A DNA stretch of 48,235 nucleotides from assembly GCA_029858345.1 (NCBI GenBank), contig JAOUFG010000005.1, positions 1 to 48,235 of the forward strand, read 5' to 3'. The stretch's first letter is position 1. Each line of letters starts with the position of its first letter. Source of the stretch: Phycisphaerae bacterium. GTDB taxonomy: Bacteria; Planctomycetota; Phycisphaerae; Sedimentisphaerales; Anaerohalosphaeraceae. Below the pieces are notes generated by a model, which did no database searches, was not told the origin of the DNA, and was given only the letters and a program-made list of their open reading frames with translations. Position numbers and translations under genes: made by a program. Positions 1-48,235 of this stretch are shown here, piece after piece.

Positions 1-79
1 GCGGCTCTGTTGCCGCAAGGTAATAACCCGCGATTTTCAGTGGCCACACGCCACCGTATCGCATAAGCACTATCGGCTT

Positions 80-1162
80 ATGACGACCCTTTACAATCGC
101 AGGGCCGGTCGTTCCATATTTTCTATGGGGATTAAACTGCTGCGGACCTACAACACACAGAATTACCCTCAGACATCCCGAATGCTGCAGGCGATCCGGC
201 AGTTAAAAGACGAAAACCCGGATTTTGAGATGGTTGTCATGCTGGGAGCGTGGATCACCTGCAAAGGCGCCCATGGCCCCGCGCCGGACCACAGCAAAGA
301 GGATTTTGCATTTAACAAACGCGAAATTGATACAGCCATTGAAATGGCCCATCAGTATCCCGATATTATCAAGATCATCGCCGTCGGCAACGAGGCCATG
401 GTCACCTGGCAGGCCCATTTTGTACCGGCCGCAACTATCCTTAAGTGGGTCAACACCCTCAAAGAGGCCCGAACCAGCGGCCGGATGCCGGCTAAAACGC
501 TGGTCACCACCTCGGACAACTGGGCCGCCCTCGGCGGGCAGAAAAGTTATCACAACGATGATCTGCTTGAGCTTCTCAAGCAGGTCGATTTCGTTTCGCT
601 GCATACTTATGCCTTTCATGATACCTATTATGACCCCGCACTGAAATGGGCCGCGCCGGCAGAAGAAGCCGATTTGCCAATGACAGAACAGGCCGCCCGT
701 GCCGTCAAGCGGGCCATTGCGCATCAGGTCGCTCAATATGATGCGGTCAACCGCTATCTAAGAGAAAACGGCATCAAAAAAGACATCCACATCGGCGAAA
801 CCGGGTGGGCCAGTCTGGATGACTCATTTTATGGCAATGATGGCACCTGTGCGGCCAGTGAATACAATGCAAAGCTGTTTTATAATGCTGTGAGAAAATG
901 GACCACCGAAAGCAACCTGACATGCTTTTATTTTGAAGCGTTTGACGAACCCTGGAAAAGCGACAGCCCTGACGGCTCAGAAGGCCATTTCGGCCTGTTT
1001 ACCGTTGACGGAAAGGCAAAGTATGCACTGTGGGACTTAGTCGATGCGGGTGTCTTTGACGGCCTGACTCGCGGCGGCAACGCAATTGTCAAAACACACG
1101 ATGGCAGAAAAGAAGTTTTACTGAAAAAACTAAAGGCCCCTGCCTTAAAGAAACACCGCTAG
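80..1162 (+). CDS. GH17-type beta-1,3-glucanase, N-terminus incomplete
   Basis: Likely a glycoside hydrolase of family 17 acting on beta-1,3-glucans such as laminarin. Both GH17 catalytic glutamates are visible: the acid/base in VGNEA (Glu105) and the nucleophile in IGETGWAS (Glu240). The conserved strand GIKLLRTYNT and the C-terminal GHFGLFTVDGKAKY segment also fit. Bacterial members usually carry about 30-50 residues before GIKLLRTY, including the first barrel strand, but here only 16 unrelated residues follow the first ATG. The frame stays open to the left window edge without resembling the family start, so the gene is cut by the window, 5'-truncated or frameshifted. No signal peptide is visible. 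It converges on the GH16 operon with a 43-bp gap. The family call is firm; intactness is not. Confidence 0.8.
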   Translation: MTTLYNRRAGRSIFSMGIKLLRTYNTQNYPQTSRMLQAIRQLKDENPDFEMVVMLGAWITCKGAHGPAPDHSKEDFAFNKREIDTAIEMAHQYPDIIKIIAVGNEAMVTWQAHFVPAATILKWVNTLKEARTSGRMPAKTLVTTSDNWAALGGQKSYHNDDLLELLKQVDFVSLHTYAFHDTYYDPALKWAAPAEEADLPMTEQAARAVKRAIAHQVAQYDAVNRYLRENGIKKDIHIGETGWASLDDSFYGNDGTCAASEYNAKLFYNAVRKWTTESNLTCFYFEAFDEPWKSDSPDGSEGHFGLFTVDGKAKYALWDLVDAGVFDGLTRGGNAIVKTHDGRKEVLLKKLKAPALKKHR

Positions 1163-1205
1163 TCCTGTCCGCTCCAACCCAGAAAGCACTTGTGTCAATA
1201 GTAGT

Positions 1206-2711
1206 TTACGGTGTGCTTTTCTGATACACCCTTACATAATCGACCGCCATCTGCTGCGGAAAAGCAACGGTAGATTCTGTGGTAGCCTTATCCCACCAAT
1301 GGGCGCCGACAGCAAAGTTGAGGATGATGAAAAACGGCTGGTCAAACGGTGCCGGATAGGGACCGCTGCTGCTCCACCATGTCGAAGTCGTATAATAATT
1401 CACATCGTCCCGGTACCAACGAATCTGATTCGAATCCCATTCAACCCCATAAATATGGAAATCGCTTGACATGTTGCCAACCGTTGAATCGTCGCCACCA
1501 TTGGACTCATGAATATAAGGATCCGGAGAACTGCCATAATGAATTGTGCCCAGAGCATTAGCCGGATCGCTCATCATCTCGACGATATCCAACTCACCGC
1601 ACGCTGGCCAGCCGACACTGGTAATATCATCTCCCAGCATCCAGAACGCCGGCCAGATCGCGTGACCGCCGACAGGCATTTTGATCCGCGCTTCAATCCG
1701 CCCGTTTTGAAAGCTTTGTTTGCCCTGAGTTTTTATCCGGGCAGACGTATAATCCATGCCCCCATAGTTTTCTCTTCGGGCTTCGATAATGAGTTTGCCG
1801 TCTTCAATCCTGCAGTTTTCCGGCCGGTCCGTATAATACTGCCACTCCCAGTTACCCCACCCATCGCCACGGGTTCCCGTTTCATAGGTCCAGTTTTGTG
1901 AGTTCAGGACAGGGCCATAAAACTCATCTGACCACAACAGCTCATAGCCCGGATAAGGTGTGATTTGATCAAGCCAAGCACTGGCCAACAGCTGGAGATC
2001 TTCTAAGTCAATGAAATTGCTGCCGCTAAGGTTATATGTGCTGGAGGTTTGATGCCAAACTCCTGCCAATTTAGCAAAGTCTGCAAAGTCCACTCTTAAG
2101 CTATTATCGTAATCCGGGCTGTTTATAACATCGAGATCCGGACCGATCAAGGAGGCATTATCAAACCATGCAACGGATGTCCCGCCGCCTGTATCCTGCA
2201 CCATAAGTATAGCGTTAACTGTAGCTGCACCGGCCGGTGCCGTCATTGAACCACTCAAAGGAAGCCATGTATTCAGTACTGCTGTACCATCAATACTGTC
2301 GAGTTCGGTTCCGTAGGGGCCGTTAATTATTGTCCCGTATTCGTCAAAAAATTCTAACTTAATAAAGGCCTTTCCGCCAGTACCGGGCAGGGGTTCAGAA
2401 CTGGAGTTTAAGACGTCGGCGCTCATGGTATAGGTCTCACCCGGTATTACTGAAACCCCCTGGTATGCAAATCCTACATCCCACTGACCGCCTGTAGCCC
2501 AAACCTTGAGGGCGTTGGAACCATAATCAGACCATATACCTCCGTCGATTATAGTCCAATTGGAACTACCCGAAGCAAAATCGCCGTTGTTCAACAACTC
2601 CGCGTTTGCCGCACAGGAAAATAAGAACAACGCCCCAAATAGCAAGGCGACGGAAAGCTGTCTCCCGCATACTATTTCCAAAATCCGCAACCTATACGTT
2701 CTTAAAAACAT
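1206..2711 (-). CDS. Secreted multidomain GH16 endo-beta-1,3-glucanase (laminarinase)
   Basis: A secreted glucanase predicted to cut beta-1,3 (or mixed-linkage) glucans internally. Order of parts: a signal peptide with a hydrophobic core near residues 20-36 ending in an AxA-like site, a carbohydrate-binding-like beta-sandwich (about 38-190), a dockerin-like segment (about 193-248) with two Asp-rich calcium-loop-like repeats of the sort planctomycete enzymes carry, then the GH16 domain (about 256-497). The GH16 catalytic motif GELDIVEM gives nucleophile Glu373, Asp375 and acid/base Glu378. It starts 13 nt after the stop of the upstream GH16 gene, so the two are very probably one operon. The role of the dockerin-like part is unknown, because planctomycetes are not known to build cellulosomes. 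Confidence 0.93.
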   Translation of the reverse strand: MFLRTYRLRILEIVCGRQLSVALLFGALFLFSCAANAELLNNGDFASGSSNWTIIDGGIWSDYGSNALKVWATGGQWDVGFAYQGVSVIPGETYTMSADVLNSSSEPLPGTGGKAFIKLEFFDEYGTIINGPYGTELDSIDGTAVLNTWLPLSGSMTAPAGAATVNAILMVQDTGGGTSVAWFDNASLIGPDLDVINSPDYDNSLRVDFADFAKLAGVWHQTSSTYNLSGSNFIDLEDLQLLASAWLDQITPYPGYELLWSDEFYGPVLNSQNWTYETGTRGDGWGNWEWQYYTDRPENCRIEDGKLIIEARRENYGGMDYTSARIKTQGKQSFQNGRIEARIKMPVGGHAIWPAFWMLGDDITSVGWPACGELDIVEMMSDPANALGTIHYGSSPDPYIHESNGGDDSTVGNMSSDFHIYGVEWDSNQIRWYRDDVNYYTTSTWWSSSGPYPAPFDQPFFIILNFAVGAHWWDKATTESTVAFPQQMAVDYVRVYQKSTP

Positions 2712-2724
2712 CTACTACCCCAAT

Positions 2725-3636
2725 TCAGTCCGTTGTATCCCTGCTTGATAGACAGGGTCTCTTCTCATCATCCCGTTCAATTTGGGTGTTTTCCTTCGTA
2801 TATAAAAATTCCGTCCATTCATTGGCCGTCAGACGAACCCAATCGACATACATTTTCGCCGGCATCAAGGCGGTGATCTCATTGGGATCGGTTATCCCAA
2901 CATAGTTCCATCCGCCCACAGCCAGGTTCAGAAGAATAAACATGGGCTTGTGATACTCTTCCAGATCAGCCCGCTCGCCGCCGCTGATATCAAATTCCCA
3001 AAAAGAAGTGTCATCCACGGACACCGCCATCAATTTCGGCGTCCACTCAAGCTTAAAAACATGATAGTCATCGTTGTCTGCTTTTTCAGTGAGCGCACTT
3101 TTGCTGTAATCTGCCGTTTTGCCGCCGCTCTCCCAATGCGCTGCAGCCGTAACTTTGCGGTTCACGGCTTCTTCTCTGATCGCTTCGGCGGAACCCATTT
3201 CCATAATATCCAACTCCCCGCACGCCGGCCAGCGAACCTGATCGATGGTGTTTCCCAGCAGCCAGAATGCCGCCCAGAGACCATTGGCCAGATCGGGGCA
3301 TTTAATACGGGCTTCCAGTGTACCATACTTATAGGCCAAGGTACCTTTGGTGCTCAACCTCGCCGATGTAAATTGCTTTTCGCTATATTCTTCTTGCCGT
3401 GCCTCGATGACAAGATTGCCATTTTCAATGTAAGCATTCGCACCGCTGGCACCATCGATGCGGCTTGTATAATACTGAAGTTCGCCATTACCCCATCCGT
3501 GACCCCCAACTTCAGGTGTCCACAGGGTCGTGTCGAGGTTGGGGTCGCTGAAAGTGTCTTCCCAGATGACCCCTGCGGGTACCTGTGTTGACAGAAACAA
3601 AAAAACTATTATTATGGCGAATAATGATACCCTCAT
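2725..3636 (-). CDS. Secreted single-domain GH16 beta-glucanase
   Basis: Extracellular endo-beta-1,3-glucanase-like enzyme of 303 residues. The start is placed at 3636, 25 codons inside the longest frame, because an AGAAAGG ribosome site lies just upstream and a clear signal peptide (MRVSLFAIIIVFLFLS, ending QVPAG) begins there. The remainder is one GH16 domain with the motif GELDIMEM (Glu141, Asp143, Glu146). Unlike the neighbour it has no binding or dockerin-like module, and about 35 polar residues follow the domain. It is first in a two-gene operon and probably acts with the downstream GH16 and the convergent GH17 on laminarin. A promoter with an overlapping dyad lies about 100 bp upstream. 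Confidence 0.92.
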   Translation of the reverse strand: MRVSLFAIIIVFLFLSTQVPAGVIWEDTFSDPNLDTTLWTPEVGGHGWGNGELQYYTSRIDGASGANAYIENGNLVIEARQEEYSEKQFTSARLSTKGTLAYKYGTLEARIKCPDLANGLWAAFWLLGNTIDQVRWPACGELDIMEMGSAEAIREEAVNRKVTAAAHWESGGKTADYSKSALTEKADNDDYHVFKLEWTPKLMAVSVDDTSFWEFDISGGERADLEEYHKPMFILLNLAVGGWNYVGITDPNEITALMPAKMYVDWVRLTANEWTEFLYTKENTQIERDDEKRPCLSSRDTTD

Positions 3637-3733
3637 TAAAACCTTTCTGTATCTCGGACAAAAGCAATCCACCCTGACCCGCCACAGATTCGACATCCGG
3701 TGTCTTGGCAAAACACCCCTCGTACCGTATTAG

Positions 3734-3762
3734 AGTATAGCAGATTTGCCCACAAGAACCAA
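3734..3762 (-). promoter_or_regulatory. Promoter of the GH16 operon with overlapping dyad
   Basis: Reading the minus strand, TTGGTT and TATACT are separated by exactly 17 bp, giving a sigma-70-like promoter with a leader of about 90 nt before the GH16 start at 3636. A 7-bp inverted repeat CAAGAAC-N6-GTTCTTG (3753-3772) overlaps the -35 hexamer and is placed like a repressor operator. Confidence 0.45.
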
Positions 3763-3847
3763 ATAGTTCTTGACCAAAAATACAATTTTATTAATATAAC
3801 AATCGGTTTCTTTTCAGTTTCGACTTTTCCAGCAAAAGGAAAAGAAA

Positions 3848-4264
3848 ATGAAATACCATGCAATTCTGGCCATTTTTGTCTTGTTTGTATGCGCCCAACT
3901 TGGATGTCAATTCCACCCAAGCTAAGCCAATAACCCTGACCTCGCGATTGAATCAAAGATTGATGCCTATCTGGGGTCACTTGTAGCACAGGCGAAAGTA
4001 AGAAGTTATCAAGGAAATGACCTGTCCGCCCCGGATACCCCTCGCTGCCTGCCTAAAGCATTTCGCTGTTTATGGTGCATCGCAGGGCGGATACTCCGAT
4101 TAGAGCGACGATGGAGTGGCGTGGGTAAATGGAGACACAAAAAGACCGCCCGTAGCGATGGTATGAGAGCGTCCTCTCAAACACTACGAGCGGCAGAAGG
4201 AGCTTTGTTATACATTGACTATACCCAATCGGTCTATCCGTGTCAATTGTTTTTGCATGTATGA
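3848..4264 (+). pseudogene. Possible lipoprotein gene interrupted by an in-frame TAA
   Basis: An AGGA site seven bases before the ATG at 3848 precedes a convincing lipoprotein signal: a hydrophobic run followed by QLGC, a type II signal peptidase box. The frame then hits TAA at 3923-3925, after 25 codons. Past that stop the same frame is open for another 112 codons to TGA at 4262-4264. The first 35 or so codons (NPDLAIESKIDAYLG and on) look protein-like; the later part does not. This could be a decayed lipoprotein gene, a very short lipopeptide, or a sequencing error. It is divergent from the GH16 operon. I do not recognise the family. Confidence 0.3.
4148..4194 (-). terminator. Nested hairpin followed by a T-rich run (minus strand)
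   Basis: A hairpin is formed by TGAGAG/CTCTCA with a 4-nt loop inside CGTAG/CTACG and GCC/GGC arms. On the minus strand it is followed by TCTTTTTG, as at an intrinsic terminator. It lies about 210 nt beyond the 3' end of tRNA-Lys, so it may end that transcript or an unannotated RNA between them. The rest of 4265-4401 shows nothing else recognisable. Confidence 0.3.
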
Positions 4265-4401
4265 GCGTGGGCCATAATCGCCGACTTGATACGCTCCGGC
4301 ATTCCGCTTAACATCCCAAAAAATCCGCCTTTTCGGAAATGAAAATCGGTCGCATATTTTCGGAACCCTCGTAACAACTTGTAAGAAAAAGGGTTACAAA
4401 A

Positions 4402-4474
4402 TGAAGGTGCTGGGACTCGAACCCAGGACCAACGGCTTAAAAGGCCGTTGCTCTACCAACTGAGCTACACCTCC
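4402..4474 (-). tRNA. tRNA-Lys (anticodon TTT)
   Basis: Read on the minus strand, a full cloverleaf is visible. The acceptor GGAGGTG pairs with CACCTTC (one G-T pair), the D-arm contains AGCTCAGTTGGTAGAGC, the anticodon stem ACGGC/GCCGT carries loop CTTTTAA with anticodon TTT, and the T-arm contains GGTTCGAGTCC. The discriminator base is A and CCA is not encoded. A weak 6-bp hairpin (TTGTAA/TTACAA, 4379-4399) follows the 3' end. Confidence 0.97.
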
Positions 4475-4490
4475 GCTGCGAAAGGTTAAG

Positions 4491-4519
4491 AAAGTACCAA
4501 TAAGCTTAGATTTTATCAA
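4491..4519 (-). promoter_or_regulatory. Promoter of tRNA-Lys
   Basis: On the minus strand TTGATA (5 of 6 bases of the -35 consensus) is followed after 17 bp by TACTTT preceded by TGG, an extended -10 arrangement. The predicted transcription start is about 10 nt before the mature tRNA 5' end. Confidence 0.4.
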
Positions 4520-4734
4520 GAAAATTACGTAAAAACAGCGTATTTTTTTGGTATTTCAGCCGGTTTTGTAATCTACAGTAAAGTTGAAGCGAGTTCTTGT
4601 CGAGAAAACACATTGATTACAGTGAAAAAGAATTCATTCGAATACCGAACTGTTTTGGTATAAAATTAGTATTATAGCTATACGATTTACGATCATAATA
4701 TTCTTTTTTGTGTTCCAATAAGCGGATTTAAACG

Positions 4735-5760
4735 GTGAAAATGGTACTTTTTTATACACATAAGAAACATATTGTCACACTTGCGCTGTTGGCTTGCCTT
4801 ATCGGACTGTTCGCGTTCCGGCTTTCAACGGCTGCCGCTGAAGATAAGCCCGATCGCTCCGCAAAACCGGATACCCCGGACAGAAATGATCCCAATTCGT
4901 CCGAGACCGCTTCTGCTCCAGCCCCAACGGGTTCGCCGGACCCGAACGCCCCCGCTTCTGAAAACGACGATGACATTTTTGAACTGAATCCATCTTCTTT
5001 TGCTTTGATCAATAAGGCGTATGAAGGTATTTTTACGCCGGAGTTGGTGACCGACGACGGGCTTGTCAAATACAGTACCCTGAAGCGAAAACGCTATGAC
5101 ATCTTGGCTGCAAAGCGAGAATTAAAGCAACTGAACCCCGCGATCCTGATGAGTCTTTCGAGAGAAGACCGTATGGCGTTCTGGATCAACACCTACAATT
5201 TCTGTACAATTGAACTGATCCTGCGATATTATCCAATCCAGCCAAAGTGGTGGAATATCCTGTATCCGGACAACAGCATCATGCAAATTACCGGGGCCTG
5301 GGAGAAGGAATTTTTTGATATCCAGCGGGAAGAGTATAATCTGCGGGAAATCGAACAGAACTTTCTGTTGAAACGCTATAAAGACCCCCGCATTTGTTTT
5401 GCCCTGTCGAATGCCTCCATTGGCGGAGCAACCCTTCGAAATGAACCCTATCAGGCTGAACGCCTCAAAGAACAGTTGGAGGACCAGGTTAAAAGATATC
5501 TTGCCGCCAGCAAAGGAGTACGCTGGGACAAAGATAATAACATTCTCTATTTGTCAAATCTTTTTCAGGCATACAAAAATACTTTTCTGGCGTCAGAGTA
5601 CGCCACGATTAAAAAATTCCGTGACCGCAAAGAAGAAGAGCGTACCTGGCTGAATTTCATCCTGCCCTACCTGTCCCAAGAGGACATTCGTTACCTTGAA
5701 ACAGCCCCATTCAAAATCAGATTTATTGAAGTTGACTGGCATCTAAACGAGTCCCGATAG
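4735..5760 (+). CDS. DUF547 family exported protein
   Basis: A 341-residue exported or membrane-anchored protein. A hydrophobic segment near residues 13-33 acts as signal or anchor, followed by a Pro/Ser/Asp-rich linker (about 35-75) and a DUF547 domain to the end, with the family hallmark WINTYNFCTIELIL and the downstream LSNASIGGATLR segment. The biochemical role of DUF547 is not established. The first codon may be GTG at 4735 or ATG at 4741; neither has a strong ribosome site. An extended -10-like TGGTATAAA at 4656-4664 is a possible promoter. The gene stands alone upstream of metK. Confidence 0.85.
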   Translation: MKMVLFYTHKKHIVTLALLACLIGLFAFRLSTAAAEDKPDRSAKPDTPDRNDPNSSETASAPAPTGSPDPNAPASENDDDIFELNPSSFALINKAYEGIFTPELVTDDGLVKYSTLKRKRYDILAAKRELKQLNPAILMSLSREDRMAFWINTYNFCTIELILRYYPIQPKWWNILYPDNSIMQITGAWEKEFFDIQREEYNLREIEQNFLLKRYKDPRICFALSNASIGGATLRNEPYQAERLKEQLEDQVKRYLAASKGVRWDKDNNILYLSNLFQAYKNTFLASEYATIKKFRDRKEEERTWLNFILPYLSQEDIRYLETAPFKIRFIEVDWHLNESR

Positions 5761-5817
5761 CCCCCGGGCCGTGAAGCCGCTTTTCCTTGGCTATCCCATT
5801 TTCCCAAAGATTATCTC

Positions 5818-5847
5818 TTGATTTGTACCCCCTTCTGCGGATATACT
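5818..5847 (+). promoter_or_regulatory. Promoter of metK
   Basis: TTGATT and TATACT are spaced by 18 bp. The predicted start near 5854 leaves a leader of only about 39 nt before metK, too short for a classical SAM-I riboswitch, and no SAM aptamer pattern is visible in 5761-5892. Confidence 0.45.
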
Positions 5848-5892
5848 TCGCATTCCCATTAATTGTATCAGCTTGGTCAATAGGAGAGTAAA

Positions 5893-7119
5893 ATGACAAA
5901 GATCAATAAAACAATGAATACCCGCTCCAACGGCAGAGGACACTTGTTCACGAGTGAATCCGTCACCATGGGACATCCCGACAAAGTTGCCGACCAGATA
6001 TCCGATGCGGTTTTGGACGCGATGCTGTCCCATGACCCCAACAGCCGGGTCGCCTGCGAAACGCTGGTCACAACCGGGTTGGCAATGGTTGCCGGCGAAG
6101 TCACCACAACCGCTTATGTGGACATCCCCGGGATTATTCGAAAAACCATCAAAGGAATCGGATATACAGACCCGGCTATCGGCTTTGATTATGAGAATTG
6201 TGCCGTCATCACCACGCTCGACGAACAAAGCCCCGATATTTCACAAGGCGTTACCGAAGGAAAAGGGCTCCACCGCGAACAGGGCGCCGGTGACCAGGGG
6301 CTGATGTTTGGGTTCGCCTGCCGGGAAACGCCAGCCCTGATGCCAATGCCGATTTATTTAGCTCATAAACTGACCGACCAATTGGCCAAAGTACGGCAAA
6401 ACGGAAAGCTGCCCTGGCTGCGGCCGGACGGAAAAAGTCAGGTCACCGTCGAATACGGCGAGAACGGAAAGCCCAAGCGGATTCATACCGTCGTGATTTC
6501 CACGCAGCACACGGCTGATGTGAAATACAAAACGATCAAAAAAGAAATCCTTGACCAGGTCATTATGCCGGTTCTTCCGAAGAAACTGATTGATAGAAAG
6601 ATGATTGTTCATGTCAATCCTACGGGTAAATTTATCGTAGGCGGCCCCAAGGGTGACTGCGGCCTGACCGGACGAAAGATCATTGTCGATACCTACGGCG
6701 GACGCGGCAGTCACGGCGGCGGCGCGTTCAGCGGCAAGGATCCCTCCAAGGTGGACCGCAGTGCCAGCTATATGGCACGTTACATCGCCAAGAACATCGT
6801 CGCGGCAAGACTGGCCGATGCGTGCGAAGTGCAGCTTTCCTACGCCATTGGTGTCGCCAAGCCCATTTCGGTATTGGTGGATACAGAAGGTACAGCGAAA
6901 ATCGATGAGACCATGATTGAAAAACTGATTATAGAGCTCTTCCCCTTGACACCCAAAGGAATTATCAATCATCTTAAATTAAAAAGGCCCATCTATCAGG
7001 AAACCGCCCGTAATGGGCACTTCGGCCGAAATCACCCCAATTTTACGTGGGAAAAAACCGACATGGTCCACAAACTCCGCAAAGCGGCCGGACTGCCCAC
7101 AGCCCGGACAAAAAAGTAG
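5893..7119 (+). CDS. metK: S-adenosylmethionine synthase
   Basis: Makes S-adenosylmethionine from methionine and ATP in the cytosol. The signatures are plain: [12 protein letters not shown] (27-38, ATP and metal binding), [10 protein letters not shown] (131-140), and [15 protein letters not shown] followed by [11 protein letters not shown] in the central and C-terminal domains. At 408 residues it is slightly longer than the usual 385-400, mainly through an N-terminal extension of about 15 residues. The ATG at 5893 is well supported by AGGAG six bases upstream. It is apparently monocistronic, with its own promoter and a strong terminator shared with the opposing TPR gene. Confidence 0.98.
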
Positions 7120-7142
7120 TTGGATCAAATACGGAATCAATT

Positions 7143-7173
7143 AAAAAGCCCGGCATAAGGCCGGGCTTTTTTT
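7143..7173. terminator. Bidirectional intrinsic terminator between metK and the TPR gene
   Basis: A GC-rich hairpin (AAGCCCGGC ... GCCGGGCTT) is flanked by an A-run on the left and T7 on the right, so it can terminate in both directions. It overlaps the stop codon of the convergent TPR gene. Confidence 0.9.
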
Positions 7174-8956
7174 ATTGTTTCTTCGAAGGGGTTTTCGACT
7201 GTTGTGCCTCCAGCTGACGGGCCTTGTCCAAATAATCCTGAGCCTGATTCGGGTCGGCATTGTTCTTGTACGCCTGACCAATGGCCTTCAGAACTTCCAC
7301 ATCGTCCGGACTTCGCTCCAGGGCCGACTTGTACGCATCGATCGCTTCGGCATAACGCTTCATCCGGTCATAAATCTGCCCCAGGATCGTCCACGTTGCG
7401 ACTTCCTGCGGACTGATCTGAACAAGCACTTTCTGTCGCTCAAGCGCCTCGCCCGGCTGATCCATCTTCATATACGCATAGGAAATCGCGGCCAATGCCT
7501 CGCGATTGTCGGGGGCCAGTTTTTCAAGCCGGACCACCTGATCCGCCGCTTTTTTGAAATCCCCCGTGCCGGCATACAGCCGCACGAGTTGGCATCGGCT
7601 CTTTAAGTGAGCCGTATCTTTTTTAAGAATCTCCTTGTATACCTCAGCCGCCTCCTTGCTGCGGTTGAGCGCCTCAAGCACAACAGCCTTGTTGAAATAC
7701 GACGGGATGTTTTCCGGGTCCAGGTTGATCGCTTTATTATAATGTTCCAACGCTTTCTCGTAGCGGTTTTGATTCGCGTACAGAGCCCCCAAACCGTCCC
7801 AGGCACTGGCGTATTTCGGATCAAGGGCCAGGGCGCGTTTAAGAAACGTCTCCGCTTTTTTGAGATCATTGGTCTGTTGGTATAAGCTTCCTAACCGGAT
7901 GACCGCTCCAAGGTGATTGGGTTTGGCGGCCAAAACGGATTCATAAGCGTCAACGGCCTTCAGCAGCTCGCCGCGTTTTTCTTGGACCACGCCCAGATCA
8001 AAAAATGCCTTGATCAGTGACGGGTCCGCCTCGGCCGCCAGTCGATAGTACCTGGCGGCTTCGTCAAGTCTGTCGGTATCCGAATAAAGCCGCCCTAAAT
8101 TGTACAATGACCCGGCCGCCGTCGGATCCAGCTGAACCGCTTTTATCAGTTCGGCAATCGCACCTTCCTTGTCACCGGCCTTTTCCAGTTGAATCGCGAG
8201 GTTGTTCCTTGCTTTGATGTAGTCCGGTTTCAGCACGGTAGCCTGACGATATGCCGCGATCGCCTCTTCACGCTTGCCGCGCTGCCGGGACAGAATATAA
8301 CCCAGCTGGAAATACGCCTTGGCCGATGCCGCCGATCGGTCATACCGTATAATCGAACGAAAAGCTTCCTCCGCTTGTTCTAACTCGCCCATTTTCAGGT
8401 GAATTACCCCCATATTATAGTGCGCCCGCGTATGCATCGGACTCAGTTCCAGCGCCTTGGTATAGGACGCCACGGCATCGGCGGACCGGCCCTGCAACGA
8501 TCGGAGGACGCCCTGGTTGTAATAAAGGCGGGCGTTTTCGGTATCCAGTTCCAGCAGCTTGGTCAGCATCTGATCGGCATTCTGCAACTGATCGGATGCG
8601 ATATAGGCGGACACAAGGGCATTGAGGGTTTCCTCGTTTTCAGGATCCTGACTATGCAGCCGCTCGAGCATCGACATCGCAGCGTCCAGATAGCCTTCAT
8701 CCTTAAGCCGTGCGGCCTCCGAAAGCACCGGATCCACCGAGCCAGTCAATGTATCATCGCCCGCATCGATATACGCGTCATCAGCCAAGCCCGCTACAGG
8801 CCGCTGTGCCACCGCGGCCGGCGGTTGGGCGCCGTCGATCAGGATCGGGGATGGACGGACCTCAAAAACAACTTTGTATTCGAGGAAACAGAGTATCAAG
8901 ACTATCGTCGTCAGCATGATCAGGGTAAACAAGATGTCGCTTTTCTTGTGAATCAT
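7172..8956 (-). CDS. Membrane-anchored TPR-repeat protein, third gene of the ligase/transglutaminase triad
   Basis: A 594-residue protein with one N-terminal transmembrane anchor (about residues 9-26), a linker of about 60 residues, then a continuous solenoid of roughly 14 tetratricopeptide repeats (AxxxYxxALxxxP-type helices) and a Lys/Gln-rich tail. It is probably a scaffold for protein interactions on the outer face of the cytoplasmic membrane. The start is set at 8956, 35 codons inside the longest frame, because GGAGG lies 7 nt upstream and the ATG overlaps the TAA of the preceding gene by one base (TAATG), the mark of translational coupling. Its context suggests that it organises the ATP-grasp and transglutaminase-like partners. 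The precise function is unknown. Confidence 0.9.
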   Translation of the reverse strand: MIHKKSDILFTLIMLTTIVLILCFLEYKVVFEVRPSPILIDGAQPPAAVAQRPVAGLADDAYIDAGDDTLTGSVDPVLSEAARLKDEGYLDAAMSMLERLHSQDPENEETLNALVSAYIASDQLQNADQMLTKLLELDTENARLYYNQGVLRSLQGRSADAVASYTKALELSPMHTRAHYNMGVIHLKMGELEQAEEAFRSIIRYDRSAASAKAYFQLGYILSRQRGKREEAIAAYRQATVLKPDYIKARNNLAIQLEKAGDKEGAIAELIKAVQLDPTAAGSLYNLGRLYSDTDRLDEAARYYRLAAEADPSLIKAFFDLGVVQEKRGELLKAVDAYESVLAAKPNHLGAVIRLGSLYQQTNDLKKAETFLKRALALDPKYASAWDGLGALYANQNRYEKALEHYNKAINLDPENIPSYFNKAVVLEALNRSKEAAEVYKEILKKDTAHLKSRCQLVRLYAGTGDFKKAADQVVRLEKLAPDNREALAAISYAYMKMDQPGEALERQKVLVQISPQEVATWTILGQIYDRMKRYAEAIDAYKSALERSPDDVEVLKAIGQAYKNNADPNQAQDYLDKARQLEAQQSKTPSKKQ

Positions 8957-9840
8957 TAATTTGCCTCCCACGGAATCCGGGGTATCAAACCTGAAGCATT
9001 GGCCAGCTGGATATTCAGACCGGGACGGGCGTTGACCTCGATCATCATCGGCCCCTGCCATCGGTCTATCACAATATCCACACCTAGGTATCCAAGACCG
9101 AAAATTTGCGAGCTTCGTACGGCCATTTCATGAATCTCTTTCCAGAAGGGAATCTGAATGCCGGCCAGCGGCTTATTTGTATCCGGGGTATGGCTCACCA
9201 GGCGGTTTTTGTAAACAGCCCCTGTCGTGATACCCGTCTTTAAATCGATACCCAGTCCCAACGCGCCTTGGTGCAGATTGGCCAGACCCTCGGACTCGGC
9301 GGTCGGCACCCGGGCCATGGCCATTACGGGAACCTGCCGGTATAAAATAATGCGAATATCCGGCAGCCCCCCAAACGAGATATCCGCGAACGTATCGTCG
9401 GCCACAATCAATTGTTCGATAAATCCCGAATCCGAGACTTTTTCGAGCGAAAAACATCCGGTCAGAATCCGATAAATGTGCGTGCGAAGCAGCTCGATGT
9501 CAACAGGTTTCCCGCCGGTCTGAAGGATTCTTTCAGAATTCCTTTTGACGACAAGAATCCCGCGTCCTCCGTAACCGCGTTCGGGCTTGATGACAAAACC
9601 GTCCAGTTTCTCGATGTCCGTCTGCAGGTACTGCAGATCGCGATATTGGTTATAAACGGCCAGCGTCGAGGGATGCGGAATCCGGCGTTCGGTCAACAGT
9701 TGCTTGCATAAAAGCTTGCTATCGGCACGGGGAAAATAGCGGCGGGGATTGAGCGGATACACACATGCCAGATTACGGGCATTAATGCCCAGCACGACGT
9801 TGTTAAGACTTCGAATCCCGTTCACAAATCGACGAATCAT
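8956..9840 (-). CDS. RimK-related ATP-grasp ligase (alpha-L-glutamate ligase-like)
   Basis: A 294-residue cytosolic ATP-grasp enzyme predicted to ligate an amino acid to a peptide or protein carboxylate. The nucleotide-binding segment FVIKPERGYGGRGILVV, the metal-binding VDIVIDR and the terminal EVNARPGLNIQLANASGL are typical of the RimK-like branch linked to 7TM transglutaminase proteins. The start is set at 9840 rather than at the longest frame, because its ATG overlaps the upstream TGA by four bases (ATGA) and homology-like sequence begins there (MIRRFVNGIRSLNNVVLGINARN). It is tightly coupled to genes on both sides, supporting one functional unit. The substrate is unknown; glutamate is suggested only by the family name. 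Confidence 0.93.
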   Translation of the reverse strand: MIRRFVNGIRSLNNVVLGINARNLACVYPLNPRRYFPRADSKLLCKQLLTERRIPHPSTLAVYNQYRDLQYLQTDIEKLDGFVIKPERGYGGRGILVVKRNSERILQTGGKPVDIELLRTHIYRILTGCFSLEKVSDSGFIEQLIVADDTFADISFGGLPDIRIILYRQVPVMAMARVPTAESEGLANLHQGALGLGIDLKTGITTGAVYKNRLVSHTPDTNKPLAGIQIPFWKEIHEMAVRSSQIFGLGYLGVDIVIDRWQGPMMIEVNARPGLNIQLANASGLIPRIPWEAN

Positions 9841-11411
9841 TTCTGGTGTTCCGAAATAAACTCTCTGAAGCGGACATATTCCAGCAGCCGCAGGCCCGGC
9901 CACCGGCCGATGATAAAGAACAGCGCAAGAACCAATAATATCGATTCCGGAAAGGCAAGGATAATGGCCCCCAGGACGTCTGAAGTCATCACCCCATAGG
10001 AAAAACACGCCACCAGCACCGTCATGATGCAAACCTTGATCGCGGCCGCCAGGCCGTCCTCTTCGGTCATCACCGAGAAACGCTCAATGGTCATGGAAAT
10101 AATCACAAGCGGAAACAGGCTGACGCGGCTTGACAAAGTCAGTCCTTTGGCAACGCTCAGGATCGAAATTCCCAGCATGGTCAGCGATGTGACCGTCAGC
10201 ATGATGCCCAGTCGCGGCGTCTGAAGCAGCTGAAAACGCTCTAGGAAAAGACGCACCAGGGTTCCGATGGCCAGGATCGCCAGGAACAGTATCACGCCCC
10301 ACATCAGTCCGGTCCCATGAAAGGCCACCGCCAGCAGGGCCGGAGCAAAGACCCCAAACGTCAGCACGCCCAGGATATTGCGGGAAAAAGTCACCACCAG
10401 CGCGCCGATGGGGAACAGCAGGATGACCTTCAATATTTCAATCGGAAGATGAACCTGCTCGAACAGGCCCCAAAGGTTTAACAACCCGCTCAGGCCCGCC
10501 GTATCTTCCGGCGCGGCAAGAACCGATTCAGCCGTAAAGGTATAGCGGAAGTTCACATCCCGGCTGTGAGTCAGCAGCGGCAATTCACCATAATATAAAA
10601 CCAGATAGCGCATCGGTTTTTCCGCAAAATAATCATTCAGCACACAAAACGGCACCCAGTGCCCCGCCACCCAGGCGTCAACCCAAAGATGCGTGGAGGT
10701 CCACACCCCGTCCTTGAGAATCAGTCCGCCGACCAGTCGCGCGGGAATCCCCGCATGCCGCAGCAATGCCGCGAACAACCGTGATTTACCCCCGCAGGAT
10801 GCTTCGCCCAGACGCAAACAGGTCAGTGCATCCGTTGTGCCGGTAATTGTCACGGATTTAATGGAACGGTGACAATAATCGTAGGCCTTTTGGATAACGG
10901 CGGTGACATTGCCGCGCTGATTCGCCGGAACGATCACTTCAAAGAGGGTCGCGATCTCCTCTGAATCGGCCTGGATCGTTTCAGTCGGCAACAGGTAAGC
11001 CTGCACCTCGGCGGGGTAACTCTCAGGCAGCGTCAGCGACTCAGCCAGTTCATAGCGGACCTGGCTGGTTCGAACGGTACAGGCATACCCCAAGTTTTGC
11101 TGGCCGCTGACCTGCCGGCCTACCCACATGCCGTACCGGTAGCTCGAAGCGTTCTCAATGGAAAACAGAAAGTTTGACGATTTGAGCGTCTCGTCCCGAA
11201 TAACCTGGCCGGCTGTTTCTATCGGCAGGGTCATCCGGACGGTAACATCCTCGCCGTGCCCCTGAAGTTGTGTATCGAACATGAAGCGATAATGCCGTTC
11301 CGGCAATAGAGCATTCATCTTCGAGCCAACGGTGGACAACCGCCAAAGAACGATGCCGAAACAACCGGCAACCAGCAGGATGATCATCAGTTTATCACGA
11401 TACCGAAGCAT
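9837..11411 (-). CDS. Transglutaminase-like protein fused to seven transmembrane helices
   Basis: A 524-residue membrane protein. It has an N-terminal anchor (about 8-25), an extracytoplasmic region leading into a transglutaminase-like fold (about 150-262), then about seven hydrophobic helices (about 310-515). This is the architecture annotated 'inactive transglutaminase fused to 7 TM helices', known to neighbour RimK-like ligases. Cys206 (in EASCGGKSRLF) and His241 (in STHLWVDAW) sit where active transglutaminase/protease folds have their catalytic pair, whereas the usual Asp position reads FCVLND. It is first in a triad, overlapping the ligase by 4 bp. It probably binds or processes an extracytoplasmic peptide connected with the ligase. 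Confidence 0.9.
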   Translation of the reverse strand: MLRYRDKLMIILLVAGCFGIVLWRLSTVGSKMNALLPERHYRFMFDTQLQGHGEDVTVRMTLPIETAGQVIRDETLKSSNFLFSIENASSYRYGMWVGRQVSGQQNLGYACTVRTSQVRYELAESLTLPESYPAEVQAYLLPTETIQADSEEIATLFEVIVPANQRGNVTAVIQKAYDYCHRSIKSVTITGTTDALTCLRLGEASCGGKSRLFAALLRHAGIPARLVGGLILKDGVWTSTHLWVDAWVAGHWVPFCVLNDYFAEKPMRYLVLYYGELPLLTHSRDVNFRYTFTAESVLAAPEDTAGLSGLLNLWGLFEQVHLPIEILKVILLFPIGALVVTFSRNILGVLTFGVFAPALLAVAFHGTGLMWGVILFLAILAIGTLVRLFLERFQLLQTPRLGIMLTVTSLTMLGISILSVAKGLTLSSRVSLFPLVIISMTIERFSVMTEEDGLAAAIKVCIMTVLVACFSYGVMTSDVLGAIILAFPESILLVLALFFIIGRWPGLRLLEYVRFREFISEHQK

Positions 11412-11512
11412 TGCGTAATACCATCTCCATGTAATTACTCGGTAACTTCTGAGTACATAAAGTAAGAGCCTTTTCGATTCTCACAGGCAAAGCCGGAGGA
11501 TTAACTATAGAT

Positions 11513-13123
11513 TTAGTGTTTGAAATGGCGTTTTCCGGTAAAGACCATCGCGATGCCCAGTTCATCGGATTTGGCGATGACTTCATCGTCTTTCTTGGAC
11601 CCGCCGGGCTGAACGATACACGCCACGCCTGCCTTGGCGGCGTTTTCGACATTGTCTGGGAATGGGAAGAATGCATCCGATCCCATCGCAGCCCCTTTGG
11701 CCATGTCGCCGGCCATCTTGAAGGAAATCAGCCCGGACTCGACGCGGTTCATCTGCCCGGCGCCGACACCGACCAGCTTTTTCCCGTTGACCAGCGTAAT
11801 CGTATTACTCTTGACATGCTTGGCGGTCAGCCATGCGATCCGCAGGTCTTCCAGTTGTTCCGGGGTGGGCTTGAGCTTGGTCGGGAAAGTGAGTCCCTCC
11901 TTTTCCCATCCGACCAAATCCCGCTGCTGGAGCAGCATCCCGCCCACAATGCAACGGACGTCATATTCTGCAGAATCTCTCTTGGTGCGGTCAATCGGAC
12001 CCGTTTCCAATAACCGAACCCGCTGGCCCCATGCTTTCAGTGTGCGAATGGTCTGGATGGCGTCTTTATCATACGACGGAGCGATAATGACTTCCGCGAA
12101 GAATCCCATGGCGCCGTGTGCCTTGCCGAACCGGGCATAGGATTCCATAATCACAGTCGCCAGTTCCTTATCCATATTACGGTTCAGTGCCACAATGCCG
12201 CCGAAAGCGCTCACCACGTCGCCCAGATACGCTTTTTCATAAGCCATGGCGATATCCTTATCAACCGCACACCCGCACGGATTCATGTGCTTGACCACCA
12301 CAGCAGCCGGTTCATCGAATTCCTTACAGAGTTCAAACGCCGCGTTGGCATCCATCAGATTGTTGAAGCTGATGGGCGTGCCGCCTTCGAGCAGTTTCGC
12401 AGTGCCGACGCTGACTTCTTTACTGTCGGCCAATTTGTAAAATGCCCCCGCCTGATGGGGATTTTCGCCGTAACGTAACTCCTGTTCTTTAACCAACGCC
12501 AGAGAGACACGATTTGGAAACATATCGCCGGCCTGCGCGTTCAGATATTTGGAAATGGCCGCGTCATAGGAAGCCGTCAGAGAAAAGGCCGCCCGTGCCA
12601 GCTCTGTTCGGAGCTGCTGGCGGGTCGCTCCGTTGTTGTTCCTCATTTCCTCAATGACTTCGTCATACTGAGCGACATTGGTTACAATGGTTACGAACTT
12701 ATTATTTTTCGCGGCGGAACGAACCATACTGGGGCCGCCGATATCGATATTTTCAATCGCCTCTTCGAGTGTGCATCCCGGCTTGGCAATCGTTTTTTCA
12801 AACGGATACAGATTCACACAGACCAGATCGATCGGCTCGATCCGGTGTTCTTTCATTGCCGCGGCGTGTTCAGCGTTATCCCGCAAGCCCAACAGCCCGC
12901 CATGAATCTTTGGATGCAGCGTCTTGACCCGGCCATTCATCATTTCGGGGAAATTCGTTACGGAGTCAACACTGACCACCTCAATGCCCGCCTCGGAAAG
13001 CGTTTTTGCCGTTCCACCGGTACTGATGATGGTAACTCCCATTGCCTCCAAAGCGGCCGCAAAGTCAACGATTCCATTCTTATCCGAGACACTAATCAAC
13101 GCCCTTTGAATCTTTACATCCAT
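11513..13123 (-). CDS. purH: Bifunctional AICAR transformylase / IMP cyclohydrolase
   Basis: Catalyses the last two steps of IMP synthesis: formyl transfer to AICAR, then ring closure. The N-terminal MGS-like cyclohydrolase domain (about 1-150) shows SVSDKNGIVDFA, STGGTAKTL and GRVKTLHPKIHGGLL. The transformylase domain shows RYGENPHQ, the Lys-His pair in VVVKHMNPCG, and a C-terminal SDAFFPFPDNVENAAKAG ... VFTGKRHFKH. At 536 residues it is about 15-20 longer than typical. The ATG at 13123 is chosen over the TTG at 13132 because AAGGGA lies 9 nt upstream of it. It follows the propeller gene by 29 nt on the same strand, so co-transcription is possible. Confidence 0.98.
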   Translation of the reverse strand: MDVKIQRALISVSDKNGIVDFAAALEAMGVTIISTGGTAKTLSEAGIEVVSVDSVTNFPEMMNGRVKTLHPKIHGGLLGLRDNAEHAAAMKEHRIEPIDLVCVNLYPFEKTIAKPGCTLEEAIENIDIGGPSMVRSAAKNNKFVTIVTNVAQYDEVIEEMRNNNGATRQQLRTELARAAFSLTASYDAAISKYLNAQAGDMFPNRVSLALVKEQELRYGENPHQAGAFYKLADSKEVSVGTAKLLEGGTPISFNNLMDANAAFELCKEFDEPAAVVVKHMNPCGCAVDKDIAMAYEKAYLGDVVSAFGGIVALNRNMDKELATVIMESYARFGKAHGAMGFFAEVIIAPSYDKDAIQTIRTLKAWGQRVRLLETGPIDRTKRDSAEYDVRCIVGGMLLQQRDLVGWEKEGLTFPTKLKPTPEQLEDLRIAWLTAKHVKSNTITLVNGKKLVGVGAGQMNRVESGLISFKMAGDMAKGAAMGSDAFFPFPDNVENAAKAGVACIVQPGGSKKDDEVIAKSDELGIAMVFTGKRHFKH

Positions 13124-13152
13124 TGCCTGCAATCCCTTATTCTATCGATTGA

Positions 13153-14262
13153 TTATTTTACTGTTATACTCATCAGCCGCCCTTTATCGTCGGCCACATA
13201 CATTGTCGAATCCGTGGTGTTCATCGCGTATTGCTGAACGCCGGCGAAGTTCACCGAGTACAGTTCCTTGCCCGTCCGGTTGTCCATCACCTTGATGATC
13301 CCCGGCGCCACAAATACAAAGGCCTTTTCGGGCGTCTCGCAAACCATGGCCTTCCCCAGCGGAACCTGCCATATCGCCTTGCCGGTCTGCTTATTGATTC
13401 CGTAAAGCCCGTTCAGTTCGTTATACAGGTAAATAACATCGCCGCCAACGGTGAAAGAATCCCGAATCGGGGCGCCCGAATGGAACGGCGCATTCCAAAG
13501 AAGCTTCCCCGCGAGACTCAACTTATAAAGCTTGGTGTCGAAACTTCCCACATAAACATCCCGGCCGTCCAGAACAAGCTGCCCTTTTATTTCTCCGGTC
13601 GTATCAAACTGCCAACGCTTTTCGGCTTTCGCGGGGTTCATCCCAACGACATTGCCGGCCTGTGTTGCAAATACGACAATTTCCTCTGTCGCCACAACAG
13701 AAATAATCGCTGAATCATTATCGGCGGTTGCCGTAAACTGCTGCCAGAAACCGTCCACGTTGATTGCATGAAGACGATTGTCAGAGCCGCTGATATAGAT
13801 GAAATCTTTATTTCGCGCCAGTCCGCATTTGGCGCCGCTGCCGATTCGAGTGATTTTTTCCTTTATCACGAAGTCCCCAACCGCAGGATCAAACACCAGC
13901 ATTTCACCGCCAACCACAAACCAATATTGATTGTCATAATAGAAGGGCTTTTGTACGGGCAGGCGGCTTGCGGTTAACTGTTTTGTAAATCGCGTCCAAC
14001 CGCTTTGCCTGTCGATGCAGAACATCACATTGGTATCGGTCATGAGAAGTAAATCCGGGCCCAGGACAGCCATCCGGTCAATCTGCTCATGCTTTTTAAG
14101 CGGCAGGTTCATCTTCCAGTTATTTGTCCAACCCGCCTCTTGAATCAGTTCCGGCGAAACCAGGGGCAATCTGTTTTGAGCCATGTATCCGGATTTGGCG
14201 CCCGCCGCACCGGCCCACCCGAAAAGCACCGTCAGAAATATTAGAGAAATCAGCTTTTTCAT
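13153..14262 (-). CDS. Exported PQQ-like beta-propeller protein
   Basis: A 369-residue exported protein with a signal peptide (MKKLISLIFLTVLFGWAGAAGA, cleavage about residue 22), followed by repeated beta-propeller blades of the PQQ/BamB type, for example GLYGINKQTGKAIWQVPLG and IKVMDNRTGKELYSVN. It resembles BamB in fold but lacks a lipobox, so it is probably soluble in the periplasm. An AAGGAT site sits 8 nt before the ATG. It lies between a small gene after atpC and purH. The function cannot be deduced; quinone binding is not implied by the blades alone. Confidence 0.85.
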   Translation of the reverse strand: MKKLISLIFLTVLFGWAGAAGAKSGYMAQNRLPLVSPELIQEAGWTNNWKMNLPLKKHEQIDRMAVLGPDLLLMTDTNVMFCIDRQSGWTRFTKQLTASRLPVQKPFYYDNQYWFVVGGEMLVFDPAVGDFVIKEKITRIGSGAKCGLARNKDFIYISGSDNRLHAINVDGFWQQFTATADNDSAIISVVATEEIVVFATQAGNVVGMNPAKAEKRWQFDTTGEIKGQLVLDGRDVYVGSFDTKLYKLSLAGKLLWNAPFHSGAPIRDSFTVGGDVIYLYNELNGLYGINKQTGKAIWQVPLGKAMVCETPEKAFVFVAPGIIKVMDNRTGKELYSVNFAGVQQYAMNTTDSTMYVADDKGRLMSITVK

Positions 14263-14288
14263 GGTCTTAATCCTTATATCTCACACCT

Positions 14289-14588
14289 TCAGGACTCTTC
14301 TGATTCCAGTTTCACGTAATCAGCCAAGTCTACATCATTTTCATCTTCAAATGTTTTTAAGCGGCCTATCCGCTCAATATCATCTTTAATGCGATTGGCC
14401 AGCTTAAAAATATAGGGTTTCCCCTCCAGCCGATTCTGCAGATCTTCAAGCATCGGTTCCCATTGCCCGCCATAAAGTTGGGCTTTCAGAATGACCAGCA
14501 TCCGATGCGGTTCATCGAGGCCGCGGACAAAGGAGTCCACGACCGAATTCGCAATCATTCCTTTGTTTTTTTCGCCGTCCTGCGTCAT
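14289..14588 (-). CDS. Small acidic protein of unknown function
   Basis: A 99-residue soluble protein with no signal peptide or membrane segment, rich in charged residues, mostly helical in appearance and ending in an acidic tail (DENDVDLADYVKLESEES). AAGGCAGGC precedes the ATG. It lies 67 nt after atpC and 26 nt before the propeller gene on the same strand, as expected for an operon member. I do not recognise a family. Confidence 0.7.
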   Translation of the reverse strand: MTQDGEKNKGMIANSVVDSFVRGLDEPHRMLVILKAQLYGGQWEPMLEDLQNRLEGKPYIFKLANRIKDDIERIGRLKTFEDENDVDLADYVKLESEES

Positions 14589-14655
14589 GCCTGCCTTATC
14601 AAAAACCAGATGAAGTCATTGTAGCTGATATTCGGCTTTTTTTCAAATGCTTTCT

Positions 14656-15102
14656 TTAGCCGCTTGTGCCGGGGGCTCCAACAGAAGCCAATTCCGCCAT
14701 ATGCACGATAAACTTGGCCTTTTTGATGTCAATTGCCTCCTGCTGCGTACGGATATATTCCTGTCCCGCAACAACGCTGTGGGCATGTGAGACCATGGCC
14801 TCGACCGTTTCGGAATCCTTGCCTTCAAAGGTGATGACATCATATGCCAAAACGGTCATATGGTTTTCGCTGACACGGGCAAAACCGCCATTGATAACAA
14901 AAAATGCATCGGACCTGTCCGGAATTTCACGCACCTGCATGATACCAAACCCCACTTTCGACAATAGCGGGCAATGGTTTCGTAAAACCCCCAGCTGGCC
15001 GTCATGGGCCGGCAAGACCACCGAACCGCATCGGCAATCCAGCAACTTGGCCTTTGGCGTTAATAATACGACTCGAAATTTACCGTATGAAATTCCAACC
15101 AT
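14656..15102 (-). CDS. atpC: ATP synthase F1 subunit epsilon
   Basis: Central-stalk subunit that links rotor and catalytic head and can inhibit ATP hydrolysis. The N-terminal beta-sandwich is recognisable (FRVVLLTPKAKLLDCRCGSVVLPAHDGQLGVLRNHCPLL ... FFVINGGFARVSENHMTVLA), followed by the helical C-terminal part with unusual length and sequence (about 50 residues). It is the last gene of the atp operon, starting two bases after the atpD stop. The length of 148 residues is within the family range. Confidence 0.95.
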   Translation of the reverse strand: MVGISYGKFRVVLLTPKAKLLDCRCGSVVLPAHDGQLGVLRNHCPLLSKVGFGIMQVREIPDRSDAFFVINGGFARVSENHMTVLAYDVITFEGKDSETVEAMVSHAHSVVAGQEYIRTQQEAIDIKKAKFIVHMAELASVGAPGTSG

Positions 15103-15104
15103 AA

Positions 15105-16535
<1,431 letters not shown>

Positions 16536-16552
16536 TTACCTATAAAGACTCG

Positions 16553-17452
16553 TTATTTCGCGGCTTCGACACCGCTGACAATATCCAGTAACTCCACCGT
16601 GATCTGACCTTGTCGGGCACGGTTATAATCCTTGGTTAATTCCTTGATCATATCGTCTGCGTTATCGGATGCATTCCGCATACAGACCACCCGTGACAGA
16701 TGCTCGCTGACCGCCGCTTCCAAGAAACAACCGGAAACAGACGTCCGAATGATCATTTCTGCCAATGTTTCAAAGATATCTTCCGCCGACGGGCTTAATT
16801 CAAAATCCTCAAATGCCAGTTCCCACGGCCAGATCACCGTGGCCCGTGTCGTCAGGTCATCGATCAAATCGACCACCGGCAAAACGGTCAATGTCTGGGC
16901 CTTTTGGCTGGCCGGAGAGAAAAACCGGTTATACACAATTCCCAAGCGGTCAATCCGGCCGCTCAGATACTCTTTGGTAAAAAAATCGCCGATTTCATTG
17001 GCCTGCTCAGCGGTCGGGACTTCGGAAAAATTTTCATACACATGCGCCGGCTTAATGCGAAGATGTTCAAGGTAGCCCAAAACCTTTTTGCCCTTGGCGT
17101 AAATCTTCAATTCCCGGCCGAACCGCTTTGCCATCCGGACGTGGGTGTCGATTTGACGGAAGATTTCATTATTATAAGCTCCGCACAGACCGCGATCCGA
17201 ACCGATGGCAATGAGTGCGTTGGTATTGGATCGTATTTTCGGCTCCTCCAGTAGCGGATGCTCTACTTTGCTTTGGGCCGTGACCATCAGATAGGCCAAT
17301 TGCGCCAGCATATCATAGAACGCCAGCCCTTCGGCCCACTGATTATAATACTGGCGATAGCGCACCGAGCTGATGGTCTCCATGGTACTGGTGACCTTGC
17401 TGATGTTGGCCGCCGCGTTTCGGCGTAACAGAATGTTTCGTGTATTCGCCAT
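16553..17452 (-). CDS. atpG: ATP synthase F1 subunit gamma
   Basis: The rotor shaft inside the alpha/beta hexamer. The N-terminal helix motif (RNAAANISKVTSTMETIS), the DRGLCGAYNNEIF segment and the C-terminal helix with ARQGQITVELLDIVSG are typical. The length of 299 residues is normal. No recognisable Shine-Dalgarno sequence precedes the ATG: the upstream 20 bases are AT-rich and belong to an unusual dyad-rich spacer that separates it from atpA. Confidence 0.96.
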   Translation of the reverse strand: MANTRNILLRRNAAANISKVTSTMETISSVRYRQYYNQWAEGLAFYDMLAQLAYLMVTAQSKVEHPLLEEPKIRSNTNALIAIGSDRGLCGAYNNEIFRQIDTHVRMAKRFGRELKIYAKGKKVLGYLEHLRIKPAHVYENFSEVPTAEQANEIGDFFTKEYLSGRIDRLGIVYNRFFSPASQKAQTLTVLPVVDLIDDLTTRATVIWPWELAFEDFELSPSAEDIFETLAEMIIRTSVSGCFLEAAVSEHLSRVVCMRNASDNADDMIKELTKDYNRARQGQITVELLDIVSGVEAAK

Positions 17453-17462
17453 AAAATTATTT

Positions 17463-17562
17463 CAAAATGTAAATGCTAAAAGTCAAAATTGAGGTGTCGG
17501 CTGCGCCGACTGCTATTTTATTATTCAGTCCGCCGAAGGCGGTTCCTTAATTTTACATTTTG
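17463..17562. repeat. Dyad-rich inserted element between atpA and atpG
   Basis: The 135-bp spacer has outer inverted repeats CAAAATGTAAA (17463-17473) and TTTACATTTTG (17552-17562). They enclose two GC-rich hairpins, GTCGGC-TGC-GCCGAC (17496-17510) and CCGCC-GAA-GGCGG (17530-17542). It looks like a MITE-sized insertion or a processing/attenuation structure. All other atp junctions are short or overlapping, apart from the repeat array at atpB/atpE. Confidence 0.7.
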
Positions 17563-17587
17563 GATTTTAACTTTTAACTTTTTGCAG

Positions 17588-19111
17588 CTATGCGCCGAAT
17601 GAGAACCTGTAAATCGTTTTATAGGCCTCGACGGCATCTTTGAGGCCCGACATCAGATTCTCGTCAATGTCACCAATCTGTTCAATCATCTCAAGATACT
17701 CCGGCGCTTCCAGTTCCATCCACGAAACCAGTTCATCCATAAAGTGATTCACACGATGCACATCAATGTCATCCAATACTCCGGCAGATCCGGCAAGAAT
17801 ACTGATGACTTCCTGCGCGACACTCATGGGAGCAAACTGCTTTTGCTTGAGGATTTCCACCATCCGGTAGCCACGGTCAAGCTGTTTCTGGGCCGCTTCA
17901 TCCAGTTCCGTGCCCAAACGGGCGAAGTCCTGCAGTTCACGAAACGCCGCCAAATCCAGACGCAATTTAGGAGCCACCTTTTTCATCGCCTTGGGCTGGG
18001 CATTGCCGCCGACACGGCTGACACTAATGCCCACATCGATCGCCGGCCTGACACCGGCCAAAAACAGGGACCGCTGCAGATAAATCTGGCCGTCCGTGAT
18101 CGAAATGATATTGGTCGGGATATAAGCCGAGACCTGACCTTCCAAGGTCTCGATAATCGGCAGCGAGGTCAACGACCCGCCGCCGCGTTCATCGCTGAGC
18201 TTGGACGCCCGCTCCAGCAGGCGACTGTGCAGATAGAAAATATCACCCGGATAGGCCTCGCGTCCCGGCGGACGCCGCAGCAGCAAACTCAACTCACGAT
18301 AGGCGATGGCGTGCTTGCTGAGGTCATCATAGACGCACAATGCGTGACCTTTTTTATCATACATGAAATACTCGCCGATAGCTGTGCCCGCATACGGCGC
18401 GATAAATTGCATCGCAGAGCTTTCCGAAGCCCCCGCCATCACAACAATCGTATGCTCCATCGCGCCGTGGGCTTCCAGCGTCGCCACGACCTCGGCGACC
18501 GTCGACTCTTTCTGCCCGATGGCAACATAGATACAGACGACATCTTTGCCTTTCTGGTTGATGATGGTATCCAGCGCGATCGCGGTCTTGCCGGTTTTAC
18601 GGTCTCCGATGATTAATTCACGCTGGCCCCGGCCAATCGGGACCATCGCGTCAACGCTTTTAAGGCCCGTTGCCAGCGGCTCTTTGACCGGCTGGCGTTC
18701 AGCGATCCCCGGCGCGGCAAATTCGACAAACCGGGTCTGCTCGGACTGAATCACACCTTTGCCATCAATCGGCTCACAGAGGGCATTGACTACGCGGCCC
18801 AGCAACGCCTCGCCAACAGGAACTGAAAGCACCTTGCCGGTTCCGCGGACCCCGGCCCCTTCCCGGACCTTGGTATAGTCGCCGTAGATCACCGCGCCAA
18901 CCGAGTCTTCATCCAAGTTAAACACCTCACCGACCACGCCGCCGTCAAACTCCAGCATCTCGCCGGCCATCGCGTTGTCCAAACCATACACACGGGTGAT
19001 GCCATCGCCGACTTCCAACACTGTGCCGACTTTGGCAACATCGGCCTGTGTTTTATATCGCCTGACCTCTTCTTTGATCAGACCGCTGATTTCGTTAACA
19101 TCAAATTTCAT
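17588..19111 (-). CDS. atpA: ATP synthase F1 subunit alpha
   Basis: Regulatory nucleotide-binding subunit of the F1 head. Walker A reads GDRKTGKT (the usual GDRQTGKT with Lys for Gln). [21 protein letters not shown], with the arginine-finger region, and the [34 protein letters not shown] region (given in part) are conserved. The length of 507 residues is normal. It lies 15 nt after atpH. Confidence 0.98.
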
Positions 19112-19126
19112 AGCTTTTCAACTCGG

Positions 19127-19714
19127 TCATTTTGTATTTGGGTTTTTGATATTTAATTTTTCCTTGGAGCGTATCATGATCGCATCAACGGTACGGCTCA
19201 GAATCGTGCGAACGGAATTGTCCACCATCAGATCGCCTTTCTTGATAATGATCCCACCCAGTATTTCCGGATCAATGTTTACGGAAAGTCTGATCTCGGC
19301 GTTCAGGGCATCGCGGATATCGGCTTTAATCTTTTCGGCCTGCTCATCGGTCGGTTCTTTCGCCAGTGTCACCTCGATACGGTGCAGGTTTTTCCGTTCA
19401 TCCATCAAAACCTGATACCGATCGCCGATTCCGTACACAAAATTCATACGATTACGTTTGGCGAGCACGCACAGAAAATCCAGCGTCAGGTCATTGATGC
19501 GTCCTTTGAAAACCCGGCGAATCATCTTTGCCTTTTCGTTTTCCTTGACCTGCCCCAAAGTCAGCAGCGACAAAAATTCGGGCTCCTCTTTCATGACCTC
19601 CGCAACGGCATCGAGATCATCCATGACCTGTTCGACCAGGCCGGCATCTTCGGCCAGTTCAAACATCACGTCACTGTAAATCTCGTGAATAATATGTCGT
19701 GCATTTCGTGCCAT
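19127..19714 (-). CDS. atpH: ATP synthase F1 subunit delta
   Basis: Peripheral-stalk subunit joining subunit b to the F1 head. A helical N-terminal domain is followed by the conserved C-terminal region (LSVNIDPEILGGIIIKKGDLMVDNSVRTIL, cited in part), the OSCP/delta signature. The length of 195 residues is slightly above the bacterial average. The gene starts 6 nt after the atpF stop. Confidence 0.95.
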   Translation of the reverse strand: MARNARHIIHEIYSDVMFELAEDAGLVEQVMDDLDAVAEVMKEEPEFLSLLTLGQVKENEKAKMIRRVFKGRINDLTLDFLCVLAKRNRMNFVYGIGDRYQVLMDERKNLHRIEVTLAKEPTDEQAEKIKADIRDALNAEIRLSVNIDPEILGGIIIKKGDLMVDNSVRTILSRTVDAIMIRSKEKLNIKNPNTK

Positions 19715-19720
19715 CGCTGA

Positions 19721-20317
19721 TTATTCCGGTTTCTGACCCTTAAGCCGGGCGATCGCCTCGTCAATCAGTTTCTGATTGTCCGCATCATCCAGCGTCTTGC
19801 CAAAGATCTCCTCGCCCAGCCGGCGAACAATATCCCCGGCCTGGGTCCAAAGACCGTCTTCGGCATCGATGCGTTCCCGCTCAAGCTCAGCATCTGCCCG
19901 AAGTTTCATCTGCTCAATGTCTTTCTGGTTCTGCCGGATCACATCTTTGGCCTGCTTTTCCGCTTCTTTGGTGCGGACGGAAATAATATCCCGTCCCTGC
20001 CGTTCGGCATCGGCCAGCTTGGCGCCGTATTCTTCGAGTACTTTTTTGGCTTCAGCACGGGTCTTTTCCGCATCGCTGATCTGCTTTTCGATGTATTCCT
20101 GCCGGCCCGTCAGTCCCGCCAGAAGCGGCTTCCAGGCGAACTTCCACAGCACCACCAGCAATACAAAAAACCACACCAGCGTCCAAATCGCCTCGCCGTA
20201 GTACCCCTCAAAGACACTGGGCGTACTTTCCTCGGTCGCCATCTCTTTGGACGCCAAGACCGGCAGCGCCACAAAGAAAATAATCCACAGAACCGCTGTT
20301 TTTCCGCGTATTCTCAT
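19721..20317 (-). CDS. atpF: ATP synthase Fo subunit b
   Basis: Peripheral-stalk subunit with a membrane helix (about 43-65, IWTLVWFFVLLVVLWKFAWKPLL, cited in part) and a long charged coiled-coil tail, 198 residues in all. It carries an additional N-terminal hydrophobic segment ending PVLAS, resembling a cleavable signal peptide, so the b helix is the second membrane segment. The ATG at 20317 is preferred over the GTG four codons earlier, because GAGGTGA lies 9 nt upstream of it. Confidence 0.95.
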   Translation of the reverse strand: MRIRGKTAVLWIIFFVALPVLASKEMATEESTPSVFEGYYGEAIWTLVWFFVLLVVLWKFAWKPLLAGLTGRQEYIEKQISDAEKTRAEAKKVLEEYGAKLADAERQGRDIISVRTKEAEKQAKDVIRQNQKDIEQMKLRADAELERERIDAEDGLWTQAGDIVRRLGEEIFGKTLDDADNQKLIDEAIARLKGQKPE

Positions 20318-20342
20318 TCGCTTATTCACCTCTGAATGGTTT

Positions 20343-20618
20343 TTATCCCAAGACGGCCAGCAGACAGATAATCAACGCGAACAGCGTCACACCCTCAATC
20401 AACGCCGCGGCAATGATCATCGTCGTAAAGATTCGGTTTCCGGCTTCCGGTTGGCGGGCAATGGCTTCGACCGCGCTGCCGGCCAACTGGCCGATGCCGC
20501 GTGCCGACCCCATCACGATCAAACCCGTTCCTAATAAACCACCCAAAAGACCAAATGCCTTGTCGTCTACAATGATTTCCGCCAACATCATTGGGGCGAT
20601 ACTCATTAATTCCAACAT
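20343..20618 (-). CDS. atpE: ATP synthase Fo subunit c
   Basis: Rotor ring subunit, a two-helix hairpin of 91 residues. The polar loop ARQPEA is intact and the ion-binding carboxylate is Glu75 in AALIEGVTLF. The residues that mark sodium-type rings (Gln in helix 1, Ser/Thr right after the Glu) are replaced by Ile and Gly, suggesting proton coupling. About 20 extra residues precede helix 1. GGAGG lies 9 nt before the ATG. Confidence 0.97.
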   Translation of the reverse strand: MLELMSIAPMMLAEIIVDDKAFGLLGGLLGTGLIVMGSARGIGQLAGSAVEAIARQPEAGNRIFTTMIIAAALIEGVTLFALIICLLAVLG

Positions 20619-20660
20619 ACGCTAATACCTCCAAAATAGTAAATCAGGTTAATGTCCTTT

Positions 20661-20700
20661 AACTAAAAACTACGAACTATGAACTATGAACTATGAACTA
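20661..20700. repeat. Heptamer array (TAGTTCA type) between atpB and atpE
   Basis: On the minus strand five tandem copies of TAGTTC[A/G/T] run directly from the atpB stop codon toward atpE, which begins about 43 nt further on. It belongs to the heptamer family seen again at 33.4, 33.8, 35.7, 36.8, 37.9 and 38.2 kb. Confidence 0.85.
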
Positions 20701-21510
20701 TTAGTGTTCTTCGCTGACAGCAAACATAATAAAAATCGCCGTCAAAAACACGAAAATATACGCCTGCAGAAACGCCACGAATATCTCCAGTAAACTCATC
20801 AGGGTTGTGGCCATAATTGATGCCGACGCAACCATGTAATTCTTAAACATAATAATGAAACCCAGCAAAACACCCAGCAGGATATGTCCCGCTAAGATAT
20901 TGGCAAACAATCGAATCGCCAACGAAAACAGCCGCACAAAGGAACTGAGCAGCTCCATGACGAACATAAACGGCATAATCAGCCATGGCACTTTCGGCGA
21001 CAGCGTCGCCAGATATTTTCCAAGCCCTTTTTCGCGAATTCCGGCCGCGTGAAACAAAAAGAACGCAATGGTTGCCAATGTCCCCGTTACATAGATATTC
21101 GCAGTGGCCGCCCCACCCCAATGCTGGTTTTGGCCAAATGGCAAAAGCCAAACAATCTGAGCCAGCGGCGTCAGTCCCAGCAGGTTCATTGTCAGAATAA
21201 AGAAAAACAGTGTCCAAAGCACCCCGATATAGCGGTCCGTGTGGTCCTTCAGCATCGGACGGGCCATGTCTTCACGTAAATAGACACAAATTGTTTCGAT
21301 CGCATTCTTAAAGCCACGAGGAATAAGGGCCTTCTGACGAATCACCAGCGGCAACACAATCATCAGCACAATCGACGCCAGTGCAATCATAAACATGTGA
21401 TTGGTAAACGCAAAGGTCCAGGAACCAATAGTAAACTCATGAATCGGCCGGCTGACCACTTCTTCAAGCGGGTTTTCGATGCCTGCTAATAATATCCCAA
21501 ATGTTCCCAT
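20701..21510 (-). CDS. atpB: ATP synthase Fo subunit a
   Basis: Stator membrane subunit forming the ion half-channels against the c ring. Multiple membrane helices are clear, and the essential arginine is Arg200 in SLAIRLFANILAGH. The length of 269 residues is normal. The ATG at 21510 overlaps the end of the upstream atpI-like gene by 47 bases. The stop codon abuts a heptamer array. Confidence 0.97.
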   Translation of the reverse strand: MGTFGILLAGIENPLEEVVSRPIHEFTIGSWTFAFTNHMFMIALASIVLMIVLPLVIRQKALIPRGFKNAIETICVYLREDMARPMLKDHTDRYIGVLWTLFFFILTMNLLGLTPLAQIVWLLPFGQNQHWGGAATANIYVTGTLATIAFFLFHAAGIREKGLGKYLATLSPKVPWLIMPFMFVMELLSSFVRLFSLAIRLFANILAGHILLGVLLGFIIMFKNYMVASASIMATTLMSLLEIFVAFLQAYIFVFLTAIFIMFAVSEEH

Positions 21511-21982
21511 GAACCACTGTTTCCTGATCGCCGTCTTTGTTTACTTTTGTATTTCGCAAGATCCAGAGTGCCAGCCATGTATCAAGGGCCAATAACGCCA
21601 CATAAAATAACCCCAAAAAGCCGACAAATTTTGTCCGCAGTATGTCTGTAAAAAGAATAATTATAACCGCACCGAGGAATCCAATCAACAGTCGAATTGT
21701 GCTGGACAGAAAAACACTGATAAGAACCCAAAACAAGTCTTTACCCCATGCTTTATAAATTGGGATCAGCCCGAGGAATGCTGCAAGAAATGAAATTGCC
21801 ATCGCCGAAAGGCAGGCAGTTTGGGCTGATTTTCCGCCCGTTTCGCTCAGGCGATAGATAAAGAGACTTCCAATCACCAAAAATACCATCCAACCGGAAA
21901 ACTTGGCGTATGGAAACCGGATTTCCGCCTCACGTCGCCTGCGGGGGGGACAGACTGATTCACGATTCTTCACGCCGGTCAC
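21464..21982 (-). CDS. AtpI-like four-helix membrane protein of the atp operon
   Basis: A 172-residue protein with four predicted membrane helices (about 29-44, 56-76, 84-107 and 118-142) and charged ends. Its position between the AtpZ-like gene and atpB, its size and its topology fit the poorly conserved AtpI family, thought to help assemble the c ring. Sequence motifs alone would not prove it. It overlaps the upstream gene by 23 bases and atpB by 47 bases, an unusually compressed junction. Confidence 0.75.
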   Translation of the reverse strand: MTGVKNRESVCPPRRRREAEIRFPYAKFSGWMVFLVIGSLFIYRLSETGGKSAQTACLSAMAISFLAAFLGLIPIYKAWGKDLFWVLISVFLSSTIRLLIGFLGAVIIILFTDILRTKFVGFLGLFYVALLALDTWLALWILRNTKVNKDGDQETVVHGNIWDIISRHRKPA

Positions 21983-22235
21983 GGTCTTCCTCTGCCTTCC
22001 GCTGTTCTTCCTCGTCCTTTCTGGCTCGCTTGAGCATGGTATAAATCATGAAACCGAAACCGATGAAAAAGAACAGGATCATCCATCCCGGAGAAGTGCC
22101 TTCTTTTTTGTCCAGGAAATAGCCGATCAGGCAAAATATCCCGATCACCAGGCAAAACTCGATGCCTACCCCCATCCATCGCATCGCTCCGCGATAGTAG
22201 TCCGTATTGGCAAACCTTTTTTTTCGGTTGTCCAC
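21960..22235 (-). CDS. AtpZ/AtpI family protein, first gene of the atp operon
   Basis: A 91-residue protein with two membrane helices (about 21-40 and 51-67, GWMILFFFIGFGFMIY) and a highly charged C-terminal tail (KRARKDEEEQRKAEEDRD). This matches the small 'F0F1-ATPase gene 1' (AtpZ-type) proteins that lead many atp operons. The frame begins with GTG at 22235; no upstream ATG is available. It lies 40 nt after the HEAT-repeat gene, so the atp operon may be read through from it. Confidence 0.85.
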   Translation of the reverse strand: MDNRKKRFANTDYYRGAMRWMGVGIEFCLVIGIFCLIGYFLDKKEGTSPGWMILFFFIGFGFMIYTMLKRARKDEEEQRKAEEDRDRREES

Positions 22236-22275
22236 TCCGACAGACCTTTCAAACCAAGTCCATTTTGGCTGACCT

Positions 22276-24045
22276 TTAAGATTTTGCCTGGTCGAGAATG
22301 AGATTCTTGACCTGTTCGCTCGGCAGATTCAATGCACCATAAGCACCGGCCGCGGCAGCACGCAGGTCCGGATCGGCTTCGGTCAAACTGACCAAGGCGT
22401 AGATGGCTTCGATCTGCTCGGTCAATAATAAGCTCGCATTGATTTTCGCTGATAACGCCAGTGAGCCGAACGCCGAGATCCGAACCGTATTATCGTTCTG
22501 ATCGGCCATGGCCATAGCCGCGATTGCCCGCTGTGCATCCGGGCTTTGCAGATAAGCCAGCACCTGTGCCGCCAATACCCGCAACTGGGGATCGGATTCC
22601 TGAGTCACTTTAATCAAGGCAGGTATCGCCACGGACAAATCCACAATCCTGTTTCGCACCAATGCCAGCTTATACATCGCCTGAACCGCACGCAGCGCAT
22701 AGACCTGTGCTGCTTCAGAGCCGATTTCGTCAATATCCTGCCCGAGAACCGCTTCAGCAAGATTTTCAACAATCAGGGCACTGCCGATAAAATCATTCAC
22801 CGGATTGGCTTCGGCAAACGCAATGGCCGCACTGTAGCGAACCTTGCGATCCGGAAAGCTCAGCGATTTTGCCAACGGCTGTTCGGTTCCGAGCCGGTAC
22901 AACAGGGACTTTTCGCCGGCGTTGACAGCCATGGCCTCCACAACGCCTAAGGCAACATAGGCATCGTTGTCTTTAATCGCCCGTTCCAGTGCCTGATGCA
23001 GGTATTCAGGCCCTGCCGTCGTCGCATACGTCATCGCATCGGCGTGGCCGGCCCCGAAGTATTGCGGCATGGGCACATCCACCGATTCGGCTCGGAAAAA
23101 GGCAGCAATCCACAATCCAATTGCCTTTCCGACCGAGGCATCCGCTTTGAGAGTCCATTCGCAGGACCGCATCGCAATCAATTCGTCAAAATAATCCTTG
23201 TTCACTTCCTCCCGGACCAGGAACCCCTTCTCCGCATCCCAGAACCAGACATTGGCAAAATCAAATTCAGCCGCAGTCGCCAGAGAGTCATCCTGATTAT
23301 AGTAGTTCTCTCCGAGTCGGAAGAACAACTCCGCAGCAGGCACCTGAAGGGCTTTGGCATCAATCCGTTCAATCGCACTGACGGCCTGGGCCTTGAGTCC
23401 CTCTGAGTCGCTTTTTTCGATGATATATTTCAGGTACGGCAGCGGTTCATAGTAACCGATTTTGCCGAGTGCCCGGACGACTTCAACCTTCACTGCAACA
23501 TCGTCCATCTGCAGAGCCGCGGTCAACGGGCGAATCGCCGGACGGCCGATCTTAGGCAAGGCATCGGTAATATAGGCCATCTCGTTTTTGCGATCGGGAT
23601 CGGCAATCGCCGCCAGCATTTGCGGAATCGCATACTCGCCGGCGTCCCTGAGTCGCTGTTCGGCCCTAATACGTCCCTGAATCGTCGTACTGAGCCGACT
23701 GATTTCCTGAGCAATAATCTTCGGGTCCGTTCGGCGGATGTATCGTCCCTGATCGATCAGATCGAGGATTTTGCCGCTGACCTCGCGCAACTCATCGCTG
23801 TCGGCATTCATTTTCAGCAATAAACGGCTCCCTTCCGGGTTGGCCTCTGACAAATCCAGCAATAATGTGGGGTCCGGCTGGCTGTCAATAATCTGTTCGG
23901 CATAGCTCTTGGCCAGCTCAAAGCGGCCAATCGCGGTGTAATGCAGAAAATCGTTCCAGTTGCTTTCCAGACTGGCAGCATGCAGCGTTGAACCAATAAG
24001 CAACCCCGCCAATAGTACCCATACCAAGGAATGTTTGTCTCTCAT
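22276..24045 (-). CDS. Exported HEAT-repeat protein
   Basis: A 589-residue exported protein. The start at 24045 is supported by GGAG eight bases upstream and by a signal peptide beginning there (MRDKHSLVWVLLAGLLIG, cleavage near LHAAS). The mature part is built of helical HEAT/PBS-lyase-like repeats, for example IPQMLAAIADPD, IRPLTAALQMDD and VRALGKIG in the N-terminal half, and further repeats near the C-terminus. It is probably a periplasmic scaffold. It sits between nadD and the atp operon on the same strand. No specific partner can be named. Confidence 0.85.
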   Translation of the reverse strand: MRDKHSLVWVLLAGLLIGSTLHAASLESNWNDFLHYTAIGRFELAKSYAEQIIDSQPDPTLLLDLSEANPEGSRLLLKMNADSDELREVSGKILDLIDQGRYIRRTDPKIIAQEISRLSTTIQGRIRAEQRLRDAGEYAIPQMLAAIADPDRKNEMAYITDALPKIGRPAIRPLTAALQMDDVAVKVEVVRALGKIGYYEPLPYLKYIIEKSDSEGLKAQAVSAIERIDAKALQVPAAELFFRLGENYYNQDDSLATAAEFDFANVWFWDAEKGFLVREEVNKDYFDELIAMRSCEWTLKADASVGKAIGLWIAAFFRAESVDVPMPQYFGAGHADAMTYATTAGPEYLHQALERAIKDNDAYVALGVVEAMAVNAGEKSLLYRLGTEQPLAKSLSFPDRKVRYSAAIAFAEANPVNDFIGSALIVENLAEAVLGQDIDEIGSEAAQVYALRAVQAMYKLALVRNRIVDLSVAIPALIKVTQESDPQLRVLAAQVLAYLQSPDAQRAIAAMAMADQNDNTVRISAFGSLALSAKINASLLLTEQIEAIYALVSLTEADPDLRAAAAGAYGALNLPSEQVKNLILDQAKS

Positions 24046-24239
24046 CGATAATCTCCAAAAAATAAGTCCGACCATACCCTGCAAATACAGTCTAAGTCTA
24101 TACCGGAAAAACGGTTACGTCGATAGATATAAACAGACCGAATGCGTCTTTTCTATTATAAAGATTCAAGTGGCTCTGTCAATGAAAAAGCTCTATAAAG
24201 CCCTTTAAGGCCTCGATTCACGCGGTTTTGAGCGAAAAA

Positions 24240-24863
24240 TCAGGAATAACCGTACAGGTGGTTTTCCTTTATATACTGCAAAACCCCCGCCGGCAATGCA
24301 TCGGTCCCGATCATGCCGGCGGCTAATTGGCTGCGGATGGCCGTACTATCGAGGTCAATCCGGGGCGTTTGGACAATATCATTCTTCAGACGGTCGATAA
24401 TGCCCTCCGGAAAGACCCCCTTAAACTGGCCGAAGTCCGGCGGAGGGTATCCCGCACGAACCATGACACTGACACGGCAGAGTTCCAGCAACTCGTTGAC
24501 ACGATGCCACCGGTCAAAACTCGATAACTGGTCAGCGCCGACCAGCCAGTGCAAAACAGCATCGCCGCCAAAGTGTTCCCTGAAATAATAAATCGTGTCC
24601 AGTGTATAGCTGGGTTGGGAGCGCATCAACTCGCAATCACTGACACAAAAATCGTCAATGCCTTCAATCGCTTTGCGAATCATCGCAAGACGATACCGCC
24701 CGGCAACGGGCGGGTCTGTCTTATGCGGGCTTCGATGCGCCGGGATAAAGATCAGCTTTCCGGCACCCAGAGCTTCGAGTGCATGGCGCGCCACACACAC
24801 ATGCCCGGCATGGATGGGATCGAACGAACCGCCAAACAAGATGATTTTTTTGAATGTGCTCAT
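24240..24863 (-). CDS. nadD: Nicotinate-nucleotide adenylyltransferase
   Basis: Adenylates nicotinate mononucleotide in NAD synthesis. The nucleotidyltransferase motif GGSFDPIHAGH opens the protein, and PSYTLDTI near the middle is typical of NadD. The start is set at 24863 (MSTFKKIILFGGSF); the longest frame would add 13 unrelated residues. The resulting 207 residues fit the family. No good ribosome site is visible. It begins the long minus-strand gene block. Confidence 0.95.
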   Translation of the reverse strand: MSTFKKIILFGGSFDPIHAGHVCVARHALEALGAGKLIFIPAHRSPHKTDPPVAGRYRLAMIRKAIEGIDDFCVSDCELMRSQPSYTLDTIYYFREHFGGDAVLHWLVGADQLSSFDRWHRVNELLELCRVSVMVRAGYPPPDFGQFKGVFPEGIIDRLKNDIVQTPRIDLDSTAIRSQLAAGMIGTDALPAGVLQYIKENHLYGYS

Positions 24864-24970
24864 GTGCCACACTTCACCAAAAACCGTTGAAAACCTTGTC
24901 AATAATTCTACTATGCAAGTTTTTTTTTACAAATAATTAATTTTTTTTATTTTTTTTTCGCGCCCCGGCT

Positions 24971-24989
24971 ATTGTTCAACCTGAACAAT
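24971..24989. promoter_or_regulatory. Perfect 8-bp dyad upstream of nadD
   Basis: ATTGTTCA-ACC-TGAACAAT is a perfect inverted repeat about 110 bp upstream of the nadD start, within an AT-rich spacer. It resembles a dimeric repressor site; no regulator is assigned. The remainder of 24903-25218 contains T-runs but no gene that I can support. Confidence 0.35.
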
Positions 24990-25241
24990 TTTATGAGTCG
25001 ATGCCGCCCTTTTGAAACATCGAAATAATGTATTGTTTTTGTCAGTTGCCATATTTTTAACTCAAACGGCCCTTAGAATGCAATTTTTGATTTTCCGTTT
25101 TTAAGACCCCGCGGACTGAATCCAAAAACATCGCGGCAAAAACATCGAAGATACGCAATCGCAAGAACTCCCCACACGCTTCTCCGGCTTGTCAACGCCA
25201 ATTTTAATCAAGCATAACGTGTTTTTTTGTCGATAAACGTG

Positions 25242-25247
25242 TATAAT
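25242..25247 (+). promoter_or_regulatory. -10 element of the H1-like gene
   Basis: A consensus TATAAT lies 54 bp before the ATG at 25302; no good -35 hexamer is visible at 16-18 bp. The predicted leader is about 48 nt. Confidence 0.4.
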
Positions 25248-25301
25248 AGTTTGCAATGGAATGTAAACCTAAGGAAATGATCGAAAGGAGGTGATTACAA
25301 C

Positions 25302-25424
25302 ATGGCTAAGAAAAAAGCAGCTAAGAAGAAAGTTGCTAAGAAGAAAGTAGCAAAGAAGAAAGTAGCAAAGAAGAAAGTAGCAAAGAAGAAAGCCACCAAA
25401 AAGAAAGCCACCAAAAAGAAATAG
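25302..25424 (+). CDS. Lysine-rich histone H1-like microprotein (pentapeptide repeats)
   Basis: A 40-residue protein made of eight pentapeptides of the type (A/V)(A/T)KKK after the initiator Met; 24 of 40 residues are lysine. It resembles the basic tails of bacterial histone H1-like proteins and should bind DNA or RNA non-specifically. It is preceded by GAAAGGAGGTGAT, 13 contiguous bases complementary to the usual 16S rRNA 3' tail, and followed by a terminator, so it looks like a real, strongly translated monocistronic gene. The middle is built from near-identical 15-bp tandem units, so copy number may vary between strains. Confidence 0.85.
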   Translation: MAKKKAAKKKVAKKKVAKKKVAKKKVAKKKATKKKATKKK

Positions 25425-25461
25425 CGGTGCGAGTTTCGACTCCACTTAAGTGGCAGCAAAC

Positions 25462-25498
25462 GGGAGGCCTCTCATCCACATCGAGGCCTTCCTTTTTT
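25462..25498 (+). terminator. Intrinsic terminator of the H1-like gene
   Basis: A 10-bp stem (GGGAGGCCTC / GAGGCCTTCC, one G-T pair) with an 11-nt loop is followed by T6. It may also help end the convergent uvrC transcript. Confidence 0.85.
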
Positions 25499-25539
25499 AT
25501 TTTCAACGCCCCCTACCTCCTCCTTGGTTTTTCGTCCGC

Positions 25540-26889
25540 CTATGGCTTGTTCAGTACGCTTTTGGTCCGAAGAATATGGTAATAGTGCTGAGCAAAACGG
25601 TGTGCCTCATCCCGTACATATTGAATGAGCTTTCGAGTTGGGTCATGGGGAGGCAGTTTGAGCGGTTTTTCCTGTCCGTGGATATAAATAATCTCTTCCT
25701 TCTTGGCAATCGAGGCCAGCCGCGGCATTGAATTGCCAGCCCCCATTTCCGAAAACGCTTCCTCCGCTGAATGCAACTGTCCGATACCCCCATCAATCAG
25801 CACCAGGTCCGGCCAGAGTTCTTCGCCCGCCAAGGTGCGTTTATAACGGCGGGCCACAACCTCCTTTAAGCTGGCATAATCATCCACGCCCTTGACCGTT
25901 TTAACCTTGAACCGGCGATACCCGTCCTTAAAAGGCCTTCCATCAATAAACTGAACCATTGAACCCACCGTTTCACGGCCGGACAGATGAGCAATGTCGA
26001 AGCCCTCTATAATGCGTATGGGCTGGTCGGTTTTCAAAATCGTTTGCAGCCTGCTGAGCGCATCGGCAGGATCGGCGGCAAACACCTCTGGCTGGACATT
26101 GCCGGTAACCGTGCCGCGTTTGTCCAGGTTTTCGATCAGCCGAATCCGGTCGCGATACATCGCCGCCTGTTCAAAATCCATCCGCTCAGAGGCCTCGTCC
26201 ATCTGTTTTTTCAGCCGCCGCAGTACCGTAGAACGCTTGGACTGAAGAAATCGGATCAGGTCCCGGATTTGGGCGTTGTAGTCCCCTTTGGAAACTCGAT
26301 CGGCACACGGTGCGGTACATTGCTTAATGTTGTGCAGAATACAGGGACGAAAGAACCGCCGTTTTTCATCGTTTACAGAAATTTCCAGATTGCAGGTTCG
26401 AAAACGATAGATTTTCTGAAGCACTACCAACACCTGCCGCAATTCCTTGACATTGGTAAAAGGCCCGAACAGCCGATTTTTGCTGTCTTGAGGATTACGT
26501 GTGATATAGACCCCGGGAAATTCCTGCCGGGTTGTGATTTCCAGATAGGGAAACGTCTTGGCATCCTTCAGGTCGGAGTTGTACGGCGGATGGATGTCCT
26601 TGATGAGCCGGGCCTCCTGCAGGATCGCGTCCACCTCGCTTTCGGTTTGCAGGTATTCTACAGCAGCAGTCCTGTTCACCATCTCCACGATCCACGGCCC
26701 GCGGCTTTCGGCCAGATTGGCCCCGGGCTGAAAATAGCTGGCAACGCGGCTGCGCAGATTTTTGGCCTTGCCGATATACAGTACCTTATCGTCGGCATCC
26801 TTCATGAAATACAGTCCCGAAGCGGCAGGAAAAACGCGAATCGTTTCCCGAATGGCCTCCAGCGTCTTTTTGGAAATCCGTTTTGCCAT
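25540..26889 (-). CDS. uvrC: Excinuclease ABC subunit C, short form lacking the C-terminal HhH
   Basis: Makes the two incisions beside bulky DNA lesions in nucleotide excision repair. It has the N-terminal GIY-YIG nuclease (GLYFMK ... YIGKAKNLRSRVASYF, about 25-55), a Cys-bearing middle, a UVR motif for UvrB contact (LKKQMDEASERMDFEQAAMYRDR), and the RNase H-like second nuclease (FDIAHLSG ... LVLIDGGIGQLH ... DEAHRFA). At 449 residues it is about 150 shorter than usual and stops about 20 residues after DEAHRFA, where the helix-hairpin-helix domain should begin. The start at 26889 is chosen because domain homology begins there and a promoter ends just upstream. Confidence 0.92.
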   Translation of the reverse strand: MAKRISKKTLEAIRETIRVFPAASGLYFMKDADDKVLYIGKAKNLRSRVASYFQPGANLAESRGPWIVEMVNRTAAVEYLQTESEVDAILQEARLIKDIHPPYNSDLKDAKTFPYLEITTRQEFPGVYITRNPQDSKNRLFGPFTNVKELRQVLVVLQKIYRFRTCNLEISVNDEKRRFFRPCILHNIKQCTAPCADRVSKGDYNAQIRDLIRFLQSKRSTVLRRLKKQMDEASERMDFEQAAMYRDRIRLIENLDKRGTVTGNVQPEVFAADPADALSRLQTILKTDQPIRIIEGFDIAHLSGRETVGSMVQFIDGRPFKDGYRRFKVKTVKGVDDYASLKEVVARRYKRTLAGEELWPDLVLIDGGIGQLHSAEEAFSEMGAGNSMPRLASIAKKEEIIYIHGQEKPLKLPPHDPTRKLIQYVRDEAHRFAQHYYHILRTKSVLNKP

Positions 26890-26896
26890 GGCAGGT

Positions 26897-26925
26897 ATTA
26901 TACCAAAATTACATCCGGAAAACAA
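26897..26925 (-). promoter_or_regulatory. Promoter of uvrC, predicted leaderless transcript
   Basis: On the minus strand TTGTTT and TATAAT are separated by 17 bp, with TGG directly before the -10 (extended -10). The expected start site is one base before the uvrC ATG, and no ribosome site exists, so the mRNA would be leaderless. Confidence 0.5.
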
Positions 26926-27090
26926 AAAGATAGGTGCGGAGCCCGTTGCACAAGATTTCGACCGAAATATAACAATTTCAATGCTCAAAAGTGCTTATGT
27001 CACAACACTTTGATGCTCGGCTGACTTTTGGAACCCTACGGGGTCATTTGTGGGCAATTTTTGGTGGAATGTAAAAGACCGGAAATGCCT

Positions 27091-27145
27091 GCTAAGGTGC
27101 CCCTAACTCTCGGACACAGAAAGAGTTAGGCACTTGTTGGCAGGT
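27091..27145. other. Stable hairpin downstream of tRNA-Gly
   Basis: A perfect 9-bp stem CCTAACTCT/AGAGTTAGG with a 12-nt loop is extended outward by partly matching arms (GTGCC/GGCAC, CTGC/GCAG). It lies about 35 nt past the 3' end of tRNA-Gly (minus strand) without a clear T-run. It may be a processing signal or a small structured RNA. Confidence 0.35.
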
Positions 27146-27165
27146 GCTGTCAGGCGCAAGCAAAA

Positions 27166-27236
27166 AGCGGGCGATCGGAATCGAACCGACATGACCAGCT
27201 TGGAAGGCTGGGGCTTTACCATTAAGCTACGCCCGC
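27166..27236 (-). tRNA. tRNA-Gly (anticodon TCC)
   Basis: The minus strand gives a complete cloverleaf: acceptor GCGGGCG/CGCCCGC, D-arm AGCTTAATGGTAAAGC, anticodon stem CAGCC/GGCTG-type with loop CTTCCAA (anticodon TCC), T-arm with GGTTCGATTCC, and discriminator T. CCA is not encoded. Confidence 0.96.
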
Positions 27237-27446
27237 AAGTGATTTTCTCGAAGACAGTTACAAAAAAAACAAAAGGAATCTATCGCCGAAAAAGGGCCCT
27301 TTTGCTTTTTTAATTTTTGTTCCCGCCGACAAACCATCGAACAGTATGACAACGGAGCGAAGATTATAATCAGGAAAAAATAACATGACAAGGATAAATT
27401 CCTACAATGTCCTGTTTTTCTGTTCCCTTCGCGGGGGTCAGAAGCC

Positions 27447-27617
27447 ATGAGCAAGGCCCTGAAAAAACGCGGCTTCAAATTCGTCGGCTCGACAATCTGC
27501 TATGCTTTCATGCCGTCGGTTGGACTGGTCAACGGCCCTCTGAACCACTGCTTCCGTTACCCCCGTTGCGGGCGAGAAAACTTTTTGGTATTTTATACGT
27601 ACACCTCTTGTCCCTGA
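27447..27617 (+). pseudogene. tag: C-terminal relic of DNA-3-methyladenine glycosylase I
   Basis: The frame from 27447 reads MSKALKKRGFKFVGSTICYA, then FMPSVGLVN and a short degenerate tail to TGA. This is the C-terminal end of the Tag family: the E. coli enzyme ends with a nearly identical SKALKKRGFKFVGTTICYSF segment followed by MQACGLVN. Nothing upstream in any frame restores the catalytic part, so about 140 N-terminal residues are missing. It lies between tRNA-Gly and the M16 peptidase gene. The family match is strong; whether anything is translated is doubtful. Confidence 0.75.
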
Positions 27618-27715
27618 GTTTTTCAAATCCGTGCTTGTCCCGGACCGGGACTTTCGTTACAATCAGTCGCAAATGTATACAAACATTGTCCATATTGAAA
27701 AGTAAGGAGCACAGG

Positions 27716-30523
27716 ATGAAACGAACCGCTTTATTTGGAATTTTATTATTCATCTCTTTTTATTCACTCTGTGCCGGACAGGGAAATAAGGTTAAACCTG
27801 AACTGGACCCCGGGAAACTTTTTGACTATCAGCAGATTACGCTGGACAATGGGATGAAAGTGATCACCATGGAGGATTTTTCCTGTCCCATCGTGGAGGT
27901 TCAAGTGTGGTACGGGGTCGGGTCCAAGGACGAAAAGCCCGACCGACAGGGCTATGCTCATATTTTCGAGCACATGATGTTTAAGGGGACCGACCGTGTC
28001 AGCGAAAAAGACCACTTCAATCTGCTCCGAAAGGTCGGCGGCACCTGCAACGCCTACACCAGTTTTGACCAGACAGTGTATTACGAAACGCTGCCCGCTG
28101 ACGAGATCGACCTTGCACTGTGGCTGGAGGCCGAACGGATGAGTTTCCTGAAGATCGATCAAAATGCCTTTGATACAGAGCGAAGGGTTGTCGAGGAAGA
28201 GTTACGCATGCGGGAAAACCAGCCGTACGGCAATGTGTTCAAAAAAATGGCAGCGGTCATATTCGCGGACGAGCCCTACCGCTGGACACCGATCGGCAAA
28301 CTGGCTGACCTACGGGCGACCAGTGTGTCCGACCTTCGCCAATTCTGGATTGACCATTACGTCCCGAATAACGCAACATTGATTATTGTAGGCGCGATCC
28401 AGCACGAAAAGGCACAAAAACTCGCGAAGCAATACTTCGGCTGGATTCCGGCGGAACCGGAGCCCAAAAAAATCACATTTAAAGAACCGCAACCAACCGA
28501 GCCTAAAAAAGTGGTTATCGACGACGAGAACGCCCCGGCAGGACAAGTGGTATTGGCATGGCGGACCGTCTCAACGGGGCAGCGTGACGAAACGGTACTG
28601 GATCTTCTTTCTGAAATTCTCGGAAGCGGCCACAGCAGCCGCTTATACCGGACGCTGGTGGCCGATACCCAGATTGCGGTCGATGCAAGTACCTGGACGT
28701 ACAATCTGCAACTGGAGGGAATTTTCGTTGCAGAAGCCACCTTGCCCCCGAACTCCGAGGATTATGACGGTGCGGTTAAAGCCCTGACCGAACAGATTCG
28801 CAAAATTCAAGCCGAAGGAATTTTGGACAAAGAGCTTGAAAAAGCACGTAATCAGCTCACAAAACGACTGGTTACGATGAATCTTTCCATTGAAAGCAAG
28901 GCCCGTATGCTTGGAGCCGCAGCGGTGTCGATGGGCGACATAAGCAAGGTTAATACGCGAATAGAGGAGATTCACTCGGTCACAAAAGAGGATATACAGC
29001 GGGCCGCAAATCAGTATGTGGACATGAATCGTGTCTTTCAATTTACCATCAGGCAAAATACCGGCATGCAGAATGCACGCAAGGATGATGAAGAGGCCGC
29101 CATCACAGCCGAGCCGGAACGCCAGGCCCCTGCCCCCGGCAGGCCGGGCGTGAAGCGACCTAAAAATTTTCCCGAAACCGCGCCCCTCACCAAAGAATCA
29201 GAAGCGTCATTTGACCTGAAATATGAACAGGCCAAACTTTCCAACGGGCTGCAGGTTCTGGTGATACCCAATCATGAAGTTCCGTTTGTTTCAGTGACGC
29301 TTGGATTGACCAACGGGGCCTGGACCGACACCAAGCCCGGTACTGCCGCAATGACGCTGTCCATGCTGACCCGCGGGACCGCCAAACACAACGAAGCCCA
29401 ATTAGCCGAGGAACTGGAGCAGTATGCGATTTCACTGGGTGGATCGGCAGATATCGACACCGCGACAGTGAGCATGAACTGTACGACCGAACAATTGGAC
29501 CGCGGGATGGGTCTGCTGGCCGAAGTTGTCAAGGAGCCGGCCTTCCCCAAAGAAGAATTCCACAAGCTCTTGCAGCAGAAGATTACAGACCTGAATATCA
29601 AGGAGCAGGACCCCCGTTATCTGGCCGACAAATACCTGGATAAAGTTCTGTTCGGTCAGCATCCTTATGCCAGAACAGCGGATGGAACGGTTGAAGATCT
29701 GAAACAATTGAGCATCAGGGACTTAAGAGAATGGTGGATCCGCTTCGGGCACCCTGAAAAAGCAACGCTGATTTTTGCGGGAGACATTACAAAGCAAAAA
29801 GCTGTCGAGCTGGCCAAACAGTATCTCGGCGATTGGAATATTGCCACGCCGACGCCGATGATGAAACTGGTAGCCGTCCCGGATCCCAAGCCCACGACGG
29901 TTTATATTGTCAATCGCCCCGGCAGTGCGCAAGCACAGATTAAGGTGGGACAATTAGGTATGACCCGCCGGCAGCAACCGGATTATTTTGTCAGTTTGCT
30001 GGTCAGTACCTATTTCGGCGGTTCGTTTTACAGCCGGCTCAGTGATAATATCCGCGTGAAACGCGGCCTGAGTTATGACGCCCGGGGCGGCTATCGTGCC
30101 CAGAATCTGGCCGGCACCTTTGCAGTCTCTACATTCACGAAAAACGAAACCGTCGCTGAAACGATTAACGTGATTATTGACCAGGTCGCTGAACTTCGAA
30201 CAGTTGAGCCAACCGACAGCGAGTTGAATGACACCCGCAGCTATTTCATCGGCAGTTTCGCCGGCCAGCGGGAAACACCGCAGGATGTGGCACGGGACCT
30301 GTGGCTGGTCGAATCGCAAGGGCTCGGAAAGAATTATTTCAAGAAGCTTTTTAAGGGGCTTGACAATGCCACAAAGCAGGATTGTGTGGAACTTGCCGAA
30401 AAGACCCTCGACCCGGACACACTGTCAATCATCATAGTCGGCGATGCGGAAACTCTAAAAGAACCGTTAAGCAATATCGCTCCGGTGAAAGTAATCAATC
30501 CGGACTCAACTGAAGAAAAATAA
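27716..30523 (+). CDS. Exported two-domain M16 (pitrilysin-family) zinc peptidase
   Basis: A 935-residue secreted metallopeptidase with a signal peptide (MKRTALFGILLFISFYSLCA). The N-terminal M16 half carries the inverted zinc motif HIFEH (82-86) and the downstream glutamates in RRVVEEELRM. The second half (from about residue 500, YEQAKLSNGLQVLVIPNHEVPF) repeats the fold but lacks HxxEH, so it is the inactive partner needed to close the chamber. Such enzymes digest peptides in the periplasm. The start at 27716 is set by AAGGAG and the signal peptide; the longer frame upstream overlaps the tag relic in another frame. Confidence 0.93.
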   Translation: MKRTALFGILLFISFYSLCAGQGNKVKPELDPGKLFDYQQITLDNGMKVITMEDFSCPIVEVQVWYGVGSKDEKPDRQGYAHIFEHMMFKGTDRVSEKDHFNLLRKVGGTCNAYTSFDQTVYYETLPADEIDLALWLEAERMSFLKIDQNAFDTERRVVEEELRMRENQPYGNVFKKMAAVIFADEPYRWTPIGKLADLRATSVSDLRQFWIDHYVPNNATLIIVGAIQHEKAQKLAKQYFGWIPAEPEPKKITFKEPQPTEPKKVVIDDENAPAGQVVLAWRTVSTGQRDETVLDLLSEILGSGHSSRLYRTLVADTQIAVDASTWTYNLQLEGIFVAEATLPPNSEDYDGAVKALTEQIRKIQAEGILDKELEKARNQLTKRLVTMNLSIESKARMLGAAAVSMGDISKVNTRIEEIHSVTKEDIQRAANQYVDMNRVFQFTIRQNTGMQNARKDDEEAAITAEPERQAPAPGRPGVKRPKNFPETAPLTKESEASFDLKYEQAKLSNGLQVLVIPNHEVPFVSVTLGLTNGAWTDTKPGTAAMTLSMLTRGTAKHNEAQLAEELEQYAISLGGSADIDTATVSMNCTTEQLDRGMGLLAEVVKEPAFPKEEFHKLLQQKITDLNIKEQDPRYLADKYLDKVLFGQHPYARTADGTVEDLKQLSIRDLREWWIRFGHPEKATLIFAGDITKQKAVELAKQYLGDWNIATPTPMMKLVAVPDPKPTTVYIVNRPGSAQAQIKVGQLGMTRRQQPDYFVSLLVSTYFGGSFYSRLSDNIRVKRGLSYDARGGYRAQNLAGTFAVSTFTKNETVAETINVIIDQVAELRTVEPTDSELNDTRSYFIGSFAGQRETPQDVARDLWLVESQGLGKNYFKKLFKGLDNATKQDCVELAEKTLDPDTLSIIIVGDAETLKEPLSNIAPVKVINPDSTEEK

Positions 30524-30537
30524 TCAATCGTCATTAT

Positions 30538-30573
30538 AAAAGCCCTGTGTGGTTCGCGTCACACAGGGCTTTG
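30538..30573 (+). terminator. Hairpin after the M16 gene
   Basis: A 12-bp stem (AAAGCCCTGTGT / ACACAGGGCTTT) with a 10-nt loop starts 15 bases after the M16 stop. The T-run after it is short, so termination is probable but perhaps weak. Confidence 0.6.
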
Positions 30574-30592
30574 CGCATGAACGGCACAACAC

Positions 30593-31039
30593 TTCCGGGA
30601 TAACATCATGTACGGAAATCCCAATGCGACCGAAGAGCAGCTTATTGATGCCGCCCAAAAAGCTAATATCTACGAGTTTATACAGACGCTGCCGGACGGG
30701 TTTGATACGCTCGTCGGCGAACGCGGCGTCCTGCTCTCCGGCGGGCAGAAACAGCGCGTCTCCATCGCCCGGGTATTCCTGAAAAACCCGCCGGTGTTCA
30801 TCTTCGACGAGGCCACCAGTTCGCTGGATACCGAGTCCGAGGTGCTCATCCAGCAGTCGCTGGACCTGCTGAGCCGCAACCGAACCACGATTGTCATCGC
30901 CCATCGGCTCAGCACCGTCAAAAACGCCGACTACCTCTACGTCATCAACGAAGGCAAAATCGCCGAACACGGAACCCACACCGATCTGCTCGAAAAAAAG
31001 GCCTACTACCACAAGCTGTATACGATGAACTTGTTTTAA
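30593..31039 (+). pseudogene. C-terminal relic of an ABC exporter ATPase (MsbA-like)
   Basis: Only the second half of a nucleotide-binding domain remains: FRDNIMYGNPNATEEQ (homology begins before the ATG at 30608), the ABC signature LSGGQKQRVSIAR, Walker B VFIFDEATSSLD and the switch histidine in VIAHRLSTV. Walker A and all membrane helices are absent, and an in-frame TGA lies at 30578. It cannot hydrolyse ATP or transport. It follows directly after the M16 terminator, so it is probably the stump left by a deletion or insertion. Confidence 0.85.
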
Positions 31040-31082
31040 TGCCAAAGACGCTAAAATCCGCTTGAAGAAGTGTTTTTGTTGG

Positions 31083-31119
31083 ATTATATATACATGTTGG
31101 ATGTTAATGTGTATATAAT
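31083..31119 (+). promoter_or_regulatory. Promoter/operator-like dyad of the mur cluster
   Basis: Arms ATTATATATACAT (31083-31095) and ATGTGTATATAAT (31107-31119) are inverted repeats matching at 12 of 13 positions. The right arm contains a consensus TATAAT -10 sixteen bases before the murC ATG. No good -35 is visible. Confidence 0.5.
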
Positions 31120-31134
31120 CAGCAGGGAATAGCA

Positions 31135-32529
31135 ATGACGGGCGTTTCAGGGACGAAATATCATTTTATCGGGATCGGGGGGATCGGGACCAGCGGGTTG
31201 GCGAAGATCCTGATGAAAAACGGTGCGTCGGTGTCCGGTTCGGACATGGAAGACAGTGACGTGGTCAATCAGCTTCGTTCTTTGGGAGCAACCATTGCCA
31301 TCGGCCACAGTCCGGAAAACATTTCTGGTGACACTGATATTGTCGTCATGAGTGCGGCGATCACCGCAGCCAATCCGGAGTTGGGTCGAGCCTCGGAATT
31401 GGGTCTACCGATTTATAAATACGCCGAGATGCTGGGGCGGCTGTTCGACACCTACACTGGCATCGCCGTGGCGGGAACGCATGGCAAAAGCACCACCAGC
31501 GGCTGGCTTTCCTACGTACTCCAGCAGGCCGGACAGCAACCCAATTTCATCGTGGGGGCCCATATCCCGCAATTAGGCGGGTCCAGCGGGGTCGGCGACG
31601 GGAGCGTTTTTGTCGCCGAAGCGTGTGAATACGACCGCAGTTTCCTGAATCTGCACCCCAGTGCCGCAATCCTGTTGAATATCGAGCAGGATCATCTGGA
31701 TTACTACCGGGATGAGGACGACATTATCGGTGCGTTTGGTGAATTTACAGCCTGTGTGAAACCCGACGGGGCCCTGATTGTCAACGGACACGACAAAAAC
31801 GTCGCACGGGTGCTTCGGCGATTCAAAACAGAACCGAAGATCGTTCTGTATGGACTGGAAGCCCATTGCGATGTCCGGGCCGAAAATCTGAAACTGGTCG
31901 ACGGAACGTATAAATTTGACCTTTACGTCAAAAATGACCTGTTGGGACGGCCCCATATCGCCCTGCCCGGTGAATTTAACGTCCTGAACGCCCTGGCGGT
32001 GACGGCTGGCTGCCTTCATGCCGGGCTGGATGGCAAAAGCATTCTTGAACACTTGGGCGGGTTTACGGGTATTGATCGGCGGCTGATGTTCAAGGCCAAG
32101 GTCGATGGCATCACAATTCTGGATGATTATGCTCACCATCCCACGGAAATCCGGGCCTCGCTGAAAGCAATTCGCCAAAAGTACGCCCCGAAGCGGATTT
32201 GGTGTGTTTTTCAGCCGCATCAGTACAGCCGGACCCGTTTTTTACTTGATGATTTCGCGGAAAGCTTTAAGCTTGCCGATAATACAATTGTGCCGGAAAT
32301 CTACTTCGTGCGGGACACCGCCGAAAGCAAAAGCACGGTCAATGCCGAGATGCTGGCGGAGCGGATTCGGCAGCAGGGCTGCGAGGCCTTGTTTATCAAT
32401 GAATTTTCGGGTATTCTTGAGCACTTAAAGACAAATGTAAAAAGCGGCGATCTGGTGGTCACCATGGGCGCCGGAACGATTTGGAAGGTCGCAGATGAGT
32501 ATATTCAGTGGTTTAGAGAACATCGTTAA
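31135..32529 (+). CDS. murC: UDP-N-acetylmuramate--L-alanine ligase
   Basis: Adds the first residue, L-alanine, of the peptidoglycan stem peptide in the cytosol, using ATP. The N-terminal Rossmann motif HFIGIGGIGTSGLA, the P-loop AGTHGKSTTSGW, and DDYAHHPTEIRA with the C-terminal domain are all present. The 464 residues fit the family. It is first of a cell-wall cluster, and its end overlaps murB by 35 bases. The start has only a weak AGGG-type ribosome site. Confidence 0.97.
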   Translation: MTGVSGTKYHFIGIGGIGTSGLAKILMKNGASVSGSDMEDSDVVNQLRSLGATIAIGHSPENISGDTDIVVMSAAITAANPELGRASELGLPIYKYAEMLGRLFDTYTGIAVAGTHGKSTTSGWLSYVLQQAGQQPNFIVGAHIPQLGGSSGVGDGSVFVAEACEYDRSFLNLHPSAAILLNIEQDHLDYYRDEDDIIGAFGEFTACVKPDGALIVNGHDKNVARVLRRFKTEPKIVLYGLEAHCDVRAENLKLVDGTYKFDLYVKNDLLGRPHIALPGEFNVLNALAVTAGCLHAGLDGKSILEHLGGFTGIDRRLMFKAKVDGITILDDYAHHPTEIRASLKAIRQKYAPKRIWCVFQPHQYSRTRFLLDDFAESFKLADNTIVPEIYFVRDTAESKSTVNAEMLAERIRQQGCEALFINEFSGILEHLKTNVKSGDLVVTMGAGTIWKVADEYIQWFREHR

Positions 32530-33373
32530 GGAAAACTGCCCGCTGGCCGGTTTTACTTGGTACGGACTGGGGGGCAATGCGGATTTCCTGATTTGTCCCC
32601 AGAACACCGAACAGCTTAAGGCCGTCGTGCTTCGCTGCCGCGAAAACGAGGTCCCTTTACGTGTTTTGGGGTTCGGGTCCAATCTGCTGGTCAGTGACGA
32701 GGGTGTGCGCGGCGCGGTTTTAAAACTGGATTCGGACGAATTCTGCAATTTCGAATTCTCCGGCAATACCCTTGTCGCGGGCGCCGGGGTGAACCTGAAT
32801 AAAATGGTATTGGATTCGGTTCGCAAGGGCCTCAGCGGCCTCGAGGCGTTAACCGGTATTCCGGGTTCGGTCGGCGGCGCGGTACGGATGAACGCCGGGG
32901 GCAGCTTCGGCGATATTGGCTCGTCCATTCAAAGCATTACCGTGATGGACAAACTGGGCAATATCTTCGAGAAAGAAAAACCGGAACTGGTCTTTGATTA
33001 TCGCTGGGTGAACATCACGGCGCCGGTTATCCTGAAAGCAACGATCGAATTAGCGGAATCGGACCCGGACGCCATGCTCAAAACCGTGAAGGAGGTGTGG
33101 ATTTACAAGAAAAATTCCCAGCCGCTGAACACGAAAAATGCCGGCTGCATCTTCAAAAACCCCCGCGGCATTAGCGCCGGGGCACTCATCGACCGCGCCG
33201 GGCTAAAAGGCACCCAAATGGGCGCCGCCGTGGTCAGTGAAAAGCACGCCAATTTTATTACCACTGAAAAAGGGTGCACCAGCAGCGACATCCAAAAACT
33301 GATCGAGCTGATTCAAACCAAGGTCCGGGACACCTTCGATGTGGAACTGGAACTGGAACTGGAAATCTGGTGA
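32495..33373 (+). CDS. murB: UDP-N-acetylenolpyruvoylglucosamine reductase
   Basis: FAD enzyme that reduces enolpyruvyl-UDP-GlcNAc to UDP-MurNAc. FAD-binding motifs GFGSNLLVSDEG and TGIPGSVGGAVRMNAGG are clear, and the C-terminal substrate domain ends with SEKHANFI. The length of 292 residues places it with the shorter type II enzymes. The catalytic loop reads GCIFKNP, with Cys where E. coli-type enzymes have Ser; other bacterial MurB proteins share this. The ATG lies inside the 3' end of murC, implying translational coupling. Confidence 0.96.
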   Translation: MSIFSGLENIVKENCPLAGFTWYGLGGNADFLICPQNTEQLKAVVLRCRENEVPLRVLGFGSNLLVSDEGVRGAVLKLDSDEFCNFEFSGNTLVAGAGVNLNKMVLDSVRKGLSGLEALTGIPGSVGGAVRMNAGGSFGDIGSSIQSITVMDKLGNIFEKEKPELVFDYRWVNITAPVILKATIELAESDPDAMLKTVKEVWIYKKNSQPLNTKNAGCIFKNPRGISAGALIDRAGLKGTQMGAAVVSEKHANFITTEKGCTSSDIQKLIELIQTKVRDTFDVELELELEIW

Positions 33374-33376
33374 AAT

Positions 33377-33407
33377 AGTTCGTAGTTCATGGTTCGTAGT
33401 TTGTAGA
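33377..33407. repeat. Heptamer array (TAGTTCG type), left of the four-helix-bundle gene
   Basis: Four heptamers TAGTTCG/TAGTTCA/TGGTTCG/TAGTTTG start three bases after the murB stop. They form an inverted pair with the array at 33811-33842. Confidence 0.85.
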
Positions 33408-33426
33408 TTTGATTGGAGCGTCGGTA

Positions 33427-33810
33427 ATGACTGAACTTGTTTCTTTTAACTTTGAAAGGCTTTCTGTCTATCAAAAGGCCCTTGATGTCATCGATAAGGT
33501 TTATGAGTACACGAATGCCTTCCCGAAAGAGGAAATGTTTGGGTTAACGTCTCAATTTCGCCGATCCGCCGTTTCAATCTCTTTGAATATCGCAGAGGGT
33601 TCAGCAAGAAGCAAGAAAGACTTCCGACGTTTTTTGGATATTGCACACGGATCTGTGTTTGAATGCGTTGCGACGGTAGAAATCTGCAGAAGAAGGCAAT
33701 ATATCAAGGAATCGATTGTGTTGCAGTTACGAGAAGCTTTTACAGAAATCTCAAAAATGATTAGCGGCCTTAAAAAGAGCATCGGTTTCTCTGACCGTTG
33801 TGAGTCATAA
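33427..33810 (+). CDS. Four-helix bundle protein (23S rRNA intervening-sequence/S23 family)
   Basis: A 127-residue all-helical protein with the S23/IVP family signatures: FERLSVYQKALDV, FGLTSQFRRSAVSISLNIAEGSAR (cited in part) and a long C-terminal helix. Family members occur in rRNA intervening sequences and, as related proteins, next to diversity-generating retroelements; their function is not settled. GGAG lies 9 nt before the ATG at 33427. The gene interrupts the murB-ddl junction and is flanked by inverted heptamer arrays, so it looks like inserted cargo rather than a cell-wall gene. Confidence 0.92.
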   Translation: MTELVSFNFERLSVYQKALDVIDKVYEYTNAFPKEEMFGLTSQFRRSAVSISLNIAEGSARSKKDFRRFLDIAHGSVFECVATVEICRRRQYIKESIVLQLREAFTEISKMISGLKKSIGFSDRCES

Positions 33811-33842
33811 TCTATGAACCACGAACTACGAACTACGAACTT
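33811..33842. repeat. Heptamer array (ACGAACT type) containing the ddl start codon
   Basis: ATGAACC and three ACGAACT heptamers follow the four-helix-bundle stop codon directly. The ATG variant of the unit is the predicted ddl start. It is inverted relative to 33377-33407. Confidence 0.85.
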
Positions 33843-34764
33843 AAAAGTTGCCGTGCTGGCCGGCGGGGTGGGTGCTGAGCGAGAGGTCAGCTTACAGAGC
33901 GGCGAGAACATTTACAACGCCCTGCTGGAAGGCGGGGTCGATGCGGTTCAGTCTGATATTACGCCGGATGACTTGGGGATTCTTGATGATGCTTCGATTG
34001 ATGTCTTTTTTCTGGCTTTGCACGGGCAATTCGGGGAGGATGGGCGTCTTCAAGAAATCCTCGAAGACAGGAACCTGTGTTTTACCGGCGCCGGGTCGGA
34101 GGCCAGCCGGAAATCATTTGATAAACTGCTCAGCAAGCAGGCCTTTTTCCATGCGCACCTGCCCATCGCCAGGCATCTGATCGTGCAATCTGACGATACG
34201 CCGGCGTACCTGGAAAAGCAGCTCAAAAAGCTTGCAACCAAGTTTGTCATCAAGCCCTTAAAGCAAGGCAGCAGCGTCGGAATCGAAATCTTCAATGATG
34301 CCTCGGCCGCCGCTGCCGGTGCCTTGGCGTGTTTTCAGCGGTACGGCGACTGTATGGTCGAGGAATTCGTCGCCGGCCGTGAGGTTACCGTCGGGATTCT
34401 CAACGGTGCCGCCCTTCCGCCGATCGAAATCCGCAGCAAAACGGGCTTTTATGACTATCACGCCAAGTATGTCGATGACGCAACCGAATACCTCTTTGAT
34501 ACGATCACAGACGATGGGCTCGTCGCGGACATTCAGCAAATGGCCCTGACCTGCTTTCATGAGCTCGGATGCCGGCACTTGAGCCGTGTGGATTTTATCT
34601 TAACAGAAGACAGTATTCCGTATATACTCGAGATCAATACCCTGCCGGGGTTTACAAGTCATTCGCTGCTGCCGATGGCGGCGAGAAAGGCCGGTATCCC
34701 GACGCCGTTATTATGTATGGAGATCGTTGAAGCAGCATGGAACGAATACCAATCTGAAATCTGA
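33814..34764 (+). CDS. ddl: D-alanine--D-alanine ligase
   Basis: ATP-grasp ligase making the D-Ala-D-Ala dipeptide for peptidoglycan. Motifs: VAVLAGGVGAEREVSLQSG, KFVIKPLKQGSSVGIEI, VEEFVAGREVTVGIL, and the C-terminal ILEINTLPGFTSHSLLP, typical of Ddl. The first nine residues (MNHELRTTN) are encoded by the heptamer array, and the family normally begins right at xKVAVLAGG, so the repeat appears to have replaced the original start. No ribosome site is visible. The stop codon also lies in a different heptamer array (TCTGAAA type, 34753-34774). Confidence 0.95.
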   Translation: MNHELRTTNLKVAVLAGGVGAEREVSLQSGENIYNALLEGGVDAVQSDITPDDLGILDDASIDVFFLALHGQFGEDGRLQEILEDRNLCFTGAGSEASRKSFDKLLSKQAFFHAHLPIARHLIVQSDDTPAYLEKQLKKLATKFVIKPLKQGSSVGIEIFNDASAAAAGALACFQRYGDCMVEEFVAGREVTVGILNGAALPPIEIRSKTGFYDYHAKYVDDATEYLFDTITDDGLVADIQQMALTCFHELGCRHLSRVDFILTEDSIPYILEINTLPGFTSHSLLPMAARKAGIPTPLLCMEIVEAAWNEYQSEI

Positions 34765-34774
34765 AATCTGAGAT
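34753..34774. repeat. Heptamer array (TCTGAAA type) containing the ddl stop codon
   Basis: Three tandem TCTGA[A/G]A units; the TGA of the second unit is read as the ddl stop. The ftsQ-like gene starts 10 bases later. Confidence 0.75.
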
Positions 34775-34783
34775 ACTGTAACG

Positions 34784-35740
34784 ATGGCCAGAAAGAAAAA
34801 AACAACGAGAAAGAAGACAGGCGGGTTTTTCTCCAAAACCAAGAAACGCCGCAAAAACAAAAACCGCCCGTCATTTGCGACCGGGGTGAAGGTCGCACTG
34901 ACGATTCTGTTTCTGACCGTTTTGGTCGGCGGCGGCGCCGTCGGCCTGATCTACCTGGACCGCTATGTGAAGGCCGCCGCGGCAGACGAAATTCCGGAAG
35001 GGACCGTCGTGTTTAAAAAGCCGCCAATCTGGCTGAACCAGGAATGGAAAGACTGGATTCAAGCTGTCCTCGGCAGTGCCGCATTTCCCCTGGATGCGCA
35101 CTCGGCACAGATCGTTTCCGGAAAACTCAAACCGGTCGCGTGGTTTAAGGACCTCACCGTCCAGACAGAACCCAACGGCATCAACGTGTATGCCACGTAT
35201 CGACGGCCCGTCGGGCTTATTTCTTCCGGGAACAAAAAATTGTATATCGGCGATGATATGACCGTCATGAACTATATTCCCATGGCGGCCGTCCCGGTGA
35301 TCGAAATAAAAGGCGCTTCAACCAAGGCGCCGGAACCGGGGCAGGTGTGGCTTGCCGAAGATGCGAAAGCCGCCGTCGAACTGCTGAACCTGCTGTATCG
35401 AATCGATCAACTCTATCAGCAGGACACCGGAACCAGCACGGGCGGCAAAATTCCGGAAAAGCCCCTGTTGAATGAGATTGACAGCATCGACGTTTCCAAC
35501 TTCGCCGGGCGCCAAAGCCGTTCCCATGATAAACCGCAGATTGTCTTAAATGTCAAGGACGGAACGAAAGTGTACTGGGGCGCCGCATGGGGACAGGCCG
35601 CGAATGCTTTCGAGGCGGATGAAAAAACAAAACTGGACCGGCTCTATCAGTGGTTTATGGAACACGATAATTCGCTGCAGGGAACCGTCAAAATTATCGA
35701 GCTGCGCTGGCTGCAAGACAGCATCCCGCGACCACGGTAG
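34784..35740 (+). CDS. FtsQ/DivIB-like division protein
   Basis: A 318-residue bitopic membrane protein: a very basic cytoplasmic head (MARKKKTTRKKTGG, to about residue 34), one membrane helix (about 38-58, TILFLTVLVGGGAVGLIYL), then an extracytoplasmic domain of about 250 residues with POTRA/FtsQ-like character. The position directly after murC-murB-ddl is the classical place of ftsQ. Sequence similarity alone is too weak to be certain, hence no symbol. Its stop codon TAG is the first triplet of a heptamer array. No ftsA or ftsZ follows. Confidence 0.7.
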   Translation: MARKKKTTRKKTGGFFSKTKKRRKNKNRPSFATGVKVALTILFLTVLVGGGAVGLIYLDRYVKAAAADEIPEGTVVFKKPPIWLNQEWKDWIQAVLGSAAFPLDAHSAQIVSGKLKPVAWFKDLTVQTEPNGINVYATYRRPVGLISSGNKKLYIGDDMTVMNYIPMAAVPVIEIKGASTKAPEPGQVWLAEDAKAAVELLNLLYRIDQLYQQDTGTSTGGKIPEKPLLNEIDSIDVSNFAGRQSRSHDKPQIVLNVKDGTKVYWGAAWGQAANAFEADEKTKLDRLYQWFMEHDNSLQGTVKIIELRWLQDSIPRPR

Positions 35741-35764
35741 TTCTTAGTTCGTGGTTCTTCGTTT
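35738..35764. repeat. Heptamer array at the ftsQ-like/ykgJ-type stop codons
   Basis: TAGTTCT-TAGTTCG-TGGTTCT-type units. On the plus strand the first TAG is the ftsQ-like stop; on the minus strand the array supplies the TAA that ends the convergent cysteine-cluster gene. Confidence 0.8.
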
Positions 35765-36181
35765 CGGATTTTTCTTCAGCATCTCCAAGCCGGACTGAAG
35801 ATAGACATAGCGATAATCAAGCCCGTATTCATTGCACAGGGCTTTGAATCTGCGGACGGCTTCTTCACAGACGGCATTTTCTTTTTTCGAATCCCCCTTG
35901 CACGTGAAAATCCGGCATCCGGCAAAGCGGTATGGATAGACCGTGCATTTGCCGCCGATGCGATAGGGACAGACGCCGGTGGTCATTTCCTTAATCTCCG
36001 GGCCAAGATGATGCCGAAAGTACATCAGTTCCGGTGTTGTCACGTACAGCCGGTGGCCGAAGGATTCAAAATCACAGCACTTTCCGCAGGCATCGCAGGT
36101 TTGGCTGAGTTTGGCCAATTCGCCTTCGAGCCATTGGTAGATACCGCTAACCTCCGAAATGATTTGATTCACTTTCTTCAT
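35744..36181 (-). CDS. YkgJ-family cysteine-cluster protein
   Basis: A protein of about 145 residues with the CxxCGxCC motif (TCDACGKCC) and a second Cys group (CPYRIGGKC ... GCRIFTC), typical of the YkgJ family thought to bind zinc or an iron-sulfur centre; its function is unknown. The start is taken as ATG at 36181, while an in-frame GTG at 36196 would add five residues. The sequence directly upstream is a CACAGATTA-type repeat. The last codons and the stop (RRTTN*) are encoded by a heptamer array. Confidence 0.85.
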   Translation of the reverse strand: MKKVNQIISEVSGIYQWLEGELAKLSQTCDACGKCCDFESFGHRLYVTTPELMYFRHHLGPEIKEMTTGVCPYRIGGKCTVYPYRFAGCRIFTCKGDSKKENAVCEEAVRRFKALCNEYGLDYRYVYLQSGLEMLKKNPKRRTTN

Positions 36182-36198
36182 TGCTTGGTTGTCCACAG

Positions 36199-36256
36199 AT
36201 TACACCGATTAACACAGATAATTACAACCACGAAAAACACGAAAGACACTAAATGA
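36199..36256. repeat. CACAGATTA/CACGAAA-type short tandem array
   Basis: Degenerate 9-11-bp units (CACAGATTA, CACCGATTAA, CACAGATAATTA, then CACGAAAAA, CACGAAAGA) fill the spacer in front of the ykgJ-type gene. This family recurs at 39.75, 39.88, 40.55, 41.8, 45.2, 45.3, 46.1, 46.3, 46.6, 47.9 and 48.0 kb. Confidence 0.75.
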
Positions 36257-36315
36257 AAAAACAAACTTAACCACAGATTATTTATTGAAGTCATTTCTTC
36301 GTGCTCTTCGTGGTG

Positions 36316-36762
36316 TTATTCGTCGTCCCACCATTGTTTCTGGTTCATGATGGTTTCAATTTCTTCAAAGGAGTAGAACCGGCCGCGGTTGATGCCGGGA
36401 CATCGGGCGGCGGCCATATTCCACTGGTCCGGGGTGTGGAGATTGAACGACCAGAACGGCCAGGTGCGGCACTGGTTGGGCCGGACCGAATAGATTGCAC
36501 AGCCGCGGCAGGCGCCCTGTTCGGACATCAGGAAGATGCAGTCTTTGGTTTTAGCGTTTTCCTTAATGCTGTGCTTGACACCGATACGCTTGAGATACTT
36601 TTTCTTCACGTCTTCAACCGTTGTTCCAAAGTGTTTTGCAAGGAACTCTACCTCTTTTTTGACGATCCAGATATAGCCCTCTTCCGGTCCCGCACAGCAA
36701 TTGCCGCAACCGGTGCATTCAAAGTGAAGTCCGCAGTGATACCATTTGTTTTTAGAGTTCAT
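36316..36762 (-). CDS. Second YkgJ-family cysteine-cluster protein
   Basis: A 148-residue protein with a CTGCGNCC cluster near the N-terminus and further Cys residues in CIFLMSEQGACRGCAIYSVRPNQC (cited as CIFL, CRGC and NQC), characteristic of the YkgJ family. It is a distant relative of the neighbouring 35744-36181 gene, perhaps an old duplicate. The ATG at 36762 lies inside a heptamer array (variant unit ATGAACT), and no ribosome site is present. It may bind a metal; the role is unknown. Confidence 0.85.
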   Translation of the reverse strand: MNSKNKWYHCGLHFECTGCGNCCAGPEEGYIWIVKKEVEFLAKHFGTTVEDVKKKYLKRIGVKHSIKENAKTKDCIFLMSEQGACRGCAIYSVRPNQCRTWPFWSFNLHTPDQWNMAAARCPGINRGRFYSFEEIETIMNQKQWWDDE

Positions 36763-36800
36763 AGTTCGTAGTTCTTAGTTCGTAGATTGTAGACAGTAGA
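36757..36800. repeat. Heptamer array containing a gene start codon
   Basis: AGTTCAT-AGTTCGT-AGTTCTT-AGTTCGT units, then AGATTGT-AGACAGT. On the minus strand the unit ATGAACT carries the start codon of the second ykgJ-type gene. Confidence 0.8.
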
Positions 36801-36826
36801 AAATTCCGCAGTGTGGCTCAAGATAT

Positions 36827-37795
36827 TTAGGACAGGGGCCAGTCGGGCTGGATGATTTCATCCTGTTTGAGCATGCAAACGCCGTCGGGACACGAACCAA
36901 TGTCCGGTACCAAGGGCTGGCCGTTGCGCAAGGCGATAACCTTTTTGCAGAAATCCGCCCCGGCCATGTGGGAGCAGGGATAACCGCCTCCAAAACGGGG
37001 ATTTATTTCGAGCAACGCCGGGCCCTCTTTCGTTAAGATAACATCGACATCCGCGGGACCGAGCAGTTTCATACTTTTCAAAAGCTTATGACCAAATTCG
37101 ATCAGCACTGGATCAGCAGTGCTGACGGCCTTGTCGGTTTCGCCGGCACGCATGGCGAGTTTTTCTTTGCAGTAGACACTTACAGGCCGAAAATCCTGAT
37201 CGCCGAAAAGGTCGTAGCCGTATTCAGTGCCATCGAGAATTTCCTGTATCATCGGCTCCGTTACGGATTCAAACGCCGCTTCCAGTTGAAGTTTATCATG
37301 GCAAATCATGATATCAACCGAGGCGCTGCCCTTACGGGGTTTGACCATGACCGGCCAGTTTAAGGCCCCTACCGTAAGTTGGTCCAGAGCGACGGCTATG
37401 TCGATAAATGTCTGGGGAGTGGCCAAGCCGTTGGCAATCGCAAACTGATGTGTCTGGTACTTATCAGACCCCATCTGGATGGTTTCCGGCGGTGAGACCA
37501 GCAACAGCACGCCGGCATCGGAGAACTGCTGCTGACAGGTGGCGAGCACCTCCAGTTCCGGGTCGATCAGCGGGATGACGATGTCGATGGCATTGTCGCG
37601 GCAGATTTCCAGCAGAGATTGGACATAGTGGTCCTTATTGACCTCAGGCAGGATCGCAGTCCCGTCGCAGTAGGCAAATGCCGGTGAATGCGGACTGTTA
37701 TCGCCGCCGAAGACCTTGCCATTGGGACCCAGGGCCTCTTTGAAGTATTTGACGAGATAACCCCGCCTGCCTACGGATGTCAGTAGAATGTTCAT
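36827..37795 (-). CDS. ATP-grasp domain protein (carbamoyl-phosphate-synthase-like)
   Basis: A 322-residue cytosolic ligase-like protein. The N-terminal pre-ATP-grasp Rossmann part starts MNILLTSVGRRGYLVKYF; the ATP-grasp core has PVMVKPRKGSASVDI and the metal-binding VDVILTKEGPALLEINPRFGGGYPCSH (cited as EINPRFGGG). It resembles stand-alone CarB-like ATP-grasp proteins found in nucleotide-sugar or peptide-forming clusters. The substrate is unknown. The 5' leader on the minus strand is itself a 7-bp array (TGAGNNN complement, 37807-37834) running almost to the ATG. Confidence 0.88.
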   Translation of the reverse strand: MNILLTSVGRRGYLVKYFKEALGPNGKVFGGDNSPHSPAFAYCDGTAILPEVNKDHYVQSLLEICRDNAIDIVIPLIDPELEVLATCQQQFSDAGVLLLVSPPETIQMGSDKYQTHQFAIANGLATPQTFIDIAVALDQLTVGALNWPVMVKPRKGSASVDIMICHDKLQLEAAFESVTEPMIQEILDGTEYGYDLFGDQDFRPVSVYCKEKLAMRAGETDKAVSTADPVLIEFGHKLLKSMKLLGPADVDVILTKEGPALLEINPRFGGGYPCSHMAGADFCKKVIALRNGQPLVPDIGSCPDGVCMLKQDEIIQPDWPLS

Positions 37796-37806
37796 CTCTT
37801 TAGCCT

Positions 37807-37834
37807 TGAGCCCTGAGGCGTGAGACCTGAGGAC
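37807..37834. repeat. Heptamer array (TGAGNNN type) in the leader of the ATP-grasp gene
   Basis: Four exact-length units TGAGCCC, TGAGGCG, TGAGACC, TGAGGAC. On the minus strand this is the 5' leader of the gene starting at 37795. Confidence 0.75.
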
Positions 37835-37854
37835 CTCTTTTCAATCTTACCCAA

Positions 37855-38220
37855 ATGGGTTCGTTTGGTAAAACAGTTCTTAGTTCATTGTTCGTGGTTC
37901 GTAGTTTTCGGTCATTAGCCAACAGCTTTTAGCAGCTCGCTATTCGCGGTTCACATCAACACCGCTTATTATTCGACCCTGTCAGGGTCGAAGGTCTTTT
38001 TGCAACCATTATCCCCGGGTTTCGCTTCCGTCTTCGCTCTTCGAGCTGCGACGGACAATCCGCTGCACCCGGGGCTACCCTTATTTAAGCCCTTTGGGCT
38101 TATTGTGCGGCGACGCAACCCAACAGATGCCACAGTCACCTTTTACGCTTACGCAATCGGGTAGCTCGCGCTGCCGCGCTGTTGCCAGATGGGTTCGTTT
38201 GGTAAAACAGTTCTTAGTTC
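37855..38220. repeat. Pair of exact 32-bp direct repeats in a gene-poor spacer
   Basis: The 32-bp sequence starting ATGGGTTCGTTTGG and ending TTCTTAGTTC occurs at 37855-37886 and 38189-38220, and its first 14 bases occur again at 38743-38756. Each full copy leads into a heptamer array (37873-37935; 38213-38275). Between them are small palindromes such as GACCCTG-TCAGGGTC (37976-37990) and AAGCCC-TTT-GGGCTT (38088-38102). No gene is supported here. Confidence 0.8.
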
Positions 38221-38275
38221 TTAGTTCTTAGCTATTAGCCTTTAGCTGTTAGCGGTTAGTTTTTAGCGGCCAGTA
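38213..38275. repeat. Heptamer array (TTAGTTC grading into TTAGCTG)
   Basis: TAGTTCT units grade into TAGCTAT, TAGCCTT, TAGCTGT and TAGCGGT units, showing that the two heptamer types intergrade. It overlaps the 3' end of the 38-codon ORF on the minus strand. Confidence 0.75.
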
Positions 38276-38365
38276 GCCAGCTTTCAGCTTTTTAGATTCA
38301 ACGCGGGCCATGCCTACCCTACTATTTTCGACATAATTGGTTGGCTTCTTGAGCCGCCCTGCCAT
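38249..38365 (-). CDS. Possible 38-residue basic microprotein
   Basis: The minus strand has GAAAGGAGATAAAG directly before an ATG at 38365, a strong ribosome site. The ORF encodes 38 residues (begins MAGRLKKPTNYVENSRVG), and its last third and stop are formed by the heptamer array. It may be a real small gene, or the 5' remnant of a longer gene whose 3' part was replaced by repeats. I do not recognise a family. Confidence 0.35.
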   Translation of the reverse strand: MAGRLKKPTNYVENSRVGMARVESKKLKAGYWPLKTNR

Positions 38366-38574
38366 CTTTATCTCCTTTCATAGCGATATTTGGCTCATAA
38401 TGCAAGGAATTTGTTAGCTATTAGTTATCAGACTTCAGATGTCAGATTTCAGAAATCAGTTCAATGCCGCCCGCTGCGCGGGCTCGATTCAAAGGACCGT
38501 GACCACAAACCACGCCCTTCCCCCTTCGCTTTCGGCTACGGCGGGACCAGCACGGGCGAGGCTACATCATTTCA

Positions 38575-38594
38575 CCCGCTACGCGGGCTTTTTT
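38575..38594 (+). terminator. Short hairpin with T-run
   Basis: CCCGC-TAC-GCGGG followed by CTTTTTT. The stem is short and no gene is recognised upstream on this strand, so it may only be one of the small palindromes common in these spacers. Confidence 0.3.
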
Positions 38595-38811
38595 GAAGTC
38601 TTTCAGTTAGCAGTCATCCGCGGTTAGCTGTTGAACCGTCTGGACCCCGGGTCCTGCCGTCGCTAAAGCTTCTGTCTTCGCATAAAGCTTCGACAAGATA
38701 AAATGGCAAGACACGCAAGCCCGGGGTGACACTTTGTGTCAAATGGGTTCGTTTGGGTGCCTTAGAGGCACATAAGCGAAATCTGCAATCGCGCTTCGCT
38801 GCTGCAGATTT

Positions 38812-39729
38812 TCAACTGGTTTCTGGCTCGGATGCCTGGACCTCGATGGCCTGACGCTGCCGGCGGAGGTACTGAAGCTTGTTGAGTTCGTTCAACGCCC
38901 GGTAAAAACTGCTCTCAAATTGCATTTTGTACCGGGAAAATTTCAGCATCAGATTGGGGCCGGAAAAATCGTTCCGGATCTCCCTGCTCAACGAAATTGG
39001 CTCGGTAAACGGCGCTGCCTGCTGCAATGGGTCCGCGACCCCTCCTTCGGGAGAAGCATCGTCCCGATTTTGCCGGAATGCTGTCTTCTGCTGATTCTGC
39101 TCCAGCATGACCTGGTACGACAGATCCGTCCGGTGCGGCTCGCAAGCCGGCTGATCGAATGGAGCAGCGGGCTGCAGTGCCTGCTCATTTAGCCGGTCGC
39201 GGGCTTTCAGGTCCAAGGCGGTCCAGAACTTGTCAAACTCCTGTACCGGCGTGGGACATCGCGAATCAACCGGCCAATCGTTATCACGATAGCATTTCCC
39301 CGATTCCGTCTTCAACCAGGCATCCCGGGCATCGACAAATGGAACACAATGCTGTGACGCCACGGCCGGAAGGTGCGCCCCGTACTCGATCCGTTTGGCA
39401 GCGGCACGCTGCCGCAACTGCTCGGTGTCCTGCATGTGCCTGAACAGATCGCCCTCGATCCGTTCGACACGCTGGAGTTTCCATAACGTCACGGCAATCT
39501 GATCGACCAGACGGGACTCCAGAACGCCCTCGGGGGAAAACTGGGCGAGCAGTTCAGTGCTGAACTGCTCATAGTCATCGCTGCTTTCCCCGAGGATGAC
39601 GACCTGCTCGGCACGGAGGCCGTGCCGCAAGGCGTTCTGAGACGCGATGGCTTTGCCTTCGGCGGACCGGGGACCGGTGGAACGGAGGGCATTTTGACGG
39701 TTTGCGATAAGTTGTTTTTCAGATATCAT
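38812..39729 (-). CDS. 'STGP' family protein of unknown function
   Basis: A 305-residue soluble protein opening with ISEKQLIANRQNALRSTGPR and continuing SAEGKAIASQNALRHGL. This is the signature of a family often present in several copies in planctomycetes and acidobacteria and lacking a known function. The remainder is helical, with no signal peptide. GAAAGGA about eight bases before the ATG supports the start. It is surrounded on both sides by repeat-filled spacers of about 1 kb. Confidence 0.8.
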   Translation of the reverse strand: MISEKQLIANRQNALRSTGPRSAEGKAIASQNALRHGLRAEQVVILGESSDDYEQFSTELLAQFSPEGVLESRLVDQIAVTLWKLQRVERIEGDLFRHMQDTEQLRQRAAAKRIEYGAHLPAVASQHCVPFVDARDAWLKTESGKCYRDNDWPVDSRCPTPVQEFDKFWTALDLKARDRLNEQALQPAAPFDQPACEPHRTDLSYQVMLEQNQQKTAFRQNRDDASPEGGVADPLQQAAPFTEPISLSREIRNDFSGPNLMLKFSRYKMQFESSFYRALNELNKLQYLRRQRQAIEVQASEPETS

Positions 39730-39746
39730 ACGTTTTCCTTTCGATT

Positions 39747-40118
39747 TTGAACCACGAATTCACACGAATTTACACTAATTGTATTTTTGAACTTCTATTT
39801 TCAATTATCAAAGTTGCGATTTAGCGCACAGGGGGTATTTTATAATTTTTTCCAGTGTTTGAAAAATTTTTCTAAATTAACCACTGATTCCACGGATTTG
39901 CACAGATTAGAATTATTACCATCAGTCTTCGCCATTCTTCTCTGCATAAAGATACGCAAAAACCGGCTAGGGCCTGACAGGCGAATGGACACCCGCCGTT
40001 GTTAAAACTTTGGCTCGGCAGACGAATTTACACGAATAACAGTTTTTAGCTGTCAGCTGTTGGCTCTTAGCTGTTAGTTGTTAGCTGTTAGCTGTTAGCC
40101 GTTGGCTGTTGGCTGTTT
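39747..40118. repeat. Repeat island: CACGAATT arrays, nested hairpin element and a long heptamer array
   Basis: CACGAATT-type units (39747-39782), CACGGATT/CACAGATT units (39877-39912), an imperfect hairpin element of the TTCGC...TACG type (39925-39985), then about ten TTAGCTG/TTGGCTG heptamers (40044-40118). No coding sequence can be supported between 39730 and 40683. Confidence 0.75.
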
Positions 40119-40304
40119 TGAATTTTTTTTGACCCCTTCAGGGTCGCTCCCATTAATACATGTCAACCACGGGTTTCGGTCGCGTTGCTTCCTGCACCCG
40201 CGGCTACCATTGTTCAAGCCCCCAGGGCTTTATAGCGGAAAGTTTGTTGTTGCCTGATTTGGGATGTCCGGTTAGAATACCGTATCAGGGATGTAGGAAC
40301 TCAA

Positions 40305-40352
40305 GTATGTAAGTATGCAGGTATGTAGGTATGTACGTATACAGGTATATAG
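40305..40352. repeat. Octamer tandem array (GTATGTAG type)
   Basis: Exactly six 8-bp units: GTATGTAA, GTATGCAG, GTATGTAG, GTATGTAC, GTATACAG and GTATATAG. The same octamer class appears inside both 178-bp direct repeats (45.2 and 46.4 kb). Confidence 0.85.
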
Positions 40353-40683
40353 GGCCGACGCCATTATTAGAACGCCGCCTGATTCTTTCTTGTAGAATCC
40401 GCCTGTTTGCGGATGGTTGCTTAAACAGATCCGCTTCCTCCTTCGCTTCCTGCTTCGCATCAAGCTACGCAGGACAAGACGCTACCAAGGACAGGTCGGT
40501 CGGGATGACGACGAAAAAAATGAGAATTTAGAATTAAGAAATATCTGAACCACTAATGGACACGAATTGTCACGAATATTTTAAAACCACCCCGGCCTTC
40601 CGTCGTCGCTTTTCAAGCTATGACGGGATACGACGGCCACCCCTCCTTAAAAAGGCGGGGAGTTTTTGAGAGGATATGATGGT

Positions 40684-41808
40684 ATGATTTTTGGGGAATT
40701 TATTGGGCCGAAACGTGAATTGAGCTGGTCGCTGCAGTTCTGGCCGGTGCTGGTGTGTTCGTTCGTGGTCGCGCTGGCGGCGACGTGGCTGTGCAAGAAG
40801 ATCGCCATCAAGCTGGGGATTGTGGACAGACCCGATGCTACCGTCAAAACCCATGCCGAGCCGGTGGCCTACCTGGGGGGTGTGGGAATCCTGGCCGGGC
40901 TGACGGTGGGGATCCTGGCGGGGATCGTGCTGCTGAAGGATATGGAGGGGTTTGACAAGAGTTTGCGGTGGCTGTTGGGGATCCTGGCCGGGGCGGGCAT
41001 CGCCTGTTTTGTGGGGCTGGTGGATGATATCCTGGACATCCGGCCGTGGCAGAAGTTCCTGGGGCAGATTGTGGCGGCGATCGCCCTGCTGGTGGTGGGC
41101 ATCTATCCGGGACTGCACTATTCAACCGGCTACTTCGGCTGGGATATGTCACCATCGATAGAACTGGCTTTCGGGATCCCCATCGTCATCTTTTTTGTAC
41201 TGGGGGCAACCAACTCCCTGAACCTATTGGACGGACTGGATGGGTTGTGCGGCGGGGTAACCGCAATCATTACCATCGCCCTGCTGCTGTTGAGCGTGCA
41301 TCGGGCGACCTGGGGATTCAGCGAGACTGGCGACCCGGTGCGGATCATTTTATGCTTAGGGCTGGTGGGCGGCGTGCTGGGATTTTTGCCGTTTAACCGG
41401 CACCCGGCGAAGATCTTCATGGGCGATGCGGGGAGCATGCTGCTGGGGTTTGCTGCAGCGGCCCTGATGATGTTATTCGCCGAGCAGATCCCGCGGTGGT
41501 GGATGGCCTCGATCGTGATCTTCGGGCTGCCAATCCTGGATACGGCGACGGCCCTGGTGCGGCGGTTTATCCATAAAAAGCCCCTGTTCGTCTCGGACCG
41601 GGGGCATATCTACGACCAGATGATGGACCGGGGGATTCCACTCAAAAAGACCGTCGCGATCTGCTACGGCCTGGCAGGACTGTATGCCTTCGTCGGACTG
41701 GCCATGAGCCAAATCCGGACATGGTTTGCCGTGGTTGCCTATGTGGCAGTTTTTGGTGTTTCAGCGGTGGTGATCTGGAAGAAGGGATTTTTGAAGTATG
41801 ATAAATGA
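40684..41808 (+). CDS. WecA/MraY-family polyprenyl-phosphate sugar-1-phosphate transferase
   Basis: An integral membrane enzyme of 374 residues that transfers a sugar-1-phosphate from a UDP-sugar to a lipid carrier, starting cell-surface polysaccharide synthesis. About ten hydrophobic helices and the family motifs are visible: VDDILDIRPWQKFLGQ, NLLDGLDGLCGG, GDAGSMLLGF and the C-terminal loop HIYDQMMDRG. The exact sugar cannot be read. An AGAGGAT site precedes the ATG at 40684. The coding strand is visibly G-rich compared with neighbours, and the gene stands alone between repeat islands, so transfer is possible. Confidence 0.92.
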   Translation: MIFGEFIGPKRELSWSLQFWPVLVCSFVVALAATWLCKKIAIKLGIVDRPDATVKTHAEPVAYLGGVGILAGLTVGILAGIVLLKDMEGFDKSLRWLLGILAGAGIACFVGLVDDILDIRPWQKFLGQIVAAIALLVVGIYPGLHYSTGYFGWDMSPSIELAFGIPIVIFFVLGATNSLNLLDGLDGLCGGVTAIITIALLLLSVHRATWGFSETGDPVRIILCLGLVGGVLGFLPFNRHPAKIFMGDAGSMLLGFAAAALMMLFAEQIPRWWMASIVIFGLPILDTATALVRRFIHKKPLFVSDRGHIYDQMMDRGIPLKKTVAICYGLAGLYAFVGLAMSQIRTWFAVVAYVAVFGVSAVVIWKKGFLKYDK

Positions 41809-41809
41809 C

Positions 41810-41876
41810 AACCACGAAAGAACACGAACACATTAATCATATTATTTTTTTGTGATTTTAGTGTTTTTCGTGGTTC
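41810..41876. terminator. Convergent hairpin made of CACGAA repeats between the WecA-like and GNAT genes
   Basis: AACCACGAAAGAACAC pairs imperfectly with the complement on the right (GTGTTTTTCGTGGTT), enclosing a T-rich loop. It begins two bases after the plus-strand stop and overlaps the minus-strand stop (TGAACCACG), so the repeat serves both convergent gene ends. Confidence 0.6.
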
Positions 41877-42480
41877 AATAGGTTTTTGAGAAGTGGTCGG
41901 TAGAAACAACATAGACATTGCTGACGATGCCGTGGTTTTCGATTTGTGATATCTGCTTGAAACCGATTTTTTGATATAAAATATTTGCCGGTTTGTTGAA
42001 GTCTGCTACTAAAACCTTAACCTTTTCAATTTTCCTGCTGCAACATTCTTCAAGCCCTTGTCGGATCAATGTCTTTGCAATCCCCTTGCCTCTTTCGGTC
42101 TCCGCAACGGCAATTGAAAGCAATTCTGCTTTGGGCAATTCCTGTGTTTCAGAACGGCTCGGATAAAACAGCGTCTCAAAGATTTTTTTTATTGTTTGAA
42201 ATGAAAACAACTTACCACACAGCAGGAAACCAAAACTGATCACATTCTTTTTTATGATTGATTTATAAAGGCCTTTGATGTCTGTGCTAAATGCAACAAA
42301 GCCCACCACTCTGCCATCGGCTTCATACACCAAACCAAAGCCGTAAGGACTTTCGGCAATCGCTTCATAAAGGGCCGCAACGAATTTTTTACCTAACGAA
42401 CTGATGAAGCCGGTCGGAATACCTGCGATATGCAGTTGAGCGATTTGGGCAGCGTTGTGTTTTTGGAGTGGTTCGATCAT
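41875..42480 (-). CDS. GNAT-family N-acetyltransferase
   Basis: A 201-residue acetyltransferase. The acetyl-CoA-binding motif A is visible as LLSIAVAETERGKGIAKTLI (about 124-143), followed by NKPANILYQKIGF, typical of GNAT enzymes. The substrate is unknown; nearby surface-polysaccharide genes suggest a sugar-amine, but that is only inference. The leader (42486-42506) consists of three heptamers of the GCTAAAT type running to the ATG, and an IS element sits 57 bp upstream. The stop codon is part of a CACGAA repeat. Confidence 0.88.
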   Translation of the reverse strand: MIEPLQKHNAAQIAQLHIAGIPTGFISSLGKKFVAALYEAIAESPYGFGLVYEADGRVVGFVAFSTDIKGLYKSIIKKNVISFGFLLCGKLFSFQTIKKIFETLFYPSRSETQELPKAELLSIAVAETERGKGIAKTLIRQGLEECCSRKIEKVKVLVADFNKPANILYQKIGFKQISQIENHGIVSNVYVVSTDHFSKTY

Positions 42481-42530
42481 CGTTGATTTAGCCTTTAGCA
42501 GTTAGCATGCGGCTGAGGCCGAATTAAAAA

Positions 42531-43874
42531 TAGAGAATCAGTACTGTCCGGTTAACTTTTAATGTTATTCATATAACCAATTTAATAGTATAATGTTACA
42601 GCAAAAAACAACTGTTATCGATTTGCACTGGCTGCTATCCTGCAGCGGTATTTTGATACCGCCTATTAGGAGAGCTACGGCCTATGAGCAACGAACGAAT
42701 AGTGTTTTCGCAGATTCTCGATTTCATTCCAAAGCATCAATTCAGAGCTTGTATCAATCGCTATGGTGGCAATCATCGCGTCAAATCATTCTCTTGCTTC
42801 GATCAATACTTAACAATGGCCTTTGCTCAGTTGACGTATCGAGACAGTTTACGCGATGTCGAAACCTGCTTGCGTGCCCTGCACGACAAACTCTATCGCT
42901 GTGGCTTTCGAGGACGAATTTCCCGAAGCACATTAGCCGATGCCAACGAAAAAAGAGACTGGCGAATCTATCACGACTTTGCACACATACTGATCAAAAA
43001 AGCAAGGCAACTCTACGCCGACGAAGACTTTGGCGTGACCTTGGAAAACACGGTCTATGCCTTGGATGCAACCGTCGTCGATCTGTGTCTGTCCCTGTTT
43101 CCATGGGCACAATTCCGCAAGCACAAGAGTGCCGTAAAGCTTCATACGCTGATGGACCTGAAAGGAGCCATCCCCACGTTTATACGCATTACAAGCGGTG
43201 CTGTACACGAAACGACCGTGTTCCCAACCATTCCGCTGGAAGCGTCCGCCATCTATGTTATGGACAAGGGCTACACGGATTTTGCAACATTATACAATTT
43301 TTCAAAGAACAACTGTTTCTTTATCATTCGCGCCAAAAAGAATCTGGCGTATTACCGCAAGTGTTCACATCCCGTGGACAAAAGCACCGGTCTGCGAAGC
43401 GACCAGACGATCAAATTGACCGGCCCCAAAACAGCGATGCTTTATCCCATCCCGTTAAGACGGATTACGTTTCGAGACGAAGAACAACAACGAACATTCG
43501 TCTTTCTGACCAACAATTTTCAACTGGATGCATTGACCATTTGCCAGCTGTACAAACTGCGATGGCAGATCGAACTGTTCTTCAAGTGGATCAAACAACA
43601 CTTGCGAATCAAGTCGTTTTTTGGCACCTCGATCAACGCCGTCAAGACGCAGGTCTGGATCGCGATCAGTGTATATGTGCTTGTAGCGATCATCAAAAAG
43701 GAACTGAAGTTGGAGCGTTCGCTGCACGAAATACTCCAAATTGTCAGCATCCTACTTTTCGAGAAAACCCCGCTAAAACAAGCACTTACGGGAAATCATT
43801 ATGTTTTTAAAGAACAACAAAACTATAACCAACTGTCCTTATTCGACTTATAACCGGACAGTACTGATAGAGAA
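42531..43874 (+). mobile_element. Intact IS4-family insertion sequence with 7-bp target duplication
   Basis: The element proper is 42538-43867 (1,330 bp). Its ends are perfect 17-bp inverted repeats (TCAGTACTGTCCGGTTA at 42538-42554 and the complement at 43851-43867). Directly outside lie identical TAGAGAA copies (42531-42537 and 43868-43874), the target-site duplication. With an intact transposase it appears to be a recent insertion into a spacer. Confidence 0.93.
42684..43853 (+). CDS. IS4-family transposase
   Basis: A 389-residue DDE transposase. The acidic residues are visible in YALDATVVDLC (first Asp), YVMDKGYTDF (second Asp) and the IS4 signature Y-x2-R-x3-E-x6-K in YKLRWQIELFFKWIK (Glu). 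An N-terminal DUF4372-like domain precedes the catalytic core. The TAA stop codon lies inside the right terminal repeat. A TATAAT at 42589-42594 is a likely -10. The overlapping 405-codon frame that starts at 42593 is a shadow. Confidence 0.95.
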   Translation: MSNERIVFSQILDFIPKHQFRACINRYGGNHRVKSFSCFDQYLTMAFAQLTYRDSLRDVETCLRALHDKLYRCGFRGRISRSTLADANEKRDWRIYHDFAHILIKKARQLYADEDFGVTLENTVYALDATVVDLCLSLFPWAQFRKHKSAVKLHTLMDLKGAIPTFIRITSGAVHETTVFPTIPLEASAIYVMDKGYTDFATLYNFSKNNCFFIIRAKKNLAYYRKCSHPVDKSTGLRSDQTIKLTGPKTAMLYPIPLRRITFRDEEQQRTFVFLTNNFQLDALTICQLYKLRWQIELFFKWIKQHLRIKSFFGTSINAVKTQVWIAISVYVLVAIIKKELKLERSLHEILQIVSILLFEKTPLKQALTGNHYVFKEQQNYNQLSLFDL

Positions 43875-43900
43875 TTAAGAATTCCAAAAGAATATACGGG

Positions 43901-43919
43901 CCCCGGATCGAGCCCGGGG
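43901..43919 (-). terminator. GC-rich hairpin after the thiolase gene
   Basis: CCCCGG and CCGGGG with a 7-nt loop, about 30 nt past the thiolase stop; it lacks a clean T-run. Confidence 0.35.
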
Positions 43920-43947
43920 TAAACTCAGTCCGCGTTCCCAGTGGTGG

Positions 43948-45180
43948 TTATTTTTCGACAATGCAACAGACATTGGTGGTCGCACTGCCGCCTATGTTGA
44001 GGGTGGCGACGCGTTGGGCGTTTTGGACCTGGTAATCGCCGGCGGTGCCGGTCACCTGTTTAACCGCATCCAGCAGCTGCCGGGCACCGGTGGCTCCGAC
44101 GGGATGGCCGCACCCGATGAGGCCGCCGGAGGGGTTGATGGGCAGTTTGCCGCCCAGTTCGATAGTACCCTCTTCAATGGCCTGATAACTTTGGCCCGGT
44201 TCGGTGAGGCCGAAGTGATCGATCGCCATGTATTCGGAGGTGGTGAAGCAGTCGTGGGTTTCAATCGCGTCCAAGTCCCAGCAGTCTTTGATCCCGGCTC
44301 GCTCGTAGGCGTCGATGATGGCCTTTCGGGTCCAGGGCAGGATCCAGGGTTGGTCGGCGGATTCGGCGACCTTGGCCGCAAACTCGATCGGGGCGGTGGT
44401 GTGGCCCCAGCCGGCGATATGCGGAATTTCTTCGAGTGCGATTCCGCAGCGTTTGGCATACTCGGCCGCAAAATTTTCAGAGGCCATATACAGACAGACG
44501 GCCCCATCGGTGACCTGTGAACAGTCGGTGACCTTGATACGGCCGGAGACAGCGGTGTTATACTGCCCTTTCGAACAGGCGTGGTCATAGGACATGTACC
44601 AGTCGCGGGTCTGGGCGTTGGGATTCAGTCTGGCATTGGCGTAATTGATCGCGGAAATTCGAGCCAGGTGATCGTCATTGAGACCATAACGCGTCTCATA
44701 GACATCGCCCAGCTTGCCAAAGAGTTTCGGGAAGGGAAACTCCACCCCTGCCGACTCCCGGCTGTACCAGGCGGCCGTGCCGAGATAGTCGCCGCCCTGG
44801 GCAGGAGACGCGGTCTTCATCAGTTCGACCCCTACCAGAGCGATGCAGTCATAGATGCCCGCCTGGATATGCGCCATGGCCGACAGGGCCGCCAGGGCGC
44901 TCGATGCACAGGCGCCCTCAAAGCGGCTGGTGGGCAGCCCTTTGAATGCCGGGTCAAAATCGACAAAGAAGGCGCCCAGATGACCCTGCATGCAGTAGAG
45001 TTCACCGGCGAAGTTGCCGATAAACGCGGCCTTGATATCCGCCGGCTCAATCTTTGTCGTCAGCAGTGAGCCTTCGTAGGCCTCACGCATCATGGCGGAG
45101 ATATGCTTGTTCTCACGGGCCCAGTTGCGGGCGAAGTCGGTTTGGTAGCCGCCCAAGATGTAGACTTTTTGTTTTTTCAT
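43948..45180 (-). CDS. Thiolase (SCP2-type acetyl-CoA acyltransferase)
   Basis: A 410-residue thiolase-superfamily enzyme that forms or cleaves 3-ketoacyl-CoA. The nucleophile is Cys91 in FEGACASSAL; further active-site histidines are in ETHDCFT and GCGHPVGATGARQ. The pattern is that of SCP2/acetoacetyl-type thiolases rather than FadA. It pairs functionally with the 3-hydroxyacyl-CoA dehydrogenase at 46.6 kb, about 1.4 kb away on the same strand. The start at ATG 45180 is preferred over the GTG at 45192; the leader is a CACAGATTA-type repeat ending in TGTGGATAAAATA. Confidence 0.92.
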   Translation of the reverse strand: MKKQKVYILGGYQTDFARNWARENKHISAMMREAYEGSLLTTKIEPADIKAAFIGNFAGELYCMQGHLGAFFVDFDPAFKGLPTSRFEGACASSALAALSAMAHIQAGIYDCIALVGVELMKTASPAQGGDYLGTAAWYSRESAGVEFPFPKLFGKLGDVYETRYGLNDDHLARISAINYANARLNPNAQTRDWYMSYDHACSKGQYNTAVSGRIKVTDCSQVTDGAVCLYMASENFAAEYAKRCGIALEEIPHIAGWGHTTAPIEFAAKVAESADQPWILPWTRKAIIDAYERAGIKDCWDLDAIETHDCFTTSEYMAIDHFGLTEPGQSYQAIEEGTIELGGKLPINPSGGLIGCGHPVGATGARQLLDAVKQVTGTAGDYQVQNAQRVATLNIGGSATTNVCCIVEK

Positions 45181-45208
45181 TATTTTATCCACAGATTACA
45201 CAGATTTT

Positions 45209-45386
45209 TCAGGTATACAGGAATATACGAATATAGGTATATACGTTTTTTGACCGAGAGAGAAAGCGGACTTCAGATGTCAGTCATCAGAAAAGAAAAG
45301 TTTGAACCGCGAATTAACACTAATAAACACTAATTATTTTTTTGCCACGGATTACACGGATTTACTCAGATTTTTTTGACAGGATT
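45209..45386. repeat. 178-bp direct repeat, copy 1
   Basis: It begins TCAGGTATACAG and ends GACAGGATT. It contains an octamer array, a TTCAGATGTCAG heptamer stretch and CACTAATAAA/CACGGATTTA units. It is nearly identical and equal in length to 46370-46547; most differences lie in the octamer part. Confidence 0.92.
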
Positions 45387-45481
45387 AACCCCCCTTCGCT
45401 CTTTAAGCTACGGCGGGATAAAACGGCCCGGCAGGCAGGAATTACAAGATGAAGCACAATAAACATAAAAAACGCTAACCG

Positions 45482-45925
45482 TTACTTTTTTTGCTGTTTT
45501 AATCTGCGAAGAAACTTAAGATCCTCGGCATCCTTGGGGCGACCCGCTGCTTTTTTCATCTTGATCAAATCATCAAGCGATGCAAACCAGACAAAAACGT
45601 CACCAAATTTTGCCTTCACCCTGTTCGTCCAGATATTGTCAAAACTAACACCTTTAACAAACGGATGAATGTCGGTTTCAACTAAATACTGCCGTATGAG
45701 TACTTTTTTCGTCAAAAGATCCTCAACGGTTATGTCCGACACGTCATACCCAAACGCCTCCAGCGACTTGCGAGTCCGTCTGGCGTTCGCTTCACTGGGC
45801 TGAATGAACAGATCGATATCAAGGGTTGCCCGGGAATATCCATGAACCGGGAACGCCGTTGCACCAATGATCACAAATCGAACCTTATGTTCTTTTAATA
45901 ACTTGAGTAGATTTTCGATGTCCAT
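45482..45925 (-). CDS. Nucleotidyltransferase-fold protein, possible toxin or small-molecule modifier
   Basis: A 147-residue protein with the polymerase-beta-type nucleotidyltransferase core: helix-loop GATAFPVHGYSRATLDIDLFI, with both metal-binding Asp residues, and the C-terminal KMKKAAGRPKDAEDL seen in AbiEii-like and antibiotic-modifier-like enzymes. Its start overlaps the 3' part of a small upstream gene, a toxin-antitoxin-like arrangement. The activity is unknown. Confidence 0.8.
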   Translation of the reverse strand: MDIENLLKLLKEHKVRFVIIGATAFPVHGYSRATLDIDLFIQPSEANARRTRKSLEAFGYDVSDITVEDLLTKKVLIRQYLVETDIHPFVKGVSFDNIWTNRVKAKFGDVFVWFASLDDLIKMKKAAGRPKDAEDLKFLRRLKQQKK

Positions 45926-46067
45926 TTTGTTTCAGCAAAAGAAGCATTTCACGGCTTTTCTTGAGCATCATTTTAAACCGCTGTCGAGTGGTTAAAGAGG
46001 CCAGGTAATCCAGCTCAAATTTGATTTCCTGTTGTTCATCATCTTTTTCAAGTTTCAAAACGGCCAT
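45885..46067 (-). CDS. Small charged protein paired with the nucleotidyltransferase
   Basis: A 60-residue helical, charged protein (MAVLKLEKDDEQQEIKFELD onward) that overlaps the nucleotidyltransferase gene by 41 bases. TTGGAG about eight bases before the ATG supports the start. Size, order and overlap fit an antitoxin, but there is no recognisable DNA-binding motif. Confidence 0.65.
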   Translation of the reverse strand: MAVLKLEKDDEQQEIKFELDYLASLTTRQRFKMMLKKSREMLLLLKQNGHRKSTQVIKRT

Positions 46068-46103
46068 ATTGAATATCTCCAATAATCTCTCTGTCTATTT
46101 TAC

Positions 46104-46366
46104 CACAGAACGCAGGAAAGAGAAGCACGAATCCACACCGATAACACGGATTATTGAACCGCGAATCCTACTACGCTAAAGCTACGCAGGACAGGTAGAC
46201 ACGGAAAGCACGAAAGAAAACAGATATCAGATTTCAGACATCAGCGGTCAGAAAAGAAAACTTGGAACCATGAAAAACACAAAAGACACTAAATGAAAAA
46301 ACAAACTTAACCACAGACCCGTCCTTCGCGGTAGCCTTGCTACGGAGGGTAAATTAGCACAGATTT
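46104..46366. repeat. Short-repeat island with nested hairpin elements
   Basis: CACGAATCC/CACGGATTATTGA-type units are interrupted by two hairpin-like elements, one around 46163-46195 (CTACGCTAAAGCTACGC) and one at 46317-46350 (TCCTTCGCGGTAGC-CTT-GCTACGGAGGG). The second lies inside an otherwise continuous CACAGA...TAGCACAGATTT unit, so it is nested. No gene is seen. Confidence 0.65.
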
Positions 46367-46369
46367 AAT

Positions 46370-46547
46370 TCAGGTATACAAGAATGTAAGTATATAGGTA
46401 TATACGTTTTTTGACCGAGAGAGAAAGCGGACTTCAGATGTCAGTCATCAGAAAAGAAAAGTTTGAACCGCGAATTAACACTAATAAATACTAATTATGT
46501 TTTTGCCACGGATTACACGGATTTACTCAGATTTTTTTGACAGGATT
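46370..46547. repeat. 178-bp direct repeat, copy 2
   Basis: Second copy of the 45209-45386 sequence in the same orientation, 983 bp after copy 1. The intervening segment holds the nucleotidyltransferase pair. Confidence 0.92.
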
Positions 46548-46560
46548 TAGAAGATTATTT

Positions 46561-46630
46561 GAACCACTAATGCACACGAATATACACCAATTTTATAACT
46601 ATTCGTGTTATTCGTGTGCATTCGTGGTTC
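46561..46630. terminator. Long imperfect palindrome at the end of the hydroxyacyl-CoA dehydrogenase gene
   Basis: GAACCACTAATGCACACGAA on the left pairs with the complement TTCGTGTGCATTCGTGGTTC on the right (arms of about 30 bp with few mismatches). It ends one base before the stop codon of the minus-strand gene and is composed of CACGAAT units, so it probably acts as a terminator or 3' mRNA end. Confidence 0.6.
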
Positions 46631-46631
46631 C

Positions 46632-47915
46632 TTACTTGGCGGGGAAGTATTTGCCGGCGTTGAAGACGTACTGGTCGCAGGTGGTGTCGATCCGCAAGGC
46701 ATCCGGGACGGGGAGGTTTTGCGACTCAATGAGCCCAATCGCTTTTTCTTTTCCACCCAACATATGGACCAGCAGACTGGGAGAGGCCCAGTTAAAGCCG
46801 GTCGCCATGACGCGGTCGATGCCGGTGATGCCGCCTTTTTCGTCGGTGACCTCGCCGATGAGCATATAGGCATAACTGATATAGGTCGCCAGGATCTCGT
46901 GGACGATGCCGGCCTCGGGGCCTTTGGCGGCGAGGATCGTATCAAAGGCATCGCGGTATTTGCCCAGGTGGATCTGGTCCTTGGCCATCTCGACAAACTG
47001 AACATGCGGGGTAAAGGCAGGGATGTATTCACCGGATGCGGGATCATAGTAGGTAAACTTGCCGCTTTCGAGTTTTTTGTAAAGGCCGCCTTTGTCGCGG
47101 GTCTTATTGCCCAGGTGGCCGTCTGCGATCAGTTTTTCGACGTAGTCCGGCAGCAGGAGTTTGTCATGGAGGGGATCGTTCGTATGGTTCTGCAAACTGT
47201 GGATGATCGCCTTGTGGATATCCAAGCCAACCAGGTCGATCGTTGCCAAGGGCGGCATCAAGCGGCCGGTATAGGGACCGATCAGGTAATCCATCATCTC
47301 AACACCGTGGGCAATCGCCAACTCCGTGATCCGGGCAAACAGCAAAAAGGCGATGCGATTGCCTGCAAAACCGGCGGTGGGCTTAACAGGAATGACGGCC
47401 CTGCGGAGTTTGTGTTCACAGAAATCAGCCATGAAGTCCACTACGGCTGGATCCGTTTGGGAGGTACCGCATATCTCACAGGCAAGCATTTTGCCCGGAG
47501 GATTGTAAAAGTGGGTGGACAGGAAGTTTTTCTGAAAGGATTCTGACCGGCCCTGCGGCAGTTCATCCAGCACCAAACTGGAGGTAACGGAGCTAACAAT
47601 AGCATCGGGACGGCGATAACTGTCCACTTTTTCGTACATCTGCCGTTTGATGTCGATATCCTCGGCGACACATTCCAGGATCCAGTCGGCCTGGCCGCAG
47701 GCATCTTTCAACATTGTGTCATAATCGCCGCAGGTAATGTTGCGGGCAATGACCTCCGAACGGGCCTGCTTCTGAGCCCGTGCCAAGCCCTTTTGCGACC
47801 CGGCTAGGGTGCGGCTGAGAAACCAAACGTTCAGGTTATTTTGGGCCAGAAGGCCGCCAGACAACGAACCGACGGTACCGCTGGCACCGAGCACGAGTAC
47901 ATTTTCGATTTTCAT
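46632..47915 (-). CDS. 3-hydroxyacyl-CoA dehydrogenase (FadB-like)
   Basis: A 427-residue NAD-dependent dehydrogenase that interconverts 3-hydroxyacyl-CoA and 3-ketoacyl-CoA. The N-terminal Rossmann fold has an unusual GASGTVG loop instead of GxGxxG. The middle shows HFYNPPGKMLACEI, including the catalytic His, and PVKPTAGFAGNRIAF; the C-terminal helical dimer domain follows. It lacks the enoyl-CoA hydratase half found in FadB. It goes with the thiolase at 43.9-45.2 kb. The start is placed at ATG 47915, directly after a CACAGATTA-type repeat ending TGTGGACTTTAAT. Confidence 0.92.
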   Translation of the reverse strand: MKIENVLVLGASGTVGSLSGGLLAQNNLNVWFLSRTLAGSQKGLARAQKQARSEVIARNITCGDYDTMLKDACGQADWILECVAEDIDIKRQMYEKVDSYRRPDAIVSSVTSSLVLDELPQGRSESFQKNFLSTHFYNPPGKMLACEICGTSQTDPAVVDFMADFCEHKLRRAVIPVKPTAGFAGNRIAFLLFARITELAIAHGVEMMDYLIGPYTGRLMPPLATIDLVGLDIHKAIIHSLQNHTNDPLHDKLLLPDYVEKLIADGHLGNKTRDKGGLYKKLESGKFTYYDPASGEYIPAFTPHVQFVEMAKDQIHLGKYRDAFDTILAAKGPEAGIVHEILATYISYAYMLIGEVTDEKGGITGIDRVMATGFNWASPSLLVHMLGGKEKAIGLIESQNLPVPDALRIDTTCDQYVFNAGKYFPAK

Positions 47916-47918
47916 ATT

Positions 47919-48085
47919 AAAGTCCACAGATTACACAGATTTCTCAGATTATTTTTAGCCATCAGCCTTCGCCAAGGCTACGGCCTGACAGGCGAATTAA
48001 CACTGATGTTCACGAATAATATTAACCACAAAATACACGAAAGACACGAAAGGGAACTTTTATTATTAACCACTGAAGACACCGA
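47919..48085. repeat. Terminal repeat island (CACAGATTA and CACGAAA types)
   Basis: CACAGATTA-type units (47919-47958), a nested TTCGCCAAGGCTACGGC hairpin element (47963-47995), then CACTGATGTT, CACGAATAA, CACGAAAGA and CACTGAAGA units. 48086-48172 holds nothing recognised. Confidence 0.65.
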
Positions 48086-48172
48086 ATAGAATATTAAGTA
48101 CTTATTTCTTACTCAAGTTGACTGACTTTTAGAATGGGATTTTGAACAATCATGATGATTTTTTCAATAAAA

Positions 48173-48235
48173 AACGGCACTCTCTTCGATAAAAGGGTTG
48201 GAACACGCTCTTTTACACAGGAGACTGCCGTTATG
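48173..48235 (+). promoter_or_regulatory. Leader hairpin and start codon of a gene cut by the window end
   Basis: AACGGCACTCTC (48173-48184) and GAGACTGCCGTT (48221-48232) are inverted repeats matching at 11 of 12 positions. The right arm contains an AGGAG-type ribosome site just before an ATG at 48233-48235, the last three bases of the window. The gene itself is not visible; leaders like this occur on insertion-sequence transposase genes. Confidence 0.4.

Follow-up and report, generated by a model that had tools for sequence, protein, structure and literature searches.

In REPIN-RAYT systems, dispersed short repeats are cognate to a gene that they themselves flank. Intervening sequences (IVSs) carrying an S23p ORF are known in the 23S rRNA of Coxiella and Leptospira, and their mobility has long been suspected (PMC4990558). 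The Coxiella IVS is 428 nt long, with tandem heptamers (GACAGAT) beside the ORF that vary in copy number between strains (PMC4990558). Heptameric intergenic repeats have been described as TAACTGA, with a proposed function as regulator binding sites (PMC4679880), and as GGGAATC (PMC4692102), the latter paper also citing cyanobacterial heptanucleotide repeats of Calothrix.

Degenerate tandem arrays of 7- and 8-bp units are found in the window examined here, a stretch of 48,235 nucleotides from a Phycisphaerae bacterium. We consider it probable that these arrays belong to small mobile units, being both the inverted ends and the scattered cognates of an insertion unit that carries a gene for the 23S rRNA intervening-sequence protein (IVP).

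An IVP gene bracketed by inverted arrays between murB and ddl

The IVP gene of the window (33427-33810, forward strand) encodes a four helix bundle protein of 127 amino acids (PF05635/TIGR02436). Its profile score exceeds the curated cut-off (119.4 bits against 33.8, E = 9.8e-35; 116 bits against 24 in a second profile comparison), and its nearest solved structure is 2gsc (XCC0516). An AGTTCGT-type heptad array, the left arm (33376-33409, forward strand), runs into the gene, and its stop codon adjoins an inverted array of the same type, the right arm (33809-33841, reverse strand). Inverted-repeat comparison of the left arm with 33809-33841 gives a 33-nt inverted repeat at 85%. The right arm holds the ATG used by ddl (33814-34764, forward strand) and supplies approximately its first nine codons, resulting in an array-encoded N terminus (MNHELRTTNL-KVAVLAGG).

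Immediately outside the arms, TGAAA (33371-33375), which holds the murB stop codon TGA, and TAAAA (33842-33846), both read on the forward strand, may be the two copies of a decayed 5-bp target duplication, by analogy with the GTAAT site described below; they differ by one base, and the unit boundaries that they would mark are putative. Excision of the unit would leave GTGAAAGTTGCC, with a GTGA stop/start overlap. The murB-ddl junction has no IVP gene in relatives G003, G005, G006, and G007, and the two genes overlap by 4 nt in relatives G020 and G022.

Association of inverted arms with IVP genes

Inverted 7- to 8-bp arrays bracket seven of the eight IVP genes of this genome (visual count), 58 of 77 in relatives (2.6% of swapped flanks), and 70 of 89 in a set comprising 80 genome loci of many phyla and plasmids (6% of swapped flanks). 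Only 1 of 78 other ORFs, taken as controls, had inverted bracketing arrays. The unit sequence is particular to each IVP family, with an arm period of 7 bp in 92 and 8 bp in 24 of 128 cases. The units nevertheless follow a common oriented skeleton, which is YAG-NN-K-T at 7 bp and takes a related Y-A-R-G form at 8 bp (IC of 3.28 for the common skeleton versus 2.39 when column shuffled).

Between genera, arms matched in 11 of 48 pairs with protein identity of at least 55%, where the reverse-orientation control gave 0, compared with 12 of 1,028 pairs below 45% (permutation p ≤ 0.0005 for the link between arm and protein). These sequence comparisons indicate that arms travel with the IVP protein between genera. 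The link is visible only among close proteins, and the overall rank correlation between arm and protein similarity between genera was weak (p = 0.115). Among the relatives, no near-identical recent duplicate units were found within one genome.

Inverted arms might also be kept for pairing in the transcript, with RNase III removing the IVP insert from mRNA as an RNA-level intervening sequence. RNase III does excise 23S rRNA IVSs (PMC4990558), and the RNA of 33360-33860 folds with its arms paired (MFE, −145.1; z, −2.9). Selection for sense pairing predicts that arm differences giving G-U pairs will be more frequent in sense than in antisense RNA, but these numbered 140 and 137, respectively, across 128 loci (p = 0.90). 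Maintenance of an RNA stem was rejected on this null result, and RNA processing would leave the solo cognate arrays unexplained; we regard it as a quite improbable reason for the arms.

Solo arrays and their placement at gene borders

The arrays are well above random expectation: at a strict threshold, the window contains six period-7 arrays compared with 0.0 in dinucleotide shuffles, and the AGTTCGTAGTTCGTAGTTC pattern has 153 matches genome-wide versus 1 for the reversed control. Solo AGTTCGT arrays occur at 20661-20701 (reverse strand), containing a stop codon at 20701; at 35738-35763, amid convergent stop codons, with the ftsQ-like stop (35740) and the convergent end (35744) in or against it; at 36751-36800, across the start (36762) of a CxxCxxCC (ykgJ-type) gene; and at 37875-37906 (the last three on the forward strand). 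CAGATTT-type arrays lie across the ddl stop codon at 34764 (34751-34774, reverse strand) and at 38414-38459, and a GAGCCCT-type array (37798-37831) lies 2 bp from the ATP-grasp start at 37795. The other solo arrays are a composite AGTTCTT/TTAGCTG array (38209-38291), a TTAGCTG array of about 10 units (40041-40117), a CAGATAT-type array (46215-46251), and three 8-bp arrays of one family, to which the arms of IVP gene L004 also belong (40303-40353, with TAGGTATG units, 45210-45246, and 46368-46407); these arrays, like those at 37798-37831 and 38414-38459, are on the forward strand.

Arrays had been noted to dock on gene ends. In addition to the contacts above, the ddl start (33814) lies within array 33807-33841, and a gene stop (17588) is 5 bp from array 17550-17582. 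Other proposed contacts were weak or unconfirmed: only about two degenerate units, some 10 bp distant, accompany the GNAT start (42480), the GNAT and dehydrogenase stops have just weak 9- to 10-bp repeats, and the 8-bp array near the thiolase start is at least 17 bp distant. Units of 9 bp make up the array at the dehydrogenase start (47925-47950) and those at 36226 and 48027, which form a class of their own in their behavior.

Distances to codons were compared with 300 random spacer placements in 561 kb of the genome, sampled as systematic 20-kb stretches (449 ORF-called genes and 35 spacer arrays). Stop codons lay inside arrays eight times against 2.4 expected, a value reached in 0 of 300 placements. 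Start codons lay inside arrays four times (2.5 expected, not significant) and within 5 bp seven times (3.1 expected, p = 0.03), start positions being uncertain because gene calls were ORF based. The docking noted originally held for stop codons and was marginal for starts. The window is an array hot spot, as 16 of the 35 sampled spacer arrays fall there. Docking on stop codons is largely mechanical, because a 7-bp unit holding TAG places a stop in each of the three frames over 21 bp.

The heptads could instead bind a translational or transcriptional regulator in mRNA or DNA, possibly the IVP itself, so that their placement at starts and stops would serve a function. Contact with stop codons above chance is in keeping with this, as is the location of Beggiatoaceae TAACTGA sets, most of which sit immediately upstream of start codons (PMC4679880); the CAGTTAT family, which here flanks IVP gene L106, has TAACTGA as its reverse complement. 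However, enrichment at starts is no better than that given above, docking on stops would arise anyway from units with a stop in every frame, array families vary between close relatives and are missing from IVP-free ones, and the units are inserted and lost. We therefore judge regulation unlikely to be the reason for the arrays. A role in termination and initiation, as previously suggested, is unsupported: the solo arrays are not hairpins, and the strand-asymmetry test was null. Most solo arrays of this genome have no inverted partner and so cannot be taken as the unit in miniature; their interpretation as small hairpins was rejected, inverted partners being rarer than direct ones.

Correspondence between solo arrays and resident IVP genes

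Of the 43 arrays of this genome, 22 were matched by the arms of its resident IVP genes, compared with 10.5 (maximum, 16) for random arms from other genera. Equivalent values were 11 of 30 (random, 3.7; maximum, 9) in G021 and 13 of 23 (random, 0.9; maximum, 5) in G057, with p < 1/300 in each of the three genomes. IVP-bearing genomes have 43 to 134 period-7/8 arrays per Mb, whereas none was found in either of two IVP-free relatives, G006 (288 kb, of the same genus) and G015 (400 kb), where 9-bp arrays are still present. In three pattern searches, the owner of the IVP gene with matching arms ranked 1, 1, and 2 among 59 genomes. There are exceptions: G009 has 26 AGTTCGT matches and no IVP gene was found in its 70%-complete genome, G004 tops the 8-bp family with no matching-armed IVP gene among those recovered, and no cognate IVP gene was found here for the TTAGCTG arrays of the window.

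Simple slippage, i.e., ordinary microsatellite-like expansion with no partner gene, would suit short, degenerate, tandem repeats, and 7-nt copy number changes are known (PMC4679880, PMC4990558). It is contradicted by the cognate test, the specificity for periods of 7 and 8 with a single oriented skeleton, the inversion of arrays around IVP genes, and the absence of 7/8-bp but not 9-bp arrays from the two IVP-free relatives, and is hardly credible.

Insertion of complete units

Insertion was seen on plasmids, in cases that are cyanobacterial throughout. Trichormus plasmid C contains a 423-bp unit inserted relative to three empty plasmids of ∼98% identity. It is flanked by a 5-bp target duplication, GTAAT, that holds a stop codon (TAA), and the inserted piece is the whole unit, arms included. 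Further filled/empty plasmid pairs lie at stop/start junctions of operons. Other sites showed a 3-bp duplication, an ambiguous one of 5 bp, one of 7 bp (an ORF-less unit), or none, making GTAAT the one unambiguous case; when 124 loci were scanned blindly for target duplications of 4 to 7 bp, the result was null. ORF-less units with arms of the same type exist, and a Stanieria deletion derivative retains a single arm. In Pseudanabaena and Anabaena cas6-cas4 pairs, the IVP gene is absent in relatives, with junctions too altered for the ends to be read. By analogy, the murB-ddl unit of the window may have arisen by the same kind of insertion as the plasmid unit.

IVP genes might alternatively be passengers on arrays spread by another process, having inserted into them or picked them up, as could be argued from the lack of catalytic motifs in the IVP and from the excess of solo arrays over units. 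Landing inside an array would, however, give direct rather than inverted flanks, the arms track the IVP lineage between genera, such arrays are absent from IVP-free G006 and G015, and the insert at the GTAAT site was the entire unit. We consider passenger status unlikely.

Proposed mechanism

The best reading is of a mobile unit related to 23S rRNA IVSs, with tandem-array ends, whose remnants or trans products are the solo arrays. A complete unit (about 420 to 500 bp) consists of one IVP gene between two inverted degenerate tandem arrays and would enter gene junctions, creating a short target duplication (5 bp in the clear case). Both neighbors may survive at overlapping stop/start junctions because stop and start are provided by the duplication or by the array. 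The contact of arrays with gene borders would follow from the landing of units at such junctions and from the stops or starts that they contain in every frame. A solo array could be left once the ORF and the other arm are deleted or, alternatively, could arise in trans on cognate arrays. The IVP may recognize the arms and drive movement or array spread; no nuclease or transposase motif is known in it and, as it lacks a known catalytic domain, a host enzyme is probably involved.

The earlier view that repeats rewrite gene borders is thus borne out in part, by the array-encoded ddl N terminus and the insertions in plasmid operons, but expansion of repeats in spacers is not the cause, and the IVP gene at 33427-33810 had no place in that view. 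Whether the IVP is a sequence-specific DNA factor of a mobile element of a new type is, in our estimation, evenly balanced: an oligomer of a ∼120-amino-acid four-helix bundle would recognize the YAG-skeleton array of its own family, move the unit via a host enzyme, and seed cognate solo arrays in trans, accounting for dispersed heptamer repeats that were described independently in several bacterial groups. We found no link between IVP genes and dispersed heptamer arrays in the open-access literature. For a protein family that many genomes contain under the names “S23 ribosomal protein” and “four helix bundle,” and that has been noted within rRNA and cas loci, the proposal supplies an element with its ends and a partner sequence, and it offers a testable cause for dispersed heptamer arrays. 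The old question of 23S IVS mobility becomes directly testable, and insertion at a stop/start overlap can keep both genes readable and even add a new N terminus.

Comparison with known systems

The IVP has distant sequence-family similarity to Avd/bAvd, the accessory protein of diversity-generating retroelements (DGRs), but scores below the Avd/bAvd cut-offs; a retroelement or DGR partner was rejected, no reverse transcriptase (PF00078) being present in this genome. Like insertion sequences and MITEs, the units have inverted ends, ORF-less relatives, and a short target duplication, with an empty site and duplication in one clear case (GTAAT). Unlike them, they have no recognizable transposase, the IVP being the sole ORF and without a known transposase domain, and their ends are degenerate tandem arrays that differ per family. 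The likeness to REPIN-RAYT is a functional analogy, in that dispersed repeats are cognate to a gene they flank; the partner here is a four-helix bundle rather than a Y1 (HUH) transposase, with only PF05635/bAvd matches, and the repeats are tandem heptads rather than palindromic REP pairs. Heptameric intergenic repeats (TAACTGA, GGGAATC, and those of Calothrix) share unit length, intergenic location, and contact with starts and stops, but no partner gene or mechanism was proposed for them in those papers. The 23S rRNA IVSs have the same protein family, a similar size (428 nt in Coxiella and 423 here), heptamers by the ORF, and an S23p ORF between inverted ends. In contrast, the units described here lie in spacers and operons rather than in rRNA genes, that of the window between murB and ddl; their arms are matched inverted heptad or octad arrays of many families; insertion with target duplication is seen directly; and cognate solo arrays occur genome-wide.

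Arrays at gene borders

Period-7 arrays number six in the window and 0.0 in dinucleotide shuffles, and in a 561-kb sample of the 3.01-Mb draft genome (G000; the window, its contig C52, plus 40 contig stretches picked by number) period 7 is conspicuous, with 32 arrays versus 1 after shuffling. Genome-wide, the pattern AGTTCGTAGTTCGTAGTTC, with ≤3 mismatches allowed, gave 153 matches, against 1 when read backwards. Such arrays had been proposed to dock on start and stop codons. Random placement of the 35 spacer arrays indicates that stop docking is real and start docking marginal: a stop codon lay inside 8 arrays (2.4 expected; 8 was reached in 0 of 300 placements) and ≤5 bp from 10 (2.9 expected); a start lay inside 4 (2.5 expected, not significant) and ≤5 bp from 7 (3.1 expected, P = 0.03). 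Among the borders named in the original prediction, those of the ddl, ykgJ-type, ATP-grasp, and ftsQ-like genes and the convergent ends held, while the GNAT and thiolase starts did not. Three cited arrays (36226-36253, 47925-47950, and 48027-48052) have 9-bp units (CACGAAAGA, CACAGATTA), a class separate from the 7- to 8-bp arrays. Solo arrays cluster at 37798-40353: this 2.6 kb, with few genes, has at least six, belonging to different families. At 25308-25425, AAGAAGAAAGTAGCA is repeated in tandem with a 15-bp period, possibly encoding a lysine-rich tail.

An IVP unit between murB and ddl

The original prediction overlooked a gene at 33427-33810, between murB and ddl. The gene matches PF05635 (E = 9.8e-35), the 23S rRNA intervening-sequence protein (IVP) family, and also TIGR02436; the closest solved structure is 2gsc. 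The arms that flank this gene are oppositely oriented AGTTCGT arrays (33-nt match, 85%), the right one overlapping the IVP stop and holding the ddl ATG (33814), so that Ddl begins with MNHELRTTNL ahead of the usual KVAVLAGG. By analogy with the GTAAT site described below, TGAAA/TAAAA (33371-33375 and 33842-33846) is a candidate target duplication, and removal of the unit would leave GTGAAAGTTGCC, with the murB stop and ddl start overlapping as GTGA. In related genomes the junction holds an IVP (G008, G021), a relic (G002), or no IVP (G003, G005, G006, G007), or is overlapping (G020, G022).

Inverted arms across genomes

Seven of the eight PF05635 genes of G000 have inverted 7- to 8-bp arms, of differing families. 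When left flanks were compared with the reverse complement of right flanks (score ≥24), 58 of 77 IVP genes from G000 and its genus, family, and order matched (swapped flanks, 2.6%; direct orientation, 6), as did 70 of 89 in a broad set of 80 loci drawn from named genomes across many phyla plus 11 plasmid loci (swapped flanks, 6%; other open reading frames [ORFs], 1 of 78). The architecture is general. The arm period is 7 in 92 and 8 in 24 of 128 armed genes, and the units have a common oriented skeleton, roughly YAG-NN-K-T (information content of 3.28, versus 2.39 [maximum, 2.47] after column shuffling). One locus, L006, has 40-bp palindromic arms, identical on both sides (1401-1440 and 1873-1912), unlike the remaining IVP genes.

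Arms are conserved together with the protein across genera: they match in 11 of 48 intergeneric pairs at ≥55% protein identity versus 12 of 1,028 below 45% (permutation P ≤ 0.0005), and the rank correlation across all pairs is weak.

Insertion and loss

The IVP unit inserts. Relative to plasmids of Tolypothrix, Nostoc linckia, and Aulosira with flanks ∼98% identical, Trichormus variabilis plasmid C carries a 423-bp insert with a 5-bp duplication, GTAAT, that includes the upstream gene's stop TAA. The same site holds an internally deleted copy in Nostoc C052 pC052_E and an inverted-heptad unit without an ORF in Brasilonema pBOCT2. The 503-bp unit of Nostoc pNsp_c occupies a stop/start overlap, TAATG (exact duplication, 3 bp); those of Nostoc pC052_D/pNsp_a and Calothrix brevissima separate a stop from the following start, with duplication ambiguous or absent. 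A blind scan of 124 loci for target duplications was null. pNsp_a also has nested ORF-less units with arms of the family of the plasmid's own IVP; nested ORF-less units occupy one place in two Nostoc plasmids (L304, 464-741; L302, 464-788), with equal arm family and differing interiors. Compared with NIES-3757 (98% identical there), Stanieria PCC 7437 is missing the IVP gene along with most of the right arm and retains the left arm, an observed example of how a solo array can arise; the partial arm that remains suggests the direction.

Solo arrays and cognate IVP genes

Of 43 non-IVP arrays in G000, 22 matched the arms of the genome's own IVP genes, against 10.5 (maximum, 16) for random other-genus and 9.4 (maximum, 14) for random congener arm sets. 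The excess recurred outside the window (15 of 21 versus 6.5; maximum, 12) and in two compared genomes, G021 (11 of 30 versus 3.7; maximum, 9) and G057 (13 of 23 versus 0.9; maximum, 5). Period-7/8 arrays were not found in the IVP-free genomes G006 (same genus, 288 kb) and G015 (400 kb), where 9-bp arrays remain; the latter occur alike in IVP-bearing and IVP-free relatives. Across 59 genomes, AGTTCGT matches followed IVP number (rho = 0.55; median, 0 in IVP-free and 5 in IVP-bearing genomes), with P values that are optimistic because the genomes are related. In searches with CAGTTAT and GTATATAG, the genome owning an IVP with matching arms ranked first and second, respectively; G009 and G004 are exceptions to the link. 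The CAGTTAT arms belong to IVP gene L106 of G032, which has the most matches of the 59 genomes (145), and are the reverse complement of the published Beggiatoaceae/cyanobacterial TAACTGA repeat.

Mechanism and comparison with known systems

Arm differences are symmetric for G-U pairing (140 in sense versus 137 in antisense RNA), which makes maintenance of the inverted match at the DNA level likelier than at the RNA level. No PF00078 reverse transcriptase was found in G000. Because the IVP has no known catalytic domain, a host enzyme would be the likeliest source of strand transfer. Arrays probably meet gene borders because units persist mainly at gene junctions, because duplication of overlapping stop/start codons restores both, because TAG-type units leave no frame open beyond 21 bp, and because the opposite strand is open and contains ATG variants.

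In the open-access literature we found no paper joining 23S intervening sequences, heptamer arrays, and IVPs in cas loci. Heptamer arrays have been described with no partner gene given (PMC4679880, PMC4692102). The IVP has previously been noted in cas loci (PMC3936711, PMC10910872). In the type I-D CRISPR loci of cyanobacterial plasmids compared here (L278, 1201-1560; L283, 1186-1554), IVP units form an insert that separates cas6 from cas4 and is missing from related plasmids. The Coxiella 23S intervening sequence, for which mobility had only been suspected, shares with the units described here the IVP ORF, inverted ends, and tandem heptamers (PMC4990558).
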